Of a stretch of DNA of 64,000 bases, positions 1 through 64,000 are shown one piece after another. The first letter of the stretch is position 1. The number at the start of each line of letters is the position of its first letter. The position numbers and the translations under genes are program-made. The notes under the pieces were generated by a model. It saw nothing but the letters and a program-made list of their open reading frames with translations. It made no database searches and was not told the origin of the DNA. This stretch comes from Acidobacteriota bacterium. GTDB taxonomy: Bacteria; Acidobacteriota; Vicinamibacteria; Vicinamibacterales; JAFNAJ01. The stretch is taken from NCBI GenBank assembly GCA_023384575.1, contig JAHDVP010000024.1, positions 1 through 64,000 of the forward strand, read 5' to 3'.

Positions 1-1
1 C

Positions 2-44
2 GGGGTCAGGTCGTGAAAAAACCGCGCATTCAAGACCTGACCCC
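2..44. repeat. Palindromic repeat A, copy 1
   Basis: Imperfect inverted repeat with 16-base arms: GGGGTCAGGTCGTGAA on the left, TTCAAGACCTGACCCC on the right, and an 11-base loop. The arms differ at one position (GTGAA against TTGAA). Two more copies lie at 11127-11169 and 21312-21354. The repeat sits 11 bases beyond the stop codon of the leftward DUF6351 gene, so it can also act as a hairpin at the end of that transcript. Similar GGGGTCAGGTC repeats are common intergenic elements in acidobacteria and other environmental bacteria. Confidence 0.85.
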
Positions 45-55
45 GACCACCCCGG

Positions 56-2395
56 CTACCACTCGGGCGGCAGGCCAGCGTCGGGCCGGCTGTAGTCGCA
101 GACGCCCTCGGGAAAGATCGCCATCAGCGCGCCGACCTCGGCAGGACCGGGCGTCCACGCGCCGTAGAACCCGCGCGCCACGGCCTCCGCCACCGGGACG
201 AGCTGGCACTTGAACAGGCTCTGCTCGAACGGGCCGCCGGCCACCCGGCGCGACGTGCTGAACGTCGGGAACATGGTCGTGCACGCGCCCGGCGGGTTGG
301 CGTCAATGACGCCGTCCCACACGTCCGGCCCGCTCGCGATCTCGACGCCGGCGGCGTCGAAGCAGCGGTCGGTCGCCCGCGGCGGCTTGTTGCCCGCGAC
401 GCCGAGGTGCGGCCGCGCCCGCAGGTTGCGCATCCACTCGTCGATCACCTCGAGCGCCTCGGGCGTCTGGTCGAAGCGGCTGCGGTTCACCGAGTCGGTG
501 AACCAGATCACCTGGTTGCTGGCGTCGCCGTCGGCGTTGAGCATGCGCTTGCGCGCGGCGAACGACTGCTGCGTGTTGTGCATGTCGAGCTCGTGCTCGA
601 GGTAGTGCCGCCAGTCGATGATCGGGATGTCGATGTCGCCCATGAACACGAGGCCTGCACGGTACACCGCGCGCATGGCCTCGAGGTCGCCGCGCGTTCG
701 CGGCGCCGGCGCCAGCGGGTTCACGCTGAAGACCTGGTTGCGGACACTCCACGGGTCCCAGTTGGCCGGGTCGAAGCAGCCCGGCGCGGGGTAGAAGGGG
801 CAGGCTTCCTGCACCATCGCCGGCTGGTCCTTCCACCCGCCGACGACCGTGTTCAGCTGCAGGAACTCCACCGGCGTGATCCGGCCGGTCGCCACCGCCT
901 GCAGTCCGTACTGCACGCCCACGTTGTCCCAGTACCGCCGCGCGAACCCGTCGGCGCCGCGCCCGACGATGTTCACGATGTCGGCGAAGTGGGTCCACTC
1001 GGTCGTCGCGATGGCCGACAGCGGCTCGAACAGCAGCTGGTTCGTCGCCTGCCCGTACAGCGGGTTGAGCGCGAGCGGCGACAGGCCTCGCCAGCCGTTG
1101 ATGCACTCGGTCAGGCCAGGCAGCCCTCCCGTATACGGGTTCGGCAACACGTTGCTGGCGTTCAGTCCCTGCAGGATCGACCGGTTCGTCCACGTCCGCC
1201 ACCGGGGGTTCGCCCCGTCGATCACGTCCATGTAGAACTCGAGCAGCTCACAGTCGCCGATGTGCACCGCCTGCGTCACCATGTCGGGATACGAGTACTG
1301 CGGGACGCCCGCGTCGATGAGCCCCGGATGGTTCTGCGCGTAGACGTACTGCTGAATGGCACCGCCCGATCCACCCACGCCGACCGTGTAGAACGGCACG
1401 TCGTACCGCTCGATGAACCGCTCCTTCACCATCAGCGCGGTCTCGCCGCCGAGCTGCAGGTTGTAGTGCGTGCTCGTCCGCGTGCCCGACGAGTGGAGAA
1501 TCGCATACCCGCGTGCGAGGCCGACCTCGTACAGCATCGCCGACTGGCTCACGCCGCCCTGCGACCGCCCAATCGCCACGCCGCCGTCGAACCGGAAAAT
1601 CACGCGCTTGTTCCAGGCGTCACCATTGAGGTTCCAGGGACCACGGTCGAAGGGGGCGAGCACCGCGATGCTGTAGACGAAACGATTGATCGTGCCCCGC
1701 TCCCACCGGACGATGAAGTCCACCGTGAGCCCGTCGAGCGTGGTCGTCGTCGCCATGTCCGACGGGCGCGCCATGCCAGGCGTGTAGTCCTTCCAGCTGT
1801 TGTCGGTCGACCGGTACCGGTAGACGACCAGCGTCGGCGCGGAGCAGTTGCGGCTGTAGCCCACGACGTGCCCCGTGTCGCTGAACACCTTGGTGCCCGT
1901 CACGGGGTCGTCCGGGATGGGCTGCCCGAGCCCCGCGTTCGTCGTCGTGCACACGAACGGATACTGATGCGGTCCGGAGAACACGGGACCGGTGATCGGA
2001 TGGTTCGTCAGCGTCAGCTCGACCGGCGCCGGCCGGCCGCGCCCCTGCCCGTTCGGCCGCACCACGATGGTGTTCGCGCCGAGGCCAAGCCTGTCGACCA
2101 CGCCGGTGAGGCGGCGCGTGCCGGGCACGACGCTGAAACGGTCGCGCTGGTTCGCGCCGTTGACCCGCACCTCGACCTGGTGCAGCGGGACGGTCAGCGG
2201 TACCTCGATGTGGAGTCGCGCATCGCCACCGGTGACCTGGTCGGCCGCCGACGAGACGACGCGAACGGTGAAGGGCTGGGCGGCCGGGGTCCCGGCGGGT
2301 GGGCCCTGTGCCAGGGCGGGATGCCGAGACTGCACGACCGCCAGCGCGCTGGCGAGCAGCACACCGGCAAGGCCGGCGCCAAGAACGCGTCGCAT
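56..2395 (-). CDS. Secreted DUF6351 family protein
   Basis: A 779-residue exported protein that I place in the DUF6351 family, whose activity is not established. An arginine-start signal peptide with a hydrophobic core ends near an ALAQG site around residue 30. Residues about 40-130 look like a beta-sandwich (VEVRVNG, TNTIVVR-type strands). The rest is alpha/beta-hydrolase-like: GRSQGGVSQSAMLYEVG and GVGGSGGAIQQYVYA resemble nucleophile elbows of tannase or esterase folds. The catalytic role is inferred, not shown. ATG at 2395 is preferred over the in-frame GTG at 2401, because GGAGG sits 5 bases before the ATG and directly abuts the GTG. The gene is divergent from the CHRD gene and appears monocistronic. 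Confidence 0.8.
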   Translation of the reverse strand: MRRVLGAGLAGVLLASALAVVQSRHPALAQGPPAGTPAAQPFTVRVVSSAADQVTGGDARLHIEVPLTVPLHQVEVRVNGANQRDRFSVVPGTRRLTGVVDRLGLGANTIVVRPNGQGRGRPAPVELTLTNHPITGPVFSGPHQYPFVCTTTNAGLGQPIPDDPVTGTKVFSDTGHVVGYSRNCSAPTLVVYRYRSTDNSWKDYTPGMARPSDMATTTTLDGLTVDFIVRWERGTINRFVYSIAVLAPFDRGPWNLNGDAWNKRVIFRFDGGVAIGRSQGGVSQSAMLYEVGLARGYAILHSSGTRTSTHYNLQLGGETALMVKERFIERYDVPFYTVGVGGSGGAIQQYVYAQNHPGLIDAGVPQYSYPDMVTQAVHIGDCELLEFYMDVIDGANPRWRTWTNRSILQGLNASNVLPNPYTGGLPGLTECINGWRGLSPLALNPLYGQATNQLLFEPLSAIATTEWTHFADIVNIVGRGADGFARRYWDNVGVQYGLQAVATGRITPVEFLQLNTVVGGWKDQPAMVQEACPFYPAPGCFDPANWDPWSVRNQVFSVNPLAPAPRTRGDLEAMRAVYRAGLVFMGDIDIPIIDWRHYLEHELDMHNTQQSFAARKRMLNADGDASNQVIWFTDSVNRSRFDQTPEALEVIDEWMRNLRARPHLGVAGNKPPRATDRCFDAAGVEIASGPDVWDGVIDANPPGACTTMFPTFSTSRRVAGGPFEQSLFKCQLVPVAEAVARGFYGAWTPGPAEVGALMAIFPEGVCDYSRPDAGLPPEW

Positions 2396-2533
2396 GGACA
2401 CCTCCGGACAAGGGGGCTCGATGATGATGCAGGTCCGACTCTACGCGGCCTGTCGCGCGGCGTCAATCGACCCGCGCGCAGCCCCCAATGGACCCCAGAT
2501 CGGCCACCCGAGGCCGTGTCCCTCGTCCGCGCG

Positions 2534-2552
2534 GCTTTCGTATGGCGAAAGC
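2534..2552. promoter_or_regulatory. Short perfect inverted repeat, possible operator
   Basis: GCTTTCG-TATGG-CGAAAGC: 7-base arms and a 5-base centre, about 140 bases upstream of the DUF6351 start. The half-site word CGAAAG recurs downstream in TTGCGAAAG. It could be a regulator site for either divergent gene. No regulator can be named. Confidence 0.3.
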
Positions 2553-2634
2553 ACTTACGCGTTGCGAAAGTCCGCAGACGGGCTTGCCTCGCCGAACCCC
2601 CCGCCGACACGCTCGACAGGGCGTGGCGCCACGC

Positions 2635-2649
2635 TGGCATCGCGCTTGC
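2635..2649 (+). promoter_or_regulatory. Candidate sigma-54 (-24/-12) promoter for the CHRD gene
   Basis: TGGCAT-N5-TTGC, with GG and GC separated by exactly 10 bases as sigma-54 promoters require. It predicts a start near 2661 and a leader of about 109 bases to the CHRD ATG. Such matches occur by chance in GC-rich DNA. Support comes from its match quality, and from a sigma-54 activator gene 3.3 kb away. Confidence 0.4.
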
Positions 2650-2769
2650 GCATCCAGAGACGCCGCGTCCGCCACTGGCAGCCGCCGCGGCCCGGCCTCT
2701 CGACCAAGGCTTGGGATTCCCGCGGCCTGCTGGTCGTGCCGAGAGCGCGCTCCAGGCAGGAGGCATCCC

Positions 2770-3312
2770 ATGATGAAGCGCAGCGTCCAGCTCGTCCTCG
2801 CCGTATCCGGCGTCACCGCCATGGTCGCGGTGTCGTCAGTGTTCAGTTCCGCACAGCCCGGGAACCGCTCGGCGAACGTTCGAGCGGTTCTGAACGGGTA
2901 CCAGGAGAACCCGTCGGTGTCGACCACGGGTCATGGCCTGTTCACGGCGCGCATCGACGACCGCGCCATGACGGTTGACTTCGAGCTGACCTACGCCGAC
3001 CTCGAAGGCGGGCCGGCCAGCGCGGCGCACATTCACTTCGGAGGACGGGACCACAATGGCGGCGTTTCCGTGTTCCTCTGCGGCGGCCCGCGGCCAGCGT
3101 GTCCGGCGACGGAAGGCACCGTCGCGGGCATCTTCGGGCCCGAAGACGTGCTCGGTCCCGCGGGTCAGGGCATTGAAGCCGGGAGCTTCGAGGAACTCGT
3201 CCGCGCGATTCGCGTCGGCCACACCTACGTCAACGTCCACACGCCACGCTGGCCCGGGGGCGAGATCCGCGGTCAGCTGAACAACAACAGCCAGCGCGAG
3301 TTCGACCACTGA
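2770..3312 (+). CDS. Secreted CHRD domain protein
   Basis: A 180-residue exported protein. Residues 1-29 form a signal peptide (MMKRS start, hydrophobic core, FSSAQ cleavage region). The remainder is a single CHRD (chordin-type) domain: it opens with a VLNGYQENP strand, has AAHIHFG in the middle, and ends with the family hallmark YVNVHTPRWPGGEIRGQL. CHRD domains occur in exported bacterial proteins of unknown role. ATG 2770 is chosen over the longer upstream frame because CAGGAGG lies 6 bases before it and the signal peptide begins there. The gene may depend on the sigma-54-like motif at 2635-2649. Confidence 0.9.
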   Translation: MMKRSVQLVLAVSGVTAMVAVSSVFSSAQPGNRSANVRAVLNGYQENPSVSTTGHGLFTARIDDRAMTVDFELTYADLEGGPASAAHIHFGGRDHNGGVSVFLCGGPRPACPATEGTVAGIFGPEDVLGPAGQGIEAGSFEELVRAIRVGHTYVNVHTPRWPGGEIRGQLNNNSQREFDH

Positions 3313-3378
3313 TGGGTGGGGGACACGCAAGGCCCGCCCGACGCGGGCTGCGCGTGTCCCGTCTCGCGCGACGCGCCG

Positions 3379-3831
3379 TCACCGGCGCAGCGTCGCGACG
3401 TAGTGGACCACCTCCCACACCTCGTCGGCCGAGAGGTCGACACTGAAGGCGGGCATGGTCGGCCGGCGCCGCCCATTCCAGATCTTGTAGAAGATGACGC
3501 CATCGGGATTGCGCGCGGCGCGGGCCGGATCGCTCAGGTCGCCTGGCCGCCGTTCGGGGTCGGCCTCTGGGCCGTCCCCTCGCCCGGCCGGGCCGTGGCA
3601 GCGCTGGCATCGACTGCGATACGTGCGGGCGCCGCGCGCGAGGACTTCTTTGGAAGGCGCAAGGGGATTGCGCAGCTCCAGCGCATCGACGGGGACGCGC
3701 CACCCGTCGCGGTCAGCGAGCGTCGTCGCCGGCGCCGTCGACGGTGCGGGCGTCGCGTTCGCGAGCCACCCTCCACAGGCGATGCCGGCGGCGAGCGCAG
3801 CCCACCTGCGGCGCATCGTGACGGGACTCAT
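3379..3831 (-). CDS. Secreted c-type cytochrome
   Basis: A 150-residue monohaem cytochrome c, exported by an N-terminal signal (RRRWAALAAGIACGGWL). The haem motif CQRCH lies near residue 77 and a distal Met candidate in PTMPAFS near residue 127, a class I arrangement ending in the usual helix (VWEVVHYVATLRR). It is the last gene of a four-gene leftward operon. Its ATG overlaps the stop of the haem-binding gene by the ATGA arrangement at 3828-3831, implying coupled translation. It probably passes electrons in the periplasm with the cupredoxin and haem-binding protein encoded just upstream. The partner oxidase or reductase is not in the window. Confidence 0.88.
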   Translation of the reverse strand: MSPVTMRRRWAALAAGIACGGWLANATPAPSTAPATTLADRDGWRVPVDALELRNPLAPSKEVLARGARTYRSRCQRCHGPAGRGDGPEADPERRPGDLSDPARAARNPDGVIFYKIWNGRRRPTMPAFSVDLSADEVWEVVHYVATLRR

Positions 3832-4400
3832 GGGCGCGAACCTCCCTTGGCGTCCTGTTCCGCCCCGGGATCCAACGGGGCCGGCCGTGGCGAGACGGCG
3901 GGCGGCACCGCCACCAGGCGGTCCGCCTCACGACGCGTCCACTCGCAGAACAGCTCGATCTCCGCTTCGGTCAGCCGGGCCGCGCTGTGCATCAGCCGGT
4001 ACGAGGGCAAGGGCATCGACCGGTCGGCCACGAGCCGACACGCCTGGTCGACGAGGTCGGCCCTGACGTAGACGTGGTAGTCACCCCAGCGCGAGAAGTT
4101 CAGCTGCCGCCGGCCCTTGTCGACGTCCGCCGCGACGAGCCACGACACCGGCGCCACGTGCGCGTACCAGGGCCATCGTGTCTCGTGCGAGTGACAGTCG
4201 TAGCAGGCGCGACGAACGAGGCCGGCGACCTCGGGCGGGAGCGCCGCGTGCGCCTCGAGCGCCAGTGCCCGATCGACCGGTGGGTTGCGTCGATCGGGTC
4301 TCACGCACTGCAGCGCCGCGACGCCCGCCGCCAGGGCCAGCACTCCCACCGCGATGTACTTGGAACGGCGTGCCCCGCGGGGCTCTTCGAGGTTCGTCAC
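3828..4400 (-). CDS. Membrane-anchored haem-binding domain protein
   Basis: A 190-residue protein with one N-terminal membrane helix (about 15-31) followed by a haem-binding domain of the PF14376 type. CYDCHSHETRWPWYAHVAP at about residues 67-85 carries the CxxCH haem site and the conserved tryptophan/histidine stretch. The C-terminal 30 residues are proline-rich and probably disordered. The GTG start overlaps the cupredoxin stop (GTGA at 4397-4400), and its own stop overlaps the cytochrome start, so three genes are translationally coupled. The role is inferred as periplasmic electron transfer or haem sensing. Confidence 0.87.
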   Translation of the reverse strand: MTNLEEPRGARRSKYIAVGVLALAAGVAALQCVRPDRRNPPVDRALALEAHAALPPEVAGLVRRACYDCHSHETRWPWYAHVAPVSWLVAADVDKGRRQLNFSRWGDYHVYVRADLVDQACRLVADRSMPLPSYRLMHSAARLTEAEIELFCEWTRREADRLVAVPPAVSPRPAPLDPGAEQDAKGGSRP

Positions 4401-4810
4401 TGGACGACGATCGCGCCCTGCACCGCCGCGTTGTCAGGGTCGTCGTGGTCGTGGAACCCGCACCGACGGGCCTGCGTGAACGCGCCGGTGGCTCGCGACT
4501 GACCCGGAGTGAGCACGCCCACCTGGTTGATTGCCGGGCAGTCCGTATGGAGGGGATGCGGGTTCGAGCTCACGTCGCGGCGGACGTTGCTCTCGTTGAC
4601 GAACATCACGTGCTGGCCGACGGCGATGGCCACCTCCCGCGGCTCGACGCCCGCTGGCGTGATGCGGATGGTCGCGGCGGCGGGGCCCTGCGGCGGGGGA
4701 GAGGGCGCGGTCGGCGGCGCCGATCGGCTCCCACCGCCTCCGCCGCAGTTGACGGGGGTGACGCCACAGGCGAGCGCCAGGATGGCTCCGATCGCGAAGC
4801 GTCCGCTCAT
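4397..4810 (-). CDS. Exported cupredoxin-domain protein
   Basis: A 137-residue protein with a signal or lipoprotein leader (LALAC near residue 15, then a Gly/Ser/Pro linker) and a cupredoxin-like beta-barrel. HPLHTDCPAIN and the C-terminal CGFHDHDDP cluster supply Cys/His residues expected to bind copper. The usual ligand Met is not obvious, so the site may be atypical. ATG 4810 is chosen because GGAGG stands 6 bases upstream and the leader starts there; the longer frame to 5248 runs into the preceding gene. It is second in the operon, 49 bases after the DUF5777 barrel. Confidence 0.82.
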   Translation of the reverse strand: MSGRFAIGAILALACGVTPVNCGGGGGSRSAPPTAPSPPPQGPAAATIRITPAGVEPREVAIAVGQHVMFVNESNVRRDVSSNPHPLHTDCPAINQVGVLTPGQSRATGAFTQARRCGFHDHDDPDNAAVQGAIVVQ

Positions 4811-4859
4811 GCATCCTCCGGGCAGGCCGGCGGCCCGATGGATCCGGGCCGCACGCGGC

Positions 4860-5777
4860 TCAGTGGAATTTCCGATTGATGTTGAACCCGATGTGCCAGC
4901 GTTCAGCCGACGGCGCGCCTCGGGCCACCTGCGCAAGCGTCGATCCGATGCCGTTCGACACGTGCACCTGGAACGCGTGACCGCCGACGCGCTTTTCGAT
5001 GCCGAACGCGGCAAGCGCCGTCCCCGGGGCGTCGCGCGCCAGCCGGGGCGTCGCCTCGGCGACGAGATAGACCGTCGGGCGAACGCGCAGGCGGCCGCCG
5101 ATGCCGGCAACGACCGCCGCGTCATGGCTGCCGTCGAGCCGCACGAGCGCGTTGCCCACCCAGGCGAGCGTGACGTTGACCGAGGCGGCCCTCCCCGCCG
5201 TTCGCGAGACGACCACTCCGATGGCGGGCGAACGGACGCCTCGGCCATCGGGCTGGCGCGGGTCGGTGCGCCTCAGGTTGTTGGTGCCCTCGACGACCAC
5301 CAGCGCGTCAAGGCCGATCGGCCGCGACGCCGATTGCCGCACGAGCTTGTACTGGGTGAAGAGCTGAATCGTCCGATCGCTCGTCCGGTAGATGCCGGCT
5401 TGCCAGCCGCGTGCGAGCCCGTAGCGCAGCTCGAGGCCGATCTGCGCGCCCCCGTCGAAGCCGAAGAAATTCTCCAGCTGCTCGCCGAAGCTGCCTGCCG
5501 TGAGATCGCGCGTGAAACGATGCGAGACGCGGAAGCCCCATCGTCCAGGCGACAGCCCCAGTGTCGTCGGCAGGTTCACGACCGTGAACTCGGGCTGGGC
5601 AGGATCGAGGACCAGATCGGGGTCTGGCGCGGGCGTGGGACCCGCCTGGGCCTGCGACGTTGCGACCGCGGCCGCCGCGTCCTGCGGGGCACCGGGGTCG
5701 CCCGCCGCCCCTGACGGCACCGCGAGGACGACAACCGCACAGATGACGCTGCTCCCCGTGAATCGTGTCGGCTTCAC
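4860..5777 (-). CDS. DUF5777 family outer-membrane beta-barrel protein
   Basis: A 305-residue exported protein with a signal peptide (about 1-25), a Pro/Ala linker, then alternating beta strands ending in a C-terminal aromatic (NINRKFH), as in outer-membrane barrels. FTRDLTAGSFGEQLENFFGFDGGAQIGLELRYG is the recognisable DUF5777 core, given here in part only as a landmark near residues 85-120. The GTG start has GGAGGGAG upstream. It is the first gene of the operon with the cupredoxin, haem-binding protein and cytochrome c. A sigma-54 promoter lies just ahead, so the whole unit is probably switched by the neighbouring response regulator. It may anchor or export substrate for the redox proteins. 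Confidence 0.82.
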   Translation of the reverse strand: MKPTRFTGSSVICAVVVLAVPSGAAGDPGAPQDAAAAVATSQAQAGPTPAPDPDLVLDPAQPEFTVVNLPTTLGLSPGRWGFRVSHRFTRDLTAGSFGEQLENFFGFDGGAQIGLELRYGLARGWQAGIYRTSDRTIQLFTQYKLVRQSASRPIGLDALVVVEGTNNLRRTDPRQPDGRGVRSPAIGVVVSRTAGRAASVNVTLAWVGNALVRLDGSHDAAVVAGIGGRLRVRPTVYLVAEATPRLARDAPGTALAAFGIEKRVGGHAFQVHVSNGIGSTLAQVARGAPSAERWHIGFNINRKFH

Positions 5778-5802
5778 ACCGGCTCCCTCCGTGACGAGCC
5801 TC

Positions 5803-5816
5803 GCAAGGCCCGTACC
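5803..5816 (-). promoter_or_regulatory. Sigma-54 promoter of the DUF5777-cupredoxin-cytochrome operon
   Basis: Read leftward: CGGTACG-N4-TTGC, matching the sigma-54 consensus TGGCACG-N4-TTGC except at two positions, with GG and GC exactly 10 bases apart. The predicted transcript starts near 5791, placing GGAGG (5790-5786) and the GTG at 5777 immediately downstream. The next gene upstream is a sigma-54 activator. Confidence 0.68.
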
Positions 5817-5880
5817 GGGTGACGTCTGGCGTGGATTCTCCCGAAGTTGGTGCCGGCCGGCAGCCGGCGTGCCGCGCGCC

Positions 5881-5906
5881 GGTTACGAGGGCGGTAAGGG
5901 GTTACG
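5881..5906 (-). promoter_or_regulatory. Candidate upstream activating sites for a sigma-54 activator
   Basis: Two direct copies of CGTAACC (leftward reading), 19 bases apart, lie about 90-115 bases upstream of the predicted sigma-54 start. That is the usual distance for enhancer sites of NtrC-type activators. Assignment to the adjacent regulator is inference. Confidence 0.4.
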
Positions 5907-5946
5907 CCGGGCGAAAGCGCGGGGCGCCGCGACACACCGCCGTGCG

Positions 5947-7295
<1,349 letters not shown>

Positions 7296-7299
<4 letters not shown>

Positions 7300-9122
7300 G
7301 ATGGCTGCTCGGAGGGCGGCGATGCCACCCGCGGAAGGGACATGGTGACCTCCGTGCCTCGACCGGCCTCGCTGTCGACCCGAATCGTGCCGCCGAGGCC
7401 CTCGACGATGTTGCGGGCGATCGCAAGTCCGATGCCGGTTCCGGTCGACTTGGTCGTGAAGTACGGATCGAAGGCACGAGCCAGGGTCGATGCATCCATG
7501 CCGGCCCCCCGATCGCGGACCGAGATCTCGACGCGATCGGGCCTCCTCGCTCGGGTCTGCAGCGTCAGGAGAGGCGTGCCGGTTGGTGCGTCGTTGGTGC
7601 CCGACACGCTCGGGTCGCGCGATTGAACGGCCTGTCGTGCGTTCCCCAGCACGTTGACCAGTGCCTGCCTCAGCCGCTCTTCGTCGGTCACCAGCGCGTT
7701 GGCCGCCTCGTCGAGCACCAGGAAGCAGGTCGGGCCCTCGCCATCGGCTTCGGACGCGCTGACGGCCTCCGCGCAGATGGCCGACAGATCGGCGGGGCCG
7801 ATCCGGAACCTGATGGGCCGCGCGTAATCGAGCACGTCGTCGACGAGCGCGTTCAATCGCTGGACCTCGCCGTCGATGTCCGCCAGGGCGGCGGTGGCGG
7901 CCGAATCGGCCGGCTCGAGCCGGCGCAGCGCCCGCAGCGAGGCCTTGATGATCATCAGGGGATTGCGGATCTCGTGGGCGAGCACCGTCGAGAGGCGTCC
8001 GAGAGCCGACAGTCGCTCGCGCTGGGCGGCTTCCTGCTGGAAGCGCGCGATCGACGCCGTCATCGCGCCGAAGGCGCGGGTGAGGATGCGCGCGTCCTCG
8101 TCCTCCCAGCGGCTCGGCGCGGGGACCGGAGCCCTGCTCAGGTCGCCCGAGACCGCCACGTCGCGCATCGCCGCTGTCAGGGTGCCGATGGGGCGGGTGA
8201 TGGTCCTGGCGACGAGGTAGGAGAGCATGATCGCCAGCAGCACGGCGATCGCGGCGGTCACCCCGAGCGCGGCCTGGAGCGACCGCATGGGTCGCAGCCG
8301 CTCCGTGCGCGACCGCAGGACGACGACGGCGCCCTCGGTGGGCACGGCGTCCACGCCTGCCGGGGAGACGGCGCCGACCGCCGCGCTGTCGGCGAGGGGG
8401 CGGACGCTGGCGTCGTACTCCTCGTCGTTCAACCGCACGCGTCCGCTGCGGCCGCTCCGCAGAAGTGGCTCGAGTGCGGTCGCGAGGCCGCGCTCGAGGC
8501 TCGTGGCCTTGACCTCACCACCCCACGCAAACGCGATGTCGCTCTCGGTCAGCCGCTTGATCTGCGCGGCGAAAGCCGTATCGAGCGCGACGCCGACCCC
8601 GAGCGCGCCGAGGACGTCGGGTGCATCGGGGTCGATCCAGATGGGCACGGTCACCAGCTGCAGGATGCCGGCATCGCGCGGCACGAACGACGCGCCGTGG
8701 TGCCCCTCGAGGGCGCGGGCGAGCCCGGCGCCTTCGACGAGGGTGAGCCCGGTCAGTCCCTCCTCGCCATCCTGAGCGAGCAACCGGCCGTCGCGCCCGA
8801 CCACCACGAAGAGGTGCGCGCCGAGCTGCCGCCGGTAGTCGGCGGCCAGGGGCGCCACCGTCGGTGGGTCGTTCAGCTCGACGGCCGCCTTGAACTTGGG
8901 CAGATCGGCGATGAGTCGCGCCGACTGCGAGAGCTGCGTGAGCGACAGTCGACGGTACTCCTCGACCAGCGTGTCGGCCTCGGCGAGTCCTCGCAGCACC
9001 TCGCGGCCCGCCTGCGAGGTGAGCGTGCGGTCGATCAGCCACACCGCGACCGCAATCGACACCACGGCGAGCAGCGCGCTCGCGAGGAAGATGCGGTTGC
9101 TGAGCGAACCGAGCCGCGTCAC
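7296..9122 (-). CDS. Membrane sensor histidine kinase
   Basis: A 608-residue two-transmembrane kinase. TM1 is at about 9-30. The extracytoplasmic sensor region (about 30-285) resembles a double-Cache/PAS fold (HLFVVVGRDGRLLAQDG). TM2 is at about 290-312, followed by a HAMP-like segment, an H-box (VLAHEIRNPL, H383) and a GHKL ATPase domain (N box VNVLGNARQAV, G boxes RDRGAGM and GTGIGLAIARNIVEGLGG). It autophosphorylates and passes phosphate to the NtrC-type regulator, whose gene overlaps its 3' end. The GTG start overlaps the stop of the plastocyanin-like gene (GTGA, 9119-9122). Co-transcription with an outer-membrane barrel and a copper-type protein suggests an envelope, perhaps redox or metal, signal. 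Confidence 0.93.
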
Positions 9123-9793
9123 GGGCCACCTCGCGCCACGACGAAGTCCGCCCGGACCTCGCCACCCGACGGCACGGTCACGCTTCGCGGTTCGGCCTCG
9201 GCCGCCTGGTTCCAGACACGGACGACGTAGGTACCCGGGGGCACGTCCTCGATCCGGTAACGCCCGCGTTCGTCCGTGACCGCGAAGTACCGGTGGTTGA
9301 AGACCAGGATGAAGGCGCTCATGTGCGAGTGGATGTCGCAGAACACGCGGACGATGCCGGGGCGGTCGAAGGTGACCGACTTGGACCGTCCGGCCGCGTA
9401 GCGCCCGAGGTCGAACGGCTTCGCCCTCGAAAGCGAGAAGACGTTGTGGTAGGTGACGTCGTTGTTCGGGAAGTCGACCGTCGTGCCCACGGTGATGGCG
9501 AGCACGTGCGGGACGAACGTCTCGTCGCGCTGGTCGATCCGCGCCCGCCGGCGTCGGCCGTCGTCGAAGGCCGGCTGCGGCGCGGTTTCGAGATAGACGA
9601 CCGATCGGCGGCGTTCCAGGCCATCGCGCGAACTCCGCCCGGCGAGCGAGGACACGTCGAGATGGTGCTCGACAACGGGGGCAGGCAGCCGCACGTCGAC
9701 CGAGCCCCAGATCACGCCCCGCTGGTCAGCCCCCGGGCACACGGCGCCTCCGAACACCATCGCGAGCAGCCAGGGACCGATGCGTCGCCGCAC
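9119..9793 (-). CDS. Exported plastocyanin-like protein with CarboxypepD-type C-terminal domain
   Basis: A 224-residue secreted protein (signal RRRIGPWLLAMVFGGAVCPG). The central cupredoxin domain has a complete type-1 copper ligand pattern: YHN supplies the first His, and FCDIHSHM supplies Cys, His and Met. The C-terminal 65 residues (DERGRYRIEDVPPGTYVVRVW) form a carboxypeptidase-regulatory-like beta-sandwich. Databases often call this architecture methylamine utilization protein, but no such pathway is evident here. The GTG at 9793, 2 bases after the upstream stop, is chosen because it begins the signal peptide. No clear ribosome site is present, so translation probably depends on the upstream gene. 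Confidence 0.82.
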   Translation of the reverse strand: MRRRIGPWLLAMVFGGAVCPGADQRGVIWGSVDVRLPAPVVEHHLDVSSLAGRSSRDGLERRRSVVYLETAPQPAFDDGRRRRARIDQRDETFVPHVLAITVGTTVDFPNNDVTYHNVFSLSRAKPFDLGRYAAGRSKSVTFDRPGIVRVFCDIHSHMSAFILVFNHRYFAVTDERGRYRIEDVPPGTYVVRVWNQAAEAEPRSVTVPSGGEVRADFVVARGGP

Positions 9794-9795
9794 GA

Positions 9796-11085
9796 TCAGA
9801 ACCAGACGGCCAGTTGGGCCGCGGGAAACCCCCTGGAGGTTCGCCTCGTGCCGAACCGCCAGTCGTGCTGGTACACGAGCTTCAGTCGAGACCGGCGTGC
9901 CAGCCGGATGCTCCCTCCGGCTTCGACACGCGCGACATCGGCGTCCCAGGACACGGGCACGCCTCCCAGCCGCGTGCCGGTCACGTCCGAGAACACGAGG
10001 CCGTCGACTCGTGCCGCGACGTCGAGTCGCGGGTGGAGCCGGTACCGGACTTCGACGGTGGCGGCAAGGGCGCCGGGCGGCGAGTCGAGAGCGGGCGGTC
10101 CCGCCACGGGCAGCGCCCAGGTCGAGTGGATGACCTCTCCCCGGATGGTGAATCGGTCGAGCGCGAACCCGCCGTCGACGCCGAGTGCCGCCTGTCGTCC
10201 GCCCCTGGCTGGCTCGACCGCATGCGCCGCGCGGCGATCGACGAATTCCCCGCGCGCGGCCGAGACGCCGACGTGCCACGCCGCCGTCGGCCGCCACTGG
10301 ACACGCGCGGCGAGCTGGCGTCCGTCGTTGTTCTCGCGCACACGTGGATCTGACAGGCTGCCGACCGTCAGGCCGACCGCCACCTCGGCTCGTGATGTCG
10401 TCGCGTACACGACGACGCCCGTGTCCCATCGGCTCGTCGACACGATCGGCACGCCGGGACGGGCCGGAGCGCCGGGCGGGATGGCCGCCGGATAGTTCAC
10501 GCGCCAGCCGCGGCCGCGCACGGCGAGCAGGGCGTCGGCCGAGCGTGGCAGCGCATCGGGGCGGATCGTCGACAGGTACTGATAGGCGAGCGGCTGCGAG
10601 ACGAGCGGGTTGGCACTGCCATAGCGCGCACGGGAGAAGGCCCCGAAGACCGGAGGCACCCGGCCACCGACGATCGTGACGGGGCGGGACGCCCACGGCC
10701 GGACACGGGCGTAGAGGGCCGACACCAGGACGCGGTCGAGGTTCTCGAGGCGCACCTCGCCCACCGTCTCGAATCGTGGGGCGACGCGGTACGACAGGCC
10801 GAAGGTAGCCGCCATCAGCCGCAGGGCGTTCTGCTCGTAGTCGGTGTAGTTGAAGAAGTGCGGGTCGTGCGGGCCGATGGTGAGCGTGACGTCGGAGCCG
10901 ACCGCAACTCGTGGTCCGGGGCGCGGCCCGCCTTCGCCTGAGGGCGGGCTCGGGGCGACGAGCGCCTGCCCGAACGTCGACCAGGGCGCCAGCAGGACCA
11001 GGGCGAGCACCGGCGATGCCATCCGCGTGGCACGCCGTGCCCAGGCACCGACTCGCGGCGCCACCTGGGCAATGGGGGCCTGCAT
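9796..11085 (-). CDS. Outer-membrane beta-barrel protein, porin-like
   Basis: A 429-residue protein with an N-terminal export signal (hydrophobic core ASPVLALVLLAPW near 22-35). A long series of amphipathic strands follows, ending in a C-terminal phenylalanine (AQLAVWF), the standard outer-membrane barrel signature. I recognise no named family. It is the first gene of the four-gene operon that continues with the plastocyanin-like protein, sensor kinase and sigma-54 activator. A TATAAT box stands 6 bases before the ATG, so the transcript is probably leaderless. An outer-membrane channel linked to its own sensor suggests uptake or detection of an envelope solute. Confidence 0.75.
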   Translation of the reverse strand: MQAPIAQVAPRVGAWARRATRMASPVLALVLLAPWSTFGQALVAPSPPSGEGGPRPGPRVAVGSDVTLTIGPHDPHFFNYTDYEQNALRLMAATFGLSYRVAPRFETVGEVRLENLDRVLVSALYARVRPWASRPVTIVGGRVPPVFGAFSRARYGSANPLVSQPLAYQYLSTIRPDALPRSADALLAVRGRGWRVNYPAAIPPGAPARPGVPIVSTSRWDTGVVVYATTSRAEVAVGLTVGSLSDPRVRENNDGRQLAARVQWRPTAAWHVGVSAARGEFVDRRAAHAVEPARGGRQAALGVDGGFALDRFTIRGEVIHSTWALPVAGPPALDSPPGALAATVEVRYRLHPRLDVAARVDGLVFSDVTGTRLGGVPVSWDADVARVEAGGSIRLARRSRLKLVYQHDWRFGTRRTSRGFPAAQLAVWF

Positions 11086-11091
11086 GCTCCG

Positions 11092-11097
11092 ATTATA
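11092..11097 (-). promoter_or_regulatory. -10 box TATAAT of a probable leaderless transcript
   Basis: A perfect TATAAT read leftward, with only 6 bases between it and the ATG at 11085. Transcription about 7 bases downstream would start at or next to the start codon. It drives the barrel / plastocyanin-like / kinase / regulator operon. No convincing -35 hexamer was found. Confidence 0.6.
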
Positions 11098-11126
11098 GTG
11101 ACGCCGGAGGGGACGAGGCCCGGAGC

Positions 11127-11169
11127 GGGGTCAGGTCGTGAAGAACGCCACAGGTCAAGACCTGACCCC
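11127..11169. repeat. Palindromic repeat A, copy 2, overlapping a gene end
   Basis: GGGGTCAGGTCGTGAA on the left, and GTCAAGACCTGACCCC on the right. The right arm lies inside the 3' end of the leftward lysozyme-like gene and supplies its last codons and TGA (11155-11157). Confidence 0.85.
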
Positions 11170-11976
11170 ATGGCGGGGATCACCCGGCAGGTACGCGCCG
11201 GTGACGAGGCGATACGCCGCCGAGGTCCTGGGGCCGGGGATGCCGTCGACGCGGACGAAGATGCCCGCGAACGTGTTGAGCCAGCGTTGGAGCTGCTCGG
11301 CGCGCGCCGCGTCGTTCGCGTCGGCCGGGCGGCTCGTCGAGTACCGAACGAGCAGCGGGTCGGTGTCTGGAGCAGGGCGCGGCTGATCCGCGAAGTCGAT
11401 GTGTCCATGCTCCGCGAGACGGCGCAGCAGCACGGCGGCGCCACACTGACCCGAGGTCGCCGTCGGCGAGAACCTCCCGTCGGCGACGTACTTCCCGCTC
11501 GAGTAGTGCTGCGAGAACGACCAGAGGTAGGGCGACCGCACCTCGGGATGGTTCCGGCGATAGCCCCACCCGTTGTACCGCTCGAGCTGATAGAGCGTGC
11601 CCGCGAGGCTCCACTCGGTGCCATGGCCGAGCCTGTGGGAGGACAGCGCGTCGGCCGCGCTCTCCTCCCACGTGAACGGGGGCGAGCCCACGCGTGGTCG
11701 GCCGGCCGGTACCTGCACGGTTCTCGCCGTCAGCGGGTCGCCGTTGTGCAGGTGCCCTGTGAAGCGCAGCGACGATTCCATTGCGTGGATGGCGGCGATG
11801 ACGTGCCACGGCACGCCCGACGCGCGCGCCACCTGCTCGTATCGCGCACGGCTGGCGAGCACGCGCGCCACAAGCGATTCCACGGCGGCGACACGCGCTG
11901 GCCTGATGACGCAGGTCCTGAACAGCTCTGCGTACTCGTGGCGGAGACCCTGGGTGAGCGTGATGGTCGTCGACAT
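11155..11976 (-). CDS. Lysozyme / lytic-transglycosylase-like protein without signal peptide
   Basis: A 273-residue protein. Residues 45-230 look like a goose-lysozyme or transglycosylase-type fold: VPWHVIAAIHAMESS holds the probable catalytic E67, followed by LHNGDPLTARTVQVPAGRP, a conserved stretch in this family. The C-terminal 45 residues (FVRVDGIPGPRTSAAYRLVTG) resemble a peptidoglycan-binding domain. There is no signal peptide or membrane helix, as in phage endolysins, so export would need help. It lies 55 bases after the caspase-like gene in the same direction, with GAGGATC ahead of the ATG, and is probably the last gene of that operon. Its final codons come from repeat A. It could be a cell-wall housekeeping enzyme rather than an operon effector. 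Confidence 0.78.
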   Translation of the reverse strand: MSTTITLTQGLRHEYAELFRTCVIRPARVAAVESLVARVLASRARYEQVARASGVPWHVIAAIHAMESSLRFTGHLHNGDPLTARTVQVPAGRPRVGSPPFTWEESAADALSSHRLGHGTEWSLAGTLYQLERYNGWGYRRNHPEVRSPYLWSFSQHYSSGKYVADGRFSPTATSGQCGAAVLLRRLAEHGHIDFADQPRPAPDTDPLLVRYSTSRPADANDAARAEQLQRWLNTFAGIFVRVDGIPGPRTSAAYRLVTGAYLPGDPRHGVRS

Positions 11977-12031
11977 GTGATCCTCGATGGCGGTTACCCG
12001 GCGGAGAAGTCGTGGACGCGGCGCTGTGAGC

Positions 12032-13504
12032 TCAGCTCGTCATCGCGTCGACCCGGAGACGAGCGGCCGGATCGCCCAGCACCAGATACCCCTGCGCGTC
12101 GTTGTGTTCGACCCAGGCCCGGGCGAGTTCGAGCTCGTCGACCGAGGCGCCCCAGCCGGCCTGCTCGAGCAGGCCCGACAGGTGGGCGGCGAGCGCCGCG
12201 TAGCGCAGGTTGAAGTCGTGCACCGCGTGCCCCACGGGCTGACCTGCCGCGAGGCGATCCAGCGTGTTGCGGAACGGCAGCAGTTGGGCGCCGGCACCCG
12301 GCGTGCCGATCGAGTAGCCCCAGGCCCGCTCGACGTGGCCGATCACGGCCAGCGCGCCTCCGCCCGGGTGCGCGAGCAGGCGCCGCGGGAGGGCGGCGAG
12401 GAACGGCCGCTCGGCGATCGGGCGTGGTGGCACGCCCTTCTCGTGCACGAACCGGTCGTGCCCGGGCGTGCCGGCGCCGTAACAGGCGAAGAGAAACGCG
12501 ACGAGGCCGTGACAGGATGCCTCGTCGGGCACGTCGGCGGCGGCGAGGTAGTCGGCCGGCGCGGGCGGCGCAAACGGCTGCCAGTCCTGACAGATGAGCG
12601 CGCCCTGCTCCGCGAACTGCCTGGCGTCGGGATCGCGCCAGCCCATGCCGTGGGTCGCCGTGAAGAGCAGCGCCGGCGGCTTGTGCGTCGCGCCCGAGCA
12701 CAGCGCCTCGAGCAGCGCCGCCTTCGTGGCGTGTCCCGCCAGTCGCGTCTGCACCTCGAACCCGCCGACCGGCGCCGACGACAGCGGCGCGACGAGCTGC
12801 CGGGCGGAGAGCGCGGTGGCCTGGTCGCCCTCGTGCTCCGTCGCGAAGAAGCAGGCCGTCGGACCGTTCGGGGCCGTTGCCGCGGTCTCGTACGCCACGA
12901 CGCTCTGCGCGTACTGCGCGTATTCCGCGGGAGAGTCGAAGTGCAGGCACCCGACGGCGTACTCGACGTCGAGCTGGTGACAGAGCGGGAACGGCAGGCG
13001 CTCCGGGCCGCCGACGAGCAGGAGATAGTAGGGCACCTTCTCCGGCACGACGTTGCCCGCGCCCACGCCGTGCGCGGCAAGCCAGCCCGTCCACGACTGG
13101 CCCGTTGAGTAGGTCAGCACGTGACAGCGCCCGGCGCCCGCCAACCCGCGCCGGTGCTCGATGAGCGGTTCGAGCGCGCGCTTCACCTCGTCGCGCTCCT
13201 GGTCGTGGAAGACGATGGCCCACCCGGCCTGCGCCACCGACGCCGGGTCGACGCCGAAGGGGAGGCCGAGCGATGGCTGCGTCAACCGGCGCCAGAGCCC
13301 CTTCAACCAGCGGGTCACCGCGGGGTCGGGCGGGTCGGCGACGAGGCCCGAGGGGCGGTCGGCCGTAGGCACGGCCTCGCCTCGCGCCAGCCGCGCGACG
13401 TCGGGTACGCCAAGCGGCGCCACGAGGTACGCGCCCGTCTTGGCGTCGATCCCGTTGAGACACCACGACTGGCGGTCGGATCCGCTGGGCCGCGTCTCGG
13501 GCAT
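12032..13504 (-). CDS. C25/caspase-like cysteine protease of a conflict-type operon
   Basis: A 490-residue protein without signal or membrane segments. The central part has the caspase-clan layout: a strand followed by His285 in FTATHGMGW and a strand followed by Cys341 in FLFACYGAGTP. The flanking motifs VPYYLLLVGGPERLPF (about 157-172) and the C-terminal GYLVLGDPAARL are typical of C25/CHAT-like peptidases. It starts 3 bases after the stop of the nSTAND gene, so translation is coupled. In known bacterial systems, STAND ATPases activate such proteases. Here it is probably the soluble protease arm downstream of the WD40 sensor. Substrates cannot be inferred from sequence. Confidence 0.8.
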   Translation of the reverse strand: MPETRPSGSDRQSWCLNGIDAKTGAYLVAPLGVPDVARLARGEAVPTADRPSGLVADPPDPAVTRWLKGLWRRLTQPSLGLPFGVDPASVAQAGWAIVFHDQERDEVKRALEPLIEHRRGLAGAGRCHVLTYSTGQSWTGWLAAHGVGAGNVVPEKVPYYLLLVGGPERLPFPLCHQLDVEYAVGCLHFDSPAEYAQYAQSVVAYETAATAPNGPTACFFATEHEGDQATALSARQLVAPLSSAPVGGFEVQTRLAGHATKAALLEALCSGATHKPPALLFTATHGMGWRDPDARQFAEQGALICQDWQPFAPPAPADYLAAADVPDEASCHGLVAFLFACYGAGTPGHDRFVHEKGVPPRPIAERPFLAALPRRLLAHPGGGALAVIGHVERAWGYSIGTPGAGAQLLPFRNTLDRLAAGQPVGHAVHDFNLRYAALAAHLSGLLEQAGWGASVDELELARAWVEHNDAQGYLVLGDPAARLRVDAMTS

Positions 13505-13507
13505 GAC

Positions 13508-16500
13508 CTATGGGACGGTGGGCGCGGCTCGCGCCGGAAGCGCGAGGCTGCGCGAGGGGAACCGGCATTCGGCCTGGTGCTGCGCCGCGATGCGCTCGTA
13601 CTCGTCACGGCTCCGGCGCCACTCGTCGTGCGTCAGCACGCGAAGGCGGCCCGCCTCATCGTAGTCGGCGCCCGTCAGCGCGCGTACCACCGTGGGCAGC
13701 GCTTCGAGGGCGAAGTCGTAGTCGGCGCTGATGTCCCACCGCTTGTAGTGGCCGCCGGTTGCACCGTCGGCCGAGCCATCGCCCCACGACAGGATCGCCT
13801 GTTCACGCGACGTGAAGAACGCCCCCGCGAGCGGGCCGTGACGCATGGGTGGCGCCACCCGGCCGCCGTCGGTTGACGACCACAGGTGGACGACCCCGTC
13901 CTCGGTCCACGTGAGGAACCACTCGCCGCTGCCGGTCGTCTGGACGCCTCGAATCGGCGCCGAGTGCCGCAGGGGCTCGAAGGCGAGCTCGCCCGTCACG
14001 AGCCACAGCCGAACGGTGCCGTCGGCGCGCCATGTCAGGACGCCCTGCCTGTGGGCGTTCCACAGCGCCCCGGCGATCTCGCCGCCGTCGTCGACCCGAC
14101 GCAGAATGGCCCCGTCGCGCACGTTGGCGACGACGATCGCGCCCTCGCGCGTCCACGCCACGAGGCGTCGCCCCCCGTCGACGAGCACGGCGCGCAGGAT
14201 CGCGCCCGGCACCTCGAGGGCCGGCCCGGCCGGCTGACCGCTGTCGGCGCGCCACGCCCTGACCCACGAGCGGCCAGGCCAGCGGGTGTCGGGTCCCCAA
14301 CTGACCACGTAGGCGTCGTCGGTCTCGGCGCTGAACTCGGCGGCGAGCGCCGCCGTGTGCACCGGGGGCGTCGAGACGGCCGCGATGTCGCCCCGCGGAA
14401 CGGTGTTGCCGCCCACGAGGATCGCGACGAGGCCGGCGTCGCTGACGCGCCACAGGTAGGCATCGCCTCCGCCCCAGGTGACCGCGAGGCTTCCGTCGCC
14501 GTTGAACGCGCCGCCTTCGAAGGTGGGCGCGGCGTCGGGGTCGAGCCGTTCCACCGCGGCCGCCTGAACCGTCGAGGCGAGCGCGTCGTGTCGCACGACC
14601 AGTGGGGTGCCCTCTGCGGCGCCCCTCGTCCACAGCCAGCCTTCGTCGAGCGTGTCCAGGATCAGCGTGGTCTGCCCATCGGGGCTCAGCACCACGGCGG
14701 CGGGTTCGATCGCGAGCCGCTCCGGGCCTCGACTCGGCGCGTCGGGGCTGAAATCCCAGACCGCGAGCGTCGCCGTCGACACAGGCGGGGCGTCGCCGAT
14801 GCCAGCGTCGAATGGGGCCGGCGTCGCGTCCTGCCACCACGCGGCGCACCGAAGCCCGTCGGCGCTCATCGTCATGTCGACCACGCGCTGCGTCGGGTCG
14901 GCGGCGCGCGACCAGACCTCGCGCCAGCCATCGACGTGCCTGACCGAGATCGCGCCGTCCTTCGTCCAGGCGGCCACCACGTCGCCCGCGACGCTCGCCC
15001 GCACGTCGCCAAGGGGCGCCTCGTCGGTGTGGTCCCATTCAGGCCAGCCGTCGCGCGAGATCCACCATCGCCTGACGTGTCCGTCGTCGCCCCAGCCAGT
15101 GACCCCGCCGGCACCGTCGAACGCCAGGCCGACGATGCGGCCGAGGGCCAGTTCGAACGGCCCCGACGCGACATCGTCGAGCCTCCAGACGCGGGCACGG
15201 TGGTCGTCGCCCCACGTCGCGGCGAGACGGTCGTCGACCGCGCAGCGGCTGCCGCGAATGGTGGCCTGGTGCGGCAGCGCGAGCGAAGCGGTTGGCTGGT
15301 CGAGGTCCCACACGCGAGCGAGGCCGCCGAAGCTCCAGGCGAGGACGCGACGCGGGCCGCACCACTCGGCACCGACCAGGCGCCCGTCGTGGCGCCACGG
15401 CAGCGGCGTGAGCGGCCGACCCGACGTCGCCTCCCACACGCGGATGGTGCGATCGTCGCCCCAGGTGAGCACCTCGTGACGGACGACATCCGGGTTCCAA
15501 CGCACGCCGACGATGGGGCCGTCGTGCGTCAGGTCCGGCGCGGTCGGTGCTCCGGTGGCGGCACTGCGGATGCGCACCGCGCCCTGGCTCCACGTCGCGA
15601 CGAAACGCCCGTCGGGCGAATACGCCGCGCCGTCGAGCGACTCGCCGGCCTGGTCGAACCGGACCGCCTGGCCCGCGGTGGTCCAGAGCGACGCGGTCGC
15701 GTCGCGGCCCCACGTCACCAGGCTGCTGTCGTCGGGGCTGAAGACCGCGTCGACGATCCCCCGCTCGTGCGCGATCGCGAGCCCGAGCGGGCGGGCGTCC
15801 GACGCCTGGCGCACGGTGGCCGTGGCGAGGGCGCTGTAATAGCCGCCGTTGGCGTCGGGCTCGCCCCACGACACGAGCAGGCGGCCGCTCGGGCTGAAGA
15901 CCGCCCGAGGGCCGGGACCATCGTGCCAGGCCTCGCCGATGCGATCGCCGTCCGACGTCCAGAGTTGCAGTTCACCCAGGGCATCGAGCGTCACCAGGCG
16001 GTCGTCGCTGGGGCTGACCACGGCGTCGACCACGTTGGGCACGTCCATCGCGACCGGGCTCGAGTCGTCGGCCACCGGCCACACCCGGACGACGCCCGCG
16101 CCCCAGGTCACGAGGACGCCACCGCCGGGGCTGAAGCGTCGACCGACGAGGCCGGCGTGCGCGATGGCGCGCGCAGGGCGTGCCACGCGGGTGGTGACGA
16201 GCCGGAGGCGATCGGCGGCCTCGTGGACGACCACGAGCGCGGCGTCATCCGACGCGAGCGGGGCAAGCTGTCCTTCGAAGCGGACCGCCGGTGGCTGGTC
16301 GTCGACCAGACGGGCGTCGAGCCGGCGCTGGAGGTTGAAGACGACCGCGCGTTTCAGCGTGTCCTCGGCGCGCGCCTCGGCCTCTGCCGCCCCGCGGCCG
16401 AGCAGCCGGGCGAGCGTCAGCACGACGTGCTGGTCTTTCTCACCACCGATGCGCGCGAGCAGGTGAAGGGCCTCGAGGGAGCTTCCCCGGTCGAGCGCCT

Positions 16501-18040
16501 CCTGCGCCCGCAGCCACAGGGCGCGCACGAGCTGCTGGTGCGTGTCGTGACGGTCGAGCACGGCGCGCCACACGGTTGCGAGGGCGACGACCAGTAACAG
16601 TGCCACCGCCACGCCGGCGTACTGCCACCGCCGCTTCTGCTGGCGGGCGACGATCGCCTGCTCGGCGGCCACGCAGGCTTCGAGGTACTCACGTTGCTCT
16701 GGCGTGACCGCGTGGGGGTTGGCGTCGACCCAGGTGCGGACCTCTCTGAGCGCCACGCCCTGCAGCAGCGTCTGCCGATCCTGCCCGGCGGGCGACGCCA
16801 GCCACTTGATCGTGGCCTGCTGGAGCAGCGGATGGCCGTAGGTGGCCTCCCAGTGCTCGTTGGCCCGCAGCACGGGATCGATGAGGCGGTCGTGCACGAG
16901 CTCGTACCACACGCCCCCGCGGGCCTGTTCCGCCCTGATGACGTGCCGGTTCTCGAGCGCCTCGACGATGGCGTTGGGCAGTCCGCCGGTGTGGGTGGCG
17001 CCCCGATCGACGCGCGCGCGGATGCCGCTGCGTGTGACCAGCGTCTGGCTGAAGAACGCGCGTACCTGGGCCTCGGGCACGCCGAAGGCCCGGAGGGCCG
17101 GGTCGTCGCCGAGGCTCGCGATCGCGGCTTCGTAGAACGTCTCGAGCACGCGATCGACGTTGCCGAACTGTTGGACCTGCTCGGCCGTGATCGTCGCGCC
17201 CGGGGCGTCGCGCAGGTTTTCCCACAACTGCCAGCAGACCACCTGGAGCTGCACCGGTTCGACGTGCTCACCGAGCACCCGTTCCTCCCGGCCGGCTTCG
17301 TGTTCGAGCGACAGCTCGTCGACGAGCGTCCGGGCTGCGTCCTCGTCGAAGGGGCGGCCTGCGAGGCGCGCGGGCTCCGTGACCGCGATCGTGGCGGCCT
17401 CGCGACCGAGGCGTCTCATGTGGAAGTACCCGCGCAACCGGCCCGTCATCACGTCGCGGTAGTCGCGGATGCCGGCCAGGTGGTCCTCGCGGAGGGCGAG
17501 CACGATCGAGAGGCGCGAATCGCGGTCGAGCGCGTCCTGCAGCTGCACGAAGACGTCCCGGCGCCGGTCTCGAGCCTCCGGGAAGGTCGTCAGCACCTCC
17601 TCGAACTGATCGATCACGAGCAGGCGCGGCCGCACGCCGCCGAGCTCGCGCGTGGCGCGCGGCAGGGCCGCGAGGTAATCGGCGAGCTGGAGGTCGCCCG
17701 CGGTGGGTGGCGCCCCCGGGAACACGGCGAGCCATGTGAGCAGGTTGAAGATGTACGGGTTGGCCCCGCCGGGCGAGGTGGCGGGCGTCAGCGTGCGTCC
17801 GACCCGGGCCACCGGCAGGACCTCGAACCCGATGTCGTCGGCCTTCATGTCGGGCACGAGGCGCGCGTGGAGGAGCGACGTCTTGCCCGCCCCGGACTCC
17901 GCACAGAACAGCACGACCGGGTTGCCGTAGATGGCGTCGATCAGCTGTTCGACCTCGTCGTCGCGCCCGAAGAAGCGGTGGCGGTCGGCGGCCGAGAAGG
18001 GGACGGGACCCACGTAGGGGTTGGGGGCGTGGGTGGGCAT
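13508..18040 (-). CDS. nSTAND1-type ATPase with membrane helix and WD40 repeats
   Basis: A 1510-residue signalling ATPase. Residues 8-30 carry the nSTAND1 entry motif (NPYVGPVPFSAADRHRFFGR). Walker A ESGAGKTS is at 48-55 and Walker B LLVIDQFEE at 140-148. A helical/winged region follows to about 460, then a transmembrane helix at about 473-493, then about twenty WD40-like repeats (recurring TWGDD-type blades) to the C-terminus. The layout predicts a ligand- or threat-sensing propeller that releases the ATPase to assemble an effector platform at the membrane. CAGGAG precedes the ATG, 4 bases after the CHAT-SIR2 stop. Related STAND proteins work in antiphage defence and programmed death. The function here is inferred from neighbours. 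Confidence 0.9.
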   Translation of the reverse strand: MPTHAPNPYVGPVPFSAADRHRFFGRDDEVEQLIDAIYGNPVVLFCAESGAGKTSLLHARLVPDMKADDIGFEVLPVARVGRTLTPATSPGGANPYIFNLLTWLAVFPGAPPTAGDLQLADYLAALPRATRELGGVRPRLLVIDQFEEVLTTFPEARDRRRDVFVQLQDALDRDSRLSIVLALREDHLAGIRDYRDVMTGRLRGYFHMRRLGREAATIAVTEPARLAGRPFDEDAARTLVDELSLEHEAGREERVLGEHVEPVQLQVVCWQLWENLRDAPGATITAEQVQQFGNVDRVLETFYEAAIASLGDDPALRAFGVPEAQVRAFFSQTLVTRSGIRARVDRGATHTGGLPNAIVEALENRHVIRAEQARGGVWYELVHDRLIDPVLRANEHWEATYGHPLLQQATIKWLASPAGQDRQTLLQGVALREVRTWVDANPHAVTPEQREYLEACVAAEQAIVARQQKRRWQYAGVAVALLLVVALATVWRAVLDRHDTHQQLVRALWLRAQEALDRGSSLEALHLLARIGGEKDQHVVLTLARLLGRGAAEAEARAEDTLKRAVVFNLQRRLDARLVDDQPPAVRFEGQLAPLASDDAALVVVHEAADRLRLVTTRVARPARAIAHAGLVGRRFSPGGGVLVTWGAGVVRVWPVADDSSPVAMDVPNVVDAVVSPSDDRLVTLDALGELQLWTSDGDRIGEAWHDGPGPRAVFSPSGRLLVSWGEPDANGGYYSALATATVRQASDARPLGLAIAHERGIVDAVFSPDDSSLVTWGRDATASLWTTAGQAVRFDQAGESLDGAAYSPDGRFVATWSQGAVRIRSAATGAPTAPDLTHDGPIVGVRWNPDVVRHEVLTWGDDRTIRVWEATSGRPLTPLPWRHDGRLVGAEWCGPRRVLAWSFGGLARVWDLDQPTASLALPHQATIRGSRCAVDDRLAATWGDDHRARVWRLDDVASGPFELALGRIVGLAFDGAGGVTGWGDDGHVRRWWISRDGWPEWDHTDEAPLGDVRASVAGDVVAAWTKDGAISVRHVDGWREVWSRAADPTQRVVDMTMSADGLRCAAWWQDATPAPFDAGIGDAPPVSTATLAVWDFSPDAPSRGPERLAIEPAAVVLSPDGQTTLILDTLDEGWLWTRGAAEGTPLVVRHDALASTVQAAAVERLDPDAAPTFEGGAFNGDGSLAVTWGGGDAYLWRVSDAGLVAILVGGNTVPRGDIAAVSTPPVHTAALAAEFSAETDDAYVVSWGPDTRWPGRSWVRAWRADSGQPAGPALEVPGAILRAVLVDGGRRLVAWTREGAIVVANVRDGAILRRVDDGGEIAGALWNAHRQGVLTWRADGTVRLWLVTGELAFEPLRHSAPIRGVQTTGSGEWFLTWTEDGVVHLWSSTDGGRVAPPMRHGPLAGAFFTSREQAILSWGDGSADGATGGHYKRWDISADYDFALEALPTVVRALTGADYDEAGRLRVLTHDEWRRSRDEYERIAAQHQAECRFPSRSLALPARAAPTVP

Positions 18041-18044
18041 CGAC

Positions 18045-20072
18045 TCACTCCTGCACGCGTTTACCCAACTCCGTCAGAAACCCCCTGACGCTGCCCTTGT
18101 ATAGCTTCAGGTTGATTTCGTCGCAGTACTTCGCTTCGAAGTTGTCGAGCTCGCGCACGTGACTGTCGCCCTGCGGCCCCGGCGACCCGTCGTGGATCTG
18201 GAGCACCGCGACCCGCGCGCCGTCGCTGAACTCGCGAACGCGCGAGACGAGCGTCTTGAACAGGACGCGGAAGCTCAGCTCGCGGACGTTGAACCCGAGG
18301 AAGAGCAGGATCGACTCCGAGCAGATCCGGACCAGCCGATCGGGCAGCCGCCAGGGGTCGCGCGCCGTCACCCGCAGGAACTCCAGGAAATCGTCCTCGG
18401 TGAGGACGAACGACGTGGGTTTCGACCCGAAGAGGTGCAGCACGAGCGGCGACGCGCGATCGCCCATGGCGACCTTGCTCTTCGACTCCTTGTCGCTGCC
18501 CCGCCAGGGGCAGTCGCGTTCGATGGGTTCGCGTCCCGCCCATCGCAGCGCGACGCTCATCAGCGAGTCGTAGTTGCCGGTGATGAACGTGGTGAGGCCG
18601 AGCCGGGCGAGCTGCGCGTGCGGGGCCTCGGGATCGAGCTCGAAGTAGCTTCGGCCGATGACGTCGAAGACGTCGGCCGTGTCGGCGTCTTCGAGCGCCT
18701 TCCGGCCTGCGGCGTCGCGCCGCGCGAGCAGTTCGTCGCGGTAGATCTCCTCGAGCCGGCGGTGCGGGGCCTGCGCGATGCCGTCGAGCGTCTCGACGAT
18801 CTTCGCCACGCGTGGCAGGTCTTCCGGCCGGCCGTCGATCGCCGACGAGAGCCCGTACTCGGCGACCCAGCGGGCCGAGACCTGACGCGTCGTCGGGATC
18901 AGCCCGTGGTTGATGTCGGGGCCGAGCACGGGCACGATGCGTCCCTTGCGCGTCTCCGACACGATGTCGCGCCACGGAAACGCGGCGTCGACCCGTACCG
19001 GCGCGACCGGCGTGGCCGTCGGCGTCCACAGCCGCCCGTCGCGCAGGCGCGTGGTCAGGACCGGGATCGACCACTCGGGGCTCGTCGCGTCGCGCAGGTA
19101 GAGCTGCTGCCGGGCGGCGGAGACCGCGCGGTCGACCTCGCCCCAGGCCGCGAGCTGGCCGTAGAAAGCGCGCGTGAAGTGCATCGCGCTCTCGACCGAG
19201 ATGGTCTTCTGCATGGCGACCACGGCGGGGCACCCGCGCGCGATCAGCGCACGGGCGAGGCCGCCGAACGGCCCGCTCTTGGCCACCGCCCCGCTCTGGC
19301 ACGCCACCATCGTCACCAGCCGCAGGCCCCGCTCGCCCTCGAAGATGTTCGAGAAGCGGTCCTCGTCGACGAACGCGGCTTGCCCGTCCTCGTCTTCGAG
19401 GACGAGGCGCGCGTCTCGGCCGTCGGCGCGGAGCAGGCCGTGCGCGTAGAGGTGCAGCAGATGATATTGGCCCTGCACGAGCTGCTCGAACACCCGCTCG
19501 GGCGTGGGTCGGCCCTCCAGGAACGTCCAGTCGATCTGCGAGCCGAGCGGGCGCAGGGCGTCCTCGATCTGGCGGCGGGTGTCGTCGACGGCGATGACCG
19601 ACAGCCCGAACGACGAGAGGTTGTGCGGGCTCGCGACCACGACGAGCAGGCGGGGGCGCTCGGTGAGCGGTGGCGGAGGCGGCAACGGCACGGCCGCGTA
19701 CCGCGAGAAGATCGTCTCGCGCGACCGGCCGAGCGCGATGTTCAGCTTCGGGTCGAACATCTCCTCCCAGTTGAGCTCGTGCAGCACGGCCGGGGCCGTG
19801 TCGGCCACCGAGAGGCGCAACCGGAGCGTCCGTTCGCTGTGTTGGGCGAGTGCCAGCGCCGCCCGGTAGCCCGTGAGCAGATCGTCGCCCTGGCGGAAGA
19901 GCGCCGTGAAGAGCAGGCTGCCGTAGTGCTGCGGGTCGAGCCCGGCTTCGAGCAGTCGGCGCTGCTGGTCTTCGTCGAGGTCGGGGCGTCCGGAGTAGTC
20001 GGCGCCCGCCACGCGGAGCGTCGCCTGTCCGAACCCGTTCACCGTCACGTCGCAGTCGAGGCAGTCCGTCAT
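18045..20072 (-). CDS. CHAT protease fused to SIR2-like domain
   Basis: A 675-residue fusion. Residues about 140-350 are a CHAT (caspase HetF-associated) peptidase: H211 in LHLYAHG and C258 in TMVACQSGA form the dyad. Residues about 375-625 match SIR2-like NAD-consuming domains: GRIVPVLGPDI at the N-terminal loop, N500 in FITGNYDSLM, H546 in LVLHLFGS, and LLFLGFNVRE near the end. SIR2-like domains of this kind deplete NAD in several antiphage systems. The N-terminal 130 residues are unassigned. No export signal is present. It starts 40 bases after the Cys-rich gene without a clear ribosome site and ends 4 bases before the nSTAND gene. It could be a protease-gated NADase effector. Confidence 0.9.
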   Translation of the reverse strand: MTDCLDCDVTVNGFGQATLRVAGADYSGRPDLDEDQQRRLLEAGLDPQHYGSLLFTALFRQGDDLLTGYRAALALAQHSERTLRLRLSVADTAPAVLHELNWEEMFDPKLNIALGRSRETIFSRYAAVPLPPPPPLTERPRLLVVVASPHNLSSFGLSVIAVDDTRRQIEDALRPLGSQIDWTFLEGRPTPERVFEQLVQGQYHLLHLYAHGLLRADGRDARLVLEDEDGQAAFVDEDRFSNIFEGERGLRLVTMVACQSGAVAKSGPFGGLARALIARGCPAVVAMQKTISVESAMHFTRAFYGQLAAWGEVDRAVSAARQQLYLRDATSPEWSIPVLTTRLRDGRLWTPTATPVAPVRVDAAFPWRDIVSETRKGRIVPVLGPDINHGLIPTTRQVSARWVAEYGLSSAIDGRPEDLPRVAKIVETLDGIAQAPHRRLEEIYRDELLARRDAAGRKALEDADTADVFDVIGRSYFELDPEAPHAQLARLGLTTFITGNYDSLMSVALRWAGREPIERDCPWRGSDKESKSKVAMGDRASPLVLHLFGSKPTSFVLTEDDFLEFLRVTARDPWRLPDRLVRICSESILLFLGFNVRELSFRVLFKTLVSRVREFSDGARVAVLQIHDGSPGPQGDSHVRELDNFEAKYCDEINLKLYKGSVRGFLTELGKRVQE

Positions 20073-20112
20073 GGGGGCGGCTTTGTCGCGAGCCGATGAG
20101 ATCGCGTGGCCA

Positions 20113-20454
20113 TCAGTGCACGCAGCAGGTCCAGGTCACTCGAGGGCGCCCGGCCGTGTCGGCGTCCCACTTCTTGTTGCAGCGGTCGAACCATTGCCAG
20201 TGCGTGCAGCCGTCCGGCCAGCGGCGCCAGACCTGGACCCAGCAGTCGTCCTTCTTCTGGCCGTCGGTGGCGGTGAACTGGCCGGGATGCGGGTTGAGGC
20301 ACTTGCCGCTGCAGTTGCGGCCCTGCGTTGACTGGCTCGGGTCGCCGTGCACCGGCGGCGCTCCGCTCGTCGCGAGGGCGAGCGCGACGAGGGCGGCGAA
20401 GCCGAGGACACGAGGTCGACTCCACGGCAGGCGATCGGGACCGGAACGATCCAT
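20113..20454 (-). CDS. Small secreted cysteine- and tryptophan-rich protein
   Basis: A 113-residue protein with a clear signal peptide (hydrophobic LGFAALVALALATSG, cleavage near VHGD). The mature part of about 75 residues has seven cysteines (NCSGKC, DCW, GCTHW, RCNKK, TCCVH) and five or more tryptophans, suggesting a disulfide-stabilised envelope protein. I recognise no family. ATG 20454 is chosen for AGGAG 7 bases upstream and the signal peptide. It is the first gene after an extended -10 promoter and lies 40 bases before the CHAT-SIR2 gene, so it probably shares that transcript. A periplasmic sensor or ligand role is speculation. Confidence 0.7.
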   Translation of the reverse strand: MDRSGPDRLPWSRPRVLGFAALVALALATSGAPPVHGDPSQSTQGRNCSGKCLNPHPGQFTATDGQKKDDCWVQVWRRWPDGCTHWQWFDRCNKKWDADTAGRPRVTWTCCVH

Positions 20455-20512
20455 GGGGTGCTCCTGCGGGCGCCGGCGCGCACCTCTGCGCTGAACTGGC
20501 GAAAGTGCGCCG

Positions 20513-20521
20513 ATTGTAGCA
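20513..20521 (-). promoter_or_regulatory. Extended -10 promoter of the CHAT/STAND operon
   Basis: Leftward TGCTACAAT, an extended -10 element (TGn plus TACAAT), places the start near 20506 and gives a leader of about 52 bases before the Cys-rich gene. Repeat B copy 1 covers the position where a -35 element would lie, and no good -35 is seen. Confidence 0.5.
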
Positions 20522-20528
20522 CCGCGCG

Positions 20529-20553
20529 GAAAAAGGGGACACTCACCTTTTTC
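20529..20553. repeat. Palindromic repeat B, copy 1
   Basis: GAAAAAGG, a 9-base loop, and CCTTTTTC: perfect 8-base arms. Other copies lie at 39754-39777 and 46852-46875. This copy lies between the divergent starts of the CHAT operon and the HD hydrolase. The A-tract/T-tract hairpin could terminate transcription in either direction. Confidence 0.85.
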
Positions 20554-20593
20554 GAACGTCGGATCGGCGACACTCCGTGCCCGCGCTTGTGGG

Positions 20594-20599
20594 TATACT
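20594..20599 (+). promoter_or_regulatory. -10 box for the HD hydrolase gene
   Basis: TATACT lies 15 bases before the ATG at 20615, predicting a leader of about 8 bases. No Shine-Dalgarno is present, consistent with a near-leaderless transcript. No good -35 is seen. Confidence 0.5.
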
Positions 20600-20614
20600 C
20601 CGCTGCGAGCCGCC

Positions 20615-21298
20615 ATGTCCCACCCCCTCTTCTCGAGCTCGTTCGACCGCGCGCTGAAACTGGCCGCCATCGTCCACGCCCGGCAGCGGCGGAAGGGCAC
20701 GCAGGTTCCGTACATCGCGCACCCGGTTCACGTCGCCAGGCTGCTGGCCCTCGACGGGCAGCCCCACGTCGTCGTGCTCGCCGGTGTGCTGCACGACGTG
20801 CTCGAGGACTTCGACGCGGCCAATTCTCAGACCCGCACGGAACTGGCCGAGGTGTTCCCGGAGCTGGCGGCGACGCCCGACGATCCCGCCGCGTGGACGC
20901 GCGCGCTCGGGGCAACCGTCGAGCGGGAGTTCGGGGCCGAGACCAGGCGGTGTGTCGAGGCGGTCACCGAGGTGAAGCGTCATGATGGCGCCGCGCGGCC
21001 CTGGAAGGTGCGCAAGCTCGAGCAACTCGATCACCTGCGCCAGGCCGACCCGCCGGTGGCCGCGCTCAAGGCCGCCGACGCTCTCCACAACGTGGCGTCG
21101 ATTCTCGCCGACCTCGACGCCAATGGCGTGTCCGTGTTCGCGCGGTTCAAGGCCCCCGCCGACGAGACGCTGTGGTACTACCGCACCGTCGCCGAGATCG
21201 CGGCCGAGCGACTCGATGGGACGCCAAGCGGCCTCGCCGTCGAGCTGGCGGTGGCCGTCGACCGGCTGGCTTCCGCCGTCGACGCGACCCGGCCATGA
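20615..21298 (+). CDS. RelA/SpoT-type HD hydrolase (MESH1-like)
   Basis: A 227-residue single-domain HD phosphohydrolase. The metal-binding pattern is that of (p)ppGpp hydrolases: H36 in YIAHP, HDVLED at 60-65, and KAADALHN near 152-159. It lacks the synthetase and regulatory TGS/ACT domains of full-length RelA/SpoT, so it resembles a small alarmone hydrolase. The exact substrate, (p)ppGpp or another nucleotide, is inferred. It is divergent from the CHAT/STAND operon across a 160-base region containing repeat B. Repeat A follows its stop by 13 bases. Confidence 0.88.
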   Translation: MSHPLFSSSFDRALKLAAIVHARQRRKGTQVPYIAHPVHVARLLALDGQPHVVVLAGVLHDVLEDFDAANSQTRTELAEVFPELAATPDDPAAWTRALGATVEREFGAETRRCVEAVTEVKRHDGAARPWKVRKLEQLDHLRQADPPVAALKAADALHNVASILADLDANGVSVFARFKAPADETLWYYRTVAEIAAERLDGTPSGLAVELAVAVDRLASAVDATRP

Positions 21299-21311
21299 AT
21301 CCGGGACCAGC

Positions 21312-21354
21312 GGCGTCAGGTCGTGCAAGACGCCACACTTCACGACCTGACCCC
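21312..21354. repeat. Palindromic repeat A, copy 3
   Basis: GGCGTCAGGTCGTGCAA on the left and TTCACGACCTGACCCC on the right, 13 bases after the HD hydrolase stop. The outermost pairs are degenerate compared with copies 1 and 2. Confidence 0.85.
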
Positions 21355-21396
21355 AGACGGGGTGTGGTAACGTGACGGGGCAGGAGCACCTCGACC

Positions 21397-22032
21397 GTGG
21401 CTGATCTCCGTTCGTACGTCTTCCTCGACTCGCTTCAATCGCAGCATGCGGCGTTTCTCGGCACGGTCGCCCAGGGGTTTCTGCCCCTGCCGGGCGACGC
21501 GTCCCTGTGGGTCGAGATCGCACCCGGCATCGAGATCAACCGCATCACCGACGTGGCCGTCAAGGCCACGAGCGTTCGGCCCGGCATGCAGATCATCGAA
21601 CGGCTCTACGGCCTGCTCGAGGTCCACTCACCTTCGCAGGCCGACGTGCTCGCCGCCGGCGCCGCCATCCTCGAGACGCTCGGCCTGCGCGAAGAGGACC
21701 GCTGGAAGCCACGCATTCTCTCGAGCCAGGTCATCCACAACATCGATCCGAACCACGCGCAGCTCATCAACCGGATGCGCCACGGTCACATGATCGTCGC
21801 CCGTCAGAGCCTGTTCGTGCTCGAGGTCGAGCCGGCCGCGTATGCGGCCATCGCCGCCAACGAGGCCGAGAAGCACGCGATGATCAACATCCTCGAGGTG
21901 CGGGCGTTCGGGTCGTTCGGCCGCGTCTACCTCGGCGGCGAGGAACGCGACGTCATCGCCGGTTCGCGCTCGGCCATCGCTGCCATCGAGAACCTGACCG
22001 GCAAGGACATGCCCGGCGCCCGCAAGGGCTGA
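21397..22032 (+). CDS. Tandem BMC-domain shell protein (BMC-T type)
   Basis: A 211-residue protein made of two bacterial microcompartment repeats. The first repeat is at about 35-105 ([18 protein letters not shown] then [13 protein letters not shown]). The second is at about 130-205 ([42 protein letters not shown]). Each has the shell helix-strand order, so a pseudohexameric trimer is expected. The GTG start has AGGAG upstream. It lies 6 bases before a PLP decarboxylase gene, so the two are co-transcribed. No other shell protein or vertex protein is in the window, so a complete compartment is not demonstrated. Confidence 0.82.
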
Positions 22033-22038
22033 CGTCAC

Positions 22039-23508
22039 GTGAGCGACGCCCCGACGCCCGACACCGCGCTCGCTCGGGTGCTCGCCGAGGTCGCCGCCGA
22101 TGCGACCGACACGGTCGCCCGGCGGTTCGCCTCCGTGGCCGCGGACTACGTCGCGCGCGCCGCGCGCGGCGACGGTGCGGTGTCGACGCCGCGCCCCAGC
22201 GCCGAGCTCGCCCGCCGCTTCGACGAACCCATGCCTGCGGCGGGAGCCGCGCTCGACCTCGTCCTGGCGCGACTCGAGCGCGACGTGCTCTCCGACGCCA
22301 ACCGCCTCGTGCATCCGATGGCCATGGGGCACCAGGTTTCGCCGCCGCTGCCGGTGGCGGCCTGGACGGACGCGGTCATCGCGGCCCTCAACCAGTCGGT
22401 GGCCGTCGCCGAGATGAGCCCAACCGCGACCGCGGTCGAGCACCGCGTGGTCCGCTGGCTGTGCGATCTCGCCGGGTTCGGCGAGGGCGCCGGGGGCACC
22501 TTCACGTCGGGCGGGACGGAAGCCACCTTCTCGGCCCTGCTCGCCGCCCGCGCGGCCATCCTCCCCGAGGCGCTCGAACACGGGATGTCCGGCGATCCGC
22601 CCGTCGTGCTGTGCGGCGAACACGCGCACTACGCCGTCAAGCGCGCGGTCGGACAGCTCGGCCTCGGCATGCGGCAGGCGCTCGCCGTGCCCTCGGACGG
22701 GTGGCGCATGAGCCCCGCTGCGCTCGAGCGGCTCCTCGACCGCTGCGCCGGCGACGGCCGCCGCGTGATGGCCGTCGTCGCGACCGCCGGCTGCACGGCC
22801 ACCGGCGCGTTCGACGACCTCGAGGCCATCGGCCAGATCTGCCACCGTCACGGGACGTGGTTGCACGTCGACGGCGCCCACGGGGCCACCGCGCTCGTCT
22901 CGCCGACCCATCGCCACCGGATGCGCGGCGTGGAGCGCGCGACCTCGCTCGCCTGGGACGCCCACAAGATGTTGCTGATGCCGCTCGCGGCCGGCGTGCT
23001 GCTGGTCAGCGACGAGTCGCGGCTCGACGCCGCGTTCGCGCAGAGTGCGCCCTACCTGTTCCATGGCGGCGAGGACGGCCGTGTGTGGGACCAGGGGGTC
23101 CGCTCGTTCATGTGTTCGCGCCGGGCCGACGTCCTCAAGGTCTGGGTCGCCCTGCAGCGTCACGGGCTCGAGGGCTTCGCCGCGCTCTACGACGCGCTCG
23201 CCGCGAGCGCGCGGGCGCTCTGGGAGGAGGTCCAGGCCCGCGACGACTTCGAGGCCGCCCACGAGCCCGAGACGAACATCCTCTGCTTCCGCTGGGTGGG
23301 GCCGTCGACGCTCGACGCCGCCGCGCTCGACGAGCGCAACCGTCTCGTGCGCGAGCGCTACAACCGGTCGGGCGCGGGGTGGATCACGACAACGGTGCTG
23401 GGCGGCCGGCGCTGGCTGCGGACGACGATCATGAACCCGCGGACGACCCGAGTCCACCTGCGGGCGCTGCTCGACGGCCTGGCGCGAGTGGCCGCTCAGT
23501 GCGGGTAG
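22039..23508 (+). CDS. PLP-dependent group II decarboxylase family enzyme
   Basis: A 489-residue fold-type I PLP enzyme of the aromatic-amino-acid/glutamate decarboxylase superfamily. GTFTSGGTEATFSAL at about 154-168 binds cofactor phosphate, LHVDGAHGA around 276-284 holds the cofactor-facing Asp, and K310 in AWDAHKML should form the Schiff base. The C-terminal domain is complete. Substrate specificity cannot be read from sequence. It follows the BMC shell gene by 6 bases, an unusual pairing that suggests decarboxylation inside or on a microcompartment. No recognisable encapsulation peptide is seen at its N-terminus, although the first 30 residues are helical and Ala-rich. Confidence 0.88.
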   Translation: MSDAPTPDTALARVLAEVAADATDTVARRFASVAADYVARAARGDGAVSTPRPSAELARRFDEPMPAAGAALDLVLARLERDVLSDANRLVHPMAMGHQVSPPLPVAAWTDAVIAALNQSVAVAEMSPTATAVEHRVVRWLCDLAGFGEGAGGTFTSGGTEATFSALLAARAAILPEALEHGMSGDPPVVLCGEHAHYAVKRAVGQLGLGMRQALAVPSDGWRMSPAALERLLDRCAGDGRRVMAVVATAGCTATGAFDDLEAIGQICHRHGTWLHVDGAHGATALVSPTHRHRMRGVERATSLAWDAHKMLLMPLAAGVLLVSDESRLDAAFAQSAPYLFHGGEDGRVWDQGVRSFMCSRRADVLKVWVALQRHGLEGFAALYDALAASARALWEEVQARDDFEAAHEPETNILCFRWVGPSTLDAAALDERNRLVRERYNRSGAGWITTTVLGGRRWLRTTIMNPRTTRVHLRALLDGLARVAAQCG

Positions 23509-23530
23509 CCGCCGGTCCCGTCGGCGGCCG

Positions 23531-26002
23531 TCAGGCCGCCCCGAGCTGCTGCTGGACCGCCTGCAGCAACTGCTCCGCGGTGTAGGGCTTCGGAAGGAAC
23601 GGGATCCTGCCGTCCGCGAGGTCGAGACGCAGCCTGGCATCGTCGGTGAAGCCCGACGTGAAGACGATGCGGGTTTGCGGATGCAGGCGCTCGACCCTGG
23701 CCGCGAGGTCGCGTCCGCCGAGACCGGGGAGCACGACGTCGGTGAGCATCAGGTGAATTCGCTCGACGTGGCCCTCGACGATGCGCAGCGCCTGCTCGGC
23801 GTCCTCGGCCGTCAGCACGCGGTAGCCAGCACCTCTGAGGATCCGCGCCGCGAGCTGACGAAGCGGGCCATCGTCCTCTACGACGAGGACCGTCGTCTCG
23901 CCGCGTGGGAGCATGTCGCCGGCCGCGCCGGTCTCCGCGCCTTCCCGGGGCCCGTCGTTCGTGCTGGGCAGCAGCACGCGGAAGGTGCTGCCGTGGCCGG
24001 GGACGCTCTCGACCTGCACCTGCCCGCCGCTCTGCGTCACGACGGCGTAGACCGTCGCCAACCCAAGTCCGGTGCCCCGGCCCACCGCCTTGGTCGTGAA
24101 GAACGGCTCGAAGACTCGCGCGCGCGTGTCCTCGTCCATGCCGACGCCCGTGTCGGTGACCGACAGCACGACGTGGCGCACGTCGGCCGGCAACAGGGCC
24201 GCCGACACCTCCTGGGACGTCGCGTCACGGGCGTCGATCGTGATGCGACCGCCGTCGGGCAGCGCATCGCGGGCGTTGACCACGAGGTTCATCACGACCT
24301 GTTCGATTTGTCCGCGATCGGCTCGGATCGCGAGCGGAGAGCCGTTCGTGTTCACGACGAGCTCGACGTGCTCGCCGAGCAGGCGACCGAGCATGCCGCG
24401 CATGCCGCCGATCACCTCGCCGAGATCGAGCGCGACGGGCGCGATGGGGCTCTTCCTCGCGAAGGCGAGCAGCTGACGCGTGAGCGATGCGGCGCGATCG
24501 CCTGCCTCGCGGATCTGCGCGACGTCGGCGCCCATCGGATGCCCGTCGTCGAGCTGCAGGGCGAGCAGCTCGGCCGTGCCGTTGATGATGGTGAGCAGGT
24601 TGTTGAAGTCGTGCGCGACGCCACCGGCGAGCCGGCCGATGCTGTCCATCTTCTGGGCGTGCAGGAACTGCGTCTCGAGCTCGCGCTGCCGCGTCAGGTC
24701 CCATTTGATCGCCACGAAATGGGTGATGTCGCCTTGCAGGTCCCTGACGGGCGTGATCGTCTGCTGCTCGGTGTAGTGGCTGCCGTCCTTCCTCCTGTTG
24801 GTCAGCTCGCCGCTCCACACGCGGCCGGCGAGGAGCGTCTGCCACATCTCGGCGTAGAAGGCGTCGTCGTGCACGCCCGACTTGAGCAGGGCCCGCGGAT
24901 TCTGCCCGACGGCTTCCTCGACGCGGTAGCCGGTGAGGGTCGAGAACGCCGGGTTGGCCCACACGATCGTGCCGTCGCGGTCGGTGATCACGATCGCGTT
25001 GGCGGTCGCGTTCAACGCGGCGCTCTGCAGGCGCAGGTCCGACTCGGCGAGCCGGCGCGTGGTGATGTCCTGCAGCGCGCCGTGCACCCTTGTGGCGCGG
25101 CCGTGCTCGTCGCGCGAGATGCTCGCCCGATCCTCCACGATGGCGTAGCTGCCGTCGGCGCGGCGGAACCGGTACTCGTCCGACCAGTGCGAGTGGCCGC
25201 CGTCGAGTGCGAACTCGAGGCCGGCGCCGACGCGGCTCTTGTCGTCGGGATGGATCCGCGCCTGCCAGAACTCGAGCGTCTGCGCCGCAGGCTCTTTCGC
25301 ATACCCGAAGACCTGGTAGAACACGTCGTTCCACCACAGGCTGCGCGTCGCGAGGTCCAGATCCCACAGGGCGTTGAAGGTGATGCGTGTCGTCCGCTGG
25401 AACCGGTCGACGCTCTCGCGCAGCGCGGCCACCGATCGGGCCGCGGCCTGCTGGTCGGAGAGGATGCGGCCGGCGAGGATCGTGGCCAGCGGGTAGAGCA
25501 CGATCACCGGAACGCCGATCCGGCCGAGCGCGGCCAGCGCGTCGTGCCGGGGCAGTACGAAAAACAGGGCGAGCATCACGACGTGCACGACGACGCCGAA
25601 GAGGAACAGCGTGCGCGCGTCCGGTGGGACCTCGTCGTGTCGACGACGCTCGTGGGCGATCACCCCGATGACGGCCGATGAGGTGACGACGAGGACTCCC
25701 ATGACGAGCCCGCCGCCACCGAGCGCCGCGCGCCCGGCGATGGTGACGAGGCCCGCCGCGAGAGCGGCCCAGGGGCCGAAGTAGAGCGCGCACAGGCTCA
25801 CCACGACCGAGCGGCCGTCGAAGAACAGCCCCGGCCAGAGCGTCACCGGGCGAAGCATGCCGAGCACCGCGGCCCCGCCGAACAGCAGCCCCTGGGCGAT
25901 CGCACCGCGCCGGGTGTGCGCGGGCCACCGCTGCACGACGAACCCCGACACGACGCTCAGCGCGACGAGCAGCGTGAGGTTCAGGACGAGGTCGATGTAC
26001 AT
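23531..26002 (-). CDS. Hybrid histidine kinase with 5TM-LYT-like sensor, two PAS domains and receiver
   Basis: An 823-residue protein. Membrane helices in residues 5-180 include the [19 protein letters not shown] stretch typical of 5TMR-LYT sensors. PAS domains follow at about 205-320 and 325-440. The H-box is [20 protein letters not shown] with H464. A HATPase domain covers about 560-690 ([30 protein letters not shown]), and a C-terminal receiver covers 705-820 ([22 protein letters not shown]). ATG 26002 starts the first helix; the much longer open frame to 27832 is antisense to the lactate permease. It converges with the decarboxylase gene (22-base gap) and diverges from the permease, which might be a target. 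Confidence 0.92.
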
Positions 26003-26041
26003 CGCCGGGAAGTGGCCGGGGGAGACGCGCCGCAGGACATC

Positions 26042-26056
26042 CGCTACAGGGTAGCG
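26042..26056. promoter_or_regulatory. Inverted repeat in the kinase / lactate-permease divergent spacer
   Basis: CGCTAC-AGG-GTAGCG, perfect 6-base arms with a 3-base centre, lies between the divergent starts at 26002 and 26102. It is a plausible operator, but no regulator can be assigned. Confidence 0.3.
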
Positions 26057-26101
26057 CACTCGCCGGCGGCCTGGCACGCGGCCACCGCTCGCGCCGACTT
26101 C

Positions 26102-27814
26102 GTGTATCGTCTCCCGAACGCCACTCGGGAGGCCCACCTGTCGACGACCGCCGCGCCCGGCGTACTGGCCCTGCTGGCCCTCACGCCCATTGTCACCGTC
26201 GGGGTGCTTCTCGTCGGCTTCCGCCTGCCGGCGTCGCGGGCGATGCCCGTCGCGTACGCCGTGACGCTGCTCGTGGCCGCGCTCGTCTGGCGGGTGACCC
26301 CGCTCGGGCTCGTCGCCGCGAGCCTGCAGGGCCTGCTGCTGGCCGCGACGCTGCTCTACATCATCTTCGGCGCGCTGCTGCTGCTCGCCACGCTCGGCGC
26401 AAGCGGGGCCGTCGCCACCATCCGCGACGCCTTCACCGGCATCAGTCCCGACCGCCGCGTGCAGGCGATCATCGTAGGCTGGCTCTTCGGCAGCTTCATC
26501 GAGGGCGCGTCGGGGTTCGGCACGCCGGCGGCGATCGCGGCGCCGCTCATGCTGGCGCTGGGGTTTCCGGCGATGGCCGCGGTGATGGTGGGGCTCGTCA
26601 TCCAGAGCACGCCGGTGTCGTTCGGGGCGGTCGGCACGCCCATCCTCGTCGGCGTGGCCGGCGGCCTCGATGCCGACCTGGCGCGCGAGGCGATCGTGGC
26701 GGGCGGCTGGACGGCACGCTCCCATCTCGAGCACGTCGCGGTGCGCGTCGCGGTGCTCCATGCGGCGGCGGGCACGCTCGTCCCGCTCTTCCTCTGCGCG
26801 ATGCTGACGCGGTTCTACGGCGCCCGCCGCAGCGCGCGGGAGGGCTTGGCGGCGTGGCCCTTCGCGCTCTTCTCGGCGTTCGCCTTCACCGTGCCGTACC
26901 TCGCCTGCGCCGTGCTGCTCGGGCCCGAGTTTCCGTCGTTGATCGGTGGCGCCTTGGGCCTGGCCGTCGTCGTCGCGGCCGCGCGCCGCGGCTGGTTCGT
27001 GCCGCGGGAGGTCTGGGACTTCGCGCCACGCCGCGACTGGGAGCGGGCGTGGATGGGCCGCATCGAGCCCGCGACCGACGCCCGCCGCGCGCACATGTCG
27101 ACCGCCCGGGCCTGGCTGCCGTACGGTGTCGTCGCGGTGCTCCTGCTCGTGACCCGGCTGCCGTCGCTCGGCCTCGGCGCCTGGCTGGCTGGCGTCGACA
27201 TCGGGCCGGCGAGCATTCTCGGGAGCGGCATCGGACAGTCGTTCCTGCCGCTTTACTCGCCGGGCTTCCTGTTCATCGTCACGTGCGTCGTGACCTACGG
27301 CCTGCACCGGATGCGCGCGGGCGAGATCCGGCAGTCGTGGCGCGTCGCGGCGAGCCAGCTCCGCGGTGCGGCCGTGGCCCTCGTGTTCGCCCTGCCCATG
27401 GTGCGGGTCTTCATCGAGTCGGGCCCCGCCCTGAACGCGTCCGGTCTCGACAGCATGCCGCTGATGCTGGCCCAGACGGCCGCCGACGTCGCCGGCCAGG
27501 CGTGGCCGCTCTGTGCTCCCTGGATCGGGGCACTCGGCGCGTTCGTCGCCGGCAGCAACACGGTGTCGAACCTGATGTTCGCCCTGTTCCAGTTCGCCAC
27601 CGCGCTGAAGATCGGTGCCGATCCGGCGGTGGTCGTCGCGGTCCAGGCCGTCGGCGGGGCGGCGGGCAACATGATCACCGTGCACAACGTGGTGGCGGCC
27701 TCGGCGACGGTCGGTCTGATCGGGCAGGAAGGAGCGCTCATTCGCAAGACGCTCGTCCCGATGGTCTACTACTGCCTGCTGACGGGCGCGCTCGCCTGGT
27801 GGTGGGCGGCCTGA
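26102..27814 (+). CDS. lctP: L-lactate permease (LctP family)
   Basis: A transporter of about 570 residues with twelve or more membrane helices. Family hallmarks include [19 protein letters not shown] near residue 130, a conserved GTPIL segment and [13 protein letters not shown] near 480. It imports lactate or glycolate with protons. The start is uncertain: GTG 26102 is used here, while CTG at 26138, 5 bases after GGAGG, would give a slightly shorter protein. It is followed at 98 bases by an FMN-dependent lactate dehydrogenase gene, giving an uptake-plus-oxidation pair. Confidence 0.9.
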
Positions 27815-27897
27815 GACGACCGGAGCGGCCACCGCGGCCCGCGAGTGCGTGACGCGACCGGTCGCCGAAAGTCGTCCCGGTCAGGTGTCGCCTTCGG

Positions 27898-27903
27898 TAC
27901 AAT
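27898..27903 (+). promoter_or_regulatory. -10 box before lldD
   Basis: TACAAT lies 9 bases before the ATG at 27913, predicting a leader of only a few bases. No ribosome-binding site is visible, consistent with a near-leaderless transcript separate from the permease mRNA. Confidence 0.45.
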
Positions 27904-27912
27904 CGGCTCGCC

Positions 27913-29085
27913 ATGCGCCTCCGCGTGCCGTCACCCCGCGTCCTCAACATCGGCGACCTTCGGCGCCTCGCCGAGCGTCGCCTGCCGCGCGTCGTCTTCG
28001 ACTACATCGACGGCGGCGCCGAGGCCGAGATCACCCTGCGCGACAACTGTCGCGCCTTCGATCGCGTCACGTTCCGGCCGCGGTGCGCGGTCACGTTCCC
28101 CTCGGTCGATCTGCGCACCACGGTGCTCGGACACGACCTCGCCCTTCCCCTCCTGCTCGCCCCCGTCGGCAGCAGCCGCATGTTCTGGCCGCGTGGCGAG
28201 GCGGTCGCCGCCCGCGCTGCCGGTGAGGCGGGCACCATCTACGTTCTGTCGACCCTGTCGGGTACCCGCCTCGAGGAGGTCAGGGCGGCCTCGTCTGGCG
28301 CCTGCTGGTTCCAGCTCTATCTCTGCGGGGGGCGCGAGGTCGCGCTGGAGGGCATCGCTCGTGCGCGGGCGGCCGGGTACTCCGCGCTCGTGGTGACCAT
28401 CGACACGCCGGTCGCGGGCCTGCGGGAGCGCGACGTCCGGAACGGCACGCCCCAACTGCTGACGCGCCGTCCCGCGACGATGCTGCCCTGGGTGGGGCAG
28501 TTGCTCGCGCGCCCGCGGTGGCTCTGGGCATTCGTGACCGATGGCGGCCTGATGGCCTTTCCGAACATCGTCCTGCCGAGCGGCCCGATGGCCTACGCCG
28601 ACGTCGCGGCGGCCCTCGAGCAGGCCGCGGTCAGTTGGCCGGATCTCGCGTGGATTCGCGAGGCCTGGCCTGGCGCCCTGGTCATCAAAGGCGTGCACAC
28701 GAGCGACGATGCCAGGCGGGCGGTGGACGCCGGGGCCGCCGCGATCGTGGTGTCGAACCACGGCGGACGCCAGCTCGATGGCGTGGCGCCGACGCTGCGC
28801 GCGCTGCCCGAGGTCGTCGCGGCCGTCGCGGGGCGGGCCGAAGTGCTGCTCGACGGCGGCATCCGCCGCGGCAGCGACATCGCGAAAGCGATCGCCTTGG
28901 GCGCCCGGGCCGTGCTCGTCGGCCGCGCGTACGCCTACGGCCTCGCCGCTGCCGGCGACGAGGGGGTGACCGCGGCGATCGGCATCCTGCGCTCCGACCT
29001 CGTTCGCACGCTCAAGCTGCTGGGCTGCCCCTCGGTGTCGGCGCTCGACGCGACGTACGTCGACGTACCTCACGACTGGCACTGA
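27913..29085 (+). CDS. lldD: FMN-dependent L-lactate / alpha-hydroxy-acid dehydrogenase
   Basis: A 390-residue TIM-barrel flavoenzyme of the LldD/glycolate-oxidase family. FDYIDGGAEAEITL near 30-43 opens the FMN site. QLYLCG, then TIDTPVAGLRERDVRNG, is the canonical middle, and SNHGGRQLDG contains catalytic H283 with the Arg that binds substrate carboxylate. LDGGIRRGSDIAKAIALGA binds FMN phosphate. It oxidises L-lactate to pyruvate at the membrane or in the cytosol. The specific hydroxy acid is inferred from the neighbouring lactate permease. Confidence 0.9.
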   Translation: MRLRVPSPRVLNIGDLRRLAERRLPRVVFDYIDGGAEAEITLRDNCRAFDRVTFRPRCAVTFPSVDLRTTVLGHDLALPLLLAPVGSSRMFWPRGEAVAARAAGEAGTIYVLSTLSGTRLEEVRAASSGACWFQLYLCGGREVALEGIARARAAGYSALVVTIDTPVAGLRERDVRNGTPQLLTRRPATMLPWVGQLLARPRWLWAFVTDGGLMAFPNIVLPSGPMAYADVAAALEQAAVSWPDLAWIREAWPGALVIKGVHTSDDARRAVDAGAAAIVVSNHGGRQLDGVAPTLRALPEVVAAVAGRAEVLLDGGIRRGSDIAKAIALGARAVLVGRAYAYGLAAAGDEGVTAAIGILRSDLVRTLKLLGCPSVSALDATYVDVPHDWH

Positions 29086-29243
29086 GCCGGTCGTGGGCCT
29101 TAGACCTAGGGCACCAGCGCGCCGTCGCGAACGTATGCTGCCTTCGGTCCGCCGCGTGCAACGCCAGCCCCCTCTCCGTCGTAGATACGGCGAACGCCTG
29201 CCAGCACGGTCCGGGTCGCCAGTCTCGGCCGGTGAGGAGGACG

Positions 29244-29477
29244 ATGCGGATTCGATGGTGTCTCAGGGGCTTCGTGCTGCCGTGCGGGTGCGTCGGCGGT
29301 ACCTACGAGACCTACGCGGGGGAGACGGTGTCGCTCGTCGACGCGCAGGCGTCGGGCTGCAGTGACGCGTCGCATGCCGACGGAAGCGTGCTCACGGCCG
29401 TTCCGGTCGGCGTGGAAATTCCAGTATCCGAGGCCCTTCACCGCCGCGCCGATCCCGTGCCGCCTCGACGGGAGTAA
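29244..29477 (+). CDS. Small Cys/His protein, possible metal binder
   Basis: A 77-residue reading frame with a strong ribosome site (GAGGAGG, 3 bases before the ATG). Residues 14-50 show PCGCVGGTYETY, then an acidic/valine stretch and SGCSDASH, a CxC...C...H spacing that could bind a metal. I believe related short proteins exist in acidobacteria, but I cannot name a family. It stands alone in a 526-base gap between lldD and the TonB receptor. The C-terminal 25 residues look unstructured. It could be a chance ORF; the ribosome site and ligand pattern argue otherwise. Confidence 0.45.
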   Translation: MRIRWCLRGFVLPCGCVGGTYETYAGETVSLVDAQASGCSDASHADGSVLTAVPVGVEIPVSEALHRRADPVPPRRE

Positions 29478-29611
29478 GGCGACGTCGGGTTCCCGAGCGC
29501 GAGCGGCGCGTCGACGTGGGACGTCGGCGATGGCGCCGCCCGGGCCGGCTCGCCGGCGACCCGCCGTGGAACGGCGCCGCGATGCCAGGGTGGCACCGCG
29601 GCGCCTGTCGG

Positions 29612-32600
29612 TCAGAAGTCAAACCGTGCGCCGAACGACGCGGTGAACGGGCGTCCGACCGGCGGCCCGAAACCCGGCCCGTACAGGGACGATGCCTGCA
29701 TGAACGTGCCCGCCGCCGTGGCGTTGCTCAGGCCCAGACGGCCGTTGCTCCCGAAGTAGAGATTCTTCGTGTTCAACAGGTTGTAGAGATCCGAGTAGAC
29801 GCGCAGCCGGTAGCGGCCCGCGAACGTGAACGTCTTGGTCACGCGCAGGTCGACGTTGAAGTACCGCCCGCTCACCTCGTCGATGCTCCCGTCCGGATTG
29901 ACCACGAAGCCGCCGCGCTGGGTGTTGACGCCGATCTGCCGGCAGCCGACCGGGTTGAGCGCTCGCAGCGCGGTCGCGTTCCCGCGCGCCGCGAACACCG
30001 CCGCCGGGTCGACCCCGGCGCACAGGCGGTCGAGCGTGGCCAGCCCATCGCCGTCGATGTCGAAACCGGTGTTGAGTGAGTACGGCCGCGCGCTCGCGTA
30101 CTGGACGATCGGCGCAAGCTGCACGTCGAAGGGCATGTCGATCACGGCGCTCGCCACGAACCGGTGGCGCTCGTCGAGTCGCGTCGGCCCCCATTCGCCC
30201 TCCTTGAACTGGTTCTCGGGGACGATGGCAATGCCGTTGCCGCTGTACGACGCCGTCGGCTGGCCACCCCACGAGTGCGACCCCGCGAGCACGTAGCTCG
30301 CCGACAGCGTCGTGCGGCCCTTGCGGCCGCGCAGGGTGGTCGTCCAGCCGTGGAACCTCGACTCGTTGTTCGTCGCGAACATGTTGATCTGTTCCAGCCG
30401 GTTGGCCGGCAGGCCGGCCGCCACGAACGCCTCGTCGAAGTACCGCGAGTTGATGCCCCGCGGGCAGCGCGACGAGCCGGGCGTCGAGCCCGGGTACGCC
30501 GGGTTGCAGATGTTCTCGATGCGCGGGTTGACGACCTGGTACCGTGGTTCATGATCCCCGCGCGTGTAGACGTAGTCGCTCGTCACCGACCAGCTCGGTG
30601 TGAGCGCGTGCTGGAAGCCGATCGACAGCTTCTGCACGAACGGCTCGCGCGCGTCCGGGTCGTTGATGCGGCCGAAGGCCCCCGTCGGCAGCACCGAGTA
30701 GTCTGGCGGCGGCGGTGCCGGCAACGGGTCGACGCCGTACCGGAAGTTCGCCAGCTGCCCCACGCCCACGGCGGAGTTCGTGAGGTTGAGCAGCGTCGAG
30801 AAGATCTCCGGGCCGCTCTGCGTGAAGGAGAACAGCGTGAGGTTCTGGAAGAGCTGATCGTAGAAGACGCCGTACCCGCCGCGGACGACGGTCTTCGCGT
30901 TGCCCCCGAGGTCGTAGGCGAAGCCGATGCGGGGCTGGAACTCCTTCCAGCTCGGCGTGGTGCGTTCGAGCTTGTCCGCATTGCCCGCCAGCGCCTGCGC
31001 GCGCGGCTCGTTCAGCTGCCGGAGGATTTCCAGCGTCCGGTTCGTGGTCTGTTTCGGCAGGTTGCCGGGGTTCGCGTCCCACCGGAGACCGAGATTCAGC
31101 GTGAGCTTGTCGCTGAACCGCCAGTCGTCCTGTGCGTAGAACGCGACCTGGTGGAACACCTGATCGTGGCTGGCCGAGCCGGCCGCGAACTGGATGTTCC
31201 GCACCGCGCCCGGCGTCGCGAACCCCTGCGGGTAGATCGCCGTGTTGCTCGCGATGGTCAGCGGGTCGGCGAACCAGTCCACCGTGTAACCGGCCGAGCC
31301 GAAGTAGAAGTACCCGCCCATGTCGGTGTAGATGTAGTTGCCACCGAACTTCCAGCCGTGCGCGCCGCTCTGCCAGGTGAAGTCGTTGCGGAACTGATAC
31401 TTCCTGATCGTCGTCTGCTGCGGCGTGTTGCCGTTCGGACCGGTCCGCACGCTCGGGAACGTCAGGAGCGGCACCTCGATCACGTTCGGCAGGATCTCGT
31501 TGTTGAAGTCCTGGAAGTGGAACGAGAACTGGTTCAGCTTGTTGGCCGTCATCGTCCAGGTGTCCGAGAAGACGACCGAGTAGTTCTCGGTCGTGTTCGA
31601 GTTGCCGTTGTTCAGATCGGCCGTGGCCGGCACCGGGATCTGGTCGTTCGGCGACGATTGATCCTGCCAGGCGAAACGGAAGAACTGCGTGCGGTTCATG
31701 CCCACACGCCAATCGGTCTTGAGCGTCAGCAGCGTGTCGTCGTACGGCGTCGGAATCGTCGACACCACCTGCGCCCCGGGAATCGCGCTCAACTGGCTGA
31801 AGGCGGCCTGGGTGAGCGGGTTGTTCGACCGCTCGCGGAACTTCTCGAGCGCGCCGAAGAAGAAGAACCGGTCGCGCGAGATCGGCCCGCCGAACGAGCC
31901 GCCGTACTCCTGTCGCGTGAACTCCGGCTTCGTGAAGTCCGGGTTCGCCGTCTGCCGCTGCTTCTCGAAGAAGTCGAACGCCCGCGTTTCGTCGCTCCGG
32001 TAGCTGCCGAACGCCGATCCACGGAACTCGTTCGTGCCCGACTTCGAGATGACGTTCACCACGCCGCCGACCGAGCGGCCGCTCTCGGCCGTCCAGCGAT
32101 GCTGCAGCACCTGGAACTCCTGGATCGACTCGTACGCGAAGTTCTGGATCAGGCTGCCGACGACGTTGTCCTTGTTGTCGCCGCCGTCGACGTTGACGCT
32201 GAGTTGCCGGCCGTCGCCGCCACTCATCGCGAAGTTCCCGATGCGGGTTTTCGTCGGGTCGAAGTTGCCAACCGGGCGCGCCTCGGGCATCACGATCGCG
32301 AGCGAGGCGAACGTCCGGTTGAGCACCGGCAGGTTCTGGATCTCGACCGGCGTGACGACCCCGCTGATGTCCGAGCGCGTCGTCTCGATGAGCGAGGCCT
32401 GCGAACTGACGTTCACCGTCTCGGCCATGTCGCCGACCTGCAGCGCCATCGGGACCGTGAGGCGGCTGCCGACGTTCAGCTCGATGCCAGGCATCACGAC
32501 GGTCTTGAAGCCGGTCAGCTCTGCCGTGACCGTATAGCGGCCTGGAGGCAGCTGGGAGAGCAGGTAGTCGCCGGTGTTGTTCGTCACCGCGACCCGGGTG

Positions 32601-32779
32601 AACCCGGTCCCTTCATTGCGGGCCGTCACGGTCGTCCCGGGCACGACGTTGCCGGTCGAGTCGACCACACGACCGGTGATCTCCCCGGTCGTCGCCTGAG
32701 CCCAGCCGGTGCCGGACAGCGCGACCGTCAGGGCGAACAAGACGAGACAGACCAACGCCACACCACTTGGTCGCTTCAT
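29612..32779 (-). CDS. Oar-like TonB-dependent receptor with carboxypeptidase-regulatory domain
   Basis: A 1055-residue outer-membrane protein. The signal peptide covers 1-28. A CarboxypepD_reg beta-sandwich covers about 30-115 (GEITGRVVDSTGNVVPGTTV). A plug-like domain covers about 130-270 (NVDGGDNKDNVVG, VNVISKSGTNEFRGSAFG), followed by a long 22-strand-type barrel ending in a terminal phenylalanine (SFGARFDF). This architecture is the expanded acidobacterial/myxobacterial Oar class, thought to import or export oligosaccharides, peptides or proteins. ATG 32779 is chosen because AAGGAGGA precedes it and the signal begins there. The substrate is unknown, and it is not clearly in an operon. 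Confidence 0.93.
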   Translation of the reverse strand: MKRPSGVALVCLVLFALTVALSGTGWAQATTGEITGRVVDSTGNVVPGTTVTARNEGTGFTRVAVTNNTGDYLLSQLPPGRYTVTAELTGFKTVVMPGIELNVGSRLTVPMALQVGDMAETVNVSSQASLIETTRSDISGVVTPVEIQNLPVLNRTFASLAIVMPEARPVGNFDPTKTRIGNFAMSGGDGRQLSVNVDGGDNKDNVVGSLIQNFAYESIQEFQVLQHRWTAESGRSVGGVVNVISKSGTNEFRGSAFGSYRSDETRAFDFFEKQRQTANPDFTKPEFTRQEYGGSFGGPISRDRFFFFGALEKFRERSNNPLTQAAFSQLSAIPGAQVVSTIPTPYDDTLLTLKTDWRVGMNRTQFFRFAWQDQSSPNDQIPVPATADLNNGNSNTTENYSVVFSDTWTMTANKLNQFSFHFQDFNNEILPNVIEVPLLTFPSVRTGPNGNTPQQTTIRKYQFRNDFTWQSGAHGWKFGGNYIYTDMGGYFYFGSAGYTVDWFADPLTIASNTAIYPQGFATPGAVRNIQFAAGSASHDQVFHQVAFYAQDDWRFSDKLTLNLGLRWDANPGNLPKQTTNRTLEILRQLNEPRAQALAGNADKLERTTPSWKEFQPRIGFAYDLGGNAKTVVRGGYGVFYDQLFQNLTLFSFTQSGPEIFSTLLNLTNSAVGVGQLANFRYGVDPLPAPPPPDYSVLPTGAFGRINDPDAREPFVQKLSIGFQHALTPSWSVTSDYVYTRGDHEPRYQVVNPRIENICNPAYPGSTPGSSRCPRGINSRYFDEAFVAAGLPANRLEQINMFATNNESRFHGWTTTLRGRKGRTTLSASYVLAGSHSWGGQPTASYSGNGIAIVPENQFKEGEWGPTRLDERHRFVASAVIDMPFDVQLAPIVQYASARPYSLNTGFDIDGDGLATLDRLCAGVDPAAVFAARGNATALRALNPVGCRQIGVNTQRGGFVVNPDGSIDEVSGRYFNVDLRVTKTFTFAGRYRLRVYSDLYNLLNTKNLYFGSNGRLGLSNATAAGTFMQASSLYGPGFGPPVGRPFTASFGARFDF

Positions 32780-32993
32780 CCCCACAGCGTCCTCCTTGCC
32801 GGCAACGGGGGAGCCGGCCACCCCCCAGGGTCGAAACTGAACGGAACTGCCGACCGCATCGAGCAATCGACGTGCCACGCGGCGTCCGGCAATTCGCCTG
32901 GGACGAACCGGTGTCATTTACGGACGCAACGGCGTCTGGATGGGGCGTCGGGTCCACGCGCATTCAATCGAACGAATCGCGCGATCCATCCGG

Positions 32994-33016
32994 TTGAAGT
33001 GGAGACTCCACCTGAA
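32994..33016 (-). terminator. Hairpin downstream of the serine hydrolase gene
   Basis: TTGAAGTGGAG-A-CTCCACCTGAA: 11-base arms with two mismatches, 45 bases beyond the serine hydrolase stop in the leftward direction. There is no U-tract. It may equally be a regulator site for the TonB receptor gene further downstream. Confidence 0.35.
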
Positions 33017-33060
33017 GCGTGTCAGAGAGGGCGATGGCGTCGAGCGGTGTCGCCCAAACG

Positions 33061-34212
33061 TCAGGCGCGGGTGAACTCCCGGACGACCCGCGGGACGAAC
33101 CGGAACGGCACGGCACCCGCCGTCACCTGGTCGACGGTGCCGGCGAGCCAGAGGTCCACCTCGGCGCAGTGGAACAGCCAGCATCCCGTCGAGCCCGTGT
33201 GGCCGACGACCGCCGGCACGCGCGAGAACGGCGTCAGCAGTCGGGGCAGGGCGAAGCGCATCACGCCGAGCCCGTACTCGATGGGCCAGTTCGGCGAACG
33301 CAGGGCCGCCGCATCGAGCGGCACTCCGAATCGACGCCAGCGGCCGGTCATCAGGGCGAGCGTGGCCTGGCGCTCGAACAACTGGCCGCCGAACAGGGCC
33401 CTGATGAAGCGCAAGAGGTCGTCGGCCGTGCTGTAAATGCCCCGGAACGAGCACATGAGCCGGGGAATCTCGAGCCGCGCGTCACCGAACCACAGCGCGG
33501 CCGGCTCGGGCGCGGGATCGAGCGGAGACGAGTGGCCGGCCACCCAGGTCTGACGCAGGTCCAGGGGCTCGAAGAGCCGCGCGCGGAAGACCTCGTGGCT
33601 CGGGAGTCCGGTCACTGCCTCGACGATGGCGGTGAGCAGCATGAAGTTCGTGTCCGAGTAGCGGATGCGCGGTCGCGACGCGCCGGGCGGTTGGGGAGGG
33701 AAATGGGGCGTGAGCCGCTCGCGCACGTCGGCCAGCATCTCGTCGAACGCGACCGCCCGATCGCCCTGCTCGACGACCTGCTCGACGAGCGAGCGGCCGC
33801 CGCGGGGACGGTCCTCCAGCCAGTCGGCCAATCCCGACGTGTGCGTCAGCAGGTGCCGCACCGTGAGCGAGCCCGTGTGGTCGACGCCGTCGAGGCGATG
33901 GAGCGCGCCGAGCCGTGCCGGGGAGAGCCACGTGACGACCCGGTCGTCGAGCCGAAGGCGGTCGCACTCCGACAGCGCCAGGACGACGGTCGCCGTCAGG
34001 AGCTTGTCGATGCTCGCGATGAAGAAGGGCGTCTCGGCGCGCATCGGTTCGGCGCCAGGTCCGGCTTCGCCGCTCGCCCCGACCCAGCGGAACCCGCCCC
34101 GCCCCTGCTCGACGAGGACGAGCGCATGGTGCACGCTGGCAGACGACGTGAGACGCCGCAGGTGGGCATCGAGCCGCGCCGTGAGGGCGGCCGGTCGGAG
34201 GGACCCGCTCAT
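33061..34212 (-). CDS. Serine hydrolase, class C beta-lactamase / DD-peptidase fold
   Basis: A 383-residue penicillin-binding-like protein. FIASIDKLLTATV carries the SxxK nucleophile motif (S-I-D-K). RYSDTNFMLL is the Tyr motif (YSD in place of YSN), and GHTGSTG is the HTG box. No signal peptide is evident with the ATG at 34212, so it would be cytoplasmic. An upstream in-frame GTG adds only eight charged residues. Such proteins range from esterases to peptidases, and no antibiotic-resistance role should be assumed. It is divergent from the propeller sensor gene. Confidence 0.87.
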   Translation of the reverse strand: MSGSLRPAALTARLDAHLRRLTSSASVHHALVLVEQGRGGFRWVGASGEAGPGAEPMRAETPFFIASIDKLLTATVVLALSECDRLRLDDRVVTWLSPARLGALHRLDGVDHTGSLTVRHLLTHTSGLADWLEDRPRGGRSLVEQVVEQGDRAVAFDEMLADVRERLTPHFPPQPPGASRPRIRYSDTNFMLLTAIVEAVTGLPSHEVFRARLFEPLDLRQTWVAGHSSPLDPAPEPAALWFGDARLEIPRLMCSFRGIYSTADDLLRFIRALFGGQLFERQATLALMTGRWRRFGVPLDAAALRSPNWPIEYGLGVMRFALPRLLTPFSRVPAVVGHTGSTGCWLFHCAEVDLWLAGTVDQVTAGAVPFRFVPRVVREFTRA

Positions 34213-34353
34213 ATCGTCATCGTGGATCGAAACGGCGACGCCCTGGCCACACACGTGACGTTCGGCGCGCCGCCGGTTCGGGGTAACATGGTGCGCCCGA
34301 GTCGCGCGGGGCCCGGCCGCGCCCCGCGCTCTCCGTGTGTCGATGGTCTTTCC

Positions 34354-36933
34354 ATGTTGGCTGGTTCCGTTGCGGCGCGCCTCATCCTGATGGCGTTGGC
34401 CGGCGTGTGCGGCGCGGTGTGGCCCGCCGCGGCACTCGACCCGTCGCGGCGCCTGTCCGAGTACACGCACGAGGCGTGGACGGTGGACCACGGCCTTCCG
34501 CACGATTCGGTCACCGCCCTGCTGCAGACGCGCGACGGCTTCCTCTGGATGACCACGCTCGACGGGCTCAGCCGGTTCGATGGCGTGCACTTCGAGACGT
34601 TCAACCTGATCCGCGTCGCCGGGCTCGAAGCCAACTCGGCGAGCGCCCTTGCCGAAGCGCCCGACGGAAGCCTCTGGGTGGGAACCAACGGCGGGCTCGT
34701 TCGCTACTCGCGCGCGGACGGCTTCACGCGGCCGCCGCCGTTTGCGGGCTCGCCCCCCACGGTTCGAACGCTGCTCGTCGACCGCGCGGGCGGCCTGTGG
34801 ATCGGCACGCGCCGGGGTGGCCTGCATCGACTCGATGGAGACGCCGTGGCGACGTGGACGACGCGCGAGGGCCTTCGCCACGAGGACGTGCGGTCGCTGG
34901 CCGAGGACGCTGCCGGCGCACTGTGGGTCGGCACCGCCGAAGGGCTGCATCGTCTGGTCGAGGGTCGCGTCACACCCGTGCGACTGCCGGGTGACGACGA
35001 GGCGCCGCTCGTGCTGGCGCTGTACGTCGATCGACGCGACACGTTGTGGATTGGGACCCAGCGGGGCTTGTGGTCGTTACCGGCCGCGAGCCGCGTCGCC
35101 GGCAGCGACGGGGCGCGGGCGGCGGTGCTCACGCTCGCCGACGTCGAGGTGCGCACCATCGCCGAGGACGACGACGGCAACCTCTGGGCGGGCCTGACCG
35201 ACGGCATCGCCCGCGTCACCGACGGGAGGGTGGACCTCGCCGAGACCGCGTCGCACCTGCGGCGCCGCTTCGTGCGCTCGCTCGCGGTCGATGCCGAAGG
35301 CAGCCTGTGGATTGGGACCGACGGCGAGGGGTTGCGGCGGTGGCGAGACGCCAGCGTGACGATGCGACCGGCCGGTCCGCCGGGCACGTCGACGGCCACC
35401 GTCTTCCGCGACTCGACCGGCGCCATCTGGGCTGGTGGCAATTGCGGGGGCGTGACGGTGTGGCACGGCGACGGTCGCGTCGCGACGTACACGCTCCGAG
35501 AGGGCCTGCCGAACGACTGCGTCCGCTCGTTCGCCGAGGCGCGCGACGGCGCCGTGTGGATTGGCACCGCCGGGGGGCTCGCCCGGCTCGACCAGGGACG
35601 CCTCACGTCGTTCACGACGGCAGACGGCCTGTCGAGCAACGTCGTGATGGTGGTCACCGAGGACCGGCGCGGTCGGCTCTGGATCGGCACCAACGGCGCC
35701 GGTGTCGACCGGCTCGAGGATGGGCGATTCACGAGCTTGAGCACGGCCGACGGGCTCGTGCACGACGACGTGCGCGTCATCGTCGAGACGCGGGATGGCA
35801 CGGTGTGGATCGGGACCGCGGGCGGGGGCATCAGCCGATGGCGCGACGGCGCGCTCGACCGGGTCACGCGGGCCGAAGGGTTGTCGAACAACAACGTGCT
35901 GGCGCTCGTCGAGGACGACGACGGCACGGTCTGGATCGGCACCAACGGCGGGGGACTGAACCGCTATCGCGAGGGCCGGATCACGCACGTCACGACCAGC
36001 CACGGGTTGCCGAGCGACGGCATCTTCCAGATCCTCGACGACGGGAAGGGCTCGCTCTGGATGGGCGGCAACCGGGGCATCTCACGCGTTTCCCGCCAGG
36101 ACCTCGACGACGTGGCGGAGGGCCGGCGTACGACGGTCAGGGCGCTGCGCATCGGCCGCCCGGAGGGACTCGACGCGACCGGCGTCATGGGGGGCAGCCA
36201 GCCGGCCGGCGTCATCGACCCGGAGGGGCGCCTCTGGTTTCCGACGATCGCGGGCGTGGCCATCGTCGACCCGCAGGCGATCCGGCCCAACACGGTGCCG
36301 CCGCCCGTCTACATCGGACGCGTGATCGTCGATCGCTCGGTGGTGGCCGACGGAGCCCTCATGGGCATTGCTCCGGGCGCGCGAGAGGTCGAGATCGAGT
36401 ACACGGCGCTCAGTTTCGTCGCCCCCTGGCTGATGACGTTCCAATACCAGCTCGAGGGCTTCAGCGGGCAGTGGGTCGACGCGGGGACCCGGCGGTCGGC
36501 CTACTTCATGAACCTGCGCCCGGGACGGTACCGGTTCCGTGTGAGGGCGGCCAACAGCGACGGCGTGTGGAACGAGGAGGGGGCCAGCGTCGAGTTCGTG
36601 CTGCGGCCGCATCTCTACCAGACGACGCCCTTCTTCGTCGCCGTGCTGGCGCTCGTGGCCGTCGGGGTGTTCGGCGGCGTGCGCGCGCGCGATCGCCGCG
36701 CCGCCGCGCGCCAGCGCGAGTTGAGCCAGCAGGTCGAGCAGGCGATGGCCCGGATCAAGGTCCTGAGCGGCCTGCTCCCGATCTGCGCGTCGTGCAAACG
36801 CATCAGGGACACGGGCGACGAGTGGAAGGGGCTCGAGGCCTACATCGAGGAGCACTCGCAGGCCGACTTCACGCACGGCATCTGCCCGGAGTGCCTCGAG
36901 CGGCTGTCCCCCGAGGACGGGCGACCGGTGTGA
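34354..36933 (+). CDS. Two-component-regulator-type propeller protein lacking a kinase domain
   Basis: An 859-residue membrane protein. Signal/anchor residues are 1-25. Two seven-bladed-type propellers are built of Reg_prop repeats (recurring LWIGTNGGG and AEDxxGxLWVGT). A Y_Y_Y domain covers about 640-720 (FQYQLEGFSGQWVDAG). A transmembrane helix lies at about 750-772, followed by a short cytosolic tail. Instead of a histidine kinase it ends in GLLPICASCKRIRD...HGICPECLERL, a paired CxxC module also found at the end of some GAF/PAS proteins. It should sense a periplasmic ligand and signal through that Cys module. ATG 34354 is preferred; ATG 34288 is possible. A TAACAT box at 34284 could be the promoter. 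Confidence 0.88.
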   Translation: MLAGSVAARLILMALAGVCGAVWPAAALDPSRRLSEYTHEAWTVDHGLPHDSVTALLQTRDGFLWMTTLDGLSRFDGVHFETFNLIRVAGLEANSASALAEAPDGSLWVGTNGGLVRYSRADGFTRPPPFAGSPPTVRTLLVDRAGGLWIGTRRGGLHRLDGDAVATWTTREGLRHEDVRSLAEDAAGALWVGTAEGLHRLVEGRVTPVRLPGDDEAPLVLALYVDRRDTLWIGTQRGLWSLPAASRVAGSDGARAAVLTLADVEVRTIAEDDDGNLWAGLTDGIARVTDGRVDLAETASHLRRRFVRSLAVDAEGSLWIGTDGEGLRRWRDASVTMRPAGPPGTSTATVFRDSTGAIWAGGNCGGVTVWHGDGRVATYTLREGLPNDCVRSFAEARDGAVWIGTAGGLARLDQGRLTSFTTADGLSSNVVMVVTEDRRGRLWIGTNGAGVDRLEDGRFTSLSTADGLVHDDVRVIVETRDGTVWIGTAGGGISRWRDGALDRVTRAEGLSNNNVLALVEDDDGTVWIGTNGGGLNRYREGRITHVTTSHGLPSDGIFQILDDGKGSLWMGGNRGISRVSRQDLDDVAEGRRTTVRALRIGRPEGLDATGVMGGSQPAGVIDPEGRLWFPTIAGVAIVDPQAIRPNTVPPPVYIGRVIVDRSVVADGALMGIAPGAREVEIEYTALSFVAPWLMTFQYQLEGFSGQWVDAGTRRSAYFMNLRPGRYRFRVRAANSDGVWNEEGASVEFVLRPHLYQTTPFFVAVLALVAVGVFGGVRARDRRAAARQRELSQQVEQAMARIKVLSGLLPICASCKRIRDTGDEWKGLEAYIEEHSQADFTHGICPECLERLSPEDGRPV

Positions 36934-36942
36934 TGTGGGGGG

Positions 36943-36968
36943 GCGCGAGGGGCTGAAGCCCCTCGCGC
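36943..36968. repeat. Palindromic repeat C, copy 1
   Basis: GCGCGAGGGGC-TGAA-GCCCCTCGCGC: perfect 11-base arms and a 4-base loop, 9 bases after the propeller gene stop. It can act as a strong hairpin. The same GGGGC-(TGAA/TTCA)-GCCCC core recurs at 58146-58165. Confidence 0.85.
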
Positions 36969-36984
36969 TACGATCCTTGGGCAG

Positions 36985-37127
36985 CGTAGCGCCGGGGCTT
37001 CCGTGGTCCGTGGCGCCGGGGCTTCCGTGGTCCGTAGTGCCGGGGCGTCCGTGTTTCGTGGCGCCGGGCCTTTCGTGTGCCGTAGCGCCGGGCCTTTCGT
37101 GTTCGTAGCGCCGGGGCTTTCCTGGCC
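36985..37127. repeat. Six-unit 24-base tandem array derived from repeat C
   Basis: Units start at 36985, 37009, 37033, 37057, 37081 and 37104. All but the fifth (23 bases) are 24 bases long, and all start with variants of CGTAGCGCCGGGGCTT. The array fills the spacer between the propeller gene and the M14 peptidase gene. Just beyond it, AGCCCCAGCGGAGG completes a repeat C-like end. The arrangement looks like expansion of one half of a palindrome. Confidence 0.85.
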
Positions 37128-37165
37128 TGAGCGAAGCCGAAGGCAGCCCCAGCGGAGGTGAGTCG

Positions 37166-39736
37166 ATGAGACGATGTGCTGGTCTGGTGATGGCTTTGAC
37201 GGCGTCGATCGCCTTTACGACGCCGGCGCGCGCACAGGTGGACCTCGGATACTACCTGCCTGCGGCAACGCGGTATTCGTCGGCGGTCCCGACGCCGCAC
37301 GACGTCCTCGGGGTCGTGCCGGGTGAACGCCACCTGCACCATCACCAGCTCGTCGCCTACCTGCAGGCGGTCGACGCCGCGTCCGATCGGGTCGTCATGG
37401 AGCGGACCGGTTCGACGCATGGCGGACGACCGCTGTACTTCCTGACCGTCAGCTCGCCGCGCAACCTCGCGCGCCTCGAGGCGATCCGCACCGAGCACCT
37501 GAGAATGGCGCCCCCCGCCGACGACACGCCCGTCGTCGTGTGGATGGGGTACTCCGTCCACGGCAACGAGCCGAGCGGGGTGAACGCCGTGCCGCTCGTG
37601 GTCTATCACCTCGCCGCCGCCGAGGGCGCGGACATCGACGCGCTGCTCGAGCGTGCGGTCATCATCATCGAACCCTCGATCAATCCCGACGGCATGGACC
37701 GCTTCGCGCACTGGGCCAACACCTTGCGCGGACGACACCCGGTGGCCGACCCGAACCACCGCGAACACCTCGAGACCTGGCCCGGGGGGCGGACGAACTA
37801 CTACCACTTCGATCTCAACCGCGACTGGATGCCCGTGCAGCACCCGGAGAGCCGGCAGCGCCTGCGGTACTACCATCGCTGGAAGCCCAACGTGGTCACC
37901 GATCATCACGAGATGGGGACCAACTCCACCTTCTTCTTCCAGCCCGGGATCCCGACCCGCAACTTCCCGCTGTCGCCACCCCGTGGGTTCGACCTGACGG
38001 CGCGCATCGCGGAGTATCACGCCGCGCTGCTCGACACGGTCGGCAGCCTCTACTACGCCAGGGAGAGCTTCGACGATTTCTACATCGGGAAGGGGTCGAC
38101 ATACCCCGACGTGCTCGGCAGCGTGGGGATTCTCTTCGAACAGGCGAGCAGCCGCGGGCACGCGCAAGAGAGCGAGCACGGCGTCGTCACGTTTCCGTTC
38201 ACCATCCGGAATCAGTTCCTGGCCACGCTCTCGACGCTGCGGGCGAGCGTCGACCTGCGCCTCGACCTGCTGACCCACCAGCGCGACGTGCTCGGCGGCG
38301 CCTCGCGCGAGGCGGCGGCGCATCCGGTCAAGGCGTACGTCTTCGGAGACGCGCACGACCCGGCACGGGTGTGGCACCTGCTCGACGTGCTCGATCACCA
38401 CGACATTCGCGTCCATCGGCTCGGTGAGCGCGTGACCGTCGACGGCCGCACCTTCGAGCCGCAGACCTCGTACGTCGTCCCGCTCGATCAGCCACACCAT
38501 CGGCTCATCCGCGGCCTCTTCGAGACGATCACCGAGTTCGAGGATCGCGCCTTCTACGACATCAGCACGTGGACGCTCCCCCTGGCGTTCAACGTCGCTG
38601 CCGCCGCGCTGCCGGCGCGCGCGATGACCGCCAGCCTGCTCGGCGAAGAGGCGGGCGTGCCCCAGTTTCCCTCGGGCGCCCTCGTCGGCGGGCGATCCGA
38701 GTACGCGTACGTGATGGCGTGGGACGGCTACTACGCGCCGCGGGCGCTGCAGCGCCTGCTCGACGCCGGCGTCCGCGTGAAGGTCGCGCAACGGCCGTTC
38801 ACCATTGGCGTGGCCGACGGGTCGACGCAGGCCTTCACTCACGGCGCGCTGCTCGTGGCGCTCGGCATCCAGGACCGGCCGGAGGTCGTGCCCGCCCTGC
38901 TCGAGACGATCGCGCGCGAGGACGCGGTGCGGGTCTTCGCGGTGCGCTCGGGCCTTGCGACCGATGGCATCGATCTCGGCAGCCCGTCATTTGCGACGGT
39001 GCGCCCCCAGCGCGTGATGCTGCTGACGGGGAGCGGCGTGGCCGCCAACGACGCGGGCGAGATCTGGCACCAGCTCGACGTCCGCTGGGGCATGCGGCTC
39101 AGCCAGGTGGACGTCGACGTGTTCAACCGCATCGCGCTCGAGGGCTACACGACGATCATCCTGGCCGCAGGGGGCTACCAGAACGTGAGCGACGCGGCGG
39201 TGGAGAAGCTCCGGCGCTGGGTGTCGGCCGGCGGCACGCTGGTCGTCTACCGGACCGCCGTGAGCTGGGCGCTCCGCCAGAAGCTGCTGGCCGCTTCGGC
39301 CGTCGAGGGCCCGGACGCCGGCGACCGCGCGATGCGCCGCTACACCGACGCGGCCTCGGAGGCCGCGCTCCAGACGATTGCCGGCAGCATCTTCCTCGCG
39401 GACGTCGACCCGACGCACCCGCTCTTCTACGGCTACCGCGGCCCGACGCTGCCGACGTTCCGGAACACGACGCTGATGCTCGAGGTGCCCGCCAATCCGT
39501 ACGCGGCGCCCATGCGGTACGCCGAGACCCCGCTCCTGAGCGGATACGTGTCGCCCGAGCAACTCGAACGGCTGAAGGGCACGGCCGGCGTCGTGGTGGG
39601 CGCGATCGGCAGTGGGCGCGTCATCGCGGCCACCGACAACCCCGTGTTCCGGGCGTTCTGGTTCGGCACCGACAAGCTGCTCGCGAACGCGATCTTCTTC
39701 GGCAGCACGATTGCCGCCTCGACGACGGCCCGCTGA
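37166..39736 (+). CDS. Secreted M14-family zinc carboxypeptidase
   Basis: An 856-residue exported metallopeptidase. The signal peptide covers 1-23 (ends PARAQ). The M14 catalytic domain covers about 35-345: zinc ligands H132 and E135 in VHGNEPSG, a third His within TDHHEMG (247-249), and catalytic Glu325 in ILFEQAS. The C-terminal 480 residues hold a glutamine-amidotransferase-like alpha/beta segment (VFNRIALEGYTTIILAAGG, WVSAGGTLVVYR), a combination common in acidobacterial M14 proteins. It probably trims peptides outside the cell. GGAGG at 37154-37158, 7 bases before the ATG, lies at the end of repeat C-derived sequence. Confidence 0.92.
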   Translation: MRRCAGLVMALTASIAFTTPARAQVDLGYYLPAATRYSSAVPTPHDVLGVVPGERHLHHHQLVAYLQAVDAASDRVVMERTGSTHGGRPLYFLTVSSPRNLARLEAIRTEHLRMAPPADDTPVVVWMGYSVHGNEPSGVNAVPLVVYHLAAAEGADIDALLERAVIIIEPSINPDGMDRFAHWANTLRGRHPVADPNHREHLETWPGGRTNYYHFDLNRDWMPVQHPESRQRLRYYHRWKPNVVTDHHEMGTNSTFFFQPGIPTRNFPLSPPRGFDLTARIAEYHAALLDTVGSLYYARESFDDFYIGKGSTYPDVLGSVGILFEQASSRGHAQESEHGVVTFPFTIRNQFLATLSTLRASVDLRLDLLTHQRDVLGGASREAAAHPVKAYVFGDAHDPARVWHLLDVLDHHDIRVHRLGERVTVDGRTFEPQTSYVVPLDQPHHRLIRGLFETITEFEDRAFYDISTWTLPLAFNVAAAALPARAMTASLLGEEAGVPQFPSGALVGGRSEYAYVMAWDGYYAPRALQRLLDAGVRVKVAQRPFTIGVADGSTQAFTHGALLVALGIQDRPEVVPALLETIAREDAVRVFAVRSGLATDGIDLGSPSFATVRPQRVMLLTGSGVAANDAGEIWHQLDVRWGMRLSQVDVDVFNRIALEGYTTIILAAGGYQNVSDAAVEKLRRWVSAGGTLVVYRTAVSWALRQKLLAASAVEGPDAGDRAMRRYTDAASEAALQTIAGSIFLADVDPTHPLFYGYRGPTLPTFRNTTLMLEVPANPYAAPMRYAETPLLSGYVSPEQLERLKGTAGVVVGAIGSGRVIAATDNPVFRAFWFGTDKLLANAIFFGSTIAASTTAR

Positions 39737-39753
39737 AAGGGGCGACACGGGCG

Positions 39754-39777
39754 GAAAAGGGGACAGTCACCTTTTTC
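39754..39777. repeat. Palindromic repeat B, copy 2
   Basis: GAAAAGG...CCTTTTTC, 17 bases after the M14 gene stop and 23 bases before the stop of the convergent HEAT-repeat gene. This is a good position for a bidirectional terminator. Confidence 0.85.
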
Positions 39778-39800
39778 GAGTGTCGGGATTCCGGATGGTC

Positions 39801-40700
39801 TCACGGACGGCGGCGCGCGGTAGCGGCACGCGCGGCCACCCGCACCGCCGGGTCCGGATCCTGATTGGCAGCGTGGCCGAGCGCCTTCTGCGCCTCGGGC
39901 GTGTCGATCTCGGCCAGGATCTCGACCACCGTCACGCGACGGAAGGTGTCTGGCCACTCGGGTGAGTGCTCGCGCAACGTCGCGGCAAGGACGTCGACGG
40001 CTCCCTGACCGAGCACGACCAGGCCCTCGCGGGCAGCGGCGAGACCTTCTGGCGATTCCCCCTCTTGCAGGGCGCCGAGAAACGCGGGCATGGCGCGCGA
40101 GTCGGCAAAGCCGACGAGCGCCGCGAGCGCGGCGGCGCGCGTGTCGGCCCTGTTGGCGGCAGCGACCAGGGGCCCGACCGCCGCCGGATCCCCCAGCTCA
40201 CCGAGCGCCTGCGCCGCCATCTCGCGTCCGAGCCAGTCGTCGCGAGGATCATCGAGGGCTCGGACCAGCAGGGGCGTGGCCCGTCGATCGCCCGTGGCCG
40301 CCAGTGCGGGGATCAGGCTCGCCCACATCCCGGTCCGTTCGTCGAAGTCGCGTGCGAGCCACTCGAGCAGGGCGCCGGTGGCGGCCGGGTGTCTCAGCAT
40401 CCCCAGGGCCTCGATGGCAGCCCCGCGGATCCACGCGTCTTCGTCAGGGGCCTGGGCGAGTTGCACGAGCGGCCCCACCGCCCGGTCGTCGCCGCTCACG
40501 CCGAGTGCCCGGATGGCCAGCAGGCGCCGATCGTCGTCGGGGCTGCCGAGCGCGAGCAGCCAGTCGGCGACCTGGTCGCCCTGGCCGAACACCTCCTGCG
40601 CCGTCGCCGGGTGAGGAGTTGGTGGGAGCGCGACGTGGAGCGCCGCCAGCGTGAACCCGGCGCACAGGTGCAACGCGCGGCGACGGATCGGCGTGGCCAT
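39801..40700 (-). CDS. Exported HEAT-repeat protein
   Basis: A 299-residue protein with a signal peptide (residues 1-30, ends ATAQE) followed by about seven HEAT/PBS-lyase-like repeats of about 30 residues (recurring ALGxLGDPAAVGPLVxA). Such solenoids are protein-binding scaffolds. No catalytic motif is present. ATG 40700 is preferred because GGAGG lies 5 bases upstream and the signal peptide starts there. The gene converges with the M14 peptidase and diverges from the zinc-ribbon/Sel1 gene. Confidence 0.85.
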   Translation of the reverse strand: MATPIRRRALHLCAGFTLAALHVALPPTPHPATAQEVFGQGDQVADWLLALGSPDDDRRLLAIRALGVSGDDRAVGPLVQLAQAPDEDAWIRGAAIEALGMLRHPAATGALLEWLARDFDERTGMWASLIPALAATGDRRATPLLVRALDDPRDDWLGREMAAQALGELGDPAAVGPLVAAANRADTRAAALAALVGFADSRAMPAFLGALQEGESPEGLAAAREGLVVLGQGAVDVLAATLREHSPEWPDTFRRVTVVEILAEIDTPEAQKALGHAANQDPDPAVRVAARAATARRRP

Positions 40701-40757
40701 GTCGACCTCCGCGGGGGCGACGTGGGGGCACGATGGTTCGATCCTACACCCCGATGG

Positions 40758-40763
40758 TATGAT
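40758..40763 (+). promoter_or_regulatory. -10 box for the zinc-ribbon / archaemetzincin-like cluster
   Basis: TATGAT, about 46 bases before the ATG at 40810, in the divergent spacer with the HEAT-repeat gene. The -35 element is unclear. Confidence 0.35.
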
Positions 40764-40809
40764 GCCGCTGTCCCCCTGCTCCAAGCCTCCGTGCGTCGAC
40801 AGGTGGGCC

Positions 40810-41658
40810 ATGCCGAGCCGTCAGGACCGGTGCCCGGCCTGCGGGACCGAACTCCTCGCCGCAGACCGTTTCTGCAGCGGGTGTGGGCGCCCAGCCTCAG
40901 CCCGCGAACCTCCCCCGCCTCCTTACTCCGGACCATCGCCTCCCGACCTGCCGCGCGGGGAGCCCCGGCGCGCGCCTGCGGCCGCCACCTCCGCCAGGCC
41001 GGCCCGACGCGGCATCGCGATGGGTGCCATCGTCGGTGTTCTCTCGATGGCCGTGCTGGGCGTGGCGGCGTTCGTCGCCATCGCGTGGTACCAGTCGGAC
41101 CGCGTGGATCCCGCTTCGCCAGCTGACTCGCGGCTCATTCCAGGGGTCACGGCCACCGACGACCTCCGGGATGCCGATGCAGTCCAGCCCGTAGCTCCGG
41201 CCGATCCGATCCCGCCCGGTGGCGCCACGTCGCTCTTCGGCGAGGGCGCGCTCGATCGGGCCGACGCCATGAGCTTCGACCGGTTCCTCGCCTCGGAGAA
41301 ACTCGCTGAAGGCATCCGCTACTACTTCGGCGAGGGCGTCGCGATCGACGACGAACGCGCGCGGCGATGCTTCGAAGAGGCCGCCGCCTACGAAGGTCGT
41401 GCGGCGTTCCTGCTGGCCCACCTGTACGAGAACGGTCGCGGCGTGGTCCCCGACGACCGCATGGCCCTCGAGTGGCTGCACCGCTCGGTGAGACTCGGGT
41501 ATCCGCAGGCGCAGTACGTGCTTGGCATGCTCTATCTCGAAGGGCGCCCTGGGCTCGTGACGCCAGATGCCGAAGGTGCCTACCGGCTTCTCGCCGCGGC
41601 GGCCTCCCAGGGCCACGAGGCCGCGCGGGAGACGCTCGGCCGGCTCGGCTCGCCGTGA
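40810..41658 (+). CDS. Zinc-ribbon membrane protein with Sel1-like repeats
   Basis: A 282-residue protein. The N-terminal double-Cys zinc ribbon is CPACG...CSGCG (residues 8-30). A Pro-rich linker follows, then one transmembrane helix at about 75-97 (MGAIVGVLSMAVLGVAAFVAIAW). Two to three Sel1-like repeats lie at about 180-280 (AAFLLAHLYENGRGVVPDDRMALEWLHRS). The zinc ribbon would be cytosolic and the Sel1 part outside. ATG 40810 has AGGTGG upstream; ATG 40759 is an alternative. It is the first gene of a four-gene cluster whose last member ends in a matching zinc ribbon. Confidence 0.8.
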   Translation: MPSRQDRCPACGTELLAADRFCSGCGRPASAREPPPPPYSGPSPPDLPRGEPRRAPAAATSARPARRGIAMGAIVGVLSMAVLGVAAFVAIAWYQSDRVDPASPADSRLIPGVTATDDLRDADAVQPVAPADPIPPGGATSLFGEGALDRADAMSFDRFLASEKLAEGIRYYFGEGVAIDDERARRCFEEAAAYEGRAAFLLAHLYENGRGVVPDDRMALEWLHRSVRLGYPQAQYVLGMLYLEGRPGLVTPDAEGAYRLLAAAASQGHEAARETLGRLGSP

Positions 41659-41730
41659 CGTCATGCCAGACGAAGCGCCCGCCCGCGCGGCGCGACGCCG
41701 CTCGCACTGGCCGGATCGCGGAGACGGCGG

Positions 41731-42747
41731 ATGGCGGAATCCGGAAGCGTGACTCGCTCGTCCCGAGCGGTCTTCGATCGCGTGCTCGTCATCGGCGAAG
41801 TGCCGCGCGGGGTACGCGCGTGGTTCGGCGGCGACATCGCGACGCTTCGCCTGGCGGCCGCTGACGAAGCGCCCGATCATCCGCTGCACGTGTCCGCGGT
41901 CATCAGGGCTCTCGGGTCGGGACCCCTGGCCGCCCGGCCCGCGGGGACCACGCTCGTGCTGACCTCGCGCGTCCTCGTCGCTCCTGGCACGCGGCCGCTT
42001 TTCGGGTTCGCCGATCGCCGCCGCGGTGTGGCGGTCGTGTCGACTGCACGGCTCGGATGCGACGAGCCACGACGGGTGGCGCGGCGCGTGGCCAGCGTGA
42101 TCGCTCACGAGCGCGGGCATCTCGACGGCCTGCGTCACTGCGCGACGCCCGGCTGCGTCATGCAGGCCGTCGGCACGCTCGAGGGGCTCGACGCGCGGTC
42201 CGACGAGCCCTGCGGACGTTGCCCGCGCGCGCGGGGAGGGCGCACCGCGGCCGCGGTGCTGGCCCTGGCGTCACTCAGCGCCTTTGTCTTCCTGGGCCTC
42301 GACGTCGCGGGTCGGTGGCTCGAGCCTCCACCCCTGCGGCCGTTCGCGTGCGAACCCGCTGCGGAGGGCAACGGCCTCGTCCTCGTTTTCAACGGCACGC
42401 CGGTCGAGTGGGCGGGCCCCGACGGCGCGATTCGACGCCTGCCGTGCCGCGACGCGGAGGCGGCCTCGCGGCTCAACGACTTGTTCCAGCAGGTCGACCC
42501 GTCTCCGCTCGGCGTCGTGCCGACCGCGGCGGGCGGCGCAACCGTGCGGCACGCCGACGCCGTGATCGTCGAGATTCCCCCGGCGTCGTCGGGCGCGCCA
42601 GCGGCCGCCGATCTTGGAGTGCGGTGGGCACAGGAGGTCGATCTCCTCCTTGCCGGCAAGGGCCGTCGGGCCGAGGTGTGTCCGTCGTGTCATCTCGATC
42701 GCCCGCGCGACATGCAGGTGGCCCGGCGCACCGGCGTGCGGAGGTAG
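41731..42747 (+). CDS. Archaemetzincin-like metalloprotease with membrane anchor
   Basis: A 338-residue protein. Residues 15-165 match the archaemetzincin pattern: H126-E127, H130 and H136 in HERGHLDGLRHC, then C137, C142, M144 (Met turn) and C161/C164. The spacing HExxHxxGx3Cx4CxM-x16-CxxC is one residue short of the usual x17. A transmembrane helix (about 172-192) and a C-terminal domain ending in CPSCHLD follow. Archaemetzincins are normally about 180 residues, so the membrane helix and 140-residue tail are unusual. It lies 2 bases before the large membrane/coiled-coil gene. Confidence 0.78.
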   Translation: MAESGSVTRSSRAVFDRVLVIGEVPRGVRAWFGGDIATLRLAAADEAPDHPLHVSAVIRALGSGPLAARPAGTTLVLTSRVLVAPGTRPLFGFADRRRGVAVVSTARLGCDEPRRVARRVASVIAHERGHLDGLRHCATPGCVMQAVGTLEGLDARSDEPCGRCPRARGGRTAAAVLALASLSAFVFLGLDVAGRWLEPPPLRPFACEPAAEGNGLVLVFNGTPVEWAGPDGAIRRLPCRDAEAASRLNDLFQQVDPSPLGVVPTAAGGATVRHADAVIVEIPPASSGAPAAADLGVRWAQEVDLLLAGKGRRAEVCPSCHLDRPRDMQVARRTGVRR

Positions 42748-42749
42748 CG

Positions 42750-45518
42750 ATGCCCGTTGGCTTCGGTCGACAGATCTTCGAGACCCTCTGGCAACTGCGC
42801 GACGCCGTGGGGAAGGCCCTGGCGCGCCTGCCGCTCTGGCCCGACATCGTCAGGCTGGCGGCGATCCTCGTCTCGCCGGTGACGGGCGCCGCACGTGCGA
42901 CACTCTCCGCGTTCCCGTTCCTCCGCCGACTCGAGTGGCTGCTCGAGGTCGAGTCGCTGACCAAGCGCCACCCGGTGGTGCTCGCCCTGGCCCTGCTCTA
43001 CGTCCTCTGGCGCGGATGGAGAACCACGACGCACGGACACATTGGGACCGACGCCTCGATCTATCCGTTCATGGCGATCGTGTCGGGCTTCAACCCGTGC
43101 CTCGGAATCGCGTGCGGGGTCTTCTACGGCATCGGCGATCTGATCCAGAAGTTCCTGCGGCCGGACATGTTCGGCGTGCCGAAGGGCCGGGCCGACGTGA
43201 ACTTCTGGCCCGCGATGTTCGGCTACACGGTGTCGTACTCCTCGCTGATGTGCATGGGCGTCGTGCCGGGCGTGCTGGCGCGGGTCGCGCGCCACACGGC
43301 GCGAGGCGTGTTGCGCGCCGTGTTCGTCCGCCGCGCATCGGCCGTTGCCGATGGCGCGGGCCCTGGCGCACCCGGAGCGGCGACGGCCGGGCCGTCGGCA
43401 TCGGGTGCCGCCGCCGAGAGCTTCCCGCTCGCGGAGTTCGTGGCGGCGGTCGTCGGTGGTGGCGTCGGCGGCTACGTGACGATGAGTGTGCTGGCGCCGA
43501 AGTTGTCGGTACCCGCCTTCATGTGGCGGCCCAACCCCGACGTCTCGTGCCTCAAGCTCGAGGTCGGGACGTGGCTGGTGGGACGCGCGGACGTCGGTGC
43601 GCAGGCCGGAGGCGCCGGAGGAGGGCTCGTGCTCGTGACGCCGCCTGCCGATCGCCCGCCCTGGTCGCTGATGCACCGCCCGAGCGTCAACCACGTGTGG
43701 GACGAGGAGACGGGTCGATGGGTGCCGGCCGACGAGGCACATCGCCGGCGGATGGAGCGCGAGGGCTACGACTTCGACCCGCACACCGAGACGTGGCGAC
43801 GGCCGCCGTCGAGCGTTGCCCCCGTCGATCCGGGCCGCGAGCGGCCGGGTGTCGTCGACTACGTGCCGTTCTCGTTCGAGCAGCCCGACACGAGGCGATT
43901 CGAGAGCCGACTGAACGAGCTCGACCACGCCGAACGCCGGGCGCTCGACGAGTACCAGCGCCTGTCGGCCGAGCGTGATCGGGCGCGCCGCGACGGCGAC
44001 CGGTGGCTCGACGAGCAGCTGACACGGCGACTCGACGATGCCCGACGCAACGTGCAGACCGTGCAGGGCGAGAAGCTCACGCTGACCGGTCAGGCGAGCC
44101 GCGAGGCCGACTACGGTCGAGTCGACCGGGCAACGGTTCGTGCCGCTGCGGGCGAGGTGGCCGCCCTGCCGGGCCAGCTCCTGCGGAGCCTGGTGGCGCC
44201 AGACATGTCGGCCGTGGCCGAGCGCCTGCAGGCCGCCATCGACGCGCGTCGTCGCCTGCAGGGGCAGCTCGACGCGCAGGACCCGCTCTTTGCGCGGCAC
44301 GACGCGCTGCTCGACGAGTATCGGCGCCTGCGGGCCGACCTCTCGACCGCGGCCGACCCTGAATCGGACGACCGCCTGCGCGAGCGGCTCGACGAGGTGC
44401 GACGACGGATCGACGGGCTCACCCGCGACATGTCCAGAATCCACGACGCCAGCGCGCAGTGGCAGCGGCGGGCCGCCGAGGCGAACGCCCAGGCCCTCGT
44501 CACGTCGGGCGACCTGACCCTGCGCGGCACGTCCGCGGTGAGGTCGGCCCAGATGGTGAACCGTCTGATCGACCAGTACCGTCGAGGCAATCTGCCCTGG
44601 CAGCCTGGGTTGCGGTCGAGCGGAGGCGGCGATTACGACGTTGACGGGCTCCGCCCCTCGTCGACGTCCCCGTCATCGCAGCCAGGGCTGAATGTCGCCG
44701 ACGGTTCGGCAGCCTCACCGGAGGCCATCAGTCGCATGCTCCACAACCGGATCTTCCGCTGGGACAGGCGGACCGGTGCGGTGACCGAGCTGCGAGGCGT
44801 CGATGCCATCGATGTGCCAGCCAACGCGGATCAGATGAGGATCATCCGGGATCCGCGGACCGGACGGATGACCGTCATCGACGCCGGCGACCGGGTGACG
44901 GGCAACGAACGCCTCAGGCGGGCGGCGCTCGACGCGGTCGACCGCTACGCGACGACCGCGCCGCCAGCACCGTCGGCCGGTGCGGCGCCACCCGCGCCGG
45001 CTGCCGCAGGGGGCGGAGGTTCAGTTCCCCCGTCGAGCGAACCGGATCTCGGTGAACTCGCGCGGCGCAAGCCTGGTCAGCCGATGTCCCGGGTCGAGCG
45101 ACAGGTGGCCTCGGCCGAGGCCAAACGGGACGCGATCCTCCGTGGCGACGAGGCAGCGGTCGGCCAGAGGGAACTCCCGACGACGCGGAGCGACTGGGCG
45201 GCTATCGATCGAGCAACGGGCGCCGAGCTCGGCCCCCCGCGAAAGAACGTCGAGCAAATCCTCGGAATCGAACGGCCCCCGGAAGTCAACGTGTTCGCCC
45301 AGGCAAATCCCGCGTTCCGCCAGGTCGACGACCTCGTGCGTGACGCCTACAAGCGCTCCGGGGGCGGGTTTCCCGTCGGAGGCGAACCTCACTGGCGATT
45401 CGAGCGGTTCGAAGCCTATTTGAAAGCCAACGGTGTCTCGGACGAGGCCTTCAATCAATGGATCGACACAGTCGGGCAGATCAAGTACACGCCGCCGGGG
45501 CCGACGCGGATTCGCTGA
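42750..45518 (+). CDS. Large membrane and coiled-coil protein of unknown function
   Basis: A 922-residue protein I cannot assign to a family. The N-terminal 260 residues carry several probable membrane helices (PVVLALALLYVLW, IYPFMAIVSGFNPCLGIACGVFYG, FWPAMFGYTVSYSSLMCMGVVPG, LAEFVAAVVGGGVGGYVTMSVL). A Trp-containing linker (NHVWDEETGRWVP) leads to long charged helices at about 382-585 likely to form coiled coils. A Ser/Pro/Ala-rich region follows, then a compact C-terminal domain of about 80 residues. ATG 42750 follows GGAGG and the previous stop by 2 bases. The last 61 bases overlap the next gene. A secretion or toxin-delivery component is possible but unsupported. Confidence 0.7.
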   Translation: MPVGFGRQIFETLWQLRDAVGKALARLPLWPDIVRLAAILVSPVTGAARATLSAFPFLRRLEWLLEVESLTKRHPVVLALALLYVLWRGWRTTTHGHIGTDASIYPFMAIVSGFNPCLGIACGVFYGIGDLIQKFLRPDMFGVPKGRADVNFWPAMFGYTVSYSSLMCMGVVPGVLARVARHTARGVLRAVFVRRASAVADGAGPGAPGAATAGPSASGAAAESFPLAEFVAAVVGGGVGGYVTMSVLAPKLSVPAFMWRPNPDVSCLKLEVGTWLVGRADVGAQAGGAGGGLVLVTPPADRPPWSLMHRPSVNHVWDEETGRWVPADEAHRRRMEREGYDFDPHTETWRRPPSSVAPVDPGRERPGVVDYVPFSFEQPDTRRFESRLNELDHAERRALDEYQRLSAERDRARRDGDRWLDEQLTRRLDDARRNVQTVQGEKLTLTGQASREADYGRVDRATVRAAAGEVAALPGQLLRSLVAPDMSAVAERLQAAIDARRRLQGQLDAQDPLFARHDALLDEYRRLRADLSTAADPESDDRLRERLDEVRRRIDGLTRDMSRIHDASAQWQRRAAEANAQALVTSGDLTLRGTSAVRSAQMVNRLIDQYRRGNLPWQPGLRSSGGGDYDVDGLRPSSTSPSSQPGLNVADGSAASPEAISRMLHNRIFRWDRRTGAVTELRGVDAIDVPANADQMRIIRDPRTGRMTVIDAGDRVTGNERLRRAALDAVDRYATTAPPAPSAGAAPPAPAAAGGGGSVPPSSEPDLGELARRKPGQPMSRVERQVASAEAKRDAILRGDEAAVGQRELPTTRSDWAAIDRATGAELGPPRKNVEQILGIERPPEVNVFAQANPAFRQVDDLVRDAYKRSGGGFPVGGEPHWRFERFEAYLKANGVSDEAFNQWIDTVGQIKYTPPGPTRIR

Positions 45519-46882
45519 GCGCGCCGACCCTCGCGTGGCTCGACCTCGAATCGCCCGTTCCGCTGAACCAGTGGACGGGCACGTCGGCCGAGATGCAGGC
45601 CATCGCCGGTCGCCTCGGCGTGGCGCCGTGGCTGGGCTCGCCGCTGCTCGATCCGGTGTCGCCGGAGCAAGCGAGTGCGGGCACCTCTCCTAGTCCTCCC
45701 GGGTTGGCGGAGGCGTGGCAGGCGCTCGCGCAGCCAGAGCTGCGGCTCGACGTTGCGCACGTGCCGCCCGCGTCGGCGGCGACGGTGCGCTTCTACGGCC
45801 GACGAGGACGCGAGTCACTGGTCGGGCACTGGATCGACGAAGGTACGCACCACGTGGCGTGGCCGATCGAGCCGGCCTGGCTGACGAGCCTCGTCGCGTC
45901 GTTCGTCGAGGCGCCGAGGCCCGCGCACGAGGTTGGTGTGTCGATCGAAGTCGATCGCGCCGGCTTCGAGGTGTTCGTCGCGGTGATCGACCTGCTGCAG
46001 GAGGCTTCGCTCGTGGCCCTGCTCGAAGGACGCGAGCCCAGCGGGCTGCAGGTCTCCGCCTGCGATGTCCTCGCGGCGTTCGCGCGGCGCCGGAGCGAGC
46101 ACGACCTGCGGTGGATGATCGCCCGGGCCCGATGGCTGGCTCCACGGCCCCTCGCGCCCGAGGAGACCCGCATCGCCGCGGCGCTCGGGCGGCTCGCAGC
46201 TGGCGGGTGGCTCGTCGAGCAGCCCCCGGGATACGTGGTCGCCCCGGCGCTGCGCCTCGTGTGCGCGCTGCTGGCCGACACGCGGGGGTGGTGCGCCGTG
46301 TCTCGACGCGTCCGCCGGGAGACGGCCGGGGGCCGTATCGAGTGGTCGCGGCAGCACGGCGCGGTGATGAGCGGGCTCGACAGCCTGTGGATGCTCGAGT
46401 TCACCCCTGTCGCGACCGACGGGTTCACGGCGCGGCTTCGCGATGCGACGGTCGAGGAGGTGGTGAGGCTGTCCGGGGAGTGGTTCGCCCCGGTGCTCGA
46501 GCCTGGCGGGCGGACGAGGGAGCGTCCGGCGGCGCCAGCGGCGGGTCCGCCGCCCCTGCCTGGTGAGGACGTCGAAGTATCCGAGGACGCGGTGGACTGG
46601 TACTACGCGATCGAGCGCCAGCGGCTGGGGCCCGTCACCGAGGCGGAGATGCGCGCGCTCGTGGCCGGGGGCACGGTGACGGCGACGACGCCCGTGTGGA
46701 ACGCGTCGATGGACCAGTGGGGGAGCGCCGAAGCCGCGGGGCTCGTGACGGCGCCGGACATCGAGACAGCGAAGCCCACGTCGCCGCAGTTCTGTCCGGC
46801 GTGCGGGCAGGCGTGGCGGCCCGGTGCTGAGTTCTGCCCCGCGTGCGGCGCGAAAAGGGGGACACTCACCTTTTCTGGATGA
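45458..46882 (+). CDS. GYF-domain and zinc-ribbon protein
   Basis: A 474-residue protein with no signal peptide. Residues about 60-340 form an unassigned alpha/beta region. A Pro-rich linker leads to a GYF_2 domain at about 385-430 (DWYYAIERQRLGPVTEAEMRAL). A C-terminal zinc ribbon (CPACGQAWRPGAEFCPACG) follows. The start at ATG 45458 would overlap the previous gene by 61 bases in another frame; ATG 45591 or nearby is an alternative. The last eight codons and the TGA lie in repeat B, so the natural end has been replaced or extended by the repeat. Confidence 0.72.
   Translation: MDRHSRADQVHAAGADADSLSAPTLAWLDLESPVPLNQWTGTSAEMQAIAGRLGVAPWLGSPLLDPVSPEQASAGTSPSPPGLAEAWQALAQPELRLDVAHVPPASAATVRFYGRRGRESLVGHWIDEGTHHVAWPIEPAWLTSLVASFVEAPRPAHEVGVSIEVDRAGFEVFVAVIDLLQEASLVALLEGREPSGLQVSACDVLAAFARRRSEHDLRWMIARARWLAPRPLAPEETRIAAALGRLAAGGWLVEQPPGYVVAPALRLVCALLADTRGWCAVSRRVRRETAGGRIEWSRQHGAVMSGLDSLWMLEFTPVATDGFTARLRDATVEEVVRLSGEWFAPVLEPGGRTRERPAAPAAGPPPLPGEDVEVSEDAVDWYYAIERQRLGPVTEAEMRALVAGGTVTATTPVWNASMDQWGSAEAAGLVTAPDIETAKPTSPQFCPACGQAWRPGAEFCPACGAKRGTLTFSG
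46852..46875. repeat. Palindromic repeat B, copy 3, inside a gene end
   Basis: GAAAAGG...CACCTTTTC, embedded in the 3' end of the GYF/zinc-ribbon gene and read through in frame; the TGA follows at 46880-46882. It ends 48 bases before the stop of the convergent methyltransferase gene. Confidence 0.85.
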
Positions 46883-46923
46883 CGAACCGCCGACGCCCGA
46901 CTGGCTTGGCGACCGTCATCCCA

Positions 46924-47625
46924 TCACGGCCGGAACACGAGGATGTGCTGCCACGGCAGCACGTCGATGACGCGGTCGAAGCGGTAGCCCTCGGCCTCGA
47001 GTTCCAGACGCGCCTCCTTGACGCTCATCTTGTGTTCCTCGCGGATGGGGACCCAGCGGCTTTCCTTGCGGTACTCGATCAGCACCAGCCGCCCGTCGGG
47101 CTTGAGCGACCGGCGGAGATTCCGCAGGACTTCCTGCGGTCTCGCGAGCTCGTGGTAGACGTCGACCATCAGCACGAGCTCGAACGCGCTATCGGGCAGG
47201 CGCGGGTCGACGTCGGTCGACAGCACGAGCTCGACGTTCTCGAGCCGCGCGCGCTTCATCCGCCGCTCGAGCATGGCCAGCATCTCCGGCTGGATGTCGG
47301 TGGCGTAAACCCTGCCGTCCGGCCCGACCTGCCTGGCGAGACGCTCGGTGTAGTAACCGGAGCCGGCGCCAACGTCGGCCACGACCTGGCCGGGCCGGAT
47401 GTCGAGCGCGGCAATCGCCAGGCTGGGCCGTTCCTCGATCTCCCGCTCCGGTCGGTCGAGCCAGTCCGCACCTTCATAGCTCATGACCGGGGCGATCTGT
47501 CGCCCGCTGACGGGATGTCGGCCCTGGGCCTCACCTGGGGCCGGTCCGGCGGCGAGGAGCACCAGCCCGAGTCCCAGCCGCGCGGTCAGACGAACCAAGG
47601 GTGCAGATGTCGTGGGTTCGCGCAT
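46924..47625 (-). CDS. Class I SAM-dependent methyltransferase with N-terminal signal
   Basis: A 233-residue Rossmann methyltransferase. VADVGAGSGYYTERLA (motif I, about 82-98), ATDIQPEML (acidic residue binding the SAM ribose) and VLMVDVYHEL are intact. The first 33 residues form a convincing export signal (LGLGLVLLAAGPAPGEAQ). A cytosolic-type enzyme with a signal peptide is odd, because SAM is not expected outside the cytoplasm. Similar signal-bearing methyltransferases are common in acidobacteria and proteobacteria, with unknown substrates. It lies downstream of the copper/ECF operon by 108 bases and may be co-transcribed. Confidence 0.85.
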   Translation of the reverse strand: MREPTTSAPLVRLTARLGLGLVLLAAGPAPGEAQGRHPVSGRQIAPVMSYEGADWLDRPEREIEERPSLAIAALDIRPGQVVADVGAGSGYYTERLARQVGPDGRVYATDIQPEMLAMLERRMKRARLENVELVLSTDVDPRLPDSAFELVLMVDVYHELARPQEVLRNLRRSLKPDGRLVLIEYRKESRWVPIREEHKMSVKEARLELEAEGYRFDRVIDVLPWQHILVFRP

Positions 47626-47733
47626 GCCTCGTTCGACGCTTCGTGTGCCTCGGGCGGTCCGGCTGCTAGGAGCGGTGGTCGGAGGCAGGCGAAACGGCCG
47701 CCCGAAGCACGGCGTCCGGCCGTGGGCGGCGCG

Positions 47734-48354
47734 TCACAAGGGCGGACGGCGCGGCTTCCGGCACCGGCAGTCGAGGCATCCGTGTTCGGCACAGGTGCCG
47801 CACGAGGCGACGACCTGCTTTCGCAGCGCCTCGCGCGCGCGATGGACGCGCACGGCGGCGTTGCCGGCCGAGATGCCCGAGCGCGCGGCGAAGTCCTTCA
47901 CCGGCACCCCGTGGACGTCGATTTGCCGCAGCGCCTCCGCGTACTCGGGCTTCAGCGTCCTCGCGAGCGTCGAGACACACTCGCAAATCGCGTTCTGCAC
48001 ATCGGCGGGTGGCACGACCTCGTCGAGTTCGCGGGCGAAGGCGTCGATCGCCCGGCGCGACGCGTCGTGGCGCCGGTAATGATCGACGATCGCGTTGCGG
48101 AGCACGCGGTAGAACCACGCCACCGCCGACTCCTCGCCCCGAATCGTGTCGAGTCGGTCGAGCGCGCGCCCGAACGCGTCCTGCAGCAGGTCTTCCGCCG
48201 TCTCGCGGCTGCCTACGCGCCGTTCGAGAAAGCGGAGGAACGCGCGGTGGTTCTCGACCAGGGCCTCGAGCACGGTCGGCGAGTCGGCCGCGTCCGGCGC
48301 CAGGGTGGTGTCGCTGTCGAGGTCGAGCGTCCGTTGGCGAGCCGGGTCGGTCAT
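47734..48354 (-). CDS. ECF sigma factor with Cys-rich C-terminal tail
   Basis: A 206-residue sigma-70-family ECF factor. Region 2 is at about 30-100 (TAEDLLQDAFGRALDRLDTI, AVAWFYRVLRNAIVDHYRR) and region 4 at about 125-180 (PEYAEALRQIDVHGVPVKDFAARSG). The tail CGTCAEHGCLDCRCRK has five closely spaced Cys plus His. Tails like this occur in ECF factors of heavy-metal loci without an anti-sigma gene, and probably sense metal or redox directly. No anti-sigma gene is adjacent. GGAGG precedes the ATG. It is last in the copA operon, whose promoter (51553-51578) it may itself recognise. Confidence 0.92.
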   Translation of the reverse strand: MTDPARQRTLDLDSDTTLAPDAADSPTVLEALVENHRAFLRFLERRVGSRETAEDLLQDAFGRALDRLDTIRGEESAVAWFYRVLRNAIVDHYRRHDASRRAIDAFARELDEVVPPADVQNAICECVSTLARTLKPEYAEALRQIDVHGVPVKDFAARSGISAGNAAVRVHRAREALRKQVVASCGTCAEHGCLDCRCRKPRRPPL

Positions 48355-48459
48355 GGATGGACCCTCCAGAGACGGGCGATCGCCGGCGGTCGGATCGCAG
48401 CGGCCCCGGCGCGTGTGGCGCCGGGGCCGTGGACTACGGACATCGAAGCGACCGCCCGG

Positions 48460-48741
48460 TCAGTCGCAGCCGCAGGCGCACGCTGGCGCAGCCGAGGGCG
48501 TGCTCCCCGCCGACACGGGCGTCGCCGGGTACCCCGCGCCCGTGATGGCCGCCACGATGGCCGCGGGCGTCGACGCTCCCGGTTCGAACCGAACGCTCGC
48601 GCGACCGCTGGTCAGATCGATGTCGACGGAGTGTACACCCGGAAGCTGGCTGGCTGCCGCCCGGACGCGGGTCGCGCACGCGCGGCAGGTCATCCCGGAG
48701 ACGCTCAAGACGGTGGAAGCGGGCGAGGTGCTGGTCGACAT
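48460..48741 (-). CDS. HMA-domain copper chaperone (CopZ-like)
   Basis: A 93-residue protein made of one heavy-metal-associated domain with GMTCRAC near residues 16-22 and an extra Cys-rich tail (CACGCD) that may hold further metal. It would deliver Cu(I) to the CopA ATPase encoded 15 bases upstream. AGGGAG precedes the ATG. It belongs to the leftward cupredoxin-copA-HMA-ECF operon. Confidence 0.9.
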   Translation of the reverse strand: MSTSTSPASTVLSVSGMTCRACATRVRAAASQLPGVHSVDIDLTSGRASVRFEPGASTPAAIVAAITGAGYPATPVSAGSTPSAAPACACGCD

Positions 48742-48756
48742 GGAACACTCCCTGTG

Positions 48757-51108
48757 TCAGGCGACGCGCAACACGCGCAGTCGCAGGCTGTTGGTGACGA
48801 CGCTCACCGAGCTCACGGCCATGGCCGCGCTGGCGAGAATCGGGCTGAGCAGCAGACCGAAGGCCGGGTAGAGGACGCCTGCCGCAATCGGGATGCCGAG
48901 CGTGTTGTAGGCGAACGCCCAGAACAGGTTCTGCTTCATCGTTCGCATCGTGCCGCGCGAGAGCGCGATCGCGTCGGCGACGCCGCGAAGATCGCCGCGC
49001 ATGAGCGTGACGTCGCTCGCCTCGATGGCGATGTCGGTGCCCGTCCCGATGGCGATGCCCACATCGGCCTGCGCGAGGGCGGGCGCGTCGTTGACGCCGT
49101 CGCCGACCATCGCCACGACATGCCCACCCGCCTGCAGCCGCTCGATCTCCGCGACCTTGCCCTCGGGCAGGACCTCGGCGACGACCCGGTCGATGCCGGC
49201 CTCGCGCGCGATGGCCTCGGCCGTGGCGCGGTGATCGCCGGTGAGCATGACCACCTCGAGGCCGAGCGCGCGCAACCGCGAGATCGCCGTGGGCGCGGAC
49301 GCCTTGACCGGGTCGGCGACGCCCAGCAGCCCGCCGGGTCGACCGTCGATGCCGACGAAGACTGGCGTCCGACCCCGCTCGGCCAGCGTCTCAGCGGCGT
49401 CAGCAAGCGACGTCACGTCGATGTCTTGTCCGGCCATCGACGCGGCGTTGCCGACGACGACCGCGTGCCCGTCGACACGGCCCGTGGCACCACGCCCCGT
49501 GATCGAGGCGAAGTCGTTCGCGGGCAGGAGCCCGAGTCCGCGGTCGCGCGCAGCACGAACGATGGCGTCGGCGAGCGGGTGCTCCGAGCTGGCCTCGAGC
49601 GACGCGACGAGCTGCAGCAGCCGCGCCTCGTCGCGCCCGGCCGGACCCACCACCATGTCGGTCACCACGGGCCGGCCCTCGGTGACCGTGCCGGTCTTGT
49701 CGAGCACGACGGCCGTCACGTCACCGGAGCGTTGCAGGGCCTCGCCGCCCTTGATGAGCAGGCCGAGTTCGGCCCCACGGCCCGTCGAGACCATCACGGC
49801 GGTCGGCACCGCCAGACCCATCGCGCATGGGCAGGCGATGATGAGGACTGCGACCGCCGCGGCGAGGGCGCGGACGAGTGGCGCCTCGTCGGCGGCGACG
49901 AACCAGACGACGAAGGTCGCCACCGCGACCGACAGCACGACGGGCACGAAGACGCGGCTGATGCGATCGGCGAGCCGCTGGATCGGCGCGCGCGAGGCCT
50001 GCGCGTCGCGCATCAGCCGCACGATCCGGCTGAGCACGCTCGAGGCGCCGAGGTTCGACGCCCGGTAGCGGAACGCCCCAGTGCGGTTCACCGTGCCGCC
50101 GATGACGGCGTGGCCCGGCCGCTTCTCGACGGGCAGGCTCTCGCCGGTGAGCATCGACTCGTCGACGGCGCTCGCCCCCTCGATCACCACGCCGTCCACC
50201 GGGACGCGCTCGCCAGGTCGCACGAGCACGATGTCGTCGACGACGACGTCGGCGATGGCGATGTCGACATCGCCTCCGTCTCGCACCACCCGGGCCGTGT
50301 CCGGCTGGAGGGCCGCGAGCGCCCGCAGGGCCGACGAGGTCTGTCGCTTCGCGCGCGCCTCGAACATGTTGCCGACGAGAATCAGCGCGACGATGAACAG
50401 CACGGCCTCGTAGTACAAGTCGGGCGTCATGCCCCGGCTCAGAAAGAAGCCAGGGACGAAGGTCGCCGCGAGCGAGTAGAGGAACGCGGCGCCCGTGCCG
50501 ACGGCGACGAGCGTGTTCATGTCGGCCGTGTGGTGGCGAAACGCCGACCAGGCTCGCGTGTAGAAATGGCGGCCGGTCCACCCCATCACGACGCTCGTGA
50601 GCCCGAGCAGCAGGCCGAGCAGCCACGACGTGTCGATGGCGTAGAGCCAGGGCAGCCACGCCGAGAGCCACGGGTCGATGACCGCGTGGCTCCACCGCAT
50701 GAACGGGTCGCCGCCCGGCGCACCCCCGTGGTCGTGGTGCCCCAGGGCCGAGAGCGCGCGCATGACCGGCATGGACACCACCATGCCGACGATCGCGGCG
50801 CCCAGGCTGACGAGGGCCTTCAGGCGCAGGTCGCGGTACTCGGCGACCTGCGCCTCGTCCTGCGCCTGCTGTTCGTCGATCGGCTCGGGAGCGGTGGCGG
50901 GAATCTCCGCGCCGTAGCCCGTCGCGCGGATCGCCTCGGCCAGCCGATCGGCTTGCACGACGGAAGGGTCGAACGACACGATGGCGTTCTCGAGCAGCAG
51001 GTTCACGGACGCGGCGCTCACCCCGGGTGTGTGCTCGAGCGCGCGCTGCACGTGGGCCGAGCACGACGCGCAGGTCATGCCCGAGACGGGGATGGTCGTC
51101 GTTTCCAT
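48757..51108 (-). CDS. copA: Copper-exporting P1B-type ATPase
   Basis: A 783-residue Cu(I) pump. One N-terminal HMA domain (GMTCASC, about 10-16) is followed by eight membrane helices, with the CPC metal site in [15 protein letters not shown] (transmembrane helix 6), the phosphorylation motif DKTGT, the TGE actuator loop and [11 protein letters not shown] His-rich stretch HHDHGG lies between helices 1 and 2. It expels copper from the cytosol. ATG 51108 has GAGGTGA upstream and begins the HMA domain. It lies 14 bases after the small cupredoxin gene and 15 before the HMA chaperone gene. Confidence 0.97.
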
Positions 51109-51122
51109 GGTCGTCACCTCTC

Positions 51123-51500
51123 TCACGCGTCCACCGTGATGCGTCCGCGCAGCATGCCCATGCCGCACGTGAACTCGAACGTGCCAGGACGATCCGGCAC
51201 GAACTCGACCGGGGTGATCCGGTGCGCCGCCAGGAAGCGCTTCACGCCGAAGTCGGGCACGACCACCTCTTCCGAGCAGGGCGAGGTCTCGCGCCGGTCG
51301 AAGAGCAGCCGCACCGGCGTGCCGGCGCGCACACGGATGTCGGCGGGCTGGTAGCCGCCCTGAACGACCACGGGCACCTGCTGAGCTCCGTTGGTCGGGA
51401 CGGCGGCCACCGCCTCGCGCCCGGCGAGGAAGAAGTACCAGTTGATCCACACGATGGTCGCCAGCCCCGCGGCGACCACGATCCAGTCGAGTGCGTTCAT
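51123..51500 (-). CDS. Membrane-anchored cupredoxin-like protein
   Basis: A 125-residue protein with an N-terminal transmembrane anchor (residues 5-26) and a cupredoxin domain: [17 protein letters not shown], then [14 protein letters not shown], the recurring Cys/Met signature of copper-locus cupredoxins. It likely binds copper on the outer face of the membrane beside CopA. It is the first gene of the operon, with GGAGG before the ATG, and is transcribed from the ECF-type promoter at 51553-51578. Confidence 0.9.
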
Positions 51501-51552
51501 GATCCTGTCCTCCCTGGCGGACGCTGCCTCCGATCCGCCCGTCATTCCGGCA

Positions 51553-51578
51553 GACGCACGAGCGTCCCTGGCATTACA
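51553..51578 (-). promoter_or_regulatory. ECF-type promoter of the copA operon
   Basis: Leftward TGTAATGCC (51578-51570) and, 15 bases after GTAATG, CGTC (51556-51553). An identical TGTAATG-N15-CGTC arrangement faces the opposite way at 51621-51646. The predicted start is near 51547, with GGAGG and the ATG at 51500 downstream. Confidence 0.65.
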
Positions 51579-51620
51579 CAAGCGCCGGCGCCCCGGCGGT
51601 GAGGCGGGCGCGTGCGGCGC

Positions 51621-51646
51621 TGTAATGCCGCCGCGGTGCGTGCGTC
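51621..51646 (+). promoter_or_regulatory. ECF-type promoter of the divergent outer-membrane protein
   Basis: TGTAATGCC (51621-51629), then CGTC at 51643-51646, 15 bases after GTAATG. The predicted start near 51652 leaves a 20-base leader with AAAGGAGA (51657-51664) before the ATG at 51672. It mirrors the copA operon promoter and shares GTGCGTCT around the -10 region. Confidence 0.65.
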
Positions 51647-51671
51647 TCCGGACGCGAAAGGAGACCGTTCC

Positions 51672-53075
51672 ATGACACGACATCACTTCGCCGCCGTCGT
51701 CCTCGGCCTGACGTTGGGGGCCGCCTCGGTCGGTCACGCCCAGACGCACGGCCACGAAGGCCACGTGCACGACGCCGGCACGACGCCGACGACGAGCTCA
51801 CCCGATCAGCCCGACGCGCTCGCCACGTTCTTCATGCAGCAGTCGTCGGGCACGAGCACGCAGCCGGCCAGCTGGCCGATGCCGATGTGGATGAAGGACC
51901 ACGCGGGCTGGCAGTTCGGGGTGATGGGACAGGCGTTTCTCGTGTCCACCGCACAGTCGGGCCCGCGGGGTGACGACGGCGTCTACTCGGTGAACTGGCT
52001 GATGGCGTCGGCCGGCCGGTCCGTCGGGCGGGGCCGCGTCCAGTTCCGGATCATGACCAGCGCCGAGCCGGCGACGACCGACCGACGACGCTATCCGCTC
52101 CTGTTCCAGACGGGCGAGAGCGCGTACGGCACGCCGCTCGTCGACGGCCAGCACCCGCACGACTTCTTCATGGAACTCAGTGCGCAGTACGCGAGGCCGC
52201 TCGGGCGCGGCGGCATCGCCAGCGTGTACTACGGGGTCGTCGGCGATGCGGCCGTCGGGCCGGTGGCGTTTCCGCATCGGGCCTCGGCGCTCGAACTGCC
52301 CCAGGCCACGCTCGGGCATCACTGGCACGACTCGACGCACATTGCGAGCAACGTGCTCACGATCGGCTGGACCAGGGGCCCGGTGCGCCTCGAAGCCTCG
52401 GCATTCCACGGCACCGAACCAGACGAACGCCGGTGGGACGTCGACCTCGGTGCGATGAACTCGTGGTCGGTCCGCACGAGCGTGGCGCCGCATGCGAACT
52501 GGATGGGGCAGGTGTCGTTCGCCCGCCTTCGCCAGCCGGAGTCGTTCCACCCCGACGACGTCGATCGCACCACGGCCTCGGTGCACCACGTGGCGGCCAG
52601 GGGCGATGGCGACGCGCTCGCGACGAGCGTGATGTGGGCGACCAACCGCAAGAGCGTGGCGCGGACGCGAACGCACGCCGTCGCCGTCGAGACGCTGGTA
52701 CCCGTGGCCAGCGGGCACCTCGTGAGCGGTCGCCTCGAGTGGACCCAGCGCGACGAGCTGTTCGAGTACGACCACGACCTCGCGCACGAGATCGCGGAGC
52801 GGACGGGAAAGACCGCCTTCGACGTGACAGCCCTGACGCTGGGCTATACACGCGAGCTCGCGGCGACCGGAGGGCTCGGCGTCGGCGTTGGCGCGACGGT
52901 GACACGGTACTGGACGGACCGGGCGCTCGTCCCGTTCTACGGGGCGAAGCCATGGGGCGCGTCGGTCTTCCTGCGGCTCCGCGTGCGCGGGCCGTCGGGC
53001 AATCATGGGTCGCATGCCCCTACAATGGCGGAGCGTGCGGGCCTGGCACCGTCGGAGGGCCAGCCGCGACGTTGA
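51672..53075 (+). CDS. Outer-membrane protein of the copper locus
   Basis: A 467-residue exported protein. The signal peptide covers 1-23 (ends GHAQ), followed by a His-rich stretch (THGHEGHVHD) and a Met-rich segment (MPMWMKDH) suited to copper binding, then amphipathic beta strands to about residue 440 (SVFLRLRVRG). The C-terminal 25 residues lack the usual terminal aromatic and may be an extension. I recognise no named family, but similar barrels occur in copper-resistance regions. It shares a divergent ECF-type promoter with the copA operon and probably responds to the same signal. Confidence 0.75.
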   Translation: MTRHHFAAVVLGLTLGAASVGHAQTHGHEGHVHDAGTTPTTSSPDQPDALATFFMQQSSGTSTQPASWPMPMWMKDHAGWQFGVMGQAFLVSTAQSGPRGDDGVYSVNWLMASAGRSVGRGRVQFRIMTSAEPATTDRRRYPLLFQTGESAYGTPLVDGQHPHDFFMELSAQYARPLGRGGIASVYYGVVGDAAVGPVAFPHRASALELPQATLGHHWHDSTHIASNVLTIGWTRGPVRLEASAFHGTEPDERRWDVDLGAMNSWSVRTSVAPHANWMGQVSFARLRQPESFHPDDVDRTTASVHHVAARGDGDALATSVMWATNRKSVARTRTHAVAVETLVPVASGHLVSGRLEWTQRDELFEYDHDLAHEIAERTGKTAFDVTALTLGYTRELAATGGLGVGVGATVTRYWTDRALVPFYGAKPWGASVFLRLRVRGPSGNHGSHAPTMAERAGLAPSEGQPRR

Positions 53076-53167
53076 CGGACAGCGCGGGGCACTCGGCGAC
53101 GGGCGCCCTGCGACCCTCAGCCCGAGACGGTGTCGCCCTTCGGCAGCGCCGAAAGGCCAACATACCC

Positions 53168-54505
53168 ATGCCACTGCGTATCCCGATGCTGCCAACGCTC
53201 CTCCTGCCCGCGCTCTTCGGTCTCGGGGTGGCCGGTCCCGCGCTGGCGCAGACGAACCGCATCGACCTCGTCACGCCGCTCGCGCCCGAGCTCGCCGCGC
53301 ACGGGGCCCATTCAATCGGCGTGCAGACGCTTCGATTCACGCGCCAGTTCTGGCCTGATGTGCTCAATACGGTCGAGGGAGAGCCCACCGTGTTTGCCGA
53401 CCGGACACTGACGGTCGAGGTCTGGTACCCGGCGGCGCTCGCCGAAGGACAACGGGAGGGTGGGACCTACGAGACGACCACGCGCGACCCCTCGGTGAAG
53501 ACGACGTTGCGCGGTCGTGCGGTACGCGATGCCGTGCCGGCCGCCCAGCCCGGCGGCTTCCCGCTCGTCATCGTGTCGCATGGATATCCCGGCAATCGGT
53601 ATCTCATGAGCCACCTTGGCGAGAACCTCGCGTCGAAGGGGTTCGTGGTCGCGGCCATCGATCACAAGGACAGCACGTACGACGACCAGCGAGCGTTCGC
53701 GAGCACGCTCTACCACCGGCCGCTCGACGTGCTGCTCGTGCTGGACGAAATGAGCCGCCTCGCGCGTGCCGACTCGGCCAGCACGTGGACCGGCATCGTC
53801 GACGCCTCGCGCACGGGCCTCGTCGGTTACTCGATGGGTGGCTACGGCGTGCTGAACGTCATCGGGGCGGGGTTCAGCGAGGCGAGCGAAACGATGCCCG
53901 GCGCTCCTCCGAACCGGATGCTGAAGGGGCGGGGGGCCTGGCACGAGGACCATCGAGGACGGCACGACCCGCGCGTGAAGGCGGCGATCGCCATTGCCCC
54001 GTGGGGCATGACGCGCGGGGTGTGGGATGCCGACGGGTTGAGCGGCGTTCGCGGCCCGGTGCTGTTCGTGGCGGGCAGCGCCGACGAGGTGTCGGGCTAC
54101 GAGACCGGCACGCGGGCGATCTTCGAGGGAGCGACGAACGCGGAGCGGTACCTCCTGACGTTCCTGGGTGCCGGACACAACGCGGCCGCACCGATTCCGG
54201 CACCGGAGGAGGCGTACGAAGAGCGGTCGCCACAGCGGTCCTCTCCCTTCCTGCACTATGCCGACGCGGTGTGGGACACGGTCCGCATGAACAACATCCT
54301 GGCTCACTTCGCGACCGCGTTCTTCGATCTCCACCTGAAGAGCGACGCGGCGGCCCGCTTGTATCTCGACCTCGTGCCGCAGGGGAAGGCAGGGGTGTGG
54401 GCCGTCGACGCGGAAGGCCAGCCCCAGCCGGCCCACACGTACTGGAGAGGTTTCAAGCGCGGCACCGCCGTCGGCCTCGTGTTCGAGCGTCTCGCGCCGA
54501 GGTGA
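53168..54505 (+). CDS. Secreted alpha/beta-hydrolase
   Basis: A 445-residue exported hydrolase with a signal peptide at 1-25 (ends ALAQ). The core has an oxyanion element (VSHGYPGNRY), nucleophile elbow GYSMGG (Ser near 222), an acidic residue around VAGSADEVSG and catalytic His in GAGHNAA. The layout resembles PAF-acetylhydrolase/dienelactone-hydrolase relatives with unknown substrates. ATG 53168 starts the signal; the longer frame runs antisense to nothing and overlaps the preceding gene. It is not clearly part of the copper regulon. Confidence 0.85.
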   Translation: MPLRIPMLPTLLLPALFGLGVAGPALAQTNRIDLVTPLAPELAAHGAHSIGVQTLRFTRQFWPDVLNTVEGEPTVFADRTLTVEVWYPAALAEGQREGGTYETTTRDPSVKTTLRGRAVRDAVPAAQPGGFPLVIVSHGYPGNRYLMSHLGENLASKGFVVAAIDHKDSTYDDQRAFASTLYHRPLDVLLVLDEMSRLARADSASTWTGIVDASRTGLVGYSMGGYGVLNVIGAGFSEASETMPGAPPNRMLKGRGAWHEDHRGRHDPRVKAAIAIAPWGMTRGVWDADGLSGVRGPVLFVAGSADEVSGYETGTRAIFEGATNAERYLLTFLGAGHNAAAPIPAPEEAYEERSPQRSSPFLHYADAVWDTVRMNNILAHFATAFFDLHLKSDAAARLYLDLVPQGKAGVWAVDAEGQPQPAHTYWRGFKRGTAVGLVFERLAPR

Positions 54506-54551
54506 GGGCCGTCCAGACGGGATGATAGATTGAGCCAGGGAGTCGCTGCCG

Positions 54552-56018
54552 ATGTCTGTTGCCGAGCCCGGTCGTAACGATCCCTGCCCGTGTGGAAGCG
54601 GTCGAAAGTACAAGAAGTGCTGCCTGGTCCGCCAGGACGCGGAGGATGCCGCGCGGGCGGAGGTGCGCGCGATGGAGGGGCGGCTCGTCGGTCGCATCCA
54701 GGCCTTCGCGCTCGAGCGTTGGGGCGAGGCGCTGTTCGACGAGGCCTGGGCCGAGTTCTTCGGCTGGGAGTCCGTTCCGGACTCGCCGGACGACGACCCG
54801 CACCTCGAGTCGATCTTCCTGCCGTGGCTCGTGTCCACGTTCGTCGCGGCGCGGGACGAGGAAGACGACGAGGAGGTGACGATCGACTGGCCGTCGGTAC
54901 CGCTGGCGCTGGCCTATCTCGCGGAGCACGAAGCGGAGCTCTCGGTTCCGGAACTCCGGTTCCTGCTCACGATGGCGACCACGCCGTTCAGCTTCCACGT
55001 CGTCACGGGTGTGACGGCCGGTCGCGCGCTCGACGTGCGCGACATCTTCACCGGCGCGGAACGCCGGGTGCTCGAACGCGAGGGTTCGCGCCAGTTGCAA
55101 ATCGGCGACGTCGTCTACGCCCGCGCCGTCACCTTCGGCGACGTCTCGTTGCTCGCCGGATGCGCGCCCCTGGTCATCCCTCCGCACTGGCACACGCAGA
55201 TCATCGACTTCCGCCAGCGGACGCTGCGGCGTCAGCGCGTCTCGCCGCAGGTCATGCTCGCCGCCGATTTCGAGGTGAGGATGTTCTATCTCGATGTCGC
55301 CCACGCGATCATGAACCCGACGGCGCCCGTCGTGACCAACACCGACGGCGACGTGATTCGGCCGACCATCATGGAGTTCACGCTGACGGCCCCGCCCCAG
55401 TTGGCTGCCGAGCGACTCAGGCCGCTGACGCTCGTCGACCGCCTCGACGCTGCGCTCGACGAGGTCGAGCGTGATTCAGACGGTCGCCTCGTGCGTGCCG
55501 TCCTCACTTGGAAGAAGAGGGGGAATCGAAAGCACCGGCACTGGGACAACACCGTGCTCGGCGTCGTGCGGATCGAACCGGGCCGCCTCGTGGCCGAGAC
55601 CAACTCGGAGGCGCGCGCCAGGCGCCTCCGGGTAGAGGTCGAGAAACGACTCGGACTCGCCGTGGATTTCTCGAAGCAGGAAACCGGATCGGTCGAGGAG
55701 TGGCTCGAGACCGGCGGTCGCCCCACGACGATCGCCCCGCCACGTGAACCGACGTCCTCCGGCCGCGCGTTCGAGACCTCCAGTCCGGCGCTCGACGGCC
55801 TGATGCGGGAAGAGATGGAGCGCACCTGGGCGTCGTGGCTCGACGAGCGCGTGCCGGCTCTGGGAAACAGGACCCCGAGGCAGGCCGCAAAGACCGCCGT
55901 TGGCCGCGAGCGCCTCGAAGCGCTCTTCATGGACTTCGCGGCGCGCAACACGCGCCAGCCGGCGCACATGCGGGTCGACATCGCCAGGCTCCGCGAGGCG
56001 CTGGGTCTTCAGGCGTGA
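54552..56018 (+). CDS. SEC-C motif protein of unknown function
   Basis: A 488-residue cytosolic protein. An N-terminal SEC-C zinc motif (GRNDPCPCGSGRKYKKCC, residues 7-24) is followed by an acidic region and an alpha/beta body I do not recognise. Near the C-terminus, TPRQAAKTAVGRERLEALF (about 438-456) resembles the short helical motif seen in MbcA/Xre-type toxin-binding proteins. SEC-C motifs mediate zinc-dependent protein or nucleic-acid binding. The start is ATG 54552. It appears monocistronic. Confidence 0.82.
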   Translation: MSVAEPGRNDPCPCGSGRKYKKCCLVRQDAEDAARAEVRAMEGRLVGRIQAFALERWGEALFDEAWAEFFGWESVPDSPDDDPHLESIFLPWLVSTFVAARDEEDDEEVTIDWPSVPLALAYLAEHEAELSVPELRFLLTMATTPFSFHVVTGVTAGRALDVRDIFTGAERRVLEREGSRQLQIGDVVYARAVTFGDVSLLAGCAPLVIPPHWHTQIIDFRQRTLRRQRVSPQVMLAADFEVRMFYLDVAHAIMNPTAPVVTNTDGDVIRPTIMEFTLTAPPQLAAERLRPLTLVDRLDAALDEVERDSDGRLVRAVLTWKKRGNRKHRHWDNTVLGVVRIEPGRLVAETNSEARARRLRVEVEKRLGLAVDFSKQETGSVEEWLETGGRPTTIAPPREPTSSGRAFETSSPALDGLMREEMERTWASWLDERVPALGNRTPRQAAKTAVGRERLEALFMDFAARNTRQPAHMRVDIARLREALGLQA

Positions 56019-56118
56019 GCGCACGGCGTCCCGGGCGCTGCCCGCGACGCCGGCCGGCCAGCGTGGGCAGTGCGCGGACGCGAGGTGCCTCGAGACCTGA
56101 CGTGCCGGCCGGTTCAGC

Positions 56119-56147
56119 TTGACTGCCGTTTCGGTGGGCGCATACTG
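56119..56147 (+). promoter_or_regulatory. Promoter of the matrixin-like protease gene
   Basis: TTGACT followed, 16-17 bases later, by CATACT/ATACTG gives a plausible housekeeping promoter, with a leader of about 50 bases to the GTG at 56204. GGAGG at 56195-56199 serves as ribosome site. Confidence 0.45.
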
Positions 56148-56203
56148 CCTGCAGTTCCCAACAGTTCCGCCGCCTACCGCGGCACCCACGAGCAGGAGGC
56201 GAT

Positions 56204-58075
56204 GTGGCCAGACGACTGCGTATCGGGCGATTCGCGCTCAGCATCCGATCGGCGAAGCGGGGCAGGACCCACCCTGACATCCGGAAGGTGCAGAAGTTCC
56301 TCACCCGGTTCGGCTACCTCACGTCGACGATCGAGCCGGGCAAGCTCGATACGGCGACCTCGAAGGCCATTGCGACGTACCAGTCGTGCATGGGGCTCAA
56401 GGACACCGGCGAGCTCACCGCGGCGACCGTGCGTGCCATCGAGGCTCCGCGCTGCGGCACGCCCGACGTCGATCTCATCGCGGCGCGCGGCAGCGCGAGT
56501 CGGACCGACGAGTCGACGGCCGGCAGTTTCGTGCTGCGGGGGTGCTCGTACTCCAAACTGAACTTCACGTACCGCTTCGTGAACGGGACCGGCGACATCG
56601 CCGGCGACAACGAGCGACAGGCCGTGCGCAACGCGTTCGCCACCTGGCAGAACGCGCTTTGTGGCGTCACGTTCACCGAACGGGCGAGTGGCGCGGTCGA
56701 CTTCCTGATCGGGTGGTTCACCGGCGACCACGGCGACGGCAGCGCCTTCGACGGCGTCGGCAACACGCTCGCGCACGCCTTCTATCCGCCGCCCTGCGGA
56801 GGCTCGCACGCCGGGAAGATGCACTTCGACGATGCCGAGACGTGGAGCCTCACGGGGGCGGGGAGCACGTTCGACACCGAGACGGTGGCGCTGCACGAGA
56901 TCGGTCACCTGCTGGGCCTCGCGCATTCGTCCGTGGCCGGCGCCGTGATGTTCCCGAGCTACGGCGGGGTGCGGCGGGCACTCAGTCAGGACGACCGCGA
57001 CGGCGTCCGTCGGCTGTATCCGTTCCTCTGCCGCCGCGGCGACAGCGGGAGCCAGGCCGGGTTCGTGAGCGAGATTGCCGCCGTGCGCCACCGCACGCGG
57101 CAGGTCATCACCGCGACACGCACGCAGGCGGGCACGCTCAAGCTGATCGCCTGGCAGGTCGCCGCCAACGGCGGGGTGACGCGCACGGGCGACAGCGGCG
57201 ACCAGGCCGGCGCCGCGACCTCGATCGCCATCGCGCGGAACACGACGGGATCGCGCTACGTCACGGCGTGTCGCACGGCGGCCGGAACGCTGCGCCTCAT
57301 CAGCTGGGACGTCAACGCGGCCGGCACCAGCCTGACCCGACGCGGCGACAGCGCGAACCTGGCAGGCGCGGCGACGCTCGTCAACCTGGTCGCTGTCGAC
57401 GACGGGCTCTTCGTGAGTGCGGTGAGGGCCGGCAACGGCCGGCTGCTGCTCATCTCGTGGCGGCTCAACGCCAACGGGTCGTTCACGCGCCTGGCCGACT
57501 CGGGCAACGCCGCCGGCGCGGTGAGCGACATCGCGATGGCAAGGCTGTCGTCGGACCGCGTGGTCACCGCGGTGAGGACCAGCGACGGAACGCTCAAGGT
57601 CATCTCATGGCGGGTCACAGCGGCGGGGGCCATCACCCGGCTCGGTGACAGCGGCAACCAGGCGGGTGCGGCGACGCAGATCAAGGTCGCGCTCGACGGC
57701 TTCGGCAACCCGGTCACGGCCGTGCGCGACGCGAGCGGCGACCTGAAGCTGATCACGTGGCGCATCGCGGCCAATGGTGCCGTCACCCGCCGCGGCGACA
57801 GCGGCGACCTCGCCGGCGACACGGGAGGCCACGACATCGCCTTCGCGTCGAACTTCGTCGTGACCGGCGTCCGCACGGGGTCGGGCACGCTCAAGGTGAT
57901 CCTGTGGTCGACGACCAGCGGCGGAGCAGTCTCGAGGGTGGGCGACAGCGGGTTCCTCGCCGGCAGCGCGAGCCTGATCACCGTGAACGAGGGGCTCACC
58001 GGCGCGCCGCCCATCGTCACGAGCGTCAGGACGCAGTCGAACGACCTGAAGCTGATCACTTGGAGCCACGGCTGA
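56204..58075 (+). CDS. Matrix-metalloprotease-like enzyme with cysteine switch and seven-repeat C-terminus
   Basis: A 623-residue protein. Residues 20-80 are a peptidoglycan-binding-type prodomain (PDIRKVQKFLTRFGYL). PRCGTPDVD with C84 is a textbook MMP cysteine switch. The catalytic domain (about 105-285) has HEIGHLLGLAH (H231, E232, H235, H241) and a Met turn (VMFPS). From 290 on there are seven repeats of about 45-55 residues, each with RxGDSGxxAG. The repeat number suggests a seven-bladed propeller in place of the hemopexin domain. No standard signal peptide follows the GTG start, so the export route is unclear. Confidence 0.9.
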   Translation: MARRLRIGRFALSIRSAKRGRTHPDIRKVQKFLTRFGYLTSTIEPGKLDTATSKAIATYQSCMGLKDTGELTAATVRAIEAPRCGTPDVDLIAARGSASRTDESTAGSFVLRGCSYSKLNFTYRFVNGTGDIAGDNERQAVRNAFATWQNALCGVTFTERASGAVDFLIGWFTGDHGDGSAFDGVGNTLAHAFYPPPCGGSHAGKMHFDDAETWSLTGAGSTFDTETVALHEIGHLLGLAHSSVAGAVMFPSYGGVRRALSQDDRDGVRRLYPFLCRRGDSGSQAGFVSEIAAVRHRTRQVITATRTQAGTLKLIAWQVAANGGVTRTGDSGDQAGAATSIAIARNTTGSRYVTACRTAAGTLRLISWDVNAAGTSLTRRGDSANLAGAATLVNLVAVDDGLFVSAVRAGNGRLLLISWRLNANGSFTRLADSGNAAGAVSDIAMARLSSDRVVTAVRTSDGTLKVISWRVTAAGAITRLGDSGNQAGAATQIKVALDGFGNPVTAVRDASGDLKLITWRIAANGAVTRRGDSGDLAGDTGGHDIAFASNFVVTGVRTGSGTLKVILWSTTSGGAVSRVGDSGFLAGSASLITVNEGLTGAPPIVTSVRTQSNDLKLITWSHG

Positions 58076-58145
58076 CGGCCGCGCCGGGGACGGCCGCGCT
58101 GCGTGGCTTCGGCCCCGGCGGACGCACCACCGTGGGTAACGTAGC

Positions 58146-58165
58146 GCCGGGGCTTCAGCCCCGGC
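58146..58165. repeat. Palindromic repeat C, copy 2
   Basis: GCCGGGGC-TTCA-GCCCCGGC, perfect 8-base arms. A decayed half-copy (GGCTTCGGCCCCGGCGG) precedes it near 58105. The right end runs directly into GGCGGAGG, which is the ribosome site of the next gene. Confidence 0.85.
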
Positions 58166-58178
58166 GGAGGCGTGTCGC

Positions 58179-58532
58179 ATGCTGGATCAGGATCCCGACG
58201 GCAACGTCACTTTGCGGGTGAGCAACCAGAGCTTTGCCGTCAACCCCGTCGACATCGCCATCGCGATCGATGGCGAGCCCTTGGTGCGGGCGGAGCTCGA
58301 CGTGGCAGGCGAACAGCCCGCGCAACACAACTGGCAGACGTTCAGGTACCGTTTGCCGGAGGGCCGCCACAGCCTGGTGGCCTCGTCGACGCGCGGCCGG
58401 GCACGCCTCGAGACCAACTTCGAGGTGAAAGATGAGGTCGTCGTGGCGATCGCCCACTGGGATCGGGCCCAGGGCCGCGGCGACGGCTTTTTCACCTGCC
58501 ACGTTTCGTCCGGGGCGGCCGGGCAGATGTGA
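58179..58532 (+). CDS. Small beta-rich protein of unknown function
   Basis: A 117-residue protein without signal or membrane helix. It is predicted all-beta with alternating strands (VTLRVSNQSFAVNPVDIAIAID, QTFRYRLPEGRHSLVASS), resembling an immunoglobulin-like or lipocalin-like sandwich. I recognise no family. GGAGG (58166-58170), provided by repeat C, stands 8 bases before the ATG. It converges with the epimerase gene. Confidence 0.65.
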   Translation: MLDQDPDGNVTLRVSNQSFAVNPVDIAIAIDGEPLVRAELDVAGEQPAQHNWQTFRYRLPEGRHSLVASSTRGRARLETNFEVKDEVVVAIAHWDRAQGRGDGFFTCHVSSGAAGQM

Positions 58533-58597
58533 CGTCGCGAGCGGCAGGCGTGCGACGCCCGGTGCACGGGCGCTCGCGCCTCCGTCGTCCGCTCGGT

Positions 58598-59566
58598 TCA
58601 GCGCCCCGCGATCAGGCCATCCTCGAACGTGTAGTCGACCGGCCGCCGCGGCTGCGCCCGGTACCACGCGAAGCTGCGTCGAAGCCCCTCGTCGAAGCGT
58701 ATCGGCGCGAGCCCGAGCAGCCGCGTGACCTTGTCGACGACCTGCGTAATCGGCGGCAGGTCGAGGTACTCACCGAAATACAGCCGGCCCGCGAAGACGT
58801 CGCCGCCCGCCGCGACGATCTTGGCCCGCGGGACCGGCACGCACCGCGGCTCGACGCCCGCAACGCGCGCCAGGGCCTCGACGAACGCCCGCTGGGTGAT
58901 CGGCGGATGAGCGACGTTGAAGGCGTGGCCGACGGCCTCCGAGACCTCGACGGCCCGCACGCACGCCTCGGCCACATCGTCGACATACACCCACTGCATC
59001 AGAGTCGAGCCGTCGTCGGGCAGGACGATCGGCCGCCCGTCGAGCAGGCGGTCCCAGAAGAACGCCTCGCGGTAGAAGGGCTGCCGCGGGCCGTACACGA
59101 ACGGCGGCCGGAAGGTGACGACGGGGAACCCCGTGTGAGCGTGCATGCGGAACAGCGCCCGCTCGGCCATGGCCTTGTGCTGCACGTACGCGACGGGAAC
59201 CTCGTCGGGCGCGAGCGGGGCGTCCTCGCGTCGATCGAGCCCGCCGCCATAGGCCGCGGTGCTCGACATGAACACGTACCGCCGCAGCTGCGGACCGCAC
59301 GCGCGTGCGGCCGCCTCGACGTGCGCGGCGGGCGTGCCCCGCTGGAAGTCGTAGGCCATGTCGACCACGACGTCGAAGGCTTCTTCGCCCAGGATGCGCG
59401 CGACCGACGTCAGGTCGCTGCGATCGGCCTGAAGGTTGCGGACAGCCGGACCGAGGTCGTGCTGCGGGCGCCGGTGGAGCACCGACACGTCGTGGCCGCG
59501 CGCGACGAGCCGCGAGACGACCTCGCGGCCCATGAACAGGGTGCCGCCGATGACGAGGAGACGCAT
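58598..59566 (-). CDS. NAD-dependent epimerase/dehydratase (extended SDR)
   Basis: A 322-residue extended short-chain dehydrogenase. GGTLFMG at the N-terminus binds the dinucleotide, and SSTAAYGGGLD carries the catalytic Ser. The usual YxxxK appears as YVQHK, with Tyr126 and Lys130. A C-terminal sugar-binding lobe is present (FRPPFVYGPRQP). The substrate is unknown. A TATGAT box 5 bases before the ATG and absence of a ribosome site point to a leaderless mRNA. Confidence 0.88.
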   Translation of the reverse strand: MRLLVIGGTLFMGREVVSRLVARGHDVSVLHRRPQHDLGPAVRNLQADRSDLTSVARILGEEAFDVVVDMAYDFQRGTPAAHVEAAARACGPQLRRYVFMSSTAAYGGGLDRREDAPLAPDEVPVAYVQHKAMAERALFRMHAHTGFPVVTFRPPFVYGPRQPFYREAFFWDRLLDGRPIVLPDDGSTLMQWVYVDDVAEACVRAVEVSEAVGHAFNVAHPPITQRAFVEALARVAGVEPRCVPVPRAKIVAAGGDVFAGRLYFGEYLDLPPITQVVDKVTRLLGLAPIRFDEGLRRSFAWYRAQPRRPVDYTFEDGLIAGR

Positions 59567-59571
59567 GCCGC

Positions 59572-59577
59572 ATCATA
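59572..59577 (-). promoter_or_regulatory. -10 box TATGAT of a leaderless transcript
   Basis: TATGAT read leftward, 5 bases from the ATG at 59566, puts the transcript start at about the first base of the start codon. No -35 element is evident. Confidence 0.55.
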
Positions 59578-59720
59578 CCCTGCGATGGCGAGGGCAGGGC
59601 GGCCCGCGACGCGGGCCCACGGCGCAGCCGCGTGCGCGGCCACTCGGGGCTCCCGCTCATGACCGGCGTGACCCCCCTCGGAGGGAACTCGGAAGGGCGG
59701 AATCCGTCGAAGAAGCCATC

Positions 59721-62207
59721 ATGACGGACTTCTGGCGCGACCTGCGCCTCGGAGCGCGGCAACTGATGCGGCGGCCGGGGTTCTCGGCGGCCGCCATCCT
59801 GTCGCTGGCGCTCGGCACCGGTCTGAACACCACGCTCTTCAGCGTCGTCAACGCCGTGCTGCTTCGGGGCACGCCGGTGGCCGAGCCCGAGCGGCTGGTC
59901 GAGATCTATACGGGGCCCGGCGCCGAGTTCCCGCAGCTCACGCTGTCGTATCCCGACTACCTCGATCTCCGACAGCACGCCGACACGCTCGAGTCGATCG
60001 CCGCTCACGCCTACGTGCGCGGCATCGTCTCGACCGGCGACCGGCCGGCGCTCGTGACGGGTGAGACGGTTTCCGACAACTACTTCGCCGTGCTCGGCAT
60101 CGCCCCGGCCCGCGGTCGAGGGTTCCTCGAAGAAGAGAACCGCACGCCGGGGGCGGCGCCGGTCGTCGTCATCGGACACGGCCTCTGGCAGCGGCAACTC
60201 GGAGGGCGTGACGACGTCCTCGGAGAGACCCTCGAGCTGAGCGGCGTTCCCTACACGATCGTGGGCGTGGCCCCTGCGGCGTTCACGGGGACGATTCCCG
60301 GCATCCCGACCGACTTCTGGGTGCCGGTCATGATGTCGGATCGGCTCGAGTTCTCGGGCGTGCAGTGGTCGACCGACGTCAACCCGGGCGCGACGCGGCT
60401 CGAACGCCGCGGCAGCCGCTGGCTGTTCGTGAAGGGCCGTCTCGCGTCCGGCCGTCGCGTCGACGAGGCGCGTGCCCAGATCGAAGGCATCTTCGCGGGC
60501 CTCCGCACGACGCATCCGGCGACCAACGACCGACTGATCGCGAGCGTGGTGCCTGCCGCCGACATCCGCTTCCACCCGATGCTCGACGGCTACGTGCGCG
60601 CCGCGAGCGCGGTGCTGCTCGTGGCCGTCGGCCTCGTGCTGCTCATCGCCTGCGCCAACGTCGCGAACCTGCTGCTCGCCCGCGGCACGGCGCGGCGGCG
60701 CGAACTCGCCATCCGGGCAGCCATCGGCGCGAGCCGCGGCCGGCTCGTGAGACAACTGCTCTCCGAGGGCGTTGCGCTCGCCGCGGCGGGTGGTCTGCTC
60801 GGCACGGCGATCGCCTGGTGGGCCGGCCGCGCGCTCGCCGGCTTCGGCACTGACGTCCTGCCGATGCCCGTGGCCTTCGACTTCTCGATCGACGGGCGCG
60901 TGCTGCTCTTCGTCGTCGGCGTCTCGGCGGCCACCGCGCTCGTCTTCGGGCTGGCGCCTGCGTGGTCGGCCTCGAGAGTCGACCTGGTCCCCTCGCTCAA
61001 GACCACCGCAAACGGCAGCCGCCAGTCCGGCCGTCGTCGCCGTCTCACGCTGCGCGACGCGCTCGTCGTCGGGCAGCTCGCCTTGTCGGTGGTGCTCCTC
61101 GTGGCCGGCGCGCTGCTCGCGCGCGGGCTCTTCACGGCGCGCAGCACCGAGATCGGGTTCGACCCGGCCCCCGTGGCGTCGCTGTCGTTCAACCTTCAGA
61201 TGAACGGCTACGACCTCGACGAGGCGATGGCGTTTCGCGAACGCGCGATCGACGCGCTGCGTGGTCTGCCGGGGGTGACCGCCGTCTCGGTGACCTCGCG
61301 CCTGCCGCTCGCGCCCGACATCAACATGGAGAGCATCCGCGTGCAGGGCCACCATGGCCCGGACGACGACGGCACGCCCGTCGACGCGGTGCGGGTCGGC
61401 GCCGACTACTTCGTGGCGGTCGGCGTGCCCATCGTCTCGGGCCGCGCCATGTCCGAGGACGACGTACGGCAGTCGCGTCGGGTCGCCGTGGTCAACGAGA
61501 CGATGGCGAAGCGCTACTGGCCGAACGAGTCGCCGGTCGGGCGGTTGATCCACACCGAGGGGTTCGACCAGCCGGCGCACGAGATCGTCGGGGTGGCCCG
61601 CGACCACAAGGTGCGATCGGTCGGCGAAGAGCCGCGCCCGTACCTGCACCTGCCGGCTGGCCCCTCGCGGGCGATCGGACTGGTCGTGCGGACCACCACG
61701 GAGGCGGCATCGGCATTGCCGACGCTCCGCGCCGCGCTGTGGACGCTCGAGCCCGACCTCGTGTTCACGGCCGACGTGCCGGCGACGGCGATTGTCGACG
61801 CCACGATGGCGCCGACGCGGATTGGCGCGCTGATCATCGGAGCGTTCGGCGCGCTTGCGCTGCTGCTCGCGGCGGTCGGGCTCTACGGCGTCATCGCCTA
61901 TGCGGTGAGCCTGCGCACCAAGGAAGTCGGCGTGCGGATGGCCCTCGGGGCGCACTGGACCGGCGTGCTGCGGCTGGTGCTCCTGCAGGGACTCCGGCTG
62001 GCGGTCGTCGGCCTCGCGCTCGGCGCGCTCGCGTCACTCTGGCTGGGCCGTGTGCTCGAGTCGCTGCTCTATGGCGTCAGCGCCTTCGATCCGATGGCGT
62101 ACGCCGTGGCCGGCGCGTTGCTCCTGCTGGTGGCGATCGCCGCGAACCTGGCACCCGCCATCACTGCTGCGCGAATCGATCCGCTTCGAGCGCTGCGGAC
62201 CGAGTGA
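59721..62207 (+). CDS. FtsX/MacB-like ABC-type permease (acidobacterial ADOP class)
   Basis: An 828-residue membrane protein built of two MacB-type halves. TM1 lies at about 22-40, followed by a periplasmic MacB_PCD domain and three helices with an FtsX signature (VLLIACANVANLLLARG, RRRELAIRAAIGASRG). After a linker near 430 the pattern repeats (LRTKEVGVRMALGAHW). Such proteins are greatly expanded in acidobacteria and are often found without an adjacent ATPase gene, as here. Substrate unknown. ATG 59721 begins the MTDFWRDLRLGARQL leader typical of the family. Confidence 0.93.
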   Translation: MTDFWRDLRLGARQLMRRPGFSAAAILSLALGTGLNTTLFSVVNAVLLRGTPVAEPERLVEIYTGPGAEFPQLTLSYPDYLDLRQHADTLESIAAHAYVRGIVSTGDRPALVTGETVSDNYFAVLGIAPARGRGFLEEENRTPGAAPVVVIGHGLWQRQLGGRDDVLGETLELSGVPYTIVGVAPAAFTGTIPGIPTDFWVPVMMSDRLEFSGVQWSTDVNPGATRLERRGSRWLFVKGRLASGRRVDEARAQIEGIFAGLRTTHPATNDRLIASVVPAADIRFHPMLDGYVRAASAVLLVAVGLVLLIACANVANLLLARGTARRRELAIRAAIGASRGRLVRQLLSEGVALAAAGGLLGTAIAWWAGRALAGFGTDVLPMPVAFDFSIDGRVLLFVVGVSAATALVFGLAPAWSASRVDLVPSLKTTANGSRQSGRRRRLTLRDALVVGQLALSVVLLVAGALLARGLFTARSTEIGFDPAPVASLSFNLQMNGYDLDEAMAFRERAIDALRGLPGVTAVSVTSRLPLAPDINMESIRVQGHHGPDDDGTPVDAVRVGADYFVAVGVPIVSGRAMSEDDVRQSRRVAVVNETMAKRYWPNESPVGRLIHTEGFDQPAHEIVGVARDHKVRSVGEEPRPYLHLPAGPSRAIGLVVRTTTEAASALPTLRAALWTLEPDLVFTADVPATAIVDATMAPTRIGALIIGAFGALALLLAAVGLYGVIAYAVSLRTKEVGVRMALGAHWTGVLRLVLLQGLRLAVVGLALGALASLWLGRVLESLLYGVSAFDPMAYAVAGALLLLVAIAANLAPAITAARIDPLRALRTE

Positions 62208-62211
62208 CGCG

Positions 62212-62386
62212 GGGCAGATCATCCGCGACCGGCTCATGCTCGAGGCCACGCGGCTGCTGCTCTACACCGACGAGCCGGCGGCGTCGATCGCGTATCGCCT
62301 GGGCTACCGCGACCCCGCGTACTTCGGCAGGTGCTTCCGGCGGGCGACGGGCCTCTCGCCCCGGCGCTTCCGGCTCGAGCGCCTGC
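62212..62386 (+). pseudogene. Remnant of an AraC-family regulator (C-terminal helix-turn-helix)
   Basis: In the frame just after the permease stop, the sequence reads GQIIRDRLMLEATRLLLYTD, then ASIAYRLGYRDPAYFGRCFRR and TGLSPRRFRLER, the second helix-turn-helix of AraC proteins. Everything N-terminal is missing, including the sensing domain and first helix-turn-helix. An ATG at 62236 could yield a 66-residue peptide, but no ribosome site is apparent. It looks like a decayed tail left by rearrangement. Confidence 0.7.
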
Positions 62387-62791
62387 CTACCGCGGCGCGA
62401 GCTCCGTCGTCGTCGCGCGGCACGCCGCGCCGTTGAGGTCGCGCACGTACCGCATCCCGGCCGGGGTGCCGTACTTCTCGCGGTAGGCAAGGCTCACCGC
62501 GTCCTTCACCCGATTGCTCCGGGTGAAGATCGCGCGGAAGCGCACGACGTGGCCGCCAATCTGCAGCGTCCCGCGCGGGTCCTTCCGTAGCGCGGCGTGC
62601 CATCCCTCCGGGCTTCGGCTCCACGAGCGGACGAAGACGCGTCGCTCGACGACCACCACCCATAACCCGATGAACCGATGCGCGCTCGTGCCCGCCCGGA
62701 GGCCGACTATCTTGCCCTTGCACAGGGCAGCGACGACATCGGGCCGGAAATGACGTGCCGTGGCCATGTTGTCGGGCTCCCAGCGCGCCAT
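62387..62791 (-). CDS. DUF2255 family protein
   Basis: A 134-residue protein fitting DUF2255 (strands around LWVVVVERRVFVRSW, then GTLQIGGHVVRFRAIF), probably a small flavin-reductase-like barrel of unknown activity. No signal peptide. It converges with the AraC remnant. No adjacent partner is apparent. Confidence 0.8.
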   Translation of the reverse strand: MARWEPDNMATARHFRPDVVAALCKGKIVGLRAGTSAHRFIGLWVVVVERRVFVRSWSRSPEGWHAALRKDPRGTLQIGGHVVRFRAIFTRSNRVKDAVSLAYREKYGTPAGMRYVRDLNGAACRATTTELAPR

Positions 62792-62977
62792 GATACCCGG
62801 AGTGACGCCTCGCGGACTGTCGTCTCCGTCGTCGCACCCGCCGGGTCGACCCCACCGGGGATCAGGAGGAGGTGACCTCCTCTGTCACGCCCACCGGTTA
62901 GCCTTCCGCACAGGGCGGTAGACGAGCGGTCGTGGCCGCCAGGGCCCGCGACCGGCTCGACGTTCCAGGTGGCAATA

Positions 62978-63010
62978 TTGACAGTTAAACGTTTCACTGA
63001 TATAACTGTC
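62978..63010 (+). promoter_or_regulatory. Promoter/operator of the MerR-VWA operon
   Basis: TTGACA (62978-62983), a 17-base spacer and TATAAC (63001-63006) form a near-consensus promoter in an unusually AT-rich patch. GACAGTTA (62980-62987) and TAACTGTC (63003-63010) are perfect inverted 8-base arms overlapping both hexamers. This is the expected layout for an autoregulated operator. The start would fall about 2 bases before the ATG at 63015. Confidence 0.8.
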
Positions 63011-63014
63011 TGCG

Positions 63015-63692
63015 ATGGCCGAGACCTACGACCTCAAGCAACTGTGCCGGCTGGCGGACGTCACGCCCCGCACGATCCACTTCTACATCCAGCAGGGCGT
63101 GCTGCCGCCCGCAGGCACTCGAGGCCCCCGCGCGCGGTATGCGGGCGACCACCTGGCGCGGCTCCTGCTCGTGAAGCGCCTGCAGCGCGAGCACCTGCCG
63201 CTCTCCGAGATTCGCCAGCGGCTCGAGGCCCTGACCGACGAAGAGGTCGCGCTGGTCCTCGCCGAGTCCAGCCCGCGCACGCCGGAGGCCGGCGGGTCGG
63301 CGCTCGACTACGTTCGACAGGTGCTCGCGACCTCCGGGGGGGCGGCCGCGCCAGTCCGGCCGGCTTCGGCCTGGAGGGGCCCGGCGACGCCTCGAGGCGG
63401 CGTCATGCCGTGGCTCGACGCGGACGCTGCCGTCGAGCCGCGCGCCCAGAGGGCCTTGCGTAACGACTCTCTGCACGCGGAGCTACCCGAGCCGGCCTCG
63501 CGTGTCGTCGCGGCGGCTCGCGCCTCGCGGTCGCCTGCCGGCCGACCCCCCGTTCCCGAGCGCTCGCAGTGGGAACGCCACGTGCTCACCCCGGACGTCG
63601 AGCTGCACCTCCGACGCCCGCTGACCCGAGAGATGAACCGTCGTGTGGAGCGGCTGCTGGCCGCGGCGCGCGACATCCTGCAGGAGGCCTGA
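63015..63692 (+). CDS. MerR-family transcriptional regulator
   Basis: A 225-residue regulator. The winged helix-turn-helix is at residues 5-75 (KQLCRLADVTPRTIHFYIQQGVLP, then LLLVKRLQREHLPLSEIRQRL). A long variable linker and a C-terminal helix (EMNRRVERLLAAARDIL) follow. No metal-binding Cys are present, so it is not a classical mercury/copper sensor. It lies 1 base before a VWA-domain gene, a pairing known in acidobacteria and proteobacteria. The inverted repeat over its promoter suggests self-repression. Confidence 0.88.
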   Translation: MAETYDLKQLCRLADVTPRTIHFYIQQGVLPPAGTRGPRARYAGDHLARLLLVKRLQREHLPLSEIRQRLEALTDEEVALVLAESSPRTPEAGGSALDYVRQVLATSGGAAAPVRPASAWRGPATPRGGVMPWLDADAAVEPRAQRALRNDSLHAELPEPASRVVAAARASRSPAGRPPVPERSQWERHVLTPDVELHLRRPLTREMNRRVERLLAAARDILQEA

Positions 63693-63693
63693 C

Positions 63694-64000
63694 ATGCACC
63701 TCGGTACCGACCGCTCGCTCGTCGCCAGCTCCACCTCGTCCACACGCTTCCTTGCCGTGACGTTCACCGCGCCGCGAGCCGCGACCGAGCGCGAGCGTCC
63801 CCCGGTCAACCTCGCGCTCGTGCTCGACCGGTCTGGCTCGATGGGCGGTCGGAAGATCGCGCTCGCGCGCGACGCCGTCGAGAAGGCCCTGCAGATGCTC
63901 AGGCCCACCGACCGCTTCTCGCTCGTCGTCTACGACGACGAGGTCGACGTGCTCGTGGAGTCGACCCCGGCCGAGCGGGAGGCCGTGAGCAACGCCATCG
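63694..64000 (+). CDS. VWA-domain protein, 3' truncated by the window edge
   Basis: The first 102 codons of a VWA-domain protein. LALVLDRSGSMGGRKIALARDAV holds the MIDAS DxSxS motif near residue 49, followed by LRPTDRFSLVVYDDEVDVL. No signal peptide is seen. It starts 1 base after the MerR stop and is co-transcribed with it. Function of the missing C-terminal part is unknown. Confidence 0.88.
   Translation, partial: MHLGTDRSLVASSTSSTRFLAVTFTAPRAATERERPPVNLALVLDRSGSMGGRKIALARDAVEKALQMLRPTDRFSLVVYDDEVDVLVESTPAEREAVSNAI

Follow-up and report, generated by a model that had tools for sequence, protein, structure and literature searches.

A copper operon and a divergently oriented gene share a single 171-base intergenic gap in the genome of an Acidobacteriota bacterium (contig JAHDVP010000024.1; the whole 64,000-nucleotide stretch analysed is hereafter called the window), which raises the question of which factor transcribes both units and what signal it answers. 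According to the original prediction, two mirror-image promoters in this gap are read by an ECF sigma factor encoded in the operon itself, which would sense copper and thereby control its own synthesis as well as the divergent gene.

The operon lies on the minus strand and begins with a cupredoxin-like small protein (51123–51500; Pfam Cupredoxin_1, 2e-17), followed by copA, encoding a copper-type P1B ATPase with an N-terminal HMA domain (48757–51108; TIGR01511 above cut-off, Pfam E1-E2_ATPase), a 93-residue CopZ-like HMA-domain copper chaperone (48460–48741; Pfam HMA, 9e-17, and CopZ-type NCBIfam models) and the 206-residue ECF sigma factor (47734–48354). The latter had been described as the last gene of the copA operon; its terminal position is uncertain, as a methyltransferase gene (46924–47625), which could be part of the operon or regulon or stand outside it, lies 108 bases further along the same strand. 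Elsewhere, a UbiE-type methyltransferase gene lies behind a CorE-type site, in a locus from Desulfobacteraceae (L082:206, plus strand). The remaining genes near the sigma factor encode a GYF/zinc-ribbon protein, a hydrolase, a SEC-C protein and a matrixin. Between the chaperone and sigma factor genes, the sequence at 48355–48459 folds into a GC hairpin of very high stability (−65 kcal/mol, z = −3.4) that lacks a T run and could tune how much sigma factor the operon yields. On the opposite side, the plus-strand gene at 51672–53075 encodes a 467-residue secreted protein with a His-rich N-terminus that matched no Pfam or NCBIfam family; its structure model (pLDDT 75) had general porins as top Foldseek matches (E about 1e-9), and we predict a porin-like outer-membrane barrel. 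Homologues of the barrel gene are present in 60 of 149 relatives, and a copA homologue lies close by in four of the 19 barrel-family loci examined. Likewise, the cupredoxin is the first operon gene in two further loci (L003 and G018/L227), and a cupredoxin-copA-ECF operon downstream of a CorE-type promoter recurs in both (L003, G018).

Within the window, TGTAATG-N15-CGTC occurs exactly twice, at 51553–51578 on the minus strand and at 51621–51646 on the plus strand, precisely where the two opposed sites had been placed, whereas shuffled windows gave 0.02 expected matches and never reached two (0 of 100). Searching the entire 5,887,706-base (5.89 Mb) genome, a check that had been proposed along with the model, returned the same two intergenic matches only. 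Both sites face outward from the gap between the cupredoxin start (51500) and the divergent start (51672), with their -35 elements back to back and separated by 42 bases. The operon promoter comprises a -35 TGTAATG at 51572–51578 and a -10 CGTC at 51553–51556 (minus strand), its counterpart ahead of the outer-membrane gene a -35 TGTAATG at 51621–51627 and a -10 CGTC at 51643–51646 (plus strand). The sequence reported as common to both sites around the -10 element, GTGCGTCT, is correct, but the shared block proved longer than described and reads TGTAATGCC-N9-CGTGCGTCT. A weight matrix built from other genomes only scored the plus-strand site at 26.2 and the minus-strand site at 25.9, with the next best position in the 64 kb at 10.3. 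Transcription from ECF promoters usually starts 6–8 bases downstream of the -10 element, and this geometry predicts starts at about 51545–51547 for the operon and about 51652–51654 for the outer-membrane gene, hence a leader of about 46 bases for the operon and one of about 20 bases for the outer-membrane gene, both containing a Shine-Dalgarno-like sequence (AAAGGAG at 51657–51663, plus strand, for the outer-membrane gene). Rfam gave no match within the window, and a consensus search found no sigma-70 promoters. Looser patterns were also tried as a source of further regulon targets and rejected, with sites at chance level: TGTAA-N17-CGTC added one site genome-wide, with no gene start behind it, and the extended pattern with one mismatch added eight scattered genome sites, no more than its reversed control.

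The sigma factor itself consists of sigma2 and sigma4 domains only (Pfam Sigma70_r2 and Sigma70_r4_2; NCBIfam sigma70-ECF above cut-off), followed by a cysteine-rich tail, and no anti-sigma gene was found among the annotated genes neighbouring it, so that both features ascribed to it earlier hold. Two cysteines form a CxC motif in the linker (Cys124-Glu-Cys126; codons at 47977–47985, minus strand), and five more follow the pattern C-x2-C-x4-C-x2-C-x-C in the tail (residues 185, 188, 193, 196 and 198, within CGTCAEHGCLDCRC; Cys185–Cys198 codons at 47761–47802, minus strand). In an alignment of 45 homologues (alignment A3), all seven are among just 18 invariant positions. Cys185, Cys188, Cys196 and Cys198 are spaced identically to the invariant cysteines 181, 184, 192 and 194 of CorE, and Cys193 is the equivalent of CorE Cys189, the main activation residue of that protein. 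Cys188, in turn, is followed by alanine, leaving no adjacent cysteine pair of the CorE2 type (Cys173-Cys174 in CorE2). The homologues span Acidobacteriota, Myxococcota, Planctomycetota, Gemmatimonadota and other groups; the one from Myxococcus xanthus is about 58% identical to the window protein and carries cysteines at positions 120, 122, 181, 184, 189, 192, 194 and 206, its tail numbering being that published for CorE. In the tree, the window protein groups with L003, L004 and G018 (support 99/90) inside a large clade that also contains CorE, separate from the CorE2-like Myxococcus group. The tail was of low confidence in the structure model. Judged by domains, alignment and tree, the protein is a CorE-like factor (former ECF44; CRD-ECF; ECF44/ECF238), and its tail cysteines follow the pattern of the copper type (CorE) rather than that of the Cd/Zn type (CorE2). 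CorE-like factors in Acidobacteria were listed already in 2011, and the window system thus belongs to a known kind; in the 2021 ECF classification (ECF238 scheme), CorE is unclassified.

Does the motif belong to this family beyond the window? Across 78 loci around homologous ECF genes, TGTAA-Nk-CGTC matched 68 times at k = 17 and 0–5 times at any other k from 8 to 27, whereas first-order resampling of the same loci gave 0–4 matches. A strict site was present in 54 of the 78 loci, and in roughly half of the others the weight matrix recovered variants close to the consensus. The flanks are conserved as well, with G or C before TGTAA and T or G then G after it, and with TG before CGTC and A or T, G and C after it. 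In 27 loci with short flanks taken from whole genomes, a set that is not fully independent as a few genomes are common to both, we counted 16 matches at k = 17, none at other k between 14 and 24 and at most two elsewhere. Six alphaproteobacterial plasmid loci, two of them near-identical, gave 16 matches at k = 17 against 0–1 elsewhere when either CGTC or CGTT was accepted. By contrast, 23 loci around other ECF genes (L090–L112), which served as a negative control, contained no match to TGTAA-N17-CGTC. A whole-genome test, which is free of the bias of selecting loci by ECF, detected the extended motif in 21 of the 45 ECF-bearing genomes and in 38 of the 351 that lack the ECF (P = 4e-8, with no correction for kinship). 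Of the 25 extended-motif sites in the ECF-bearing genomes, 13 lay no more than 10 kb from the ECF gene. The genes that come first downstream of the sites encode P1B ATPases (15 of 55), HMA proteins (10), cation diffusion facilitators (3), cupredoxins (3), one multicopper oxidase, one outer-membrane efflux protein and, at several loci, the ECF itself; metal-related neighbours are partly expected here, since the loci were selected by ECF. Together, these comparisons provide an independent link between the motif and the CorE-like family. They also bear on the idea that the two promoters are real but served by another sigma factor of the genome, which holds 13 further ECF-like matches: given that the motif accompanies CorE-like factors across phyla, is absent around other ECFs and meets a single CorE-like gene in this genome, we regard that reading as so improbable as to be nearly negligible.

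The mirrored layout invites a different explanation, namely that the opposed TGTAATG blocks form a dimer operator of the CueR, CsoR, CopY or CopR type, with CGTC being incidental. L013, L027 and L037 contain divergent site pairs as well, and in L013 both blocks even make a near-perfect palindrome, as an inverted-repeat operator would. However, the blocks are 42 bases apart in the window and 2, 33 and 146 bases apart in those loci, CGTC stays fixed at N17 in both directions, most loci carry single, unpaired sites, and no boxes for CopY, CueR or PcoR-like copper regulators were found. We therefore consider an operator very unlikely, and the variable gaps are most simply read as two promoters for two transcripts. 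A further relative, G009, again places the barrel gene and copA divergently, with TGTAATG-N15-CGTCATT ahead of the barrel gene (L223, 13142, minus strand) and, on the copA side, TGTAA-N16-CGTC, one base under the N17 rule. No CorE-like ECF was found in this 94%-complete genome despite the motifs, a finding that counts against the model; the gene may have been lost or left unassembled, or the sites may be read by another factor.

The strongest functional support is transferred from a relative, M. xanthus, whose CorE-dependent targets appear to lie behind the same motif. Four sites in strain AM003 (L125) precede copA, a cupredoxin gene, an HMA gene and a run encoding a His-rich protein, an efflux protein, an oxidase and CorE; AM003 genes were matched to DK1622 names by gene type and order. 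In strain DK1622 lacking CorE, copper no longer induces cuoB or the HMA gene MXAN_3427, and the fast induction of copA is lost (PMC3107203). TGTAAG-N16-CGTC was present between -42 and -110 in four of four regions, and no AAC, which the authors of 2011 had sought in the -35 element of CorE targets, occurred at a common place in the regions examined (region ends set by hand in both cases). The copB gene of M. xanthus was not located. Five additional loose-pattern matches in M. xanthus (L127, L129, L134–L136) look like chance and were discarded.

As to the signal, the sites might be CorE-type while the sigma factor answers mainly zinc, cadmium, silver or thiol stress, the copper genes being part of a wider metal response. 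CorE responds weakly to cadmium and zinc (PMC3107203), CorE2 is a Cd/Zn sensor, and alphaproteobacterial relatives keep the promoter beside non-copper genes. That some family members have neighbours unrelated to copper also counts against the copper model. Yet the tail has CorE spacing including the Cys189 equivalent, lacks the adjacent cysteines that give CorE2 its specificity, and copper fits all four operon genes, which makes a signal other than copper improbable.

CorE of M. xanthus (MXAN_3426; PMC3107203) is the closest model, sharing with the window protein the ECF core, the CxC linker, the tail cysteines at positions 181/184/189/192/194, the missing anti-sigma gene, the surrounding copper genes and, by sequence comparison, TGTAA-N17-CGTC ahead of its putative targets (copA, the HMA gene and the oxidase-corE run). 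CorE binds DNA and activates transcription in a copper-dependent manner, being switched on by Cu(II) and off by Cu(I). Unlike CorE, the window protein has no equivalent of Cys206 (of minor importance in CorE), its -35 element reads TGTAAT instead of TGTAAG, its gene sits inside the copA operon instead of behind a multicopper oxidase, and the target is a predicted porin-like barrel instead of a TolC-type efflux protein. CorE2 of M. xanthus (PMC9023288, PMC8999054) belongs to the same family and mechanism class, but is Cd/Zn-dependent, with a specificity set by the adjacent cysteine pair that the window protein lacks. CorE2-like Myxococcus and Archangium loci (L069, L072, L076/L128) also differ from the window in carrying TGTAACC-N15-CGTC ahead of a cation diffusion facilitator gene, with C after TGTAA where copper loci have T or G. 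OrbS of Burkholderia cenocepacia, another ECF that has no anti-sigma factor, likewise senses its metal through C-terminal cysteines, but its on-board sensor is for iron, it is inhibited rather than activated by Fe(II), and its cysteine spacing and siderophore-gene targets are different (PMC9023288).

Considering the strict spacing of the motif in this family and the CorE-dependent genes of M. xanthus, the original model of a copper-sensing sigma factor driving its own operon and the divergent gene is well supported as an inference, and we hold it highly probable that a self-sensing, CorE-like sigma factor controls a divergent copper-defence unit through TGTAATG-N15-CGTC. Copper would load the cysteine domain, with redox gating presumably as in CorE, and the sigma factor would direct RNA polymerase to both sites; one would drive the cupredoxin-copA-chaperone-sigma factor operon, resulting in positive autoregulation, and its mirror image the outer-membrane barrel protein, until export lowers cytoplasmic copper and the system switches off. 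Given this promoter pattern, which goes with CorE-type copper-sensing sigma factors in several bacterial phyla, the two sites very probably constitute a self-amplifying copper switch of the kind known from Myxococcus. Against this model we also count the weak Cd/Zn response of CorE mentioned above and the merely partial autoregulation of corE in M. xanthus (PMC3107203).

Relative to CorE, the window adds an Acidobacteriota system compacted into one operon and one divergent gene; a two-promoter copper switch contained in 171 bases should be easily rebuilt in a laboratory strain. A useful addition is a spacing-strict promoter consensus that extends across phyla and signals, from which regulons could be predicted for many of these sigma factors, in a family whose experimentally studied members are CorE and CorE2 only (PMC8103513). 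More generally, and with the chances about evenly balanced, cysteine-tailed sigma factors from Acidobacteriota and Myxococcota to alphaproteobacterial plasmids may all share (G/C)TGTAA[T/G/C]G-N13-TGCGT[C/T][A/T]GC despite differing signals and targets, recognition having stayed fixed while the sensor diverged. Paralogues in the same cell would then need insulation by small differences, and the base after TGTAA could act as such an insulator (T or G near copper genes, C near the Myxococcus cation diffusion transporter).

Two minor observations concern the wider locus set. The alphaproteobacterial plasmids (L228–L233), several of them conjugative, encode CorE-like ECFs that lack the Cys189 equivalent, keep the motif and adjoin Complex I-like, DUF6629 and lipid genes. 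Across L003–L082, T-G-A-A is over-represented at promoter-alignment positions 34–37, about 8–11 bases past CGTC, which corresponds to the expected transcription start or the bases just beyond it and possibly reflects Shine-Dalgarno sequences in part.
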